A stretch of 64,000 nucleotides of DNA from Bolinopsis microptera (lineage: Eukaryota; Ctenophora; Tentaculata; Lobata; Bolinopsidae). Where the stretch lies: contig NC_087081.1 of assembly GCF_026151205.1 (NCBI RefSeq), forward strand, positions 8,117,246 to 8,181,245. The letters are read 5' to 3'. Below, piece by piece: positions 1 to 64,000 of this stretch; the stretch's first letter is position 1, and each line of letters begins with the position of its first letter. The notes below the pieces were generated by a model that was not told the origin of the DNA, ran no database searches, and saw only the letters and a list, made by a program, of their open reading frames with translations. Position numbers and translations under genes: made by a program.

Positions 1-3000
1 AAATTGTCTCAAACTTTGGCTCAAAATAGTCCGCTCCATCGCTGCTCAAACATATGTCATATAAGTTCCTTATTGAGGTTATTGATTGTGGTGATTGCAA
101 GATTGTGGTAACAGAGTCTTGCTAGCTCATCATGATGCTTCATTGCTTCGGGAATACAGTCTTTTTACAGCTGCTGAGCTGCATTCTTTGTAAGTCAGTT
201 AATCAATTATAGGTGCCCTGAAATTATAAATGTACAAATTTGTTCGGCTACAACAAATACTTGATTAGCAATGTCACAAGATTAATTACCAGTGTCACAG
301 GTTTAATTACCATTGTAACAAAGTTAATTACCAGTGTAACAAAATCAATTGATTATATAGTTATATAATACATTATTTGTTATTTCATGCTGATTTCCAA
401 CCTGTTTTTAAAAACTCAATTTTTATTCTACAATCACTGTGCTTTTCCAAATTCCCCGTAAAGCTGTACGGATTTGAAAAAAATTGGATTCTATTAGTAA
501 TGTTTGATCATGAGCCGTTAAATTTGAGAAAAGCCCCCGTCGCGTTGGTTTGTAATATTTAAATATTCATGTTTTAGGGTGCCATTACCTGATAAACGTT
601 GGTTACTTTGTCTTACCTGGTGTAGTCGTGTGGACGAAGGATTATCAGCTCTTTCTTGCGGTGTCTGTATGATACATTAGGATCGTTTACAGGTTTACAA
701 CAATTATACACCTGCAAATGTACATGTTAAGTGTGACATTAAACCCTTATACCCTGGATTGTTCTGGGATATTAAGATTATAACTTCTGTCTCTTCCCTC
801 AGATAAGTATAGATAAAAGTACCCTCTCTGCTGGAAAATGTCCCCAACATTAAATATGTGCAGTGACACAAGGCTAATTGCTAAGTACTACAATACGCAT
901 AGTCATCAGTTTGTGTTTTACCATTAACTTACACTTAATAGGTCCGTATTAGTACGCTTGTTGTCGTCGAGATAAATCAAATCCGCTTCATGACGAGGGT
1001 TGGTAATCAGCTCCGAGAAATCTTGTCTGCTTTTATTATAGGAGTGGACCTCAAATCCTGCGAGTGAAAGAAGTGTTGGGAATTTTACTCGAACATGGGG
1101 AGAAATGGCTGATATCAAGAAAACCGCAGGAAAACGAAAAAAAGTCGAGAAGTAACGTTAAAATATTGTCATGGGCTCAGCTGCAAAAAGTGATACTGCG
1201 CCCAAAAAAATTGTTCAATAATTCTCCTTTGTTCAATATTCCCTTGACTTACGTTTTCTTTTTCATAATTTGTTCGCAATCCAGGATTGCAGTCTTTTAC
1301 TTTAATCTGTAAAATGCATCTTGGAAAGAATTAAACAATGTTACACTAATAAGTAATCAGTTTCTGTGAATGTTAAATATCGATTGAAATGGAAAGATAT
1401 ACTGCGAGAAGATCTCGAAAAGTAAATAAACACTTTTCTCAGGTGGTTAACTTACTATATGGATTTTGATGACTGCAAGATCATAGTCCCGTGCATTCCG
1501 GTTACATTGGCCTGGAACAGGAATCTTCTTGCTTCTCATTATCTTCATTTCTTCATCTTATATTAGCTTATTAGGTATCATAAAAAGTTTGTTGTTGTCT
1601 TCAAGAAGAATCTGATCCGTTTTATGACGAGGGTTTCTTATAAGCTCCAGGAACTCTCGTCTGCTTTTATAATAGGAGTGGACCTCATGGAACCTGTGAT
1701 GTTGAAAATTGTTATGAATTTATACTCTAAAGCTCTAACATATGAAGTGAGCAGGGTATAATTTATCATACCCTACTGATTTCCTCCCTATTTCTAACGA
1801 CCCAATTGTTATCCTGCAAACACTTTACTTTTCCAGATGCACCATAATAAAGATTTGAGGTAGTCAGATTCTAATATAAGTAATGTTGGATCATGAGCGG
1901 TTTACCTTTATTTTGAAAATGCCCCTGTTGGTCTATAGTATTTAGAGTGCCATTATACCTGACCTGATAAACGTTGGTTTCTTTGTCTTACCTTGCATGG
2001 ACGAAGAAACAGCTCCTTCTTGCGGTGTCTATATGATACATTAGGATCGTTTACAAGAATAAACCTGCAAATTTTCTTGTTAAAATTTAAATGTAACATC
2101 AAACTATATTTTGGATTGTTGGGAGATATTAAGGTTAGAATCGTCTCTCCCATAGAAAAGCTAGTGTAAATTGAAAATCACAGATTAGTTAAGATAAAGA
2201 TGATTTAAAGGATTAATTCTTGTGTTGGGTATTTGAGAATGATTGTGAACAAACTCAGAAATAGCAGACAAATTTCACAACATTGAATTGTCATTGTCAC
2301 AAGGCTAATCGCTAAGTACTATAAAAAGCACAATCATTCGATCAAAAGCTTGTGTGTCTTACCATCAACTTACACTTAATAAGTTAATAGGTCAGTGTTA
2401 GTACACTTGCTGTCGTCGAGAAGAATCTGATCCGCTTCATGACGAGAGTTGCTAATAAGCTCCGAGAAATCTCGTCCGCTTTTATCTTTTTATGATATAT
2501 AATGAGTCTACACTCTACGTCAACACCTGTGATGGTGAATTGTTGTGAATTTTTACTCGACCATGTGGAGAAATAGCTGATAACAAGAAAAACGCAAGAA
2601 AACGATAGCTAATCGAGATATATAAACATTCAAATTATATTATGGGCTCAGCTGCAAAAGGAATACGTGATACTACGCCAACATAAATGTGTTCGATAAG
2701 TTTCCTTCGTTCATTATTCCGTTGACTTACGTTTTCAGGTTGCCATCTTAACCTAGGATCGTACGCTTCTTTTTTACTGGATTAACTGCGTCTCGGAAAG
2801 AATTGAACATTGTTACACTAATAAGATTTTGTGAATGTCAAATATCGATTTAAGTCTACAAATATTTTGCGAGAAGATCTTAACAAGTAAATAAGTATAT
2901 AAACAATAATTTTAGGTAACTTACTTTATTGATTCTGGTGATTTAGTCTCGCTAGCTCATCATTGTACTTCATATCGCTTCAGGAATGCAGCCTTTTCAC

Positions 3001-4740
3001 AGTTGTTCTTTGTTACTCAATTATAAGCACCTGAAATTATCAATGTAAAAATTTGTTGCAGTACAACAAAAACTTATTTTATCATTAATCTTCAGTGTCA
3101 CAATGGTGTTACAAAGTTAATTGATTATATAATACCAACAATCCAACATAATATTTCTGCTGATTTCAAATTGTTATCCTGTAATCACTTTGCTTTTCCA
3201 GATGCACCATGATATAGATTTGAATTAGTCGGATTCTAGTATAAGTAATGTTGGATCATGAGCCGTTTAACTTTATTTTGAGAAAGCTCCCGTCAGATAG
3301 TAATTGAATATCCATATTTAAAGGTGCCATAACCTGACCTGATAAATGTTGGTAACTTTGTCTTACCTTGCATGGACGATGGAACGTTTCTTTTGTGCGG
3401 TGTCTAGGACCCACTATAACAATTCACCTGCAAATGTTCATGTTTAAAAGTGACATTAATTACCATACTCTGCATTGTTAAGAGATAATAAGATTCGAAT
3501 TTCGTATATCCCTTCAGCAAAGATCATTTAAATAAAAAATCACAGACTAGCTAAGATAAAGATACTTTATGCTAATGCAATTGAACTCTCTCTCTGCTGG
3601 TGCATCAAATGTAAATTATTTTTATGGGAATTTGAAAATGATTGTGGTACAAAATAACAATAAAAGATAAAGAAACAGAAAATTTCGCCAACATTTAATC
3701 GTCATTGGCACAAAGCTAATCGCCTAATACTAATACAAACAATCATTCGATCAAAAGCTTGTGCAGTAGCCAGTACCTTATCTTAACTTTAAGGTTGTTG
3801 TCTTCGAGAAGAATCTGATCCGCTTCATGACCAGTGTTGCTCATCAGTTCCAGGAACTCTCGTCTGCTTTTATCTAGGAGTGGATCTCAAAACCTGTGAT
3901 GTTGAAAATGGTTATGAATTTATACTAGAACTATAAAGAAATTTATGATATCAAGAGAAACGCAAGAAACAAAAGAAATCGCAGGGTAACGATTAGATAT
4001 TCATATTATTATGGGCTCGGCTGTAAAAAAAGAACACGTGATACTGCGCCAAAATAAATTGTTTTCCTTTATTCAATATTCCGTTGACTTAAGTTTTCAT
4101 GTTCATAACCTCTTTGCAATCCAGGATTGCAAACTTCTATTTCACTCGGTGAACTGCATCTTGGAAAGGATTGAACTATGTTACATAAATAAGTTTTTGT
4201 GTATGTTAAACATCGGTTTATGCCTAAAAATATGTTGCAAAAAGTTGTCAAGAAGTAAGAAAATAAATTTTTCGAGCAACTCACTAGTTTATGGATTCTG
4301 GTGACTGCGTGTCTTCGTGCATCCCGATTATAGTGGTCTGGTACTACTCCAGGGATCTTCGTGCTTCTCAGTCGAATAGTTAGTAGATTTCTTCGTGACT
4401 ATGTCCATTAGTTATCCTGAAAAACAGTCAAACAGATCAGTTAAAACATTGACATTCAGTTCTTTCTTTTGACACGTGCAAATATACCAAACAAGTAGGG
4501 GTATGTAATATAATGCATTACTTTTCAGTTTTATATTTAAAAAAAGTTGTTTACAATTATTATGAAATCGATGAAAATACCTAAACATTTGAAAGTTCGA
4601 CTTAAGCCATCAAAATAATTGTAGGATAGACGTACATTATTTATGTGAGCAGATTAGTATTTATATATAATGCTGATAATTTAAGAACATACCAAATCAA
4701 GAGCTCAGTTGAGTTCCGTCTGATAAAGTCTGGCTCATTG
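1..4740. repeat. Diverged tandem array, about 1.4 kb units (first copies)
   Basis: Several blocks recur in the same order. One containing GATCCGCTTCATGACGAG is near 974, 1611, 2426 and 3815. One containing GTTGGATCATGAGC is near 498, 1884 and 3250. One containing ACCTGATAAACGTTGGT is near 588, 1960 and 3339. One starting ATGGGCTCAGCTGCAAAA is near 1170, 2641 and 4011. On the minus strand some blocks look like short exons: the block ending near 1990 is preceded by TTTGCAG and followed by GTAAGAC, and reads as an open stretch with the residues NDPNVSYRHRKKE. Equivalent blocks in other copies carry stop codons, so this looks like decayed tandem exon duplication rather than a working gene. I do not recognise the protein family. 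Confidence 0.6.
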
Positions 4741-4810
4741 TCAGTCGTGATAAAGTGCAGGGCTCTGCCTGCACTTGTTATTGTTATCAAGTTATCAACC
4801 TAAAATACGA

Positions 4811-5312
4811 AATTACCAGTGTCACAGCGTTAATTACCAGTGTTACAGCGTTAATTACCAGTGTCACAGCGTTAATTACCAGTGTCGAAGCGTTAATTAC
4901 CAGTGTCACAGCGTTAATTACCAGTGTCGAAGCGTTAATTACCAGTGTCACAGCGTTAATTACCAGTGTTACAGCGTTAATTACCAGTGTTACAGCGTTA
5001 ATTACCAGTGTCACAGCGTTAATTGCCAGTGTCACAGCGTTAATTACCAGTGTCACAGCGTTGAATACCAGTGTCACAGTGTTAATTGCCAGTGTTACAG
5101 CGTTAATTACCAGTGTCACAGCGTTAATTGCCAATGTCACAGCGTTAATTACCAGTGTCACAGCGTTAATTACCAGTGCAAGTGTCACAGCGTTAATTAT
5201 CAGTGTCACAGCCTTAATTACCAGTGTTACAGCCTTAATTACCAGTGCAAGTGTCACAGCGTTAATTATCAGTGTCGCAGCCTAGTTAATTACCAGTGTT
5301 ACAGCGTTAATT
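4811..5312. repeat. 21-bp minisatellite
   Basis: About 24 head-to-tail copies of a 21-bp unit, TTAATTACCAGTGTCACAGCG, with a few substitutions and two short insertions. Looser single copies of the same unit occur near 260-345 and 3095, so the array probably expanded from a motif already present in the surrounding tandem units. All frames stay open only because the unit is a multiple of three and lacks stops; there is no sign of a gene. Confidence 0.95.
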
Positions 5313-5716
5313 GATCGTATAATAACCTGTCCCTGCTGATAACAATCCTGTTTCGAAACGACCCAATTTGGTAATCAGTGTGCTCAAGATTCACCATGAA
5401 GATTTGAAAAAGTTGGATTCTAAGAAATGTTGGATCATGAGCAGTTTAATTTGAGATGACCTTCGTTGGTTAGTATTCGATTATTCATGTTTCAGGGTTT
5501 CATTACCTGATTACCTGGCCTGCTTCTTTGTCTTCCCTAAGTACCTAGTGTGGACGAAGGAACGGCTATATTTTGCTGTGTCTGTTTGATACGTTAGGTC
5601 CGACTATAACAATTCACCTGCAAATGTCCATGTTAAGAGTGACATTAATTTCCCTACCATGCATTGTTGAGAAATAATAAAATTAAAATTTCGTGTCTCC
5701 TCTCAGCAAAGCTTTA

Positions 5717-8435
5717 GTACAGGGAAATCCGTCTGAAAAAATCGATTTGCCGACACACAAAGCTTACAAAGGATTTTTGACGTTTTTGAGTCCTAATAGG
5801 TGTCCTTTATGGCTGACCAACTTTTCCAAACTTTTCCACGTGTCTTAAGGCCACTTTTTGCCACTTTACCACTTTTTACCACCTTTCTTGTTTGTCAAAT
5901 ATCTTTAGTTGTGAACATCGTAGAAAGTTGCAGATTAAACGAGGGTGTTCATATTATCAAGAAGAAAAACTTTTGTTGAGACAATTTTTTCCTCAGATAA
6001 TCAATTAATTGGATAATTATCAATTAGCTAATTAGCAAAAATTAAACAATTTTTTATTGGCTCAAAATGATTGGAATAGCTTGAAACACGGAGAAAAGTA
6101 GTTTTTAGAAAAACTTCGAAAATTTTTCACTTAAATTTTTTTTTCAAGACTTGGAAAAAAATTTCGAATTTTCGAAAATTTTTTCGCCAAAAGTTATCAA
6201 ATTGCATGAAACGTGGAGAAAAATGCTTAAAAAAACTTCGTGAATTTTTGTTTTCAAGAATACTAAAATCACTTATATTTGTAGTTGGAGTTTAGTAAAT
6301 CTCGGCAGATTTTAGTAATCAGGAATTATTAAATCGAAATAGATAAAAGGACTGAAACTGAAAAACGTTAACCACAGGATATTAGAGTTTTATAATTAAT
6401 TACAGTATATCCTTATCGATTTTTACAGAAACTGCACCAAAGGCACATTTAAGATCGAGCCGATAGCCTGCTGTACTACGATAATATGTAATAAATAAAA
6501 CATCTCTGAGTCTGTACCGTCAATCGTGCTAATCTGAACCAGCCTACCTGGATTACCATCTACCTCTTTTTTTCATCAATAATTAGACCGAGTTGTGCAA
6601 GAAATGTGATTTATTATAGCTCATATTGCATTTAGTGGGTGATGTAAGTACTTATCGAGCTGTATTCATTCACAATAGTAATATACGACACAATACCTTT
6701 GTATTAAATGGCCCTTAATGCGGTATATGAAACGCTTTATACCTCGATAGACCCGCTATAGTTTATCACGAAAACGTCTACTTGGCCTCATGGCTCATTT
6801 ACAGCTCGAAGAAGGCAAGAAGAGACCATGGATAACAAGGAAGAGCTAGGAAATAGGAAACAAGTGTAAATACACCTTCCAACATCTATTGTGACTTGTT
6901 TTCTATTGTTCTGCATACCACTTCATTCGCTATGCGAGATACCTCATACCTCAAATCACCCCCATATGTCAGGGTTGGCTAAATTCAAAAAGAGTAATAT
7001 ACGGGCAAAGGTAAGATCTAGATACGAGCGTCGGACATGGGCAAGAGCCGTGGGGTAGTAAAGAAACGGTAATGATTATGCTGGTTTGCAATCCGGATGT
7101 TGTGAAGTAAAAAGACAGGTTCTTGCCGCAGGATATTTGGGGGCCATGATGATAAGCTCGGGATCAATGTGGGACGGATCGAAGAACATTAAAATGAGCG
7201 AGTTGACATTTTAGGCTTTCTGATGTTTTCTTGCCTTCTTCGAGCTGTCAATGAGCCATGAGGACAAGTAGAAGTTTTCGTGATACAGTAAAACCTCTCT
7301 ATACCGGCCTTTCGCGGGAGAAACGAGAAGTGTACGGTATAGTCTATAGATTTATAGAAACACCCCGATAAAGAGCGTTTCATATACCGCATTAAGGGCC
7401 ATATGATGTACACGTATTGTGTTTTATTGTGATAGTGTGATTGAAAACAGCTCGATATTATTTACAGACCCATCAAATGCGATATGACTCATATTGCATT
7501 TGGTGGGTGATGTAATTATTAAGAGCTATAATAAATCACATTTCTTGTACAACTCGGTCTAATTATTGATGAAAAGAAGAGGTAGATGGTAATCCATTAT
7601 CCAGGTAGGCTGGTTCAGATTAGCACGATTGACGGTACAGACTCAGAGATGTTTTATTTATTACATATTATCGTAGTACAGCAGGCTATCGGCTCGATCT
7701 TAAATGTGCCTTTGGTGCAGTTTCTGTAAAAATCGATAAGGATATACTGTAATTAATTATAAAACTCTAATATCCTGTGGTTAACGTTTTTCAGTTTCAG
7801 TCCTTTTATCTATTTCGATTTAATAATTCCTGATTACTAAAATCTGCCGAGATTTACTGAACTCCAACTACAAATATAAGTGATTTTAGTATTCTTGAAA
7901 ACAAAAATTCACGAAGTTTTTTTAAGCATTTTTCTCCACGTTTCATGCAATTTGATAACTTTTGGCGAAAAAATTTTTGAAAATTCGAAATTTTTTTCCA
8001 AGTCTTGAAAAAAAAATGTAAGTGAAAAATTTTCGAAGTTTTTCTAAAAACTACTTTTCTCCGTGTTTCAAGCTATTCCAATCATTTTGAGCCAATAAAA
8101 AATTGTTTAATTTTTGCTAATTAGCTAATTGATAATTATCCAATTAATTGATTATCTGAGGAAAAAATTGTCTCAACAAAAGTTTTTCTTCTTGAAAATA
8201 TGAACACCCTCGTTTAATCTGCAACTTTCTACGATGTTCACAACTAAAGATATTTGACAAACAAGAAAGGTGGTAAAAAGTGGTAAAGTGGCAAAAAGTG
8301 GCCTTAAGACACGTGGAAAAGTTTGGAAAAGTTGGTCAGCCATAAAGGACACCTATTAGGACTCAAAAACGTCAAAAATCCTTTGTAAGCTTTGTGTGTC
8401 GGCAAATCGATTTTTTCAGACGGATTTCCCTGTAC
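5717..8435. mobile_element. Large foldback element with TA flanks
   Basis: The ends are inverted copies: GTACAGGGAAATCCGTCTG at 5717 and its reverse complement ending at 8435, each flanked by TA. The inverted arms run inward for roughly 1.1 kb each (about 5717-6830 and 7230-8435) and are near-identical over their outer parts. A unique centre of about 400 bp separates them. The right arm carries an extra block near 7287 starting CAGTAAAACCTCTCTATACC, which resembles pogo/Tigger-type termini (inference). No transposase is visible, so this is a non-autonomous foldback element. It splits one unit of the surrounding tandem array. Confidence 0.85.
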
Positions 8436-10130
8436 TACTTATGTAAATTCAAAATCTAAGATTAGCTAAGATTAAGATACTTAATGCTAACGCACCCCTT
8501 TTGCATGCTGGTGCCGCATCAAATGTAAATTCCTATCCTGGGAATTTGATATTGATTGTAATAAAAACTAAGAAAAGCAGATGTGCTCTTAACATCAAAT
8601 CTCCAATGACACAAGGCTAATTGCCAGTTTCATGATACGCACAATCATTTGATGACCAAATATTGATCACACGATAGAATATTAGATGATTTTCACGATT
8701 GGGATCAAATCTTGTGTATATTACTTACAACTTACATTAGTTAAGCTTGTTGTCATCGAGAGATAATATTAATATGCTGATCTTCTTTAATATGACGAGG
8801 GTTGCTAATAACTTATCAAGCTACGAGAAATCTCGTCTGCTTTTGTAGCAGTGGACTTCAGAACCTGTGATAAAGAAAATTGTTGTGAATTTTGCTCGAA
8901 CATGTGGAAAAATTGCTGATATCAAGCAAAAACCCAGGCAAACTTTAAAATATTGTAAGTAACTTTAAGATACTATTATAATGGGCTCGGTTGAAAAAAT
9001 TAATGCGTGATAAAGCGGCAACATGAGTTCCTTCAATCATTATCCTTTGTTCAATAATCCGTTAACTTACGTTTAAATGCTCAAAACTTGGTCGTAATCC
9101 AGGATCACAGATTTTCACATCAGCGCCATGTTTCAGGATATTCAGGGGTGTAGAAATAATTTTCCTCGTGGGGGGGGGGGGGGGGGGGCGGGCGGGGGGG
9201 GGGGGGGGGGGGGGTGGTCAAAACCGTAAAGTCTTTATAATGTACATAGTATGCACTGTGCAACTCAGCCATAATTTCAAAACTTCCATGTCATACCTTG
9301 AAAAAAGTTTAATGTGCAGGCATTATTAAATTTTGTGCAGTTAAGAGTCTGGCGAAAGATTCAGTATGGCAGGATGACTTAAAAATGCATTTTGTTGTGC
9401 CAACTTCGGAGTTTTGGTACGAAGTTCTAGAAATTTTTGAATTATACTAATTATAGTAGTTGATCTCGAAAATGCAGTGCAAGCAGAGTGAACCTGGAAC
9501 ACATTTTGGGGGGGGGGGGGGGGCAGCTTCCTTCTCCCCTGAAAAAATTGGTTTATTGGCAATAAATTCGGCTAACTGTATCTTGGAGAGAATTCAAATA
9601 TGTTATACACTATTAAAATATGTTTCTTTATGATAATCAACGATTTACGTCTAAAAGATACTTTTTAAAGATCTCAAGAAGTAAGAAAACAAGTTTTCAG
9701 GTAACTTACTTTGTGGATTCTGGTGACTCCAAGATTATAGTCTCGTGTCTTCGTTCATTCTGGACTTCAGTGGTCTGGTACTACAGGGATCATCTAACTG
9801 CTTCTCAGTTGATTAGCTAATAGCTTTCTTCATGCCCTCGTCTATTTAAAAAGTTATAGTTATCCTGCAAAACAGATCAATTGAAATAATGATCTTCAGC
9901 CATTTTATCTTGACACGTGAAAATATGGTTTATTTAATGGATAAATCCAATTAGAATATATTAATAATTGAACAACTCGCCCTCAAAACCATAGTAGATC
10001 AGAAAAGTGCATTGTTTGTGTGAGCAGAGTAGTATTTATAAATAATGTTGATAATATAAGAACATACCAAACCAAGAGCTCAGTTGAGTTCCGTCTGAAG
10101 GGGTCTGGCTCAGCACTGTGCGTTTTGATA
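8436..10130. repeat. Diverged tandem array, last copy
   Basis: This resumes the array interrupted by the foldback element. The CTTCATGACGAGGG-like block recurs near 8790 and the ATGGGCTCGG block near 8982. The segment ends with CAAGAGCTCAGTTGAGTTCCG near 10074, which also ends the earlier copy near 4698. It therefore pairs with 5313-5716 as one split unit. No intact reading frame is supported. Confidence 0.6.
9170..9217 (+). repeat. Poly-G tract
   Basis: Almost uninterrupted G for about 48 bases, with another pure G run near 9509-9524. Between them, 9135 (TTCAGGGG) and 9546 (CCCCTGAA) look like the ends of a short element, but I find no matching target duplication. Tract length may be unreliable in assembly. 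Confidence 0.8.
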
Positions 10131-10236
10131 GAGTGGGCTCTGACTGCAACGATGTAATTAAGCTAAAATTTGACATATTATTGGGTTGTGACTTTGTGAT
10201 AAGGAGAGATTTCAGATTTGAAGCGAAAAATAACTA

Positions 10237-10987
10237 CCTTACTCGGGATTATTACGACGGGTTTATTAACGACGGGTTAAAATATGGTTCGGGAAAAATA
10301 TGGCGAAATTGCTCAAAACCCACCACATTTTCCCGGTCGCAATTTTACCGGTGTCCAACCTTTCAATTTTAGATTCAAAAATTTTGTCTCAGATGTAAAT
10401 TTCCTTATTAGAGATAAGCAAGTTTAGAAATTTTCGCATTGCTAAAACTTGTGAAACAAGTCGAATTATCAATAATTGTTGAAAGTAGACAGAAATAATG
10501 ACTCGTGGTTAATCAAACTTCGAAAGAATGCATCGTTCACATTGTTTAGAATTATGAATAAATGACTGATGAAACTGATTCATGTTATTGACAGTTTTAA
10601 TTAATTCAAGTTTTGATTTAACTGTTACTTTTTCTTTGAGTCCTATTTCATTATGTAGAGATAGTCAATACCTAAGAAATTAAAAATTGGCCTATTTAAA
10701 TCAACTTTGACAATAAGGATATATTAATATGACAAGAATTGGGCAAAAAGGTGAATTTTTTGCAATTTTAGCCAAATGAAGTCGAAAAACCTACAACAAG
10801 TGTCCCAATAGTCTTCTTTAGTTAATATAAGACAACGATTAAAATATGAGCACCCATACCCCTTGGGAACCCTAAAAGCTGAGACGGCGGGTTTATTAAC
10901 GACCGGTGAAAATGTGGTTCGGGAAAAATATGGCGAAATTACCCTAAACCCGCCACTTTATCCCGGTCATAATAATCCCGAGTAAGG
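10237..10987. mobile_element. TA-flanked MITE with subterminal direct repeats
   Basis: Terminal inverted repeats start CCTTACTCGGGATTATTACG and end with the matching CCGAGTAAGG, flanked by TA on both sides (10235-10236 and 10988-10989). Just inside each end a block of about 50 bp containing GGGTTTATTAACGAC and GGTTCGGGAAAAATATGGCG occurs in direct orientation (near 10259 and 10886). The interior is AT-rich and has no transposase. TA duplication and size fit a Tc1/mariner- or PIF-type MITE. Confidence 0.85.
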
Positions 10988-10989
10988 TA

Positions 10990-11490
10990 TACCTAGGATA
11001 TTTGCCTTGCTAAAATAACACAGATATTTAGCAGATTTACCAACACAAAATGAGTTTCAAACCTGAGAGATAGTTCTAAGTAGGTTAAGTTATCTTGTTT
11101 AACTGTGGAAAGGAGAATAAAACGTTAAAGAAAAGAAATCGATAGAAATTATCAATGTTTATGATTGATCAGTAGGTGAATGTAATCTCAGTTTAAACAT
11201 GTGTGGTAATTTGTCCGCTTTTATAGCTTTATAGACAAGAAAGAGAGAGCTTTGACTTTAATGATGCATTTAAACTGAAATATAAAGTGTCGCTTCTTAA
11301 TCCAACAATAATGCTGCACTAAAACAATAAAACGTTTCACGACTAAATATGCAGATTGTTTTTCGCAAAGTGTTATTCAATAGCTGAAGGATTCAAATTA
11401 GCTTCAATATCCAAATATAAACTCTTAAATTAAACTGTGAGCAAACCTGGTTGGAAGCTGATTGAGATCCATTATGTATCTGTTTATCTT
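10990..11490. other. No gene seen
   Basis: AT-rich DNA downstream of the minus-strand lectin gene; it probably contains that gene's 3' untranslated region. I see no repeat, hairpin or open frame worth calling. Confidence 0.5.
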
Positions 11491-13009
11491 TTAGTCTTGA
11501 TAAAATGGGCATTTTCGGTATACTTCGCCTGAAAAATAATAATAATCGCAATTGATTGATATCATGGTCACCCTAGAAATATATTATAATTTACTAATAT
11601 TTTTCTATATTTTATGCAAAATTTGATTTCAATATGTTTTATATATTTCGAGCTATCATATGAAAACATGAAACTTATAAATTAAGTTATCCCTTATTTT
11701 TTGTCAATTATGACAATTAGGAGATTCCCGCGATGATTGAGGTGCAGTCATGACTTCACTTACTTTTACTTTCGGCGATCCTCGGTAGAAATTTCCTTAA
11801 TATCTTCCGAAAACTTTACGGTTGAGTATAGTTGTTCGTTTAAAACCGACGTACTTAACTACTTATAGTTCATAACAAATTCCACAGTGTTTATCCTACT
11901 GGCTTTATATAGGGAAACAAAAGATATCTTAGTTAATAATTATTATATTTGGTTATAACTCCGAGATCATATCATGTCCAAGTTTGCAGTGCGCGCGGGG
12001 TGCAATGTGCATGGATATTGGATACGCACAAAGCTTGCTCTGCAACCGAAAGTTTTAAACATCCTGAAATAAAGACGGTTGGTTAGGGCTATCATATGAT
12101 AAAAATTAAAACTTTTTAAAATTACTCTAATGAATCAGTTGTGGGATATAAAGAAACTTAAAAAGCTTCATGATGTGTTTTCACACATATTTCACACTAA
12201 TGTACAGCGTGAACATATCCTAACTGCCAATATAAGTTTTATAATAATTTGTCTCACCTGCATGTACTTGTAGTTGTTTCCCGATTATCAATATCTCGTT
12301 CACTTCAATTTTATGAAAGTATTCACACTCTAGCTTCACCGTACCTCCGTATTTGCAGCTGGATTCAGGTGATAGGTTATCAGGTGCTGCTCCCTCTGTG
12401 TACACTGTGAGGTTGAAGATCGTACTGTAGTAATAATGACCCTCACAGGTATTACAGTCTATGCCAGAGCAGGTGCAGGTGAGGAAAGGATCACCATTTC
12501 TTTCAAGTATTATCACTTGTTCCACACAATAAACCTGGTCTAGTGTTATCTTTAACCAGCTTTTATTGTCAGAACCAGGTACTGTGGAGGAGTAAGTCTC
12601 CAGGTCTAGGTCTATAGCGCGGTGAGCACCTTCCCTCTCCTTGTTATAAGTGCTGGACAGTTCAGCACTGACTGGGACTATCTCACCATCCAGTCTTTCT
12701 CTCTTAACTGCAACAACACATATTACTTATACAGTACCTTTAAAAACTTATTTAGATTTTTAAGTAGCTATACTACGAACACCTAAGTTGATGTTACATG
12801 CAAAGGTTTATACAAGATGTATTGAAAAAACGTATCAATATAATCCATATAACTATAATAATTGGCATTGCTAATTTTCGTTACTGATACATTCTTACAA
12901 TTACAAGTAAGAAATTGATAATTGAAGACAGCAATAAATGTATATGATACTTACCACAGTGAGCAGGAGAGAAAAGTAGGTGAAGCATTAATAGGAGAAA
13001 TATCGACAT
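11491..13009 (-). CDS. Secreted F5/8C (fucolectin-like) protein, complete 3-exon gene
   Basis: Three minus-strand exons join in phase: 13009-12955 (ATG to donor GTAAGT), 12707-12258 (acceptor TTGTTGCAG, donor GTGAGA) and 11528-11491 (acceptor TTTTTCAG, stop TAA). The product is 180 residues. Exon 1 encodes a signal peptide, MSIFLLLMLHLLFSPAHC. The middle exon has phase 1 at both ends, the usual pattern for shuffled extracellular modules, and carries the whole domain. It shows AIDLDLETYSST (equivalent to the A-x-D-G-x-x-x-T ligand/calcium region), SWLKITLDQVYCVEQVIILER (the W-x-x-I/V-D-L-x-x-x-x-x-I strand pair), and several cysteines (CTCSGIDCNTC, SSCKY, LECEYF) that could form disulfides. 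This fits the galactose-binding-like fold of F5/8 type C and fucolectin domains. Those domains typically bind sugars or lipids outside the cell, often in defence or adhesion. The Cys-rich insert is not typical. Exact subfamily and ligand are unknown. Confidence 0.85.
11529..12257 (-). other. Lectin gene intron 2
   Basis: Non-coding AT-rich intron between the domain exon and the short terminal exon, phase 1. A short GC-alternating stretch lies near 11990. No nested gene or repeat seen. Confidence 0.7.
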
Positions 13010-13381
13010 TTTTCTTCAGAAGGGATTATTTTCAGTTAGCTCCAATTAAGTTTAAATTACAGAAACCAATTTTTTCCATCGACTTATTTTTCTTAAAAAA
13101 TCATGAGATGGTTAAAAGTGGTAGGATTTGAAAATGGGTATAATAGTGAGTCTGTAGGTTTTTCGTGGTGTCACAAATCAAAACATGCATTACCCTCCGC
13201 ATACATGTGCTCCTAGCTTCACAAATTATCACGTGATTGTCGCGCGCGCGCATTTTACACTGCTTTTATGTGAAGGTTGTGTAGTTTACGATACCAAGAA
13301 TCGAGCTAATAAATTTTGTGCGTCGCACATGTATATCTCTTTCCGCTATTATACATTTTGTTTCGTACTGATACTTGTCGT
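13010..13381 (-). promoter_or_regulatory. Upstream region of the lectin gene
   Basis: The first 370 bp upstream of the lectin start, ending at the TTAA-flanked foldback element. It should hold the promoter, but I cannot place a TATA box or start site with confidence. An alternating GC tract (CGCGCGCGC) lies near 13242. Confidence 0.3.
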
Positions 13382-13385
13382 TTAA

Positions 13386-14718
13386 GGGGGGGGGGGGGGG
13401 GGGGGGTTCACCCAGATTTTTTTGTGAAACTTGGTTTCGAGATAGCAGTTGACTAACAAACTAGGACTGGTGACCGGACTTTTGAGGGGGTCCCGGACCC
13501 CAACTGCCAAACGGTGCCCGCGGGGCAGCCACGCCCATATTTGGTCCAAATTAGGCCCAATTTAGCTGAATACCCTAAACATGCCCAAAATCCAGAATTG
13601 AGGTGCTCTACTTGTAGATAGTGGTCCCCTGACCTCTTATATGAATTTTCATTAAGATTGGACAAAAAATGACTGAGTTATGAGCCAAAAACCATATGAC
13701 CATATTTGGGCATACGCACCAAATTTGATCGATTTTGGCCCATAAATTGGTCAAATATCAATATTTTTGCATGAAACCAACTTTATATGGAAGGTAAGCC
13801 TATACTACACCTTCTCTATGATTATCAGCTCAGTATCTAACTAACTGTGGATTCTGTGTTCAAATAATCGCAAAAAATGAACAAAATCGCCCATATCTTA
13901 GTTCGCGATATTTGCAAAACTGATTTCGCTCAAAACAATAGAACTCAATAGGGTTAAATCGCATTTCGACCTTAAGTTTTGTATTGAAATTTTTAGTTAG
14001 GCCTTTAAAAAAATTTGGCGGCCAAATTCTGAAAAATGCCTGGCAAATTTTGGAATTTGGCCGCCAAATTTTTTTAAAAGGCCTAACTCAAAATTTCAAT
14101 ACAAAACTTAAGGTCGAAATGCAATTCTACGTTGATTCTGAAAATTTAATGTAAAAATATTGAAACCCTATTGAGTTCTATTGTTTTGAGCGAAATCAGT
14201 TTTGCACATATCGCGAACTGAGATATGGGCGATTTTGTTCACTTTTTACGATTATTTGAACACAGAATCCACAGTTAGTTAGATACTGAGCTGATAATCA
14301 TAGAGAAGGTGTAGTATAGGCTTACCTTCCATATAAAGTTGGTTTCATGCAAAAATATTGATATTTGACCAATTTATGGGCCAAAATCGATCAAATTTGG
14401 TGCGTATGCCCAAATATGGTCATATGGTTTTTGGCTCATAACTCAGTCATTTTTTGTCCAATCTTAATGAAAATTCATATAAGAGGTCAGGGGACCACTA
14501 TCTACAAGTAGAGCACCTCAATTCTGGATTTTGGGCATGTTTAGGGTATTCAGCTAAATTGGGCCTAATTTGGACCAAATATGGGCGTGGCTGCCCCGCG
14601 GGCACCGTTTGGCAGTTGGGGTCCGGGACCCCCTCAAAAGTCCGGTCACCAGTCCTAGTTTGTTAGTCAACTGCTATCTCGAAACCAAGTTTCACAAAAA
14701 AATCTGGGTGAACCCCCC
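13386..14718. mobile_element. TTAA-flanked foldback element
   Basis: A 1.33 kb inverted repeat flanked by TTAA on both sides (13382-13385 and 14719-14722). The termini are a poly-G run followed by TTCACCCAGATTTTTTTGTG, and its inverse. The arms run to a centre near 14050 and are nearly identical. Both encode the same 70-residue open frame in opposite directions (13665-13453 and 14454-14666), which is a consequence of the palindrome rather than evidence of a gene. The right arm has about 40 extra bases near 14123-14160. TTAA duplication points to piggyBac-type mobilisation; no transposase is present. Confidence 0.9.
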
Positions 14719-14722
14719 TTAA

Positions 14723-15179
14723 GCTTTTGTTTACTTCATACTTTCATACGATACAGAATTCTTATTATGTTTTGGGTGCTTGGTGCTACCACAGACTTGG
14801 CTCTCGATATTAGTAATCCGTTATATAATAGTTGTATAAATTTTGATGTTATGTTGAACATGATTGCAAAGAGATTGAATAATTATACGAAATTAAATGG
14901 ATGGTAGATTTTACTATGAGTCACATTGTATTATCTACCACAGATTTGATTGGGCGACATCTGTCCGACAGTCGAATTAGCGGTTTCGGACAAGAGCCGC
15001 TGTCAGATAGGAGGCGTTTTTGGCAACATCTGTCCAACTCACGGGTAATCTTGTGACGTTGCTCCCACAGTTCTAATATAATGCTGATTTGGTCCATTGA
15101 GATCTGATCCATCGATACGTGATTGACTATATTTGAGGACAGGATCATGCTAGCCGTACACTAACAAAACAAGTCGATC
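14723..15179. other. No gene seen
   Basis: Spacer between the foldback element and the retrotransposon tail. The 5' truncation point of the retrotransposon probably lies at its right edge. Nothing else recognisable. Confidence 0.4.
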
Positions 15180-15931
15180 TCAATACGAATCCCGACACAA
15201 AAACAAAATTTCAAACTATATAGTATCCTCAAGAAAATTAGCCTTCTGAACAGCGAAAAAGTTCACCTTCACTTTCTTAAATGGTCACTGGGTGCAAATC
15301 GTAAAACCAGAAAATCAGGCGTCTGGGGTGAGTCAGGCCGCTACCCATTAATCTATGAATGTATTAACCTCACTCTCAAATATAGCCAACGCTTGAAAAA
15401 TCTCAAAGATAACTCCCTTGTCTCCTTAGCTTTCAAAGAACAGATGAACATGAAATTGGACTGGTACAGGGGTTTGGAGCCTGTCCTCGCGCTAGACCCA
15501 TGTTTCTCTACCGATCATGTCACAGCCTACCGCACACTCAAAAACAATCACTCCAAGTTAATTTTCGAAAGAAACCCGAGTATCGCAAAACCACCAAAAG
15601 AGGATTTTCTTATTCACAACGGTTTCAAGAAACGATCATTCCTCCTCAATCAACAAAACCCATCGGGAGTAAAATATTCACACTTCTCGGAAATTAGAAT
15701 TCTATCGTGACCTAAAATCCAAATTTAACAAAGAGTATTACCTAGACAGTGTCCATAAATATGCAGACCGTGCTAATATCACAAAACTGCGGATGAGTGC
15801 ACATCGACTCGAAATTGAACTTGGCCGAAATAATCAAACTCCTCGTGATGAGCGTATATGCTCCTGGTGCAATATAGTCTTAGGTTCTGGTATTATTGAG
15901 AATGAAGATCACTTCCTTAACCATTGTGATC

Positions 15932-16578
15932 CTAAGATGAGAAGTATGTATCATACGTACTTTTCAAAGTATCGTACAAGTACGTACTTTTAAAATACTG
16001 CGAAAAAGTACGCAGATACAATCCTATGTTGTATTGGAGATACTATAGCCCACAGAGTTATGAGGTTCTCCATTTGATCGCTAGAAAAGTTTTTAGTGTT
16101 CTGACTTCTTCCTCAGTCTGTGAACAAAATTTTAGAGACATGGAGTATATCTACTGCAGTAGAAGACTACGCACTAAGCCTGAGAGATTCAACAAATTGA
16201 TCTACATCTACTCTGATGCAAAACTGAAACATTAAAGCTGAAAGTGAATTTGATCTGTTGAAATGATGATGCTAGAAAGTTCATTGTTTTTTTTAATGAA
16301 ATGATGAAGCTTATTAAACTTTCTTTGTTATCTGCGATTGAGTGTTTCTATTATATCTATGAATATGGCTTTTAAAATCATCATGACAATGAAATTTCAA
16401 TCGTGGAAGTCGGGAGTTTCCAATAAATAAAACGTCGGATCTAAAAAACGTTACATCGCGCCTGTGAAAATAAGTTTGAAAATTTTTTGAATCGTACACT
16501 GAGGTATCATACGTACTTTTCAAAATAAAGTACAAGTACGTACTTTTCGCCCGGTATCATACATACTTCTCATCTTAG
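15932..16578 (+). mobile_element. Short hAT element inside the retrotransposon tail
   Basis: The terminal inverted repeats begin CTAAGATGAGAAGTATGTAT and the exact 8-bp duplication TTGTGATC stands on each side (15924-15931 and 16579-16586), the hallmark of hAT transposons. Subterminal palindromes of GTACGTAC type occur at both ends. Removing the element and one duplication restores an open frame in the host retrotransposon, so this is a clean insertion. The interior keeps only the last part of a transposase. Confidence 0.93.
16026..16235 (+). pseudogene. hAT transposase C-terminal dimerisation fragment
   Basis: The 69-residue frame reads LIARKVFSVLTSSSVCEQNF, then SRRLRTKPERFNKLIYIYSD. This matches the hAT C-terminal dimerisation pattern: L-A-x-x-x-L-x-x-P/T-x-S-S-x-x-x-E-x-x-F-S-x-x-x-x-x-x-x-x-x-R-x-x-L-x-x-x-x-x-x-x-L. 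The catalytic core and DNA-binding zinc finger are absent, consistent with internal deletion. It lies inside the 647-bp hAT element and ends with its own stop. Confidence 0.8.
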
Positions 16579-17130
16579 TTGTGATCTTAACGCTGCATCG
16601 AGGCGAAAAGTCCTAGACAAGATCCAGTCACTCATATCAAATCCAATCAAACCATCTGCGACATCTTATTCTGTTCACACTGTCATCCCTGGAGAAAACG
16701 TCCTCAAATTCATCAGCAACAACAGTGAAATCATTGAATTAATCACGAACGAAAGTCAAGTCCACCTCACGAGAGTCGTTGCTAGATTTGCCACTACGTG
16801 TTTTAACAACCGCGAGAAATTCGTCGACTCTCTGGCCAGTACATGAACACTGAAAATCACTGTACCAGCGCTTTTGTTTCTTTTCGCGCAACAACGAGTG
16901 CAAAGTGGCCTGGCTCAAGCATTACATCATTACCAAGGCGACTGTTAACAAAATATTTTTTGTCAAAATCTTTATTTTTCACTTTAGTTTAAGTTATATT
17001 AATATAATAAATTCAAATCTTATGATATTGTTATTATCTTAACAGTTACTATTGTAGCTCAAGATTTTAAATTTGTATTCCTTGTAGATCCTTGTATTCC
17101 TTGTATTCCTTACAAGCTGTAACAAGCTGC

Positions 17131-18370
17131 CAGTCATATCACAGCCTACATTGCATACAGGAGAGCGGTATGGAGATCAGTTATTTACATAACATTTAAA
17201 CTATTGTAAAATTTTTCGACATCAAATGAAACTTAACTATGGTAGAGTTCAGCTCAGATCATGTCTCTAATTGGAAATTGGAAATATGTCGTATTGCAAT
17301 TAGATCACAATTTTGGACAGATGTCCTTTTAACTGCATATCACAGTACAGGCTACGGTGTCCGGTCGTTTAACTTTCGATTTAAATTATTGACAATGGCA
17401 ACCCCTCCATTTTGTGCTCTGTAACACCCCCAAAGAAATTTGGTAATTTGACCAATATGAAACGATTGTTAATTGTAATTAATTACGGTCGATGGAAATC
17501 TAGCGTCCGCTCACCGGTGCAATTCTTGTTCCCCTACAATTGCCGAATGCAAAAAAATCTTAGGAAGTAAGTTATCTATCGGGTTTGGATATATGAAGTG
17601 GCCCTTGACAAAAGTCTACTCCTTTGCAATATAATCCACTCTCCTTAAATTCTGTGTATAATAGAGTTATAGAGTAATAGGAGGAGTACATACACTTAGG
17701 TGACACCAGTTATTTGTTAATTAATTACACCCATAGTGACATATGAATAGTTACCATTTTTAGTGAGTGACAACTTGTTGTGTACTCGTTTTAGCACAGT
17801 ACTTTAGCGTAGTATTTTAGGGCATATATTAGTGTACTACATTTAGTACAGCAGAGTATAGAGCAGAGAGTTCATTTTAACTATTCTGTTTCGATTATCA
17901 GAGGATGCATTTCAGCACCTCTGTTTTGGTTACAAGGAGGATAGTTTGGGAATTGTTTAGAGATTGCTAAAACGAGTGGGAGATTGTTTATACTATCTGT
18001 GGATACTTAAAAGTGGGCCTGTTGGATGGCAGGTTACCCTTTTTGGTAGTTTAGTAATCGCAATTATGAATTTAACTAAGCTACTACAAAAACAGCTGTA
18101 AGAATTGCTGATTTATTTAACACGTTTTTGATGATACTGAATATTGATGTTATATCATAATATTATCGGGTTCACAAAAAATAATCAACCGTTCTCGTAA
18201 AACATCGGAATTTCACATCATATTCTGTAATTGTTCTTTTTGATAACTTGATTATTTATCTTGAAATTCGTTACAGTGGAATTATATATGCCATTAAACC
18301 CCTCCCCTTCTGAATATGACCCCGCACCACTCCCTGAACCCCACCCAATACTCCCACCAATCTGTTTTAG
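17131..18370. other. No gene seen; possible 5' region of the next gene
   Basis: AT-rich DNA after the retrotransposon tail. The next exon starts at 18371 with a phase-open frame but no ATG, so a first exon and promoter of the 18.4-29 kb gene may lie here or further upstream. I could not identify it. Confidence 0.3.
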
Positions 18371-21300
18371 CTTGCCTCCACTAACAGTCTGACTCAGACA
18401 TCACAACCTAAAGTTGAGTCACTTGATGGGGAGTTGAAGGACGCGTTTGCTGATATTCTGAGTCTACATCCTCCGGAAGAGGATGCTGTTGCAGAAATTA
18501 ACGGTGGAGCTAATGGCAATGTGGGGAGCCTCGGTTAGTGACCGGTGTTTTAATTTGAATTTATTTTAAACGTGAATCTATCATGATACTGATCCAATTT
18601 TACGTTTTGATGCACCACTATCTGGGATTATAATCACGAGATATCTACAATTTTATCAATCATTAAAACCTCAGCCTTGGCCGATTCTAAAAAATATATC
18701 TCAAACAGAGACTCAAACAGAAACTCAATGTTTATATCTGCTGCAAATTGGGAAAATTCGATATCATCCTCAAATTACATACCTCAACTCTGGAAGTACC
18801 TCGGAGATTGTTGACCTGTCTCAAGATGATATCGAGCTAGATGGTGAGTGGAAATGACACGTGATAATGACACGTGGTGTTATGACAACAGGTGTAACGG
18901 GGCATGATGACAAAGCGGAAGTTCATTATATGTATAGACAAAAATAAATTGTTCGGGGTTTTTATTTATTATTAGATTATTATCCTGTGGTATTTTCACG
19001 TAATCGCACCCAGATTTTGGTTTAGATGCATGTGTCAGGTTGTGGGTTGAAAACGCCCACGTGGTAAGCACGTGACAATTGGTAACAATGAATGTAGAGC
19101 TCTGCATGGTTAGTTCAGATTGTGTGTTTTAGTGTGTTCTAGTCATGTGTTCTAGTCACGTGTTCTAGTCACGTGTTATAGTGTGTTTTAATGTGTGATG
19201 GTGACCTTTTTTTGTATGCTAGTAGTATAGCCTTTCACTTAAATTTTGGCTCTGAAAATTATTGAATCTCGCAGTATGACTTGCAAATCTTTACAAATAC
19301 ACTTACATAACAATAAGTTAAACGTCAGTCCAATAGGCTTGCTACTGTAATTAATAGCAATCCGTGCATTCTTCTCGGCAGCTTTATCTTAATTAAAACA
19401 CTTCATCTCAATTTATTTATGGCCATAGTTGATAAAACTCCCTATAAGTATAATAACTAAAGTTTCAATAAATTGCTCTTCTGGAAATTCAAAAATAAAT
19501 AAAAGCGTTAACGAGATTTGATTGAAAATAATTTCTACCCGTCACATACAAAATATGTCACGTGACTAATCCCATATCTCAGGGAGTGATACTCTGCGAA
19601 GGAAACGTCACACGGGAGGAAATCTAAAGGGAACTATAAAAAGAGTGTTCGGAAAAATGAAATCATATCCTATATAATAATGAATGTTGTACCAAGCACC
19701 TGCTATTGGACCTTAGGATCCGAACCAAAAGACCTGGCATGTTACTTAACTATCCGAGATAGGGGTTTCAATGGTAAGAAAAACTTATAATGGGCATACC
19801 GTAACTCAAAGTGAGTAACGGGCAGTATACAACCCATCATCCAGTGTCTCCTAAATACAAAATAATCCAGGGCCAGGGGAGTCAGAAGGATGTCACTTTG
19901 AATGTTTTATTCATTAACCAGGTCGAATTGGGCAATTAAAACCGTCAAGAATATTTAAAGAATTAGGACGTTTTGACGTGAATTTTAACTGGGGGAGGTT
20001 GCCCATCTCGGAATTGAAGTATTAAGAATATATATCCAATAAAACCTTATCACTGAATCACGTGACTTGATTCCATGTCCGTTATTGGCCCTCAGGAGGC
20101 TGAGTACTATGCTCCATATTCATGATAACCAGGTTTTGTGCGAGCAAATTTTATTCGAGCAAATTATATTCCGGATAGGTGCGTTGACATGGGACTAGAG
20201 ATTTGTTTAATAAAGAGCTCATCTTTGAGCACTTGTCTGCTTGGCGACAAGAATTCAACAATAGATCACATACTGAAAAGGTGTCCCAAACATTCACAGA
20301 CAGAATACGTAAAGATATAAGGTCTGACTGAAACGCTTTCAAAAAGCGTTGGTCAAATTATTGCCAAAGCTTAAAGAATGAGTTATACGAAACATCAACC
20401 GTGTTACTGTTATCCAAACTCATATGGAGACTCAAAAGAGACACTAACAATATGAAATACACTAATAACTTGCAAATATTAACAAAATGCCAATAATACA
20501 AGCTTGGTGCGAGAATGAGAAACTTGTGCCTGACATAAAAGCTCATAATCATCAAAAATCCGACCTCCGCCTTGTCACAAAATATTAATTTCTCTTTTAA
20601 ACTAATAACAAATAATTTAAACATTAAGATTCTAACGAGCCAGGCAGTAAAAACTGCAGGGGAGGTATGCAATGGGAGAGCCAAGCTCACGAGATTTGTC
20701 GAATTAATTCATTTTGTTATACTCATTTTGTATCATTTCCTTGTAGCCCAATACAATTATTGTTTAACTTGAACATTTATGAAGAATTATGTAATTACAG
20801 AAAGTGTCATTTCCTTGTAGCCCAATGCTCCAACGGAATTGTTTAACTTGAAGATTTATGAAGAATTATGTAATTACAGAGAGTAGCAGAAAACTTTTAA
20901 ATGTGGCTCGAAAGCACAATAAGACCAAACATAAGTTTTTAGCGATTTTACCTGGGGAAAAACGTAAATCTAGATTTGCAGAAATCGGCCGACCCGGGTG
21001 TTAAAACCAAAGATGATGCACAACCCTAAAACAACTCTGGCCAGAGATTTGGGTCTGGCCTATATAGGCGAGGGCATTGCATGCAGGAGAGGGACAAATC
21101 GTAATATGCTAAACTAATGGTAAGCGCCCATTAAAATAGGATAAACTATGCTCATCCACATGGGACTCAGTGTCTAAACGTTGACCGTTTAGAACTGACA
21201 TACTATGCCAACTTGGAGATTTTTCCGAAAGGGGTTAGTTTTGGGTCCAGCCGGGATTGCATGCAGGAGAGGGACAAATCGTAATATGCTAAACTAATGG

Positions 21301-24300
21301 TAAGCGCCCATTAAAATAGGATAAACTATGCTCATCCACATGGGACTCAGTGTCTAAACGTTGACCGTTTACACCCCTGCGCGTGAGGGCACGTTTTTGC
21401 TAGTATAAGTTGGCGACGTTACTTTATGGGTATCGAATCTCGCGACTTCAACGAAGTTTTCAATAATTCATAGACTTTTCAGCCACTATCATTTTAAGCA
21501 TCGTTAGGGCTTTCCCAGAAACACTGCACTGCACTTGTTTTAGTAAAGAGGGAAGTCGCCTGTAAACCAGAATGACGTGTACGTTTTGGTCACCTGTAGA
21601 AAACCGAAGTGAAATATCAAAAAATCTGAGACAAACCTGGTGGATAAAAGCCTTTCATCTCAGGTAGGTGCTAGTCAAGATCTTATCTCTTTAGACCTTA
21701 AGATGGCCTCAAACACCTCGTAAAAAGTATTCAAAAGTACAATTTACTCCAGACCTCCAAAAAGCACCATAAAACGTGCTGTCGCGCGCGCGCGACAGCA
21801 GCAGTTAGCGGCAGTTAGCAGCAGTTAACAGCAGTAAGCAGCAGTTAGCAGTAGTCAGCAGCAGTCAGCAGCAGTTAACAGCAGTTAGCATCAGTTAACA
21901 GCAGTTAGCAGCAGTTAGCATCAGTTAGCAGCAGTCAGCAGCAGTCAGCAGCAGTCAGCAGCAGTCAGCAGCAGTCAGCAGCAGTTAGCAGCAGTCAGCA
22001 ACAGTCAGCAGCAGTTAGCAGCAGTTAGCATCAGTTAACAGCAGTTAGCAGCAGTTAGCATCAGTTAGCAGCAGTCAGCAGCAGTCAGCAGCAGTTAGCA
22101 GCAGTCAGCAGCAGTTAGCAGCAGTCAGCAGCAGTCAGCAGCAGTTAGCAGCAGTCAGCAACAGTCAGCAGCAGTTAGCAGCAGTCAGCAGCAGTTAGCA
22201 GCAGTTAGCAGCAGTCAGCAGTAGTTTCTTTGCACTATGGTCCTCTTGTGAAAGTAAAGTGGCCAACTACTAGCAAAAACGTGCTCTCAGGGGGCACGCG
22301 CGGGTGGTTTTGAACGGATTTACTCTGCCAACTTAAAGAATTTTTCCGAAAGGGGTTAGTTTCGGGTCCGGCCGGCATTGCACGCAGGAGAGGGAAACAT
22401 TTTAATATGCTATACTAATGGTAAGCGCCCTTCTATTATTTAAAAGTAAAATAATAGAAGAAAATATATCCTATGTGAGGTTAATCTGTAGTCTATGTAA
22501 TAAGCGCCATGAGTTGGCACAGAATTTTTTGTCTCTGATTTTGATAAAATTGGTACCAAAAGTTGCCTCTAAGTGTGAATAATGCAAATTCACCGTGTAG
22601 CAAAATAACGTCGAGCTATATGTGGGCCTCCTGTGCATTACAAGAATGTATAAAGGACGAAAAATGGGTAATTTATTGCTTAAAATGCCTATAACTCCTA
22701 AAATATTGAATATTTTGAAATAATTATTACAGTATCGTAATGATCTTAGTCAGACGCAACTTTTGGTACCAAAATTATAATATTTGAAGCACCAAATTTT
22801 TCAAAAATTTGTTCAAAATTTCGCACAAGGGGGGACCCTTGTGTTCAGATTGAAAAATTTGGAAAATAATTTTCTTTTAAATCTTAAAATATTATTACTA
22901 AAAGTTTCGTCTCGATGAGCTGATTATGATGCCATAATAATTATGTGATAATAACTGAAAATGTGAAAGTTATAGGCCAAAATCTAAAAATTTGCGCGAA
23001 AAAAGCACGCGCGGCGAACAAACGCCGTGTAGCATTTTTAGCGAAAATTGCTACACGGTGGATTTATTTTATTCACATTTTTAGACAAATTTTGGTACCA
23101 AATTTATCGAAATCGGAGAAAAAAAGTTCTGTGCTCGCGCTTGGCGCTTATTACACTGACTACTGTGCTGATCGGAGAAATCGGAGTAGAATCTACCTTG
23201 TTATCGATTAAAATTATTGCCTGTGATTATATTTGTCCCTCACAACACACATGCAGCTGTTTCTAAATCAAATCGACCACCTGCAGTAATGAAGTTTTGA
23301 ACTGAAAAGTGATGGCATTGTCGGAGGCCCTCCTTTCCCTGTCTCTTCGTGTCAGAGTCCCCCACACAGGGCACATGCGCCACGCTGTGATTAAGTTACG
23401 TTACCATGGTGACTATATTTGAGTATTGGCCCAGGATGCAGCTCACACTCGACCAGAGTGGAAATACTATCCTTCTTTCTCCATCAGTTATATGTGACCT
23501 GTATTGAATATTCATTCTCCTTGTAAAACTGAGCTAATCTGAAGGTGCATTTTATTGCTTTCTCAGTGTTGTTTTCTTTTCGTGGTTTTGCCAGCACAAA
23601 TCAGACCTAAGACGTTCTTTGCTCAGATACCATATAGCTGTCCAAGTTTGTCCCTTAATGTCCCTGAATCTGTGGTACTATGGTGTGTCTTGCAGATCCA
23701 GCAGCTCGCCAGAGAGCCCGAAGAGACATTAAGGAAATGATTGACAAGCGGTTAACTTACCGTAAAGAAGTCTTGCTTCATGACGAGATTCCCCCTATAC
23801 CCAATGTGAGGAGAACTCCTAAGGAACTTTCCAGAAGTCCAGTTTACAAGAGAACAAAGACCATGATACCGAGGAGGATCAACAAAATCCTCATAAACAG
23901 GAGCAGACAGGTCTTCAACGAAACAGCAGCATCACCAGAATCAGAAAAGCCTTGCGTAGCCGTCTCGTCTGCCTATTTGGATAGTGACCATGATTTCGGG
24001 TACTACAACAGATCGAAACGTAAAAAGAGCACCACTATCCAAGACCTGACTCTTCAACTGAAGGAAACAAGACGGCTCCTTGACGTGCTGAAAGAATCAG
24101 AGGTTTCTCATCATGAGGCAATCAGTCACGAGAAACCAGTTAGGAGAAGAATTGATATGGAGGTTCAAGGAGCTGGGAAGATAGCTGATTTTGTTTCAGC
24201 AAAAGAGCTTGATTGCGAATCAATTGAATCAGACTGGGAGGATGAATACAGGGGGAGAATGAGAACTGGTGATGACGACAAGTTTGACGTTAAGTCATCT

Positions 24301-27300
24301 TATCCGGATGAGGATTCGGATCTTCAGGAGTTTGAAGATTTGGAAGGAGCCGCAACAAAAACGTAAGAATTGAGAATATGTTTGACTTGTATGCAAAACA
24401 AATGGTGGTAAGAAATGTTTCTATCTTTCTATGTAATGTAACGAATAAATATATTTTGCTCTAATGAAGGTTCATACTTTGACCAACCGGCAACCCGATA
24501 TAAAAATATGTAGGTTAACAAGCCACTCTTACCTTCTTGCAATTTTCAAATCGATAAGTTCTATAACTGAGGAAATCTCAGAGCTGCCCCAAGTTAGCAT
24601 GGTGAATGGCAAACCTACCAACCTTATTCAGCATAGTGTTTTTATAGGGTAAGGGTTTGGTTGAAATCTAGTTCCAGGTTGAGGACTAAGGCCGGTTCGG
24701 GATAATATTAGTTCAGTTCTGATACTTGTAGATCAACTTAAGTTTATTTGAACTTGGAGATTTGGTCATGAACAGAATTAATTGCAACAATTACTCAAGT
24801 TACTCGTGGTATGTTATAAATCTGTCATATCATGCTTCCTTGACGTAAAAACCAAGGGTAGTAAGTTAATCACAACTCACTAAAGTCCCCTCAGAAGTGT
24901 TTCTTCCGGTCCAAAGAACGAATCAGACCCGTTTACGGACTCTGACAACATGGACACTGGGGTCAGCTTGCAGGAGGAGCTGGACATATCAAAAGAGTTT
25001 GTACTATTTCCACTTTATAAGTTTATAAATAATCTACTTATTAGCTAAAGCTTCGTCTTCATAAATCATCACTATCTTGTCATGCTTGATTAGAATTAGG
25101 TGGCTTGTAGTTGTGATCTTCTTTGAAAGACTATCAACAAAACAAAACACCGAACATCTCAATTCCCAGGTATGAAAGTGACGGATTCTCAATGTGCTCC
25201 GAGAAGATCTCGCACGGGGAAGCTAGGAAGATGCTATCTGAAAGCGAGCAGAGGTTTTCAGCTATCGTAGACTCTTTCGACCAGGTTGACCCTGATGATA
25301 GTTTCTTGGAGAATGAGCTGCTGATGCAGCATGAAAATAGTAGACTTGGTAAGTTGGAGATTATTTGTAGACCTTTAGTATTTTGAATACATTCCAAATC
25401 GTGTAATATCCGAATGTGAACATTGATTATTGGTCGCATAGTTGTACTGTTTCTTGGGCAACATTTTTAGTGATCCCGTTTATTGTCGCAATAAACGGGA
25501 TCACTAAAATTTTGCCCCCAAACACATTTCGAATCGAAGGTACACATATAATTTAGATTGTCAGGTTCCCAACTATGAATTCAGTTTTAATCTTAAAGTT
25601 AATCCTTGTGTATACTATACTGTTAAAAAGTTACAAATCTTTATATTTATATAACTGCTTACTGCTATAAAGTTCAAACATGCGCTTAAGATCGGGGCTC
25701 GGTCCAAATATCCAATTCTTCTAATGGCATTATGCAATATAATAGACACTTGTGCACCTCCTAAATTGGTATAATCTTGTATCGGTGATATCAAAATGCC
25801 TTAACACACACATATATAGCTTATGAGCTAGAGCGATTCATTTGTATTAAAGGCTATCAGTATAGTGTTATACCTGCTTCCCAACGGTTTATCCGCTAGA
25901 AATTCTCCATTTTAACGGTTTATCCGCTAGAAATTCTCCATTTTAACGGTTTATCCGCTAGAAATTCTCCATTTTAACGGTTTATTCGCTAGAAATTCTC
26001 CATTTTAACGGTTTATTCGCTAGGAATTCTCTATTTTAACGGCGCGGTTTATTCGCTAGAAATTTTCCGATTTAACGGTTTATTCGCTAGAAATTCTCCA
26101 TTTTAACGGTGTATTCGCTAGAAATTCTCCATTTTAACGGTTTATTCGCTAGAAATTCTCCATTTTAACGGTTTATTCGCTAGAAATTTTCAATTTTAAC
26201 GGTTTATTTGCTAGAAAGTATGCTCAATTTTGACTATTTTTCAGAGGATATCATGTCGGTTCCTTCCTCTGTAGAAGATCTGAGGTTTGATAAGGAGGAA
26301 CTCCCTCTCCTGGACACAGAGTTAGTTAATTTCATATTTAATCGTTTTTAGACATTGTTTGAGCTTAGAACTTGAAGGAGCCGTATTTATCATAATATGT
26401 CCTTTGAAATGGGCTAACCAGCTGAATCGTTCAATACAAAACGGATGGTCTAATTTTCAAACTGCCAAGCGAAATCATCCATAAAATGTTTCAGATCGAC
26501 CGTGACTGAGAACGAGATGATGATACCTGTGCGACATGACCCTCAAGAGAGGCCATCACTCAGATTCTCAAAACAGTCTCAAGAACAGAAGGGACGGGTC
26601 ATGCACCCAACTCCAATCAAACCCACTGTAAAAAAGACATCACAACCCGCTAAAGCAAAGGAGAACATTGATTTTAATAACTACGAGAACGACTTGAATG
26701 ATATTGAGAACTTGCTGTTTAAGTATGATGAATATAGAATGGATCAGGAATTGAAGAAAACTGATAAGAAGGCAGATTTGGGAAAGAAAAAACTTGAGAA
26801 AACTGCTGTAGCAGGGACTGTCCAAACTAACAATAAAGTAACGCAAGGACCTATCAAAAAGATATCCGATGGAATCGGCAGTAAACTGAAAGCTCCTGCA
26901 AAGCCTAAGTCGACAGCTGTTGTATCTAGTTCCAGTGGTATGACAGGTGGAATAAAGACGGGGATCGCAAAAGGAGTCAAAACAAACACGGCAGTAAGGA
27001 AGCCACTCATTGCACCGAAAAAGTTATCTCCCACAAAAATCAGTGCTAAGCCATCACCGATCAAACGTGCAGAAAAAACACCTTCCACATCTCCGGTCGC
27101 AGTTAAAACTTTACCGATATCTTCGGAAAAGGATGTAGCTAATGAGGTGGACAACGCTGGAGCGAAACCAAAACCAGCAAGTCCTGGAAAAAGGACGTTG
27201 ATTGGAACAAAACCAACAGGAACAAAACCTTTGGTAAAACCAAAACCAGCGCCAATTTCGAACAGGATAGCCACATCAAAAACATTTACCTCAACATCAA

Positions 27301-29042
27301 AACCGGTAGCGAAGGATACCTCGGGACAAAAAATTAAGAAAGCTGCGGTGTCTCCTAATAAGGTAATGAAAAACTCTAAAGCTGTATCTCCTTCTAAAGG
27401 TCCAATAACGCCTTCGTCAACGAATGCACTAGTTTCTTCGAAAACTGCTTCAGCAAAAACGTTTGAGAAAAAATCATCGGATGTTAAAGAAACTTCGTCG
27501 CCAGATAAAGTAGAATCGAAACCAGCTCCAGTCGCCAAAACAAAACCATTAATATCCTTTAGGGCATCGCCTCCGAAAACCTTGACGAAAATTCCAGCTT
27601 CCGGTATTGGCACTTCAAAAGGAAATTATGTAAGAAGTGCAATGATGGCGACGGCAAAATCCCCAAAATCACCAGCCACCAGTGTGTCAGTTGATAAAGA
27701 CGATACTTTCAAAACATTTAACGAAGAGAGTAAGACTGTGCCTCCCAAAAAAGGATTAAAATCATCACCAATAAAAGTTCCTACCAATAGCAAGCTTTCT
27801 CCCCCTAAAAGTAAACTTTTACCAGTAAAGTCTGCTCCTGTGGGTAAACCTACGATTCCTAAATTACCATCCAAGCAAGGAACTCCGTCGGCCCCTTCAG
27901 CTAAAAAGTCGAATAATCTGCAGACAAAGCAATCTGAAACACCCTCAAAATCAGCTGCTGATAAATCAGTTACCAGCCCAAAGACACCTACCATGACACC
28001 TTCATTCGCATCAAAAAATAATGTTGCGACAAAACCTTCAATAGCGTCAAAACTGACTGCTACAGCAACTGCTTCATCGAAATCAAAATCTTCCCCTAGG
28101 CCACCTCCAAGTTTAACCAAGAATGGATCTACAAAAAGTCCATCAAAATCCGTTGGCATTGCCAAGCCAGCAGGCACGATTTCAAATTTAGCTAAATCGT
28201 CACCCGACAAGAAATCAGCGTCTATAGCTTCAATAAGTGGGACGATTAAATCAGCGGGTATAAAACTTTCAAGTAATCTTGCTGCTAAAGAAGTATCAAA
28301 TCAGTCAACAAGAAAATCTTTGGAGCCTTCAAATGATGTTAAGAATACCACTAGTTCTCCAAAGCCCATTTCGATACCCTTTAAAAGTTCTCCTCCCAAA
28401 ACCACCTCGGGTAAAATAGCTCTCTCTAAATCATCTCCAGTTAAAACATCTTCAACCAAAACAGCAACTCTAGTAGCTAAACAGTCTCATACAACAACTT
28501 CTGAGTCACCGAATTCTCAAAAGGAGCTAAAGATTCCTCCTCCTAAAGCAACATCAACTCCTATCAAAAGCAGTGTACCGACCACTAAAAAATCCCTTTC
28601 ACCAACTAAAGCCACCACGAAAACAATTCCATCTCCAAAAACAACAGCTGTCACTAAAAAGACAGTATCAGCGATTAAGCCTAAACAAACTCAATCCAGT
28701 GGGAGTACTGCGAGTAAGTCAGCATCCAAAGACACTGTTAAGGAAGCTGATAAAAGTTCACCAAAGTCTCCCGACAAAACAATCAGCAAAATACCCAGCC
28801 CTTCAAAAACTACTCTTAAAACAGGAGATAAAACTAAAACCGGAGATAAAACCAGTAAAACACCGGCCTTTAAACCTGAAGTTAGCCCTAAACCGAAGGT
28901 CCACACGAAAACCTCTCCAGTAAAGACGGTTCAGAGAACCTCTCCAGAGAAGACGGTTCAGAGAACCTCTCCAGAGAAGACGGTTCAGAGAACCTCTCCA
29001 GTGAAGACGGTTCAGAAACCAACGCCTGTAATGAGGTTTTAG
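18371..29042 (+). CDS. Long disordered Ser/Pro/Lys-rich protein, seven phased exons
   Basis: Exons that join in phase: 18371-18533, 18721-18843 (its acceptor could also be 18709), 23696-24362, 24895-25020 (weak donor), 25170-25348, 26245-26320, and 26495 to the stop TAG at 29040-29042. The N-terminus is acidic (EIVDLSQDDIELD). The third exon starts PAARQRARRDIKEMIDKRLT and includes a predicted helix TLQLKETRRLLDVLKESE, then acidic stretches. The 849-codon last exon is dominated by K, S, T, P and A with dozens of SP and TP sites (for example SPTK, SSPKS, TSPVK), giving a strongly basic, disordered chain. Such composition is known from microtubule-associated and cytoskeletal scaffold proteins; a role there is inference only. 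No start codon is assigned. The stop abuts a strong donor (TTTTAG then GTGAGT), and an alternative donor at 29036 would join the chain in phase to the RhoGEF exons downstream, so this may be the N-terminal half of one larger gene. Confidence 0.65.
21073..21370. repeat. Direct duplication of about 118 bp
   Basis: The segment starting GATTGCATGCAGGAGAGGGA occurs at 21073-21190 and again, identical as far as I can read, at 21253-21370. A diverged third copy starts near 22376. Each is preceded by a block ending TCCGAAAGGGGTTAGTTT plus a GC-rich tail (21221, 22341). This pattern suggests an older element later split by the MITE at 21384-22289. Confidence 0.85.
21384..22289. mobile_element. MITE carrying an internal minisatellite
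   Basis: The ends are inverted: TGAGGGCACGTTTTTGCTAG at 21384 and its near-complement CTAGCAAAAACGTGCTCTCA ending at 22289; the similarity extends about 40 bp inward. The core is the 10-bp CAGCAGTTAG array. Tandem arrays inside MITEs are known in marine invertebrates. No coding sequence. Confidence 0.75.
21795..22224. repeat. 10-bp minisatellite (CAGCAGTTAG)
   Basis: About 43 copies of a 10-bp unit alternating between CAGCAGTTAG and CAGCAGTCAG, with higher-order groups that include CATCAGTTAA. It begins just after a CGCGCGCGCG tract and lies wholly inside the MITE. Confidence 0.95.
25456..25518. other. Near-perfect 30-bp-stem hairpin in an intron
   Basis: Left arm 25456-25485 and right arm 25489-25518 are complementary, with a core stem TTTTAGTGATCCCGTTTATTG around a 3-base loop (TCG) and one indel in the outer stem. 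It lies in the intron between 25348 and 26245. It could be a tiny foldback MITE, or a hairpin RNA precursor if transcribed. The 3-base loop is smaller than usual for animal microRNA precursors. Confidence 0.85.
25883..26213. repeat. 33-bp minisatellite just before an exon
   Basis: About ten copies of a unit of roughly 33 bp containing ACGGTTTAT, CGCTAGAAATTCTCC and ATTTTA. It ends about 30 bp before the acceptor of exon 26245-26320, so it forms the upstream side of that 3' splice site. Confidence 0.9.
26495..29042 (+). CDS. Giant low-complexity exon with C-terminal tandem peptide repeats
   Basis: A single exon of about 2.5 kb, acceptor TTTCAG, phase 2 in. The chain is rich in K (A/S) P and SP dipeptides. 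Near its end, 28909-29022, a 30-bp unit repeats four times and encodes TSPVKTVQR / TSPEKTVQR variants, placing phosphorylatable TSP sites at regular spacing. Apparent long minus-strand frames opposite this exon come from its composition and are not separate genes. Confidence 0.75.
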
Positions 29043-30453
29043 GTGAGTAATCATTGTTATCATTGTAATCATCGTAATAATTTTTACACCGTTATTTGAA
29101 ATCGGAACCATGTTTATTGTTAAGTAATATTAGAAAATGTGAGATGGGCTTTTTATTCACAATCTTTTTGTATTTGTTGACAATGTGTGAATTACAAGCT
29201 AGGATTAGCGTATATATCGTACATGGGTTAACGTCTGTTGTTCTTGTTTGTTGTACCGTAAGTTATGAAGTTCATAAAACTTAAAGAACAATATATTTTC
29301 GTCTAATTAAATTCTCTCCCTTGATGAAATATCCTACCGACTGTACAGTAAGATATCAGTAACGTTTAAAATAAAATTAAAGCACCTTTAAAGATAATGG
29401 GAATTAGAGAATGAGTTTTAAAATTTGTGAGGCATCTTTATTTTTTGTTGCCTAGCTGACCGATCAGAAACAGTCATTTAATATTTAGTTTAGTTTAGAG
29501 CAAGCCTAGTGATGTTGCCAACATATCATGATGAATATGACGTACAGGTTGAAATATGTACAGGTTGAAATATGTACATAATACATATTAGAATATGTAC
29601 GATGTACATGTTGGAATATGTACGGTATAATTATAGTATGTGTATATAACCATGAAGCAGGATGTCAACTATTAGAAGTTAATTGCCACTCAAACAACCA
29701 AATCATCACCCCAACTAGAAAAAGATTATATTAATAGCAGTAGACTACAATTAAATTGCAACTCACGGCAGGAGACAGACACTGCCCAACATTTCCGCGT
29801 TTACCCTTTTCTTTTCTTAAATTACACATGTTTTACTTCAACCCTTTAATATTTTCTCGTTATCTTAAGTCATTCTCACATAATGAAATGTAACCTAATA
29901 GTAACCATGGTAATAACCATCACCTAATGGGCTGTAACCATTGACAACATTTAACTGCACTACGACATTGGCACGGGTAAAATAATGACACGGAATAATG
30001 AACAATTATACCGCTCTGTCCGCTTCCCAGTCAGCGTGTGAATGCTGAACAGCAAGTGATCAGCCTCAAGTGGCGTGTTAATGTACTGCACATGACTCAT
30101 GACCTTATCTTCTTCTGTTGTGAGTAGGTAAATACTTTAATACCCACGTTATAACCGCTATAATTGCTACTTATATCCTTATATGGGTAACATGGTGAGA
30201 TGTGAAGGTGAATCAGGGTGACATTACACGTCGCATTCACCGCAGTGAACTTAGTTTAAATCAGTGATTTGCCCTCGTTAATATTACCTGTCTGCATTGT
30301 TACAGCTCTGTGATTATCTTTTAGGATGTTTGTGGTGGTTACTCCAGTGTTTACTACTTACTTGCAGCGCCTGTCATTATAAGTACCAAAATCAGTTAAT
30401 TATTTTCCGTGTTTGAAGTTTGTTTAGGGTTGTGAGATTTGTCGACAGATTTT
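29043..30453 (+). other. Gap between the disordered-protein and RhoGEF exons
   Basis: Either an intron or an intergenic region. An AATAAA at about 29369 could end a transcript. Short GAATATGTAC-type repeats lie near 29540-29630. Upstream of 30454 a promoter is possible but no clear motif is visible. Confidence 0.4.
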
Positions 30454-30484
30454 ATGGGATCATGTGCTTCTTGCTGTAGAAAAA
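30454..30484 (+). CDS. Candidate first exon with acylation motif
   Basis: ATG GGA TCA TGT... encodes MGSCASCCRK followed by a GTGAGT donor, phase 1. Gly2 with nearby Cys residues is the classic N-myristoylation plus palmitoylation signal. It joins in phase to 31559-31595 and then to 35107, giving a membrane-anchored short RhoGEF, provided exon 34457-34488 is skipped. Without transcript data this remains a model. Confidence 0.45.
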
Positions 30485-33400
30485 GTGAGTTGGAATTAAT
30501 GTTTGATCAGTAACCATGACAATAACCATAACAGTAACCATGACTAATCAGTAATCATGGATGATTGTTAGTAACATATGTATTGACCGAATTAAAACTT
30601 ACATCACTTAACTGTAATAAATATTTAATATCCTGGTGAATGTTAGCCTATTTAATACGCGATCTCGTTATAATAACAAATTGCCATCAGTAAAAATATT
30701 TTGTTTAGCGCGGCGGTAAATCGGGGTTGTACTCTTTTTATTCTACAGAATTAACTGTACGTTCAAATGTTGAACATTATTTATATACTGTCCGGTGTTT
30801 TAATTTTTTTTGAAAGTTGTCCTTTTGTAACATGTAATTGCTTTGGAAACAATAAACATACTCCATTTCTAGCTGTTGTTTAAGTATAAACAAGTGTTCT
30901 CTCCAGGAAATGAAGACAGGAACTCCTACTCTTACTCTACCCTAGGGTGAGGTGGTGTGTGACGATTTTTCTACTGCACGTGCGAGCGCACTATCACGTG
31001 ATTTGTTTGCTACTTTAACAGCTTCACACTTTAACAGTTTACAAGTGTTTTTACCTTATTTTGAAAAGGTACATTTAGTGTTACATGTGTGTTTTTAAAC
31101 TGAGATTATTTTGAGAATGATGGGATCATGTTCCATTTTGCAACCTTTTGTTTTTTGGTTGGATTTTAGTTTGCAGTTTTGCTCACCGTGGGTCATTTTT
31201 ATGGGCCGGGTATAAACAATTCATGTGATGATGTTTGGGCGAATATTCAGGGTCATGAGATTTATACCATCAAGATTATTATTTGTACGAATTTGTAACC
31301 ATTATTGTAAATATTTATCCATCGTTGAATGCTAATAATGCACGGATTTTCTAATTTGTTTGAAAAACTTTATTGCTATTGGTTTAAAAATTGCAATAAA
31401 GCATCAAAGTTATTAAATATTATAATTCAAATAAAACTTAAAGTTTCCGATTTCCTCAACAAATATAAAGGTCAATAACAATCAACAAGCTCAATATGTA
31501 GATATCAGATATTGGTCTAATTGAACTTATCATAACATATCAGGTCACTTACTCTCAGAGGAACTGGAACAGCCTTCTCTACACACAACCTCCAGGTTAG
31601 TCTGGTGGGGGGGGTACAGCCTTCTCTACACACAACCTCCAGGTTAGTCTGGTGGGAGGGGGGTACAGCCTTCTCTACACACAACCTCCAGGTTAGTCTG
31701 GTGAGGGGGGGGGGGGGGGGGTACAGCCTTCTCTACACAGAACCTCCAGGTTAGTCTGGTGGGGGGGGGGGGGGGGGTACAGCCTTCTCTACACAGAACC
31801 TCCAGGTTAGTCTGGTGGGGGGGGGGGGGGTACAGCCTTCTCTACACACAACCTCCAGGTTAGTCTGGTGGGGGGGGGGGGTACAGCCTTCTCTACACAG
31901 AACCTCCAGGTTAGTCTGGTGGGGGGGGGGGGGGGGGTACAGCCTTCTCTACACAGAACCTCCAGGTTAGTCTAGTGGGGGGGGGTACAGCCTTCTCTAC
32001 ACACAACCTCCAGGTTAGTCTGGTGGGGGGGGGGGGTACAGCCTTCTCTACACAGAACCTCCAGGTTAGTCTGGTGAGGGGGGGGGGGTACAGCCTTCTC
32101 TACACAGAACCTCCAGGTTAGTCTGGTGGGAGGGGGGGGGTACAGCCTTCTCTACACACAACCTCCAGGTTAGTCTGGTGGGAGGGGGGGGGGGGGGTAC
32201 AGCCTTCTCTACACACAACCTCCAGGTTAGTCTGGTGGGGGGGGGGTACAGTCTTCTCTACACAGAACCTCCAGGTTAGTCTGGTGTGGGGGGGGGGGGG
32301 GGTACAGCCTTCTCTACACAGAACCTCCAGGTTAGTCTGGTAAGGGGGGGGGGGGTACAGCCTTCTCTACACAGAACCTCCAGGTTAGTCTGGGGGGGGG
32401 TACAGCCTTCTCTACACAGAACCTCCAGGTTAGTCTGGTGAGGGGGGGGGGTACAGCCTTCTCTACACAGAACCTCCAGGTTAGTCTGGTGGGAGGGTGG
32501 GGGGGGGTACAGCCTTCTCTACACACAACCTCCAGGTTAGTCTGGTGAGGGGGGGGGGGGGGGGTACAGCCTTCTCTACACACAACCTCCAGGTTAGTCT
32601 GGTGAGGGGGGGGTACAGCCTTCTCTACACAGAACCTCCAGGTTAGTCTGGTGGGAGGGGGGGTACAGCCTTCTCTACACACAACCTCCAGGTTAGTCTG
32701 GTGGGAGGGGGGGGGGGGGGGGGGGGGTACAGCCTTCTCTACACAGAACCTCCAGGTTAGTCTGGTGAGGGGGGGGGGGGTACAGCCTTCTCTACACAGA
32801 ACCTCCAGGTTAGTCTGGTGGGGGGGGGGGGGTACAGCCTTCTCTACACACAACCTCCAGGTTAGTCTGGTGAGGGGGGGGGGGGGGGGGTACAGCCTTC
32901 TCTACACACAACCTCCAGGTTAGTCTGGTGGGGGGGGGTACAGCCTTCTCTACACACAACCTCCAGGTTAGTCTGGTGAGGGGGGGGGTACAGCCTTCTC
33001 TACACAGAACGTCCAGGTTAGTCTGGTGGGGGGGGGGGGTACAGCCTTCTCTACACAGAACCTCCAGGTTAGTCTGGTGGGGGGGGGGGGGGTACAGCCT
33101 TCTCTACACAGAACGTCCAGGTTAGTCTGGTGTGGGAGGGGGGGTACAGCCTTCTCTACACAGAACCTCCAGGTTAGTCTGGTGGGGGAGGGGGGGTACA
33201 GCCTTCTCTACACAGAACCTCCAGGTTAGTCTGGGGGGGGGGGGGTACAGCCTTCTCTACACAGAACCTCCAGGTTAGTCTGGTGGGGGGGGGGGGGTAC
33301 AGCCTTCTCTACACACAACCTCCAGGTTAGTCTGGTGGGAGGGGGGGGGGGTACAGCCTTCTCTACACACAACCTCCAGGTTAGTCTGGTGGGGGGGGGG

Positions 33401-36400
33401 GGGGTACAGCCTTCTCTACACAGAACCTTCAGGTTAGTCTGGTGGGGGGGGGGGGCGGGTACAGCCTTCTCTACACAGAACCTCCAGGTTAGTCTGGTGG
33501 GGGGGGGGGTACAGCCTTCTCTACACAGAACCTCCAGGTTAGTCTAGTGGGGGGGGGGTACAGCCTTCTCTACACACAACCTCCAGGTTAGTCTGGTGGG
33601 GGGGGGGGGTACAGCCTTCTCTACACACAACCTCCAGGTTAGTCTGGTGAGGGGGGGGGGGGGGTACAGCCTTCTCTACACAGAACCTCCAGGTTAGTCT
33701 GGTGGGGGGGGGTACAGCCTTCTCTACACACAACCTCCAGGTTAGTCTGGTGGGAGGGGGGGGGGTACAGCCTTCTCTACACAGAACCTCCAGGTTAGTC
33801 TGGTGGGGGGGGGGGGGGGGGTACAGCCTTCTCTACACACAACCTCCATGTTAGTCTGGTGGGGGGGGGGTACAGCCTTCTCTACACAGAACCTTCAGGT
33901 TAGTCTGGTGGGGGGGGTACAGCCTTCTCTACACACAACCTCCAGGTTAGTCTGGTGGGGGGGTACAGCCTTCTCTACACAGAACCTCCAGGTTAGTCTG
34001 GTGTGTCGGTGATTTTGGGTTTTGATTTGCCACTGCTTTGATTAAACGATGCCAACCCTTTCTGGCTCGTAAAGCTTCATACTATAGCACGATCTTAGTC
34101 TTACGATCTCCTTTATAGTGGTTAGTCACACAGAGATACTGCGGTGCAGGAGCAGGGGAGGTGGACAATAGTTGTTTTATACGTGACAGTGCACAAAAGC
34201 AGAAGGAACTAAATTAATTTTTGAGGAGAATCTTTTTTAATTTTAAGCGTTTTAATGCTATTAGCTTATTAAGATTCGATGTGTTTGCAAAAGAACTGTT
34301 TATTTCATCATTTAATGATTAGTCAGACATAAATACTGGTCGAGAGGTGCACAGTAATTCAAATTGTTTTTACACGTAAAAGTGGGCGCGCGCATGATGA
34401 CGTGTTATATTTATATCTTGATAAGGTCCACTTCTCAAAAAACATTATTATTTCAGTTGTGTCAAGGTTGCAGGGTCCCTTGGAACAAGTAAGTAATAAT
34501 GAGTGTACCAGTGCAGGGAATATCGACATGAGAAGTCAAATTTATTAGCGCCATTCTAACCGGGCACAGTCTTAGCCGGAGTTCTAAAAAACCCAATTTG
34601 AATTTGTATTAACCATTTGGCATATGCCAGATATACGGACGATTGCCTTTTTGAAGGACTTTATATCGCACAAAATCCCATAATTCATGGCCGAAATCGT
34701 GAACACGTGCACTATCCATTACCAATTGTCTTTGTTGAGGGTTCCGCAAACTACAAAACTTTAACAAATGGTCGCATGCTCGTTGCTTCATCAGCTTTAA
34801 TGGCTTCTGTTTTCTTGGATTGCGGCTGTGTGCATTCCTATCAGTTGTCAACTTTTAACAATGTCTAGCTTATATTTAGAGCTACCACAACAAAAAAAGA
34901 TACAAGTTGAACTTTTTAAATTTAGAGTAGCCTATGAGCTAGATTATAAATCCATCATTAGCAGAGCTCAATGCAGCATCATAAGCAAGTAACTGGTTAA
35001 TATTACAAGTGGACCTTTATTGCATGATGTAAAATGCAACTTTTCCTCGTGTTTCAACTCTCAATATACAACTTTTCCTTGTGTTTCACTTCTCTTATCT
35101 TTGTAGCGAGACATCACGTGCCGGACCTTGTGACCGGTGTATTGTCAGACAAAAAGACAGGTGTAGTTTGATAGAAGAGTTCCTACAGACGGAAATTATC
35201 TACAACGATCATTTAGTATCCCTGAGAGAGGTAAGGAATCTCAAGTCTATCACTACAAACCTTAATTTGTATATTCAAAACTTTATAAGCGGGCTTAGAT
35301 TTCTTCCGGAGAGATATGACTTGTACAGGGGTGGAAGTTCATAGGAGAAACAAGATAGAAATACTGTTTACGAGTGGCTGGTAAGGAAAATATTTATGCC
35401 ATCCGGGGGTATTCTTGTTCATAGTATGGGCTCATAGGGTGATTGAGCAACCCGATGTAAATTGTCACCACTCCAACTGTGCAGGAGCCTCTAAACAAGA
35501 AAGGGAGGAGCTTCTTTCGGAGTGCCATTCTAAGATCACGTTTCTAAGCTGCTAAATTTGTGTCAGCGTGTGCAGAAGCGTCTAGACTCATGATTAAAGG
35601 GGGTTAAGGGAATCCCCGTAACCACAGTAACTGTAACCGTTGTAACCGTGGTAACGTAACGTCACCACGTCAGCTAGTTACTTTATCAGGATGTACAGAA
35701 ACTGGGTGGGAGTAAGGTTTTTAGAGACAGCTTAGTAGAGGGGATTCCTGTAACCGTAACCACACGTCAACTCTTAGAGTACTAACATTTACCTTTACCA
35801 GAGTGTACCGCAGAAGCCTCTAGACTCCAGTAAGGTTTTTAGAGAGTTAGAGAGCAGAGTGAGAGAGAGGGGAGATTCCTGTAACAATAACCACACGTCA
35901 ACTCTTAGAGTAAAGAAGCCTTTAGACTCATGATTAAAGGGGGATTGAGGGGGAGTATGTCTGTAACTATAACACCACGTCAACTACTAACTTTAACCTT
36001 TACCTCGACCATAACTACAAGTTTTTAGAGACAGCTCAGTGTCTATGTATAGAGGGGGGATCCTGCAACCATAACCACAAACCAGTTACCAGACGTCAAC
36101 TTCTAACATTACCAGGGCGTACAGAAGCCTCTAGACTCCAGCACATTGTTAACACCAGCGGAACACACCAAAATATTTGCAGAGTTGAAGGTTAGTTTTA
36201 AAAGTTTGTTCAGTGCTGTAATAGTACAGTAGTGGTGTTTTGTAATAGTACCCTGATTTATTGCAGCTGGTTCTTCCAGCGCAGGTGTTTAAACTCAAGT
36301 ATAAACTTTATTGTTATTCCCCAGTTTTTGTAGGAAATGTATCACGGACTCCGCTTTTGTTTGCACATGAGCAGATATTTGTTTTGATAATCTTTATCTT

Positions 36401-39400
36401 TTCGACCATTAACATTGCCTTCCCAGCTCCTATTTAACTTAAATATTGGCAGCTCTAATTTCGTTTTGACTTTTATTGATTTAGTACTCATGGTGGCGCT
36501 GTTGGCAACTTCACCGCCAACTTGTTGCCAAGAGTCACTCACTTGTTGCTAAGGATCACTCTAATTCATTCTATCTTGTACAGGATCTTATATATTTGAG
36601 TAACCGAGTAATCGCTCTTCTGAACGACGCTATCAAGAGTTCCATTCAGCACGGTGATCAGGTAATATTAGTGAAGTTGATCTTTTACTTTTGTTTATTT
36701 GTTGTTACGTTGTTATCTGCAACACCAAAACGGTTTAAGCAAAACGTCAGCCGCTTGAAATTGTTCAGGTGTTTTTGTTAAACAATCCTGTTTTATTGTA
36801 TGTATAGAATACGACGAATTGCTCCATGCCTGATGCCACACTAACAGAGATTGGTTTGTTCTAGTAACTAATATTCATAACATTTCAATCTTCTCAGCAT
36901 TTGGAGAGAGTTGAGATAGGGCGGATATTATTCAGAGTTTGGCCTCACTACAGCTGCTTTGTTCCCTTCGTTATCAAGCAAGTAAGAGTTAAGCGATAGG
37001 GCTGGTTCAAGCAGGTATAAGCTATAAAGTATTTCTCGGAAAATTGATTCCTTAAATTGTCATTATGGCCCTTATATATAGAATGTAGGAATTATAGAAC
37101 ACCAAGTGGCCATGTATCGTTACAAATAGTTATTCTTTAAGATTGATATTTCAATATTTCATGTGACCGTTTGTAACCACACCCTTATAATTATTGTCAC
37201 TGTGTCTGAGCTATTAGCAGTGAAGACTGAATTAGGTCACAGTTCTAAGAATAAAACGTCAGAATCAGTTTATACCACTATAAACGATATTACATCAAGC
37301 ATAAGCACTGAGCTATAAAACCATTTCGATATTCATCTGATATCTGGATTCATCAGTTATCTTCAACTTTTAAGCGCATGATAAACTCATGCCCGCATAA
37401 ATGTTACTCCTCCAAATAAGTTCTGGAAGTCATACATCCCAACATATTGAAGTATTGAGTACTTTGTAAAATGTAGTCACGTAATAATATAATAAGTTGC
37501 TGATGGTTACGTATTGTTTTGTGCGTTACTTAGTGCAGTATGTGCTGCTCAACACCAATATTAGCTGAGTAATAGTATTATTAGTATCACAAACCTTCTA
37601 TACTCAAAACATTGTGTGGCTTTCCAGCCAGATATTTGATAACTTGTGGTTACGTTTTGTTTTTTGCGTTACTTTGTGCTACTCAACACCGATATAAGCT
37701 GAGTAGTATAGTAGTAGTGTAGTAGCATTGTTACTAATAGTATAACTAGTAGTGTAGGATAACTCAACTTTGCACTACACCGCCGCCAGTAGCAGCCACC
37801 ACCAGTGATTCTGGCCACGCCGCCGCCAGTAGCAGCCACCACCAGTGATTCTGGCCACGCCGCCGCCAGTAGCAGCCACCACCAGTGAGTCTGGCCACGT
37901 CGCCGCCAGTAGCAGCCACCACCAGTAATTCTGGCCACGCCGCCAGTAGCAGCCACCACCAGTGATTCTGGCCACGTCGCCGCCAGTAGCAGCCACCACC
38001 AGTGATTCTGGCCACACCGCCGCCAGTAGCAGCCACCACCAGTGATTCTGGCCACGCCGCCGCCAGTAGCAGCCACCACCAGTGATTCTGGCCACGCCGC
38101 CGCCAGTAGCAGCCACCACCAGTGATTCTGGCCACGCCGCCGCCAGTAGCAGCCACCACCAGTGATTCTGGCCACGCCGCCGCCAGTAGCAGCCACCACC
38201 AGTGATTCTGGCCACGTCGCCGCCAGTAGCAGCCACCACCAGTGATTCTGGCCACGCCGCCGCCAGTAGCAGCCACCACCAGTGATTCTAGCCACGCCGC
38301 CGCCAGTAGCAGCCACCACCAGTGATTCTGGCCACGCCGCTGCCAGTAGCAGCCACCACCAGTGATTCAGTGGTACCGTGCCCTTAAGTAAAACTCACAT
38401 TACCAAATTATAATTATATGATTAACTCTCACTAGCATTTCTTTGCTACCCAACCGCTATGCAGCAACCGCTTTGCTACTAAATGTTTTAGATGCGACTC
38501 ATAAATAATATTCCTATCCGGATATTACACTTTTTAGATAATGATGTGAAGTGTCCAGCATAACACTTATAACATTACGTTTTGTGCTTTTTCCGTTTGT
38601 CCGTGCCTTAATCACTAGTGTACTTTCAAAAATGTTTTGCGTAGCGTAATCATTAGTGGTTAAAGTTTATACTTTTATAATAGTTATACAGTTATCGCGT
38701 ATGGTAATATCGTAAAATTTTGTAAATGGCTTGATCACTAATTAATCTTGTAATCCGTTATGCAGTGGCTTGGTCACTGTTCGAAGGAGTCATTCAGAAT
38801 TAACATACGGCTTCCTCGGGAGGCCTGATAAATATAAGATCACCTGCTCATATATTCGTGTCAACGTTTCAACAATAATCGTAAATCCCTTATTGCTTTT
38901 AATTTGAATCACCTGCTAATCTGATGATTATTTTACATTTTTGGACAAAAGTTTTAGCAATTAAGTAATAATAGCAATAAAATACTTAGGAAACGAATCT
39001 ACAAGTACTGACGGAGCTAGAATCTACTTCAGAAGACTTTAGCAATTAAGTAATAATAGCAATAAAATACTTAGGAAACGAATCTACAAGTACTGACGGA
39101 GCTAGAATCTACTTCAGAAGACTTTAGACTCTTACTGTGGGAAGCTGATATAGCGGACATCGGATCTTTGGAGAAACTATTCCAGAAACCATCCCTCCGC
39201 ATTCACAAGTAAGTATTTCATCAACACTAAGCAGGTATTAGAAATCAAAGAACATCAACTTTTGTCGGTTTAGATCCCGTTTGATATTTTACCATAATAT
39301 TTTAATAGTTGGATTTAATTCTTTAATATAATCTAGTAAATTAAGAATATCTGCATGTTACTTATACTTGTAGTATGTAGAGTTGTGAATTGTAAAGAAT

Positions 39401-42400
39401 ATTCTGTTGGCAGGTTACCAAGCTTTGTTGATCAAATACTAGAGAAAACTCCCCTGACGCATTGCGACAGAAAAGCATTGCAGAACACCCAGCAAAAGGT
39501 CCAAGAACTACTCACAAATATTAAAAAGGTAGAACAAACAAGAAAATGAAATAGAAATACCAGCAATTCAACTCCATTGCACGTACAATTATAAAGTTAT
39601 TGACCTATCAGGATTACAATCTAATACAGCAATATTAATGTATACAAATCTGTTTTGAAGTAATTCCAGACCATGAAGTGTTAGTAAACCTTTTTGAAAT
39701 GTTCTCAGCAAAATCTTTTCAGTACTCCACCAGACGAACCCCGGCCTCGAAAGAAAGGAGAGCACCACCTGCAAAGCCTAAACGTAAAATGAAGAAGTCA
39801 AAGACCTCACCAAAACGCTCTGACTTTGGAAAGACTTTCACCAAGAGTCCTAACAAACGGAAAAGTTTAAACCCATTTGATTCCAGCTCTTCTAGTTCCT
39901 CTGAGTACCATGAAGTAGGACCTGGTGAAGTAGGACCTGTTGACGATGATAAAAGTGAAGAAATGAAGCGTGATTCTCTAGAAAGGGCGTTCCAAGTGAT
40001 TGAAAAAGCTGAGGAGGTAAACTGTGCATCTCTCGAACGGGCCCTACAAGTCATCGAAAAAGGTGAAGAAATAAACTGTGATTCTCTCGAACGGGCATTT
40101 AAAGATCTCGAAAAATCAATCGAATGTATGGAAGCCAGTTCTCAAGTCCCAAAAGTTGCGTTAGATTCATCAGAGGGTTCAGAAAAACGGACCACAAACC
40201 TGTCAGTAGTTGAAGAGTACTCTCCAGGCAGCCCCGCTAACTCCAGCTTTGAGGGTTCCCTCAGACTCTCTCCCAGGATGGCACGTGCAACTATCCTCAG
40301 ACCTCGCAGTGCTTCTCCTAGAACAAGGAGCTTCTCGTTTGGGAGGGATGAGAGTGAGTGTGCAGATCAGGAGTATAATAATTTGTGGGAGAAGAGGTCA
40401 TCCTCACCGGGTATTATAGAATACCTTTCCGATCGATCTGTTACCAAAAGTCCCAAGTTAAGGGGGCAGGGGGGGTCTTTTTGAAATTTCTCTCGAAATT
40501 GATTTTATAGTTGTTTTTGATAGAGGAGAGTGATATCTATCTGTTGCTTTTGGTCCCATGGAAAAATATTGTTCCTAGCCAAAGTTATTGCCGGTCAAAG
40601 GTCAGCGCTCATGTGTAATTGTATTGCGCGAGCGATTTTCAATCGCGCGCCCTGAAAATCGAGTCTAAAAATCTATCTTCTCCTACATTTTTTGAGCAAT
40701 CACCTTGAAACTTTCAGGATATGTTCTAAGGACCATTTAGAAACTTCTGGTCGATCAGAATTTTGAGATAGGCCTTTTAAAATTTTTTATTCAATTTTGA
40801 AAATCCCGGACCTTGAAAAATCGTCAAAAAACGAGGTCCAAGATTTTCAAAATCGAATTAAAAATTTTCTAAGGCCTATCTCAAAATTCTGATCGACCAG
40901 AAGTTTCTAAATTGTCCTTAGAACATATCCTGAAAGTTTCAAGGTGATTGCTTAAAAAATGTAGGAGAAGATAGATTTTTAAACTCGATTTTCAGGGCGC
41001 GCGATTGAAAATCGCTCGCGCAATACAATTACACATGAGCGCTGACCTTTGACCGGCAATAACTTCGGCTAGGAACAATATTTTTCCATGGGACTAAAAG
41101 CAGCAGATAGATATCACTCCCCTCTATCAAAAACAACTATAAAATCAATTTCGAGAGAAATTTCAAAAAGACCCCCCCCTGCCCCCTTAAATCCGAAGAA
41201 GGATCAGTCACTGAGTAAGCTCCATACAGTAGAAGGTGACAATGAGATCAGGAATGAGAAAGAAACAACTGCAGAGCCGCACTCAGTAGAACACTCTCCT
41301 CAGAATACCTCTCAGCCACAAACTCCACTTCCAGAGTCAGAAGACTTAACTCCTTGTAAAGCCAAGAATGCTTCAGTATCTTCCACGATAGGGGACGAGT
41401 TTTTCTTTGATGAACGAGATTTTTACGAGATTTCAGATATGGAGTCGGACACATCCTTGGATGAGTTTGAGCTCAGGTTTGTGCCATTTCATTCGAATTT
41501 CTGAGATTAGCAAATGGTGGAATTTCCCCTGCATCTGCCCAATCCACTATTTCATCAAGCTGCTTCAAAATTGCTTTGTAGATCACACCTATAAGTATAA
41601 TGAAACTGAATGTTACAGATCGAAGGGGTCGGAATTAGAATTATCAGATCTAGAATCAGAAAGGTATTGGTCAACTCAGAAATCTAAAAATCCGCCAAAA
41701 CCAGGTAAGTGCTAAACGATTGATTGCACTAATTAAGTAATTCATTTTCAGAAATCGAATGTCATCATTTCTATGAAAACCTACACTTAGTTTGTTACCA
41801 TTTCGTCTTCATTCTTTTTCCCGACCGAAATCTAATTCCCGACCAAAATAGAACATGTTATTTAAATGATTATTTCTCGAATAATTAGAATGAAATTAAA
41901 TATATATAATGAGTCCAAAGTACGTGCTTCCCCTCCTCGAGCCATCCTTCTAGCTCCACACCTACAAGTCATGAGTGCCCGTTATTCAGACAGATCCGTG
42001 ACCGTTCGTATTACTGAGACAATGACTATAATTTCTCGCTCTTAAGACTACTACGACTATATCATTCATCTCTGTATAATAGACGCTGTGAGGAATTACC
42101 ACTCATTTCGTCATTTGTATTCGTCTAGTGCGTAAAGTACAGGTTACAAAACTAAAGTTTCTTTTATAAACAGAACCACAATGTTTTCTAATCTTTCTCT
42201 TAGAACATTATAAACAGTGATATTATAAACAGTAACATTATAAACAGTGATATTATAAACAGTAACATTATAAACAGTAACATTATAAACAATATCATTA
42301 TAAACAGTAACATTATAAACAATAAAATTATAAACGCTAACATTATAAACAGCAACATTATAAACAGTAACATTATAGACAATAAAATTATAAACAGTAA

Positions 42401-42603
42401 CATTGTAAACAGTAACATTATAAACAGGGACATTATGAACAATAACATTATAAACAGTAAAATTATAAACAATATCATTATAAACAATAACATTATAAAC
42501 AGTAATATAGAAGTTATAAACCTCAATATTTTCAGTAGACCAGATAACGGAGGAGGATAACAGTAAAACGCTGACAAGAGATGAAGCAGACCCTGAGTCT
42601 TGA
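30454..42603 (+). CDS. RhoGEF (DH domain) protein with disordered, NPF-containing tail
   Basis: Core exons in phase: 35107-35230, 36116-36190, 36584-36661, 36898-36981, 39075-39208, 39414-39528, 39723-41476 (interrupted by a MITE), 41619-41704 and 42536-42603 (stop TGA). The first six spell a DH domain, the Rho GTPase exchange fold. LIEEFLQTEIIYNDHLVSL is conserved region 1 with the Glu and Tyr. KPLDSSTLLTPAEHTKIFAE and VEIGRILFRVWPHYSCF follow. LEKLFQKPSLRIHKLPSF is the KP.QRI.KYPLLL motif in divergent form, with L for Q and K-L-P for K-Y-P. No PH domain follows; the chain passes into a basic, Ser-rich tail with NPF (an EH-domain ligand), three tandem 18-residue helical repeats (DSLERAFQVIEK type) and acidic segments. 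Two possible upstream starts exist: a phase-matched exon 30454-30484 beginning MGSCASCCRK, or splicing from the long disordered exon ending near 29035. The domain call is firm, the 5' end is not. Confidence 0.75.
31559..31595 (+). CDS. Small exon whose 3' junction was amplified
   Basis: Acceptor CTCTCAG, donor CAG then GTTAGT, 37 nt. It is open in more than one frame: from the acylated exon it reads ELEQPSLHTTS; from the long disordered exon it reads GTGTAFSTHNLQ. Its last 23 nt plus donor are repeated in tandem through the following intron. Confidence 0.45.
31570..34003. repeat. G-rich minisatellite made of a duplicated exon/intron junction
   Basis: About 46 copies of a 45-60 bp unit: TACAGCCTTCTCTACACA, G or C, AACCTCCAG, GTTAGTCTGGTG, then a run of 7-23 G. 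The first unit is the 3' end of exon 31559-31595 with its 5' splice site. Each copy therefore keeps a TACAG acceptor-like site and a CAG|GTTAGT donor bounding 23 nt. The G runs have strong G-quadruplex potential on the plus strand. The apparent proline-rich or glycine-rich frames on either strand are by-products. Confidence 0.95.
34457..34488 (+). CDS. 32-nt candidate cassette exon
   Basis: Strong flanking sites (TTATTTCAG and AA|GTAAGTAAT). In phase 0 it reads LCQGCRVPWN. Joined to exon 35107 it would place CQGC ahead of GPCDRC, two CxxC pairs as in small zinc-binding motifs. At 32 nt it shifts the frame when skipped, so its use must be linked to the choice of upstream exons. Confidence 0.5.
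34609..34851 (-). CDS. Unrecognised 80-residue open frame nested in an intron
   Basis: A minus-strand frame begins MTTDRNAHSRNPRKQK and ends RPYIWHMPNG before a TAA. It has a basic N-terminus, a helical middle (LKLMKQRACDHLLKFC) and an HDFGHELWDFVRYKV segment. The composition is protein-like, unlike most random frames in this AT-rich DNA. I do not recognise it. It lies between RhoGEF exons on the opposite strand. It could be a remnant of a mobile element gene, a nested exon of another gene, or chance. Confidence 0.3.
   Translation of the reverse strand: MTTDRNAHSRNPRKQKPLKLMKQRACDHLLKFCSLRNPQQRQLVMDSARVHDFGHELWDFVRYKVLQKGNRPYIWHMPNG
35471..36140. repeat. Decayed tandem copies of the start of exon 36116-36190
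   Basis: Blocks resembling GTACAGAAGCCTCTAGACTC recur near 35478, 35567, 35695, 35804 and 35905, before the true exon at 36116. Intervening sequence also repeats (CGTCAACT, GTAACCATAACCAC, TTTTTAGAGACAGC). Several copies keep an AG before the exon-like block, so the intron offers multiple 3' splice sites. Each copy soon hits a stop or loses the exon. Confidence 0.75.
37783..38368. repeat. 40-bp GC-rich minisatellite
   Basis: About 14-15 copies of a 40-bp unit containing GCCGCCGCCAGTAGCAGCC and ACCACCAGTGATTCTGGCC. It lies in the intron between DH exons 36898-36981 and 39075-39208. Unlike its surroundings it is GC-rich. One copy lacks 3 bp. The long Trp/Leu/Gly-rich minus-strand frames are repeat artefacts. 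Confidence 0.95.
38953..39122. repeat. 85-bp tandem duplication spanning a 3' splice site
   Basis: Two identical 85-bp units start at 38953 and 39038. Each contains the intron end ATAAAATACTTAG and the first 48 nt of the DH exon. The distal acceptor (39074|39075) gives the full exon, reading ETNLQVLTELESTSEDFRLL. The proximal acceptor (38989|38990) would run into TAA just after the duplicated exon piece. Confidence 0.92.
39723..41476 (+). CDS. RhoGEF tail exon interrupted by a MITE
   Basis: The exon opens YSTRRTPASKERRAPPAKPK, has NPFDSSSSSSSEY near residue 60 of the exon, then three 18-residue repeats (about 39967-40128) and SP-rich text. At 40461 a 725-bp TTAA element begins; the frame entering it stops after about nine codons. 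The coding text resumes at 41191 in the same frame (NPKKDQSLSKLHTVEGD) and ends DEFELR at a GTTTGT donor. The coding length without the element is 1025 nt, which exactly links phase 0 to phase 2 as the neighbours require. Confidence 0.8.
40462..41186. mobile_element. TTAA-flanked foldback MITE inside a coding exon
   Basis: Flanked by TTAA at 40458-40461 and 41187-41190. The termini are GGGGGCAGGGGGGGTCTTTT and its inverse. The two arms are near-perfect inverted copies of about 350 bp around a short centre near 40824. The poly-G start and TTAA duplication match the style of the element at 13386-14718. No transposase. Confidence 0.95.
42200..42505. repeat. 15-bp AT-rich minisatellite before the terminal exon
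   Basis: About 20 copies of ATTATAAACAGTAAC with single-base variants. It ends about 30 bp before the acceptor TTTTCAG of the last RhoGEF exon (42536). Minus-strand frames rich in VYNV come from the repeat. Confidence 0.93.
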
Positions 42604-42911
42604 CACAGCTGTGTCCTGTAATCCAATAATATGATATAATAATTAATAATATGATATAATCCTGACCCCTTATGATCCTCTAATATGGCCCATATTCTGT
42701 GATTCTGCTCTGAGTGCTGAGTGCAGACCCCCTAATCTGGCTATATAAGCTAATAAGCTGCTCTATATATCGTGCTACTTGAGCTACATTTGGGTATGTA
42801 TTGTGTATTTTGTCATGGTAATGCGACGAGTGAGATGATTTAAGACGTGTCCCTTTGTCCGTTGACAGGTTGAGTATAGTGGTAGCTGGGTCACGCAACA
42901 TTCATTTTTAC
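42604..42911 (+). other. 3' flank of the RhoGEF gene
   Basis: Contains a short AATAATATGATATAAT duplication near 42627-42660. Probably 3' untranslated region; no clear AATAAA. Confidence 0.4.
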
Positions 42912-45900
42912 TTAAGGACACGTTCATTGAAGTTTGAGGAAATTGGTAAATTTCTAAAACAGCGTTTTTGACGATAGTGGTTTAATTTTAACATATATTA
43001 ATCTAGCGTGTTCATAAGTTCTGAACATTAGCCACGTGACCCATACTCCCATATGCACTGCTCAAAAATAAAATGTATTGCTTTTAGGCACTATTATGTA
43101 AAAAATGTCACATTTTTGTGACATTGTTTACCATAGCTGCCCAATTAGCATTTTTTGGTCTAAAATATAGTAGATTAGGTCAATCTAACAATTATGATAC
43201 AATGTAGGCCTAAAGGGCAGTGATCGAACGGCGTTAAGGCAACATTTCGTAAACTTTGTCACACTCATAATACGATACCTCTTTTCTACTGTGAGGTGTC
43301 CTCAAAACTTCAAAACCCTTTCAACTCATTATTTGATAGTTCTTCTGCCAATCATAGCCCTAAAATATGTTGTTTTGAAAAGTTAACAAATACATGCACT
43401 TGGCTATTGGGAAATGATGTAAATTCTGTCACATTATATGGAATTTGAAATTCTGGGTGAATTTCCGAAATCATTTATATCTGATTTTGGTTTGGAAGGC
43501 GGGGAAACTCTATATGAGGACGATACACGGATACAGTTGATTAAAGTATAGGGCAGTTGATGTAAACATCGTCACAAAATGATACGAAATCGTAAATGAA
43601 CACGTTCATGTTGAAGTTTAAGGATATTGGTAAACCAATAGCGTGTTCAGAAGTTCTGGACATTAGCCACGTGACCCATACTTCCATATACACGGCTCAG
43701 AAATACAATTTATTGTTTTTAGGCATGCTATAATATAAAAAATGTCACATTTTTGTGACTGTGTTAACCATAGCTGCCCAATTAGCATTTTTTGGTTTAA
43801 AATATAGTAGACTAGAAACCCGCCGCTAGTCGAAAGCTTTGTTCGAGGAAATTTTAAACATCAGTTATGTTTTAATTTCTCTTCATCATATAGCCCCAAA
43901 ACGATACTTTTTACCGCATCAAAAATGTCAATCACAACCAAAGTTATAAATATATATAGGTATATAGCGTCATGAGGGTAAATGTGAGCTAGTTGTGAAA
44001 TTCTGACGTAGCATACAGCATAACACCGCGCGTTGAAATCCGCTGTAGTCGAAAATTTTATTAAAGGACACTATAAGGGAGCGAATTTATCGTTCGAATT
44101 TATCGGTCATCGCTAGTCAATGGTCAAACAATCCAACAAATATGCTTTAGTTCCCGAACCCTGCTTCACTGAAAATATATGAATTACACATTTGAATCAT
44201 TTCGGTAAATGTCAGGTCCCTCATCGTCTCATTTGATAGATCTGTTCAAATTGAAGTTTTTACGTATGAAAGTTTTTACGTATGAAAGTTAATGTTAAAG
44301 TGGATAGATACAGATACAACAAATTTTAGATGATATTTATAAAGCAAGAATGGTAATGTAACGACGTTTAAAGTTAAATATATGTAGGTTCTTACGATGA
44401 GTCACGGTGTCTGAACTTTTTCATATCTTTAACTCTCACAGCAAATCGATTGTGCAGAGATCTCCGTTTAGCAGGTCTAGATCCAAGAAAGGGCATTGAA
44501 AAACAACAACAGATGAGTAAAATATGTTAATCGTTGGAAGATATTTCAATCGAGAATGACAGTCAATTGAATTATTGCCAGGCATTTAAAATGGCACGTG
44601 ATGTTTAACTGCGCAAAGTTATTTGCGTAATTAGGAAACAACAATATTTTTGTTGATTGTGTGTGCGCGGCGTAATGTCAGCATTGTGTGTAGCTCTAGC
44701 GAAGAAACCCGCTAGTCGAAAGCTTTGTTCGAGGAAATTTTAAAAATCAGTTATGTTTTAATTTCTCTTCATCATATAGCTCTGTTATACTGTAGACATA
44801 ATGGAATTTATCTAACAATGGCGACAGCGTTGTTAGTATTCGGATTCCCAAAACGATACTTTTTACCGCATCAAAAAATACCAATCACAAACAAAGTTAT
44901 AAGAAGTCATAGCGTGAGCGTAAATGTGAGCTAGTTTTGAAATTATGACGTAGCATACAGCATAACAACGCGCGTAGTTAAGATGTTTTTGCTCGCGCAC
45001 GTGCATTTTAACGTTGCTACGCAACAGCGCAGTAAACCTTTGCTAAAATAACGACATTATTCTAACGGTTATTTTACCTCACTTCCGACGTTAATTATAA
45101 AAAATCTAAAGCCTAAATCAAAATTCTAAGAATGCTATAGCCTATTCCTATCCTTTTTCTACAACCCTGCTAAAAATGGCGAGGTTTCAACTCCATTTGC
45201 GAGCTGGGTTTGGCATCACCAGAGGGTCATTTTGAGGTCGATTTTCGGTGTTTTTTCTTCTATGTCCCCGTTGCCGGGGAAATTTCGTCAAGTTTAAAAT
45301 ATAATATAGATAATTAGGTCATTCTAACAATTATGATACAACATTTGGCTAAAGGGCAGGGATCGAACGGTTTTAAGGCAATATTTCGTAAACTTTGTCA
45401 CACTCAGAATACGATACCTCTTTTCTACTGTGAGGTGTCCTCAAAACCCTTTCAGCTCATTATTTGATGGTTCTTCTACCAATCATTGCCCTAAAATATG
45501 TTGTTTTGAAAAGTTAGCAAATACATGCACTTATTGGGAAATGATGTAAATTCTGTCACATTATATGGAATTTAAAATTTTGGGTGAATTGCCGAAATCA
45601 TTTATATCTGATTTTGGTTTGGAAGGCGGGAAAACTGTATATAAGGACGATGCACGGATAGAGCTGATTCAAGTTAAGGGCAGTTGATGTAAAAATTGTC
45701 ACAATAATAATAAGGGCAGTTGATATGAAAGAAAATCTATCTAACTAATGCAATGGCTGATGTGACGAAATTTACATTTCTTGACCCTATTTTGAAGAAA
45801 CATGCCTCGATTAGAATTCAATATTCTTCCAGGAATTATTAGTAGGTCATTATTCAGCAAATCAGAACTCAAGTTTAACAATTCTGAGTTTAATTTTACT

Positions 45901-47256
45901 AAGTTACCGAAATGTGACGAAATTCACTTTTCCTGCCCCAAAAGTATAATTTCAATGCGATGAAAAATGGGCATGGGTTTCTATATTTCCTTATCTCTGA
46001 ATTAATCATTTCAAACTATAATTAGGACTGTTGATGTGTAAGAAAGTGTATCTAAATTTTACAATGACGTATGTGACGAAATTTACATTTCTTGACCCTA
46101 TTTTGAAGAACCATACCCCGATTAGAATTCAATATTCTCCCAGGAATTATTGGTAGGTTATTTTTCAGCAAATCAGAACCCAAGTTTAACAATGCTGAGT
46201 TTGATATCACTAATTTACCGAAATGTGACGAAATTTACTTTTCCTGCCCCAACAGTATAATTTCAATGTGATGAAAAATGGGCATGGGTTTCTATATTTC
46301 CTGTATAAATCCATTCCAACTATAATAAGGGCAGTTGATATGAAAGAAAATCTATCTAACTAATGCAAAGGCTGATGTGACGAAGTTTACATTTCTTGCC
46401 CCTATTTTGAAGAATCATACCTCAATTTGTATATAATGTTACTTTATCACCATCACTATGTCGATAAATTAGTTATTTTGCCAACACGGAGCAAATAAAG
46501 TTATAATATTTTTTTTGTGACGAAATTTACAAATTTTTACCCTGTTCAGGTGTTGAAATTTATCCAATGTTAACATATCACTGCCATATAATAATTTATA
46601 TGACCGGCGTATGGTTGAAATATTGTTAATTGATCCATAGTACATAATATAGGGTGTTTAAGTTGGTATACTAATATTTACTCAATTTCACACATGATGA
46701 GATATCATACAAATTTATGTGACTAAATTTACCTATTTCTGCCTTCTGTATTTGTATTTGCCTATAACAATGAAATATGTGAACAATTCCAAACACATTC
46801 AGCTCACAAAATAATGCTAGACTATTCGGCATTTCTTGTCAGGATGTCATAAACATCCATCATATAAATTTCTTAAATGTGTGACGGAGTTTACATGGTG
46901 CTACCATTTAAGGAAAAAAGTCGCTAAATATGTAGATAATAGTCATATACAGCTATTCTATGAATTGGAAATTCGAAAATGTGGTCAAACACGGCAACAA
47001 GGGGTCCATATAAACTCCGTCACGTTTTTATAGTGTGACAAAGTTTACAACTCACTGCCGGCCGCATTTAAGCGATATCTTATCGTCTGATAAAGATATC
47101 GTTATGCGACAAAGTTTATCTAGAGGATGAAACGATTATCTTAGGGTTAGAGGGTTTATATAGTTTCATAGTGTGACACATTTTACATCATCGTGCCATT
47201 CAGTAGGGTCACTAATATTTACCAATATCCTCAAACTTCAATGAACGTGTCCTTAA
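42912..47256. mobile_element. 4.3 kb TTAA-flanked element with recurrent GTGAC/TTTAC motif
   Basis: TTAA stands at both ends (42912-42915 and 47253-47256). The termini are inverted repeats of about 38 bp: GGACACGTTCATTGAAGTTT at the left, and its complement before the right TTAA. Inside, a motif close to TGTGACGAAATTTAC occurs at least 14 times. It reads in reverse orientation (GTAAAnnnnGTCACA) in the left part (for example 43427, 43562, 45548, 45689) and forward in the right part (for example 45763, 46073, 46226, 46377, 46517, 46720, 46881, 47034). No transposase frame is visible. A nested segment (about 43820-45292) with its own direct repeats interrupts the left half. Confidence 0.8.
43820..45292. 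mobile_element. Nested insertion with long direct repeats
   Basis: A segment with CTAGTCGAAAGCTTTGTTCG and TAATTTCTCTTCATCATATA occurs at 43828-44032 and again at 44711-44980. The host sequence on the two sides (TTAAAATATAGTAGA at 43797 and TTTAAAATATAATATAGA at 45294) is continuous with an uninterrupted copy at 43162. This shows that the segment was inserted or duplicated inside the larger element. Element class unknown. Confidence 0.55.
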
Positions 47257-50137
47257 CCACTTGCTCCTTCATGAAATAATTCATTATTTATCAAAAAAGT
47301 CACACTTTATGCGGTACACCATGTACACATGACTGTCATAAAGAGGAATAAATAACTTTGCAGAGTATCTAAATATGGTGCCCGCTTTGTCGTTGTTGGG
47401 CAGATGGACTATTACAATGTTTTTATTTATTTAATTACTTCACTTTACTATATGACTGGTTTTAATAATGTTTATTGGTTATTTGAATTTGTAATTTTCA
47501 TATTATTTGCTTATTTGCATGTATAAAATATTTATATCGTAATACGTTTACGTACCGACGACATAATACTATAATAAGCTCAAAATGCATTGTAAAAGAC
47601 AACATCCCTTACAATGACAATGATACAAAACATTACGCTTATTCTGTTATTATTTTGCAAAGATGGAGTTTGAGAAATTGGCGATTGTAATGTAAAAAAT
47701 ACATTTTTCCTATGTAAATTAATATAAATTGAATATTTGATATCTGTGAGCATTTAATTAAATGTGTATTTATTGTCATCAGCAATTGTTGTCAATCACT
47801 TAAAAATAACAATCTAGATCTTCTATAAATCTTAAAATTATTCTTTTACGTTCTCAAGGTTGTTGTTAAGGCGTGACTCCGCACACATTCCTGGACCATT
47901 GAATGACTCCAGGAATTAATGGCCGTATTTCTTCAAAACATGGCGGACCATCTCCAGAACTTTCTGTGCATTTCCCATGTTGCTTAGTGAGTTAGTGTAA
48001 CACACAATGCGTATACCTACTCTTAAAGTCTTAAATAGTTCTATGCTGAATTTGGTCGTTTAGCTGCGATTGTAGACTTTGTCGTTACCGGTTACCTACA
48101 GCAAATGTTTGCAAATGTTTGCAAATGTTTGCATAGTTGTTAAATATTTTACCTTGTCGGGGGTCCATTATGAGTCTGATTTCTTCCATTTTGAGTCTGG
48201 AATTTTTTCTAATAAGAACGCTATCAAATAGTAATGAAATTTGTCTGATACTCCAAAGAACTAGTGGAACTAGGAAGAAGTTACTACATCCCCACATTCC
48301 ACATAAGTAAAGAAAAAATGTTCTTATTGTTGATAACAGTTTCTCAAAACAATAAAATTTGCTCACCATTTGCTTGTCCCCGTCCTTTTTTAATCTCAAT
48401 TACCGTAATAAAACATGTATATTTACACGTGTGGTTTCTCTTCTCTCGCATATGAACATACCTCTTACATTTTCGTGAAGGAACTAAGAAGAAGTTGCTA
48501 CATAATTCGCACATTCCAATACAACAAGAAATGCGGCCGCTTTTATTTTGTGGATGGCCGCTCAGTTTTCCCATCCGTGATGGCGTAGTTTATCATATTC
48601 CATTCGACCTTGGCACTGGGGACCCCAGTATAGCAGTATACTGTTTACAAAGTTATAAGCATGTGGAAATATACGTTCCCGCATTCCACTACTAGAATGT
48701 TCATGTAAATCAGTCAACCTTTAGGTTTATCTACACATTCCTAAATTCCTAAATTCCTAAAACATTAAATTCGATTACGATCGTGATTTTCGTGAAGCTT
48801 TTGTACGTGCTCTCTCAATATTCTGATGTAGAATTAATGAGATTTCCAGTGCATTACAAGTTTTCAGCCACGTAGTCAGGTTTATCCGATCATCCCATAT
48901 CACGATCTAGCCATTATACTTTGTATAGTGGTATGTGATATTTGAATCTGCAGAGTAGACTGTGCTGATCTTCAGGTACACTCCCGTCACCCGCGGTGTT
49001 CATTGTTTTCTTTGCACTGTTGGATTAGCCATGCAGGTTTACAAGGTCGAGAACTTGTAAAATTCACTTAAATGATACATTTTCTAATGTTTGCGGTCGT
49101 GACTGTTTGCTATTTGTGAATGACGAGTGCCCATGCCCATGATGTCCGTGTTTATTCGAGTTTCTCAGAGTGTCCTACAACATTATTCCCATGCACCCCT
49201 CCCCTATTTGCTTAGTTTGAATAATTATTCAACTATTCGCATATTTTTTCGATTTGTCAAAAGCATTTGATTGCGATCGACGCGGATTTGGATTTTAAAA
49301 TCATCTGCAGGCAAAAGAAATGAAATAGGTGTGGAACACCAAACTAAGGAGAGGTTTGAAGGACCAAATAGTGCTCGTTTAAAGATTTATCGACTGCCAG
49401 ACGAGGAGCTACATGTTTAAAACTAGTGATAATGTTTATGTCATTATTCTTAATCTAATCTAATCTACATAACCGAGCAGCTCTCATGCAGAGTGGCGTC
49501 AGAAGGATAAATATTTTGGACAGAAGGATAAAGTTTTTGGAATCTGCTATTCTGCTAACTTCTTCCTAATTTGTAATTCCTATTGCTACATATCGCGGGA
49601 TATCTCTGTATAACCACGTTTTTCCTGTATGTGATTATTTAGAGATATGATACATGTTGCAGTTGCATTACTCAAGAGAGCCACTATAATTTCTTGTAGT
49701 TTTATAGCTGAAACCTTCTCTTACAAATACTACTTTATTGTTCAAAGATCTGAATTTCCAGTGTATATAACTTGAAGTTGATACCGCAATTTTTATATTA
49801 TATAACTATAAGCCGTAGATGTGACACCGTTGTGACTATTTTGTTTGCTGTGCGTTATAGTTATTCGAATTTGTAGCTCAGCCGTAAATTCCATCCATGT
49901 TACAGTCCAGCCATGTAGCCAAGTAATCAAGTAGGGCTGCTGTGACTAAATGATTTAACTTCAAGGAACCAATAAGCTAGACGGGTTCATTACTTGTAGT
50001 GTTATAGTGGTGGAAATGTTCAATTAATACCCTTAAAGAATTAACACTTTAACAGGTATACAGACGGTACAACCCGTATCTACACTCAACCCAATTGAGT
50101 TGGATCATTTCCTGATACGAGATTGGGACGGGTTTAA
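47257..50137. other. No gene seen
   Basis: AT-rich intergenic DNA. It contains one copy of a dispersed repeat (48300-48500, see 51240-51680) and short triplications such as GCAAATGTTT near 48102-48133. No open frame with splice support. Confidence 0.5.
48300..48500. repeat. Dispersed repeat, copy 1 of 3
   Basis: A block with AGTAAAGAAAAAATGTT, TAATCTCAATTACCGTAATAA and GTTTCTCTTCTCTCGCATAT. Diverged copies lie at about 51255-51380 and 51485-51680 in the same orientation. Unknown family. Confidence 0.6.
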
Positions 50138-50430
50138 TAAACAAACAAACAAACAAACAAACAAACAAACAAACAAACAAACAAACAAACAAACAAACAA
50201 ACAAACAAACAAACAAACAAACAAACAAACAAACAAACAAACAAACAAACAAACAAACAAACAAACAAACAAACAAACAAACAAACAAACAAACAAACAA
50301 ACAAACAAACAAACAAACAAACAAACAAACAAACAAACAAACAAACAAACAAACAAACAAACAAACAAACAAACAAACAAACAAACAAACAAACAAACAA
50401 ACAAACAAACAAACAAACAAACAAACAAAC
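50138..50430. repeat. (AAAC)n microsatellite
   Basis: About 73 uninterrupted copies of AAAC. The sequence just upstream (GATTGGGACGGGTTTAATA) suggests the tail of a retroposon, but I cannot identify one. Confidence 0.98.
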
Positions 50431-51239
50431 AGTAGTGGAAAGTATTAAAAGAATGGCCTAATTGTCCATGTAAGTTGAAACATTTCATAAAAAGTAATTA
50501 AGTAGTTGAATTGCTGTATAAGTTGCAAGGTTCCATTTCAGTAAATGGTAAAATTATTATGAGTTATTATGCAGTATCGAGCTTTCAGCTTTTCGTACGT
50601 GTTTATAGAATTAAAAGCGGGTAACACGCGGTTCCCACATATCTGATACTGCCAAGTAGCACTGTGCTATGTTGTGTGATGTGTCCCTTGTTACCTTGAC
50701 TACCCAATTTAGATGCTCCTTGTTTAACACTGATTGGCTACATGCCGTTATTGGCTACGTGCCACCTTATATGCAGCATAAATGGAACTCAATTAGCATT
50801 CTAAATCTATCATCATCATAATCGCCTCCTTCTTGTATATAGTAAGTAGTTATTAATAGCGCTCCTTTTCCACATTTGCTGAGGTGTTATAGCGTGTTTA
50901 CAGCCTGGATCAGACTGAGTAGTACCCAGTTCCAGGCCACTTCCAAACATTTACTCATTTAGTATATCGATTACCTGCCACAGAGTGGTCTGTGCCAGGT
51001 GGAAGGTGACGGTTGCGGTGGAAGAGGCGTAACTGTTACATAATACCTACGTTGCCATGGTCACTACATAATAACTGAGCAATGCTCGTTCTGCTGAGCT
51101 GTTCAGTGTATTTGGGAATGAGTTTTTAGTGGGCCGGCCGACGCAATTCTTTTGTTATTGTTCTTTATAGTACGTTAACTTTAGTTAATTTATAGAAATT
51201 TGTTTTGTTTTGTGTTTTTTCTCCCTTGCGCTTTTTGTG

Positions 51240-51680
51240 TTATAATTTTATCATCAGTATTAAGAAATCATGGTTCTTATTGAACGATTAATACAACATT
51301 GGCTCATAATTTAATCTAGTCACCAGCCCTTTTCTTAATCTCAATTGCCGCAACACGTGTTAGATGGTGTCTCTTTTATTTACACTATTACAGTACGTTT
51401 ACAATAACTTTAGTTAGTCCATACTCTATGCAAATGTTTTGCTTTGTGTTTTTTCTCCTTTTTGTGTTATCATCTTATAATCATCAGTAAAGAAAATATG
51501 TTTTTATGTTTGTTAACAGTGCCTTAAAAAAAATATTTATACCAAACTGACTCATCACTTCATCATTTGGTTGTCCCCAGTCCTTTTTATTAATCTCAAT
51601 TGCCGTAATAAAACCAACTATTATAACACGTGTGAAATGGTGTTTCTCTTCTCTCGTATATGAAAATACCGCTTAAATTT
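51240..51680. repeat. Dispersed repeat, copies 2 and 3 in tandem
   Basis: Two diverged copies of the 48300-48500 block: one at about 51240-51380, one at about 51470-51680. Shared text includes TAATCTCAATTGCCG, ACACGTGT and TTTCTCTTCTCTCGTATATG. Confidence 0.6.
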
Positions 51681-52918
51681 AAAAGTTAACCTAGGTGTCA
51701 GTGCATTTCCAATTAGAAGTGCGGTTACAAAGTATTCTAACACCTTACCTATGAAACTGCTTCTTTTTCGTGAAACTGCATTCTTTTTTCCGGCTTTTTT
51801 TGCTCTAAATCTAGTTTCATTCCCGCACAATTAATCTGCAAATGTGCATGTTTCATGTCACAACCCTGCTGCTTATAGTAGAGATCATTGTTCATTCGAG
51901 ATTAACACATCTCTGTATGAGCCCTCATGGTATTGCTGTACAACAAATCCTTTTTACAGTCTCCATTGCTCAATCGCTGAATAAGTCGTACTGGTAGTGT
52001 TATTGAGTCTTATTTTATGATTCTCTCAAGAAAACTTCCCATTTTTTCTGAGTTGACTCAGTGATGACAATGTTGTATAATGAAGGTAGATAAATTAATC
52101 GCGTCTTACTCATATTCTCAAATTATTTGTTACATGGTCTCCACTGCTTTCTGTTCAGCTCTGTAATTGCGCGTGTAAGCTTGTAAGTAACGTTATTTAA
52201 GATGTGGTTTTATAATCTTTTAGAGACGTATTCCCCAACTTGGCTGGCTGTACACAGCACGGCCTTTCTTTCGCTGTATAATGTGGTAAATCGATATTAT
52301 AAGTGGTTTGGGTCTGCATCTTTTTAGCTGTTCAGATATCTTAATCTCTTGATAAATTGTTCATATATCTTAATAAATTGTTCAAATATCTAAAGATCAA
52401 TTGCAAATTACGTAGGAGAATAAGGTGGAGCCCAAATATTTAAACTTTTAAAATGTGTCAGGCCTGTTTAAACACATGTAATATATGATCGGTTGTCTAG
52501 TATATCGCGGAGCTCTTGAACAGTCAGATATTGTACATGCGCAGATACCACCGTATTAACAATGTGATAAGTATGTTAATTTAACATACTTCTCACATGC
52601 AAACAATTGCAGAAATTGAAATCAGCGAGCAGCTGCAGATATTTTAAATTTCTACATAAACCTTTAAAACTTATTAAATAGTTGAAAAATCATTCCAAGA
52701 TCAGTTTCCAATTCATATCAATCGCCATGCCGCTGTTTTCCGTCCATCTCAGAACAATCGAATAAAAATTAAAATCATTGTCGTATTTCTTCGCGATTTT
52801 GAATTAAAACCAGCAAAATTGCACGACACACATCACAAATATATTATTATATGTATTAAATGTGCCACCCCAATCTTTATAAAAAAATACACAGTCAACT
52901 TAAAATATTGCAGAGCGG

Positions 52919-52921
52919 AGG

Positions 52922-52989
<68 letters not shown>
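52919..52989. repeat. (CT)n microsatellite
   Basis: CT dinucleotide repeat of about 70 bp with one interruption. Confidence 0.97.
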
Positions 52990-52990
<1 letters not shown>

Positions 52991-55615
52991 GAGCTCAAGC
53001 AATGATAAGCTTGCATGTCCGCAGCTGCACTGCACGCTATATCATATGCTCCTTCAGCACTCATCCAGCACTGCATTAGATACAACTAAACATTTTTGCA
53101 AAATCTGCTTTATAAGTTTCTGGGGCAAAATTTGTAGTGTTCGCGATTATTGCGACAAGGAAAAGGCTTTTATCAGGATAAGGAATTGTTGTACGTTTCA
53201 ATGTAACAACACTACTAAAGCACTATTATAGTAGTGTTGAATGTATTAAAATGCTACTATTGACATGCTACCTTGCTTATGTTGGAGATTAGAATGGCCC
53301 CCTCGTGGGAGCTACGTCACAGAGTTCTAAGATAAGCAAACATGAAGTATTGCTTGTTGATCGAGACGGTGAAGCTTGTCGGAATTGTCGGACCGTTTTT
53401 ATTTTATCGGACGTAAATTATTATTTTTTCCCCTGTGATTTTAAGTTTCATGCTTGCCTGGATGCTTTTTCATTCGTTTTCCTGTTAATTTATTTTTTGT
53501 GCGTGATACCTGTTAAAGTGTTAATGATTTAGTAATTTGATATGTCTTCTTAAAATGATTAAGTTTATTCAAACGTGATAATCGGAAAATGATCTTGGAT
53601 TAACATTTTTTCCGTGAATATTTTCAGGGAATTAGTTATCAATATTCCAAACTTATCAGGAATTACAAGATCACTGTTCGTAATACTAATTCAAATAGTT
53701 TTAGATTAGTTTATTTTAGGTTACACCCTCTAACTCTCGCTCTATTAAAGATGCTAAAAAATGTTCCGTATTTGTTGTCCCTATATAACTCTATAAATAA
53801 TCTAATACATACCGTCCCTGATACTCAGTTCATCCTGCAAAGCTAAACAGTCCCTATAGATTAGGAACCTAATAATCTAATAATCGAATAATCTAATACT
53901 CCATCCCGTACAGCTGAGTACATTTACTGTTATATTGAGCTAGTTTTATGAGTTATGAGACACATTTGCTATGTGGTTTGAGCAAAACGTGTTATGTACA
54001 TTAATGCTTGTAGTAACTCTGCTTTATGTTTTTATGTGCATTATCCAATAGGCACTACCACTATTCACTAAGGATACATTTAAGGGTAGACTTCAGGGTT
54101 ACGGTCCCTTAACTTAAAGTCTACCCTATAAAATCTACCTTAAAGTCTACCTCATTGTTCAGGCTTCTTAAGAACTTTGTATGTGAGACTTAATAGTTTA
54201 TACGCCATGTGGTTGAGTAAAAAGCATTATAAAGTACAACACTCTCTTGTGTCTAGCTGCAATAATGTAACACAGCAGTGCTTGCGGTTACTACTTAGGT
54301 TTATTATGTAAGTATGTAAGTATTTATAGTCCCTGCAATTTGCTAGGCTTTTAGTAATCGTTGCGTCTGTAATGTGTTTATTTGTCTTTTTGTGCGTAAA
54401 TCTATTTTTAATTTAGGTAGAAATGATCCTTTTTATGTTGAGTCAGACATTACATTTGTAGTTAGACTTTGAACCAGCTTCTTGGCATAATGCACAAAAA
54501 ACAGTAACTATAGCCATCATTTTTTGGGGGGCTTCCCCCGAGTCATGAGGGTTTTCAAAACCGCGAACTCTGCTGATAAAAAGATAAAGGGAGCAGGGGG
54601 GGGGGGGGGTCTTTCCTGAGAACTTATTTCGAAATCTTCTATTTAGCTGATTCTAAGAGTAGCACTGCAGGTCAGCTTAAATTTCATCAATCTACTTATC
54701 GCAATGCTTTACACAATACAGCTGCAGTAAACCAGCCTTTGCTCCACAACAGTGGTTCAGAGACTAAAGAGTCCAAACATTCCACACTTCTAACAGTGTA
54801 CCTCAAAATATTTGAGTCTACAGATCGGCATTATCATATTATACGGGTAGTTAGTTAACACATGTACAGTGTACACATGAAACATATTGTGTACACCATA
54901 GCTAAATACCTTTAATTTCTAACCTGGATTATATTTGGGCGGTTGCCAGCAGTATATATTCATATATAGTCATATTATAGCTCAGTCTGTTAACTAAAAT
55001 TTGAGGGGCGGCAGTTTTACACAATATATATAATGTACACTACACCATCACAATTCCTGGAATTCATATATACAAACTATCTAAACTGTTTCAACTTTAC
55101 ACAATTTAATAACAATAGAATTCCATTGGCCGTACCCTCTTGTGGTCCCATCCCCTCCGCGCTGCAGTTCTTGCAAAATGTTTGTAAAGGCCAATAACAT
55201 TTTTTACCCTGATCTTATCCCTTCTGTTCAAAGTCTGTATGCAGTACAAGCTTGCTCTTGGCACTTTTAATTTTTCTCAGTTTTGTATAATTCGTATAAA
55301 CTTCAGTTCTGCTTCAATTTCACACGGTGCAGCTATAGCATGTTAATTACTTGATGACGTACATACTGGTAAGATTGAGGTGTACTTAACTACTTAATGA
55401 TCTGGAGACTAGTCAATAGAAACAAAATTGACTGCGATTTCTCGTTTTCGGAATTCGGCTTTGACTGCAAATCATTGGTGGCGGCGTGCACTAGAACTGT
55501 CGTAATAAAATATCAGTTATTATGCGCAGTGCACATAACATCTTGTATAATTCAGAAAACATGACAAGCAGGAGGTCCATATAGTGCCATATTGTCCTCT
55601 TATGGATGACGCTAT

Positions 55616-55760
55616 GCAGAGGACTATTCAGGACCCTATATAGAGGACTATTTAGGACCCTGTATAGAAGACTATTTAGGACCCTGTATAGAGGACTATT
55701 TAGAACCCTATATAGAGGACTATTTAGGACCCTATATAGAGGACTTTAAAGGACTATAAT
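55616..55760. repeat. 24-bp tandem array
   Basis: About six copies of a unit containing GAGGACTATTTAGGACCCTA and TATA. It is bracketed by direct copies of AATTCAGAAAACATGACAAGC at 55551 and 55878. Confidence 0.9.
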
Positions 55761-57317
55761 ATGTAGTTGAGGACTCTATAAAACTGTACGTGACACTACA
55801 AGATTGTGATCAGTACACAAATACAGTGCAATAATATTACAGCACAACTCTGAGACCAGCTGCTATCACACCTTGAATAATTCAGAAAACATGACAAGCA
55901 GCTGCTTGTTTGGAGCTGTTTCTATGTATTCCACTGCTGGCAGGCATTGTGCATATTTTCCAGTGCAATATTTGGCGGTTTTGATCTTGTTGTGTTTCAG
56001 TTTCGTGGTGATGTGCAGATTGTGATTCTGTGACGAGTTACAAGCGTTCTTAGCAGTGTGGTAACGTGTGGAATCATGTTAGTACTTTAGAAGTGTGTAC
56101 TGCTGCAGTTATGGGAATTCTAATCGCACTTCGTCAGCTAAAAATTCAAAGATTTGCCGATCACATTTTTAATTGCTTACGTTTATATTGCACTTTTTAT
56201 TCACTATTCAAATATTTTAGTTGCCGTTGCGTGGACTCATTTTGGTCATGTATTTTTGCTTTGTCTCGGATTGAAACTTTGTACAACTTAATGTTTTTAT
56301 GCTGGCTTATAGCTAAGCTTGTCAATATATACAATAGATCTGTAACATTACTTACTCTCTCACTGTGACACGTACAATTCAATAGATCTGTAACATTTAT
56401 ACTTTTACTGTGCCTCATACAGCTTGTAACAGTAATGTACTTTATAGTGTATAGAGACAGTACTCGATGGTATAGATTTGCTTATCGGCAAACAATAAGT
56501 TAGTAAAGCTTGAAACGTTTCTGTGAGTAAATAATACTTCCTTACGGTTTACCATTCACTTGGAATACAGCTGATGTTTACCATAATACAAGTATAGTTA
56601 ATAGTACCATGACTACCAGAGCATAGAAATAGAATAGCAAGAGTAATAACTATAACTTGCTACTTTTCTAAAAACCATCGTCAAGTAGCTTGAACAATCT
56701 CTACTGCTGTTTACTTCCCTTCACATACAACTTGAAGGCGTCGCACATCTGAATATGTCGTAATAGTGATAACAACAAGTCATGCAGTTTCTTTCTCGAG
56801 CTTTCCCTTGATAAAACGACCATATAACTTTCCCGAGGGAGCCGTCTCATTCCCTCTCAAAACGACCTCTCTATTATAATGTTCATATAACAATGCTGGA
56901 GGTGGAGCTTTAATTAATGGATCCTCGCTTTTTGGTGAACGATCTTTACAGGGTCGCGCGCGGCTTATGTATCTTGTAATATCTTACAACTTTTATGTGC
57001 ACACTTCTTTCCGATTGACCACTATTACTTACTTTATCGATGTTAATTCATCTTTTATATCTAAGACGTCAATGAGCTCATTGTCCATTTAAATTGCGTT
57101 TAAAAGTTGTATCACTATCAGTTCATTGATGATTTTCAAACTTTGCTACTAATAATTATTTTCTAATCATCCCAGACCCAAGTTGATATATTTAAAATCC
57201 GCTCCCGGTTTTGAATTTCTTCGTTTTGGTAACAAGAGCCTGGGTTAGACGGGTTCCTGGTAGTACTTACACAAAATGTTGTATATATTTGCCTAACAAA
57301 CACATATCTTAGTCACT

Positions 57318-60081
57318 ATGTCTGTTCGTTACGCCCCCAACAACATCAAAATCCCCAACGGTTTCCAAAACATCCTAGAGGCTCTTGCCAGAGAGGTCCT
57401 CAGAGACCAGCCTGAAGATATCTTGAAGTACTCCGCAGCCTTCTTCGCCGATAAGATCAGAGTTAGGGATGGTAAGATACTGATCCTTCGTAAATATTTT
57501 TATTATTTTTAATTTATAAATTAAATTCATTGAAGGCCTCACAGAAGGAATTGTAGTCAGAAAAGTTCAAACTCTCCTCGCAACCTAAGATGGCGTTTCT
57601 CTTTTCTTATATGGTTATATATAATACTAATTATAAATAATAGATATATAATATGCTGTGATGTATAATTGATATATGAGATTTTATGCTGATTATTTTA
57701 CAAATTTATGATTTATTTAATTATTCCAGTCTTGACAATGCAAACTTTCTTCACGACGTGAATCCTTCATATTATTACTAATACATATTTTATTGTGCAA
57801 TTTTGGTTCAGTTCAAAAGGTCAAGTTACCAGTATGATTTTCAGATAAGGGCATTGACGAATTCGACATAGGAATCACACCCGTGCCAGCAGCCGAGCCA
57901 GAAAAAGCAGCAGAGCCAGTTGCCGACCTGTCGCCGAACCTGTAGCTGAACCTGTAGCCGAACCTGTAGCTGAGCCAGCAGCTGAGGTAGCAGCAGAACC
58001 AGCAGCAGAGGTTGTAGCAGATGTAGTAGCTGAGCCAGTCGCAGAGGTAGCGCCAGCACCAGCCGAAGAAGCAGCACCTGCTGCAGAAGAGCCGGTCAAA
58101 CCAGCAACTCCAATTGTTCCAGCCCCTCCCTCTGAACCAAAACCCGCATCTAAAGCTTCCGTGAGTTTCTTTTACTTTTATTATGTCTATTTTTAGAGTG
58201 TTTCAGAATAAGAAAATACAATTTTTGTTATAGCTATGCTAACCACACAGCCTTCTCGAGGTTTCGCGCGAAATATAATATTGATCAGAGATTGTTCATT
58301 TAACTAGAATATCACGTCAGTATTCAAAACTTCAAAACGACCAACAGCACGCTTCGAGTCTAAATCATCCTCAAAAGTAGAATAAAATATTTATCTATTT
58401 GATGAAGATAGCGTTTAATTGTTCGAAATGACGATCTGCGAGGACTGATGCAGATCCTTGCACAATTTTAAATCCTGGCTCTTTCGCAAAAATTACCTGT
58501 CGTGCAACGTATAACCAGTTCCAAGAAGGACAAAACATTTTGCATGTGAATTATTTCAGACTTCAGTTTCTCAGCTCTGAAGCTCGTTATAACGTTATAA
58601 AATGCGATGATCACTGATTAGTCGCTGGAGATTTCTATTTAAAATTAGGGGCAGCACACATCCGATCTCTCACTATAGTTAGAAGAGATATAAAAGTTAA
58701 AGAGTCTGAGAGGGCCAGTTAAAGAAGTATTCTTTACTTATTTAGGTTACTTAGGAGAGATTCGTAGACTCCTCTACTGGGTCATCGAAAAGTTCGACTG
58801 CCCTTGCAGTATCGCTGCTGCCTTGTTCATACTCCATTCCAGCAAAGAATTTCCATTAGGGCAGCTGTAACTGCTCACAGGTGGGTTGTCTGGAAACAAT
58901 TTCAGACATTGCACCGTTCTAACTAGTATCAGCCAGACGAACAGGCATTTATTTATCTAAAGAATATAAAGTATAAAATTCGTTACTATAAGTGCAATAT
59001 AAGTGACCAGAAAATTTATTTTTGTAATATAATTTTATTTTAATTTCCCTCCGGTGATTCGCTTGTAAACTACAATTTCCTTGATCCATTTGCTTGTAAA
59101 CATGCTTCGATACGCAGTCCTGATCAGGATTACTATCTCATGTGTAATTAATGATTGAACGAATGTAGAAATTCTAAGATGGCAAGTACGTACGGTACGT
59201 ACCTTTAAAAATAGCTGTACGGTACGTACTTTTAAACTTGGGCTGAAAGGTACAATGCTTGCAATTGCAAAAAGATGCACAAAAAGACGCACAAAAAACC
59301 TCATTAATGTGTGAAACAAACTTTAGAGACTACGATTATCTTATTATATGAATATCTTATTATATGAATAAAAGAAGGCTGAGGCTGAAGCCTCAGCTTG
59401 CTGAAAAACTAGTGTTTATTTACTCCAATAAGCACATTAAAATGTGATACTGATTTTATCTGTCACTGTTCATTTTTATCTCTCACTGTTAATTTACTAT
59501 CTTAATAATTCATGTTCCTCTTCGACTACTACCTCAAATAAAATTATGATAATACTAAAGGAACATTGCAAGTACTCCACTAACTTTGAAAAAAGTTTCA
59601 TTTTTTTCCCAAAAAAGTCTGTACCCTATAGGGCCTGTACGGTACGTACCTTTAAAAGTAGCTGTACCGTACGTACTTAAAGCCCTGTACCGTACGTACT
59701 TGCCATCTTAGTGTAGAATTGCATGAAGATAATGATCTCAAAGATACGTCAACCACTATATTATAATTATCGAAAACGCTCATCAGATAAAACTATAATG
59801 TTTCATTGCGATAAGATTATAGGACGATCTAAAGCAAACACCTTAAATTTAATTCTAAATTAACAACAAAAAACCTGCACGCATTTATTTGACAAGGATC
59901 CCACAACTTTTCTCCTCCGAACTTAATTAAACTCCTCATCAATAAGTTCCTAAGATATCAGACATCAGTCATTGTGAAACGATCAAAGGATGAGCCTTAC
60001 AGTGCAAGTAGTGATCCAAGGGCCAGTCTGGTGGGTATCTTCATATTTTACCCAATCCAACCCCCTCCAACATCTGATTAG
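57318..60081 (+). CDS. Sp17-like RIIa-domain protein with Ala/Glu/Pro repeats, frameshifted
   Basis: Exon 1 (57318-57471) starts MSVRYAPNNIKIPNGFQNIL and contains a whole RIIa dimerisation/docking domain (about residues 11-47: PNGFQNILEALAREVLRDQP, then a helix SAAFFADKI). This is the fold by which PKA regulatory subunits and sperm proteins Sp17, ROPN1 and CABYR bind A-kinase anchoring proteins, usually in cilia and flagella. Exon 2 (57845-58160) continues KGIDEFDIGITPVPAAEPEK and then repeats of AEPV and AEVA type. Its frame breaks near 57926: in the unit GCCGACCTGTCG one A appears to be missing relative to its neighbours (GCCGAACCTGTAG). With that base present, the exon stays open and ends in phase 0. 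A phase-0 exon 3 (59962-60081) reads TSVIVKRSKDEPYSASSDPR and ends in TAG, though a donor at 60031 could lead further. Domain identity is firm; exon 3 is moderate. Confidence 0.8.
58161..59961 (+). other. Intron of the Sp17-like gene
   Basis: Contains a hAT-type MITE (59174-59711). Also contains an antisense stretch at 58766-58890 that has an acceptor-like TTTCCAG and an open frame (SYSCPNGNSLLEWSMNK), without supporting neighbours. Confidence 0.5.
59174..59711. mobile_element. hAT-type MITE rich in GTACGTAC palindromes
   Basis: The terminal repeat CTAAGATGGCAAGTACGTAC has its inverse at the right end. The termini share CTAAGATG and GTACGTAC with the hAT copy at 15932-16578. Flanks TGTAGAAATT and TGTAGAATT are a near-duplicate, compatible with an aged 8-bp target duplication. 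Both ends carry nested CTGTACGGTACGTAC repeats. No transposase. Confidence 0.8.
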
Positions 60082-61512
60082 AAGGGGGTGTTCACTGTTC
60101 CTTTATTAATTGTGTGAACCTGGGTCCGCACAAAAATCACAAACAAATTTTCCTCTAAACCGGGAGATTTTGTTGATCTTGTTTATCCGTTTATCGCAAA
60201 ACTTTCATCGACGCAGTTTCTTTGGAGTTTCACAAAACATGTCATTGCACACGGCCTGGGTTTTCTTGTTCGGGAGGAGAGGTGTAATTTTATCGTCTAG
60301 AAGTGGGATTAGATCTACCTGGGTATAGACTAAGGAAAGGGACAAAGTGCAAATCATAACATCAAAGTGAATCATACTTACAAGCTAATGAATCGTGAGG
60401 CTCGGAAAGAGTAGTTGGTTGATAAAAATTAATAATTGGAGAAATACATGTAAACGGAATAAGCAGTTTGATATTCAATTCACTTATAATGTACTTAGTA
60501 ATGAATTTCAAACTATAAAAGCTTAAAAAGATGAATGAAAGCGGGACTAACATATTCATAAAGAATTAAAAATCATTAATTATTGGGGCGGTTATAAGTT
60601 AAGTAGCTCAAGTAACCGGTGGTCGGGTCGAAGGCGCCAAGCAAATTTTAGAATCGCTCTCAAGCAAGAAAATTTGCCGAAAGCATATTAGTTTTTTCGA
60701 ACTGATGATTCAACTCATTATTCCATTGAAATTATTTCTTTTCAACGTAACCATACATCTTTAACCATTTACAAAAAAAACTAATTTTTCACTTTTGTTA
60801 AGATTTAATTTATTCCTATTTATTGGTTATCTAATTGATTACTTAATTGTTTATTTAATTATCATTTAATTGATTATTTAATTATTTAATTATACTGAAC
60901 AACAAAATAAAAGAGGAGACGTGTTTGATACGAGCGAATAAATATAGCCGATGCAACAAACAAGCTAACTAAAATAATTTAATGCATTAGGTTTGATAAA
61001 GGCTTACTATAAACCACCTGATAGAACCTCCGATATCGATCTTAACAAATGAATTACCTTGTTTTTGATATCGACCTTAAAAATTGATTTGATAATATGG
61101 CCTTCATAAAGCAATAACACCAACCAAAATAACCATTACCCAAATACTCCATCACACACAAATATTTACCTTTGCTAAAATTATATTGTCACATAATTAT
61201 GTCACATAATTATGTCACATAATTATGTCACATAACAAAAAGCTGACGGGGCTCCTACAAACCTACTACAACAATTTAATTTGCTAAAAACAGAGAACCA
61301 AATCAACATTTGGTACATCTGCAAGTTCTTCAAATCTTGCTTTCGATATTCACTATAATCAGAGTGCTTAATTGCAGCAACAGCATGAAATCATAATTAA
61401 AATAATTATAAATCATAATTAAATAAAAACTATATCGAGGCGAGGGAAACTGCAGGTCATCTTGGAAACTAGCAGTTGTAGAAACAGTTACCTAGCAACA
61501 GTAACCTAGCAA
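60082..61512. other. Convergent intergenic spacer
   Basis: Spacer between the Sp17-like gene (plus) and the coiled-coil gene (minus), which end toward each other. Apart from the short array at 61188-61236 it is plain AT-rich sequence. Confidence 0.5.
61188..61236. repeat. 13-bp tandem repeat
   Basis: About four copies of TGTCACATAATTA, itself containing the palindrome CATAATTATG. Confidence 0.9.
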
Positions 61513-64000
61513 CTAGTAGTTGTAGAGGGTCAAAGCTTGGTCTATTGCTTCAAGTTTCTTTTGCAGTTCTACAACGATGCTTTTCTCGATCAGGTTCTCT
61601 AAACGATCTATCTTATCGCTAAGCTGAGCCACCTGTGAATAAATAATTATAATTATGTGAATAAATAATCGTAATTAACAATTATAATTTAGAATTATGA
61701 TCATGAAACAGAAATTCTGGCCTGGAGGGGGTTGTTTAAAACATATAAGTAATACGTAGTGTTTATTGAGCAGGAGCTTTCAAAATACGCTCGTGTAAAT
61801 CGTTTTCAGGAAATTCTGGCCTTTAACTTTTTAGGTTTACTCTATTGCAATATCAAGCTTTCGATGATCAGCTTTTTTGCAACCTGTCCAACTTTCATAC
61901 TTAAACAAAAGTAAAAATCTATAAATATAGATTTGCTGGTGGAAACATGCATCACAGCGTATACAAATTTGCCTAGTAAAGCAATCTGTAAAAACAAATA
62001 ATTGTTATTACTAGCCTGTTCCTCGACGATGTCTATTTTATCTCTGTCTGTAACTGGGTCGAACTTAACTATCTCAGGTGCGTACTCATCTCTCATTTGA
62101 CTCTCGTACCTGGACATGTTGAAATTTAAATTACATTTAAATTAAGGTTAAGTTAAATTTAAGTTAAATCAAATACCAAAGAGCAGAACTAAAACATACC
62201 CACAGTTTTGAAAATCCTACCGAGCATGTTGATGCACATAAAACGTTGTTGCTTTTCTTCTTAAAGACTTCAAGAAGTTTGTTCAACTTAGTTAATATTA
62301 CATGTACTAGGTGTTGAGTATGTATTTTTGGGCTTACAGAGAACAATCTCGGTCAGTTAATTCATCTCCACTTTCAGAATATTTTGCGAATTACTAATCA
62401 TAGGCAATTTTCGAAACCGCGTTTTACATTTAAACAGAGTATGCTGAGATTCTAGATATAACTGCATGTCAATATTTTTACAGTAGTAAAGTACGCCGAC
62501 AAACTTTCTCAAGTAAACTTAACGAGTTTTCTTGAGCTGTACGTGCCAATATTATTCACGATGCTCAGAAGTTTATATCGCTACCTTGAGTAGCAACAGT
62601 TGTAGCTCCTTGTAGAGAATCATCTATATCGTGCAGTATAAATATAAAAGAAAGTTTTTTAAAGAAGGCAAGTTGTGCACAATAGCTCATAGGATCGGGA
62701 TTAAAACTTGATTGTATTTTGCATGGAAGCAATTTTAAATTAAAGTGAATAAATTGGACCGTGCTAAACATGATAAGTGTGTTTGTAGATTTGCATCTTG
62801 CTTGGGTGGTGGTCGCCCAAGTGATATAAAAACGTGACACAAGGACAGTTTACTTAATCGGCCTCCCAAGTACGCTCCCACATCCAGAAAGTTTTATATT
62901 TCCTCCCAGATGCGTTTTTTCTAAATTCTGTGGCCCACAAGTGCTTTGCTCGCAAGTTTGTCTTTTTTTCTGTGGCCCACTCGTTTCGCAAATTTTTAAC
63001 ACTGGGCCAATTCACAAGCAGGGACGTGGCCAGGTTTTTTCTTTGGGGGGGGGGGGGGCGTCGGCGAGCGAAGCGAGACTACTAGTCCAATCCAGCTGCG
63101 CAGCGAGCGAAGCGAGCAAGCTGTGGCAGGGGTCTGGGGGCGCAGCCCCCAGCGGGGTCCAGGGGCGGAGCCCCTTGGCGGGGGCCAGGGGGGCGCAGCC
63201 CCCCGGAAATTTATTTCGAAATAGGGTGTTTTAGACGACATTTGGCATTAAAGAAATTTGTAGGACAGCAATAGACTGGGATTGAAAAGAATCAAGTACT
63301 CACGTAAATTTTGTAACTTCACAACAGCAATCTGTATTCTCCAATCAGAATATTTCACTGTGTTCCAAAACTGACAGGATGTTCCTCTTTGATTTTTATA
63401 CAATCGAAATGTTTTCTTCAAAAATTTCTTCAATTAATTTGTCTTTATTCCTAAAAAATATTTTGAAATTTAGGAGTAACTTCTCAAAAATTTCCTCTTT
63501 TTCTCAAAAATTTCCTCTATTTCCTTTTATTTCCTCCCAGGCTGCCTGGCAAGATGGCGTGTTTCTGGATGTGGGAGTACGCTCAAATATTATTGGAGCT
63601 TTTCCAACTTTAAGATAATATGGGCGATTTGAATACTTATTGATGGTTCATTCAAGAAATATGCTAGTTGAAATTTTGACACTACGTTGAAATATAAATA
63701 CAAAATACATCCGAACTAAAAAGTTGTACTCACCCTTCCATCACTTCTTTAGACAATGTCCTCTCGAACTCAATAATGAACCTGAATTATCAAGTATTCA
63801 AACTTTAGAGCAAGAAAACAACATCAATCATCACACCAGTGCAAAGACAGGATCACAGTCGGTTGATTTATTTGAAATTGAGTATATTCAATATATTGAC
63901 AGCAAATTTGAGTCGTCATATTTGCAAAAGATATCACAAACATACAACAACCCATCTTATGAAACATACCTAGCTCTATCAATTCGAGCGAACAGCTCAG
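61513..64000 (-). CDS. C-terminal exons of an unidentified coiled-coil protein (5' end outside window)
   Basis: Four minus-strand exons join in phase: 64000-63970 (partial, donor GTATGT), 63781-63734 (acceptor AATTCAG, donor GTGAGT), 62109-62016 (acceptor TGTCCAG) and 61632-61513 (acceptor TTCACAG, stop TAG). They read ELFARIDRA, RFIIEFERTLSKEVMEG, YESQMRDEYAPEIVKFDPVT, DRDKIDIVEEQ, then VAQLSDKIDRLENLIEKSIV and a short end, ALTLYNY. The last exon has heptad-like leucine spacing and is probably a coiled coil used for self-association. The third exon's donor is GC rather than GT (CAG|GCTAGT); it is the only choice that keeps the frame open. The ATG within 62114-62118 could be a start of a short form, but joining from upstream exons is phase-perfect. 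I do not recognise the family. Confidence 0.65.
62110..63733 (-). other. Intron of the coiled-coil gene
   Basis: A 1.6 kb intron containing a GC-rich element at 63021-63225. A possible extra exon at 63307-63375 (WNTVKYSDWRIQIAVVK) has a clear GTGAGT donor, but its phase does not fit the next exon. Confidence 0.5.
63021..63225. mobile_element. GC-rich element fragment with nested hairpins
   Basis: Starts CAGGGACGTGGCCAGG, then a poly-G run, then nested palindromes such as GGGGGCGCAGCCCCC and repeats of GCGAGCGAAGCGAG. This resembles the ends of hAT-like MITEs common in marine invertebrates (family knowledge). I cannot find its other end or a target duplication. Confidence 0.5.

Follow-up and report, generated by a model that had tools for sequence, protein, structure and literature searches.

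A 47-copy exon/intron-junction minisatellite, most likely a mirage, in a RhoGEF gene of the ctenophore Bolinopsis microptera

Mirages are minisatellite-like tandem duplications of exon/intron boundaries found in the globin genes and Adh3 of amphioxus, and the sections of the original report available to us describe AG/GT signals in many copies together with allelic and somatic length instability (PMC3087553). The same sections present data suggesting that mirages leave regular splicing undisturbed (PMC3087553), and excerpts of a second paper cite PGBD5 and troponin C as similar cases (PMC3902484). In the literature as far as it was accessible, mirages have so far come from a few lancelet genes and have been linked to the origin of introns. 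In human, according to the available part of the relevant paper, a minisatellite of IFI6 supplies several splice donors, those in downstream repeat units being used in mRNA (PMC4526556). Here, we describe a tandem array in a 64,000-nucleotide stretch of Bolinopsis microptera DNA (the window; NC_087081.1, positions 8,117,246 to 8,181,245 of the forward strand) that is most likely a mirage, a known repeat type, situated in a RhoGEF gene of a ctenophore. The view of the initial annotation that no standard feature describes such an array was mistaken, given what the accessible portions of these papers report on amphioxus mirages and on the IFI6 minisatellite with its several donors. No ctenophore mirage was found in the literature on ctenophore minisatellites (by title) or on amphioxus mirages, nor by words in PMC11797021 and PMC12221973, in each case within the portions accessible. 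What was unexpected is the apparent presence of exon-end arrays elsewhere in the genome, together with their apparent preference for the donor GTTAGT.

The array occupies positions 31569-34003 of the window on the + strand, where TRF calls a period of 52 and 46.8 copies and a pattern count gives 47 tandem copies with units of 45-64 nt. Because the first copy ends the putative exon at 31559-31595, 46 copies are extra, in keeping with the array of about 46 junction copies within an intron that had initially been proposed. Each unit follows the formula ACAGCCTTCTCTACACA[G/C]AACCTCCAG|GTTAGTCTGGTG plus a G run, which looks like an exon end, a 5' splice site, and a G run; this composition had been recognized correctly at the outset, but the exonic part, then put at 23 nt, is at least 27 nt per unit (31569-31595). 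The 35-nt core, ACAGCCTTCTCTACACA[G/C]AACCTCCAGGTTAGTCT, is nearly invariant across the 47 copies, with two main forms accounting for 22 and 19 of them and one further change in each of the remaining 6; core column 18 is G in 27 copies and C in 20. The 46 units range from 45 to 64 nt in length mainly because the G run varies (mean 11). The last, partial copy (33965-34003, + strand) passes into unique intron sequence (GGTGTGTCGG). At up to three mismatches, the core matched the 264,652,675-base genome 47 times on the forward strand and 0 times on the reverse, the reversed control gave 0 matches, and no further site was found outside the array in the 264.65 Mb. A mobile (transposable or introner) element was ruled out, as the core is confined to one array and the units of the sister arrays fetched differ from it. 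Block duplication inside the array was likewise rejected: no block of more than 3 copy types recurred, 3 also being the commonest maximum in shuffles, and the 4 of 9 matches at lag 38 (p 0.025, among 39 lags tested) were not convincing. A telomeric origin, considered for the GGTTAG in the motif, was dropped, since the six contig ends inspected lacked TTAGGG arrays. Scans of the window for Rfam families at gathering scores and for tRNAs returned 0 matches each.

The host gene lies on the + strand, with the array in the intron before the first DH exon. Five exons in 35107-39528, joined to the small exons before them, match PF00621 (RhoGEF/DH) at 43.7 bits (cut-off 27.6), and among solved structures the intersectin DH domains come closest (1.2e-6). 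The DH exons, called from Pfam and frame, lie on the + strand at 35107-35230 (the first), 36584-36661, 36898-36981 (with splice scores as well), 39075-39208 (with splice scores and TRF; its acceptor is weak, at the 41st percentile), and 39414-39528, where the domain ends. The acceptor of the exon at 39075-39208 sits within an 85-bp x 2 tandem duplication. Splice sites were scored with general splice-site matrices, and percentiles refer to the background of the window (3595 AGs for acceptors). On these scores, on frame, and on the sister arrays described below, the candidate small exon e1 was placed at 31559-31595 (+ strand, 37 nt), with the acceptor TTACTCTCAG|A at the 98.3rd percentile and the donor CAG|GTTAGT at the 99.2nd; it is without homology, and its status as an exon is inferred. 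Splice scores and frame also place a candidate exon e2 of 32 nt at 34457-34488 (+ strand), which together with the next exon encodes C-x2-C-x13-C-x2-C. Joined to the first DH exon, e1 and e2 form one open frame (...GTGTAFSTHNLQ|LCQGCRVPWNN|ETSRAGPCDRC...). The chance of two such pieces being open in the forced frame is 0.22, and falls to 0.005 when CxxC in the second piece is added, a criterion picked after the CxxC had been seen. The length of an open frame was rejected as proof of an exon, as long frames are common at random points (a frame of at least 50 aa lies upstream of 29% of them). Upstream of e1, a weak candidate exon, e0, of 40 nt (30907-30946, + strand) is phase-compatible with it. 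An ORF at 26454-29042 (862 aa) ends in a stop exactly at its own strong donor, TAG|GTGAGT, which gives an in-frame stop, and it could be joined to e1 in frame only via the weak donor GAG|GTTTTA (50th percentile).

We put at roughly three in four the probability that the array is a mirage-type minisatellite derived from the junction of e1 and its intron, with one donor used and the array removed with the intron. The junction of this short coding exon and the intron, including the 5' splice site, would have undergone tandem duplication, each copy separated from the next by a G tract, and slippage or unequal exchange would have expanded and homogenized the array to 47 copies in the 5' end of the intron that precedes the DH exons of the RhoGEF gene. 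The spliceosome would then pick a single donor from among the equivalent copies and join it to the acceptor of e2 (34457), probably most often the first donor because it is adjacent to a defined exon, and the whole array would leave with the intron. A later donor or a 9-nt microexon might be used occasionally, as possible noise rather than as a demonstrated switch. Copy number should be hypervariable under this scheme; within this array, a single locus in one assembly, both the G runs and the units differ in length. So far as e1 is an exon, the array would correspond to the structural definition of a mirage, most likely one of unstable length that leaves splicing unaffected.

Sister arrays were sought by a whole-genome search for tandem donor pairs (gaps of 20-50), with the reversed motif as control. 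Tandem CAGGTTAGT pairs numbered 1338 (reversed control 56), compared with 505 for CAGGTAAGT (2), 383 for CAGGTGAGT (14), and 161 for the one-base-changed control CAGGATAGT (16); by pair count, GTAAGT and GTGAGT thus stand at 2-3 times the broken-site control. With any base allowed at +3, there were 2950 pairs (control 72), and the 7 loci among the matches listed had T in 5, A in 1, and C in 1. As singles, CAGGTTAGT occurs 4526 times against 2619 for its reverse and CAGGTAAGT 2462 against 1212; most of the CAGGTTAGT excess of 1907 can be placed in the 1338 tandem pairs. Because pair counts are dominated by big arrays, distinct loci were also counted: among the matches listed, there were 7 for GTTAGT in the first 15.7 Mb of contig C1 (one not at an exon), 9 for GTAAGT in C1-C4 (86.8 Mb; 5 of them single pairs), 6 for GTGAGT in ~55 Mb, and 4 for the GATAGT control in ~49.5 Mb, corresponding to 0.45, 0.10, 0.11, and 0.08 loci per Mb, respectively; on this measure, GTAAGT and GTGAGT are close to the broken-site control. 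Reading of the flanks placed the start of 11 of the 15 fetched donor arrays at an exon end (L056-L061, L064, L066, L067, L070, and L071); the four not so counted are L063, which is not at an exon, L062, where the fetched stretch lies wholly in the array, L068, and L069. In the 7 sister arrays measured, each unit carries the donor preceded by a copy of the final 6 to 40 nt of the exon. Pfam matches were obtained at 5 of the 11 exon-end arrays, 2 of them above the curated cut-off (SHMT at 90.3 bits, and AA_permease at 28.3 against a cut-off of 24.6, joined across its array) and the others below it (kinase C-lobe, C2H2, and WD40). At the SHMT locus, the array forms the 5' part of the intron and the 3' part is unique with its own acceptor at the end; when the first donor is joined to that acceptor, 106 residues align without a gap to a solved SHMT (1rv3). 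The six exon-end arrays without Pfam support are weaker evidence, since long open frames are frequent at random points. As for the control, four CAGGATAGT arrays were read: L072 has CAA|GTTAGT and L073 CTAG|GTACTT at or within an open frame, and no donor at or within an open frame was seen on reading L074 and L075. Two of the four (L072 and L073) may therefore be exon-end arrays with other donors, and the control is for that reason not clean.

A separate observation in the same genome concerns glutamate receptors. The receptor segment L055 has ML032222a as its top match at 200 bits, followed by 4zdm (111 bits) and glutamate receptor 2 (64 bits), and ML032222a is also on top for segment L054, at 120 bits. 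ML032222a is a glutamate receptor of Mnemiopsis, and these relatives mark the animal as a ctenophore. The GFP family gave no match, which is uninformative. For the iGluR L052, no ctenophore receptor appeared among the best 60 of 246 and of 357 matches.

The foremost alternative is that the array works as a splice switch, in which 27 competing 9-nt microexons (NLQ), or later donors that lengthen e1, would be chosen by G-quadruplexes or by hnRNP H/F-like factors on the G runs. The donor CAG|GTTAGT is indeed kept in 46 of the 47 copies (CAT|GTTAGT in the other) at the 99.2nd percentile, as had initially been noticed. The TACAG then taken for an acceptor is present in each copy as letters, but it follows a G run and is poor as a splice site (median -8.0, range -8.6 to -6.1 over the 47 copies, 16th percentile of 3595 AGs), so that the 23-nt mini-exons postulated on it, whose neighbors would be separated by spacers of just 22-41 nt, are not borne out. 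A much stronger acceptor, CTACACAG|AACC, lies 14 nt downstream of TACAG in 27 of the 47 copies (score 5.1, 99.6th percentile) and is replaced by ACACAC in the other 20. Together with the donor, it encloses 9 nt (AAC CTC CAG, NLQ), as in copy 4 (31727-31755, + strand; CCTTCTCTACACAG|AACCTCCAG|GTTAGT), and since such an exon preserves the frame, the shift expected with each inclusion does not apply to the likelier exon. Reading on from the e1 acceptor, stops cut off every donor past the fourth, and among donors 1-4 the frame is kept at 1 and 3, so that an e1 lengthened to donor 3 would also read through in frame. When G4 structures were permitted, RNA folding was 15-62 kcal/mol more stable in three stretches, which makes G4 folding of the array RNA plausible; the quadruplex switch initially drawn from the G runs is possible at most. 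Among the 7 scored sister units, 4 have an acceptor of 3.4 to 6.1 (L058, L060, L061, and L064), and the other 3 are without a good one (best scores of -1.8 for L056, 1.4 for L057, and -0.6 for L059), so that microexons are no property of the whole class. Near-identical copies moreover give no basis for an ordered choice. Of the 81 frame-preserving pseudoexons no longer than 400 nt, each taken from a strong acceptor to a donor further on, 39 are interrupted by stops, and the 9-nt exon makes up 27 of the remaining 42. Taken with the normal splicing suggested by the amphioxus data, in the sections available (PMC3087553), these points make a working switch unlikely.

It is comparably improbable that the array is an ordinary intronic minisatellite which resembles a junction by chance, with e1 being no exon. 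Minisatellites abound in the genome (the window has 64 TRF rows, which partly overlap), and pairs of sites that look like exons at such scores occur at 0.10 per kb of the window (6 in 61.5 kb, e2 included). When 52-mers drawn from the window were tandemized, a strong donor and a strong acceptor coincided in one unit in 0.0005 of 20,000 draws, with starts inside the array skipped yet kept in the denominator. This coincidence exceeds chance for a single array, but a rate of 0.0005 per unit would be met somewhere given the genome-wide supply of arrays. Against a chance likeness, the e1 acceptor lies 10 nt before the array (the chance of an equally good acceptor within 40 nt is 0.04), e1 reads in phase with e2 and the DH exon, and arrays that share its donor stand at other exon ends, in two cases with a Pfam match above the cut-off. 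Dual-specific or recursive splicing at several CAG|GT copies, with the intron removed unit by unit, is very unlikely: CAG|GT flanks every unit and, in the part of the report available, human UBC makes use of dual-specific sites in tandem (PMC10809524), but CCTCCAG|G reaches only the 77th percentile as an acceptor, against the 99.2nd for the same AGGT as a donor, and the unit-sized introns would be G-rich and just 45-64 nt long.

Exon-end arrays in this genome apparently favor GTTAGT over the usual GTAAGT and GTGAGT, a preference that is perhaps new and so far without explanation, and that is based on few loci among the matches listed and on reversed controls that differ by motif; it is further weakened by the two control arrays that may themselves lie at exon ends, one of them with CAA|GTTAGT. 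One tentative account, to which we give somewhat less than even credence, is that in this ctenophore minisatellites may arise or persist mainly where an exon ends in the unusual CAG|GTTAGT, either by a junction-targeting mutational process or because a selected dosage of 5' splice sites offsets a weak donor. If it were true, growth of introns through mirages would be widespread among animals rather than a lancelet oddity. Mirages at several genes of a ctenophore would imply a process that is old or repeatedly invented. Extrapolation from the 1338 pairs, at 7 loci per 100 matches listed, suggests about 100 natural GTTAGT arrays for tests of donor choice, and such arrays open to study the choice among dozens of near-identical donors, the favor for a weak +3T donor, and intron growth. 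For annotation, they may mislead gene prediction and the mapping of splice sites from short reads.

The RhoGEF array shares with amphioxus mirages the tandem duplication of an exon/intron boundary and AG/GT signals in many copies. It differs in being in a ctenophore, on the 5' side of the intron, and accompanied by many loci in the genome, and whereas amphioxus BflGb6 has 3-6 units, the RhoGEF array has 47 copies with G tracts. The GTTAGT preference of the ctenophore arrays may be a further difference from amphioxus. IFI6 (6-16; Turri et al. 1995) is likewise a minisatellite with several donors, but its downstream repeat donors are reported to be used in mRNA, whereas those of the RhoGEF array are predicted. 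The UBC polyubiquitin gene similarly has tandem AGGT sites in one transcript, yet its repeats are coding and are spliced out or kept, and those of the RhoGEF array are intronic. Intron gain by tandem duplication (the AGGT model; Cryptococcus CNN00420) also involves a duplication carrying splice sites; in contrast to that model, the RhoGEF array would lengthen an intron that has its own distinct acceptor.

The RhoGEF host gene carries a second splice-junction duplication, this time on the 3' side, as a tandem duplication of 85 bp x 2 (window 38953-39127), with two perfect copies, takes in the acceptor site of the DH exon that begins at 39075. The intron separating two DH exons of the same gene holds a minisatellite with 14.8 copies of a 40-bp unit (37780-38368), and this unit, when checked for splice sites, was found to be without a strong donor or acceptor. 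Downstream of the DH exons, an inverted repeat (40462-41185; arms of 352 nt, 95% complementarity, 20-nt spacer) sits between the open frames 39639-40484 and 41073-41504 and overlaps both. Its arms contain G/C tracts, and a 45-nt tract of 90% G is present at window 9170-9214; internal G or C tracts are also found in some of the sister arrays, the other tandem splice-donor arrays of the genome.

Many of the glutamate-receptor genes in this genome seem to be intronless over most of their length, since 22 of the 32 matches to the ligand domain (PF10613) fall within open frames 431-989 aa long.

Two very large arrays, with units CAGGTGAGT and CAGGATAGT, occur at C3:5823835-5828349 and C1:25810168-25813433, respectively, each covering at least that span, as the extents are those among the matches listed. 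An exon end with the donor CTAG|GTACTT may mark the start of the latter. At C8:7268200-7269400 (L069), the array unit resembles a 3' splice site (TTACTCTTACCTTATTTCAG|GTAAGT), and this array may represent an acceptor-side mirage, the mirage being the exon/intron boundary-spanning minisatellite known from amphioxus.
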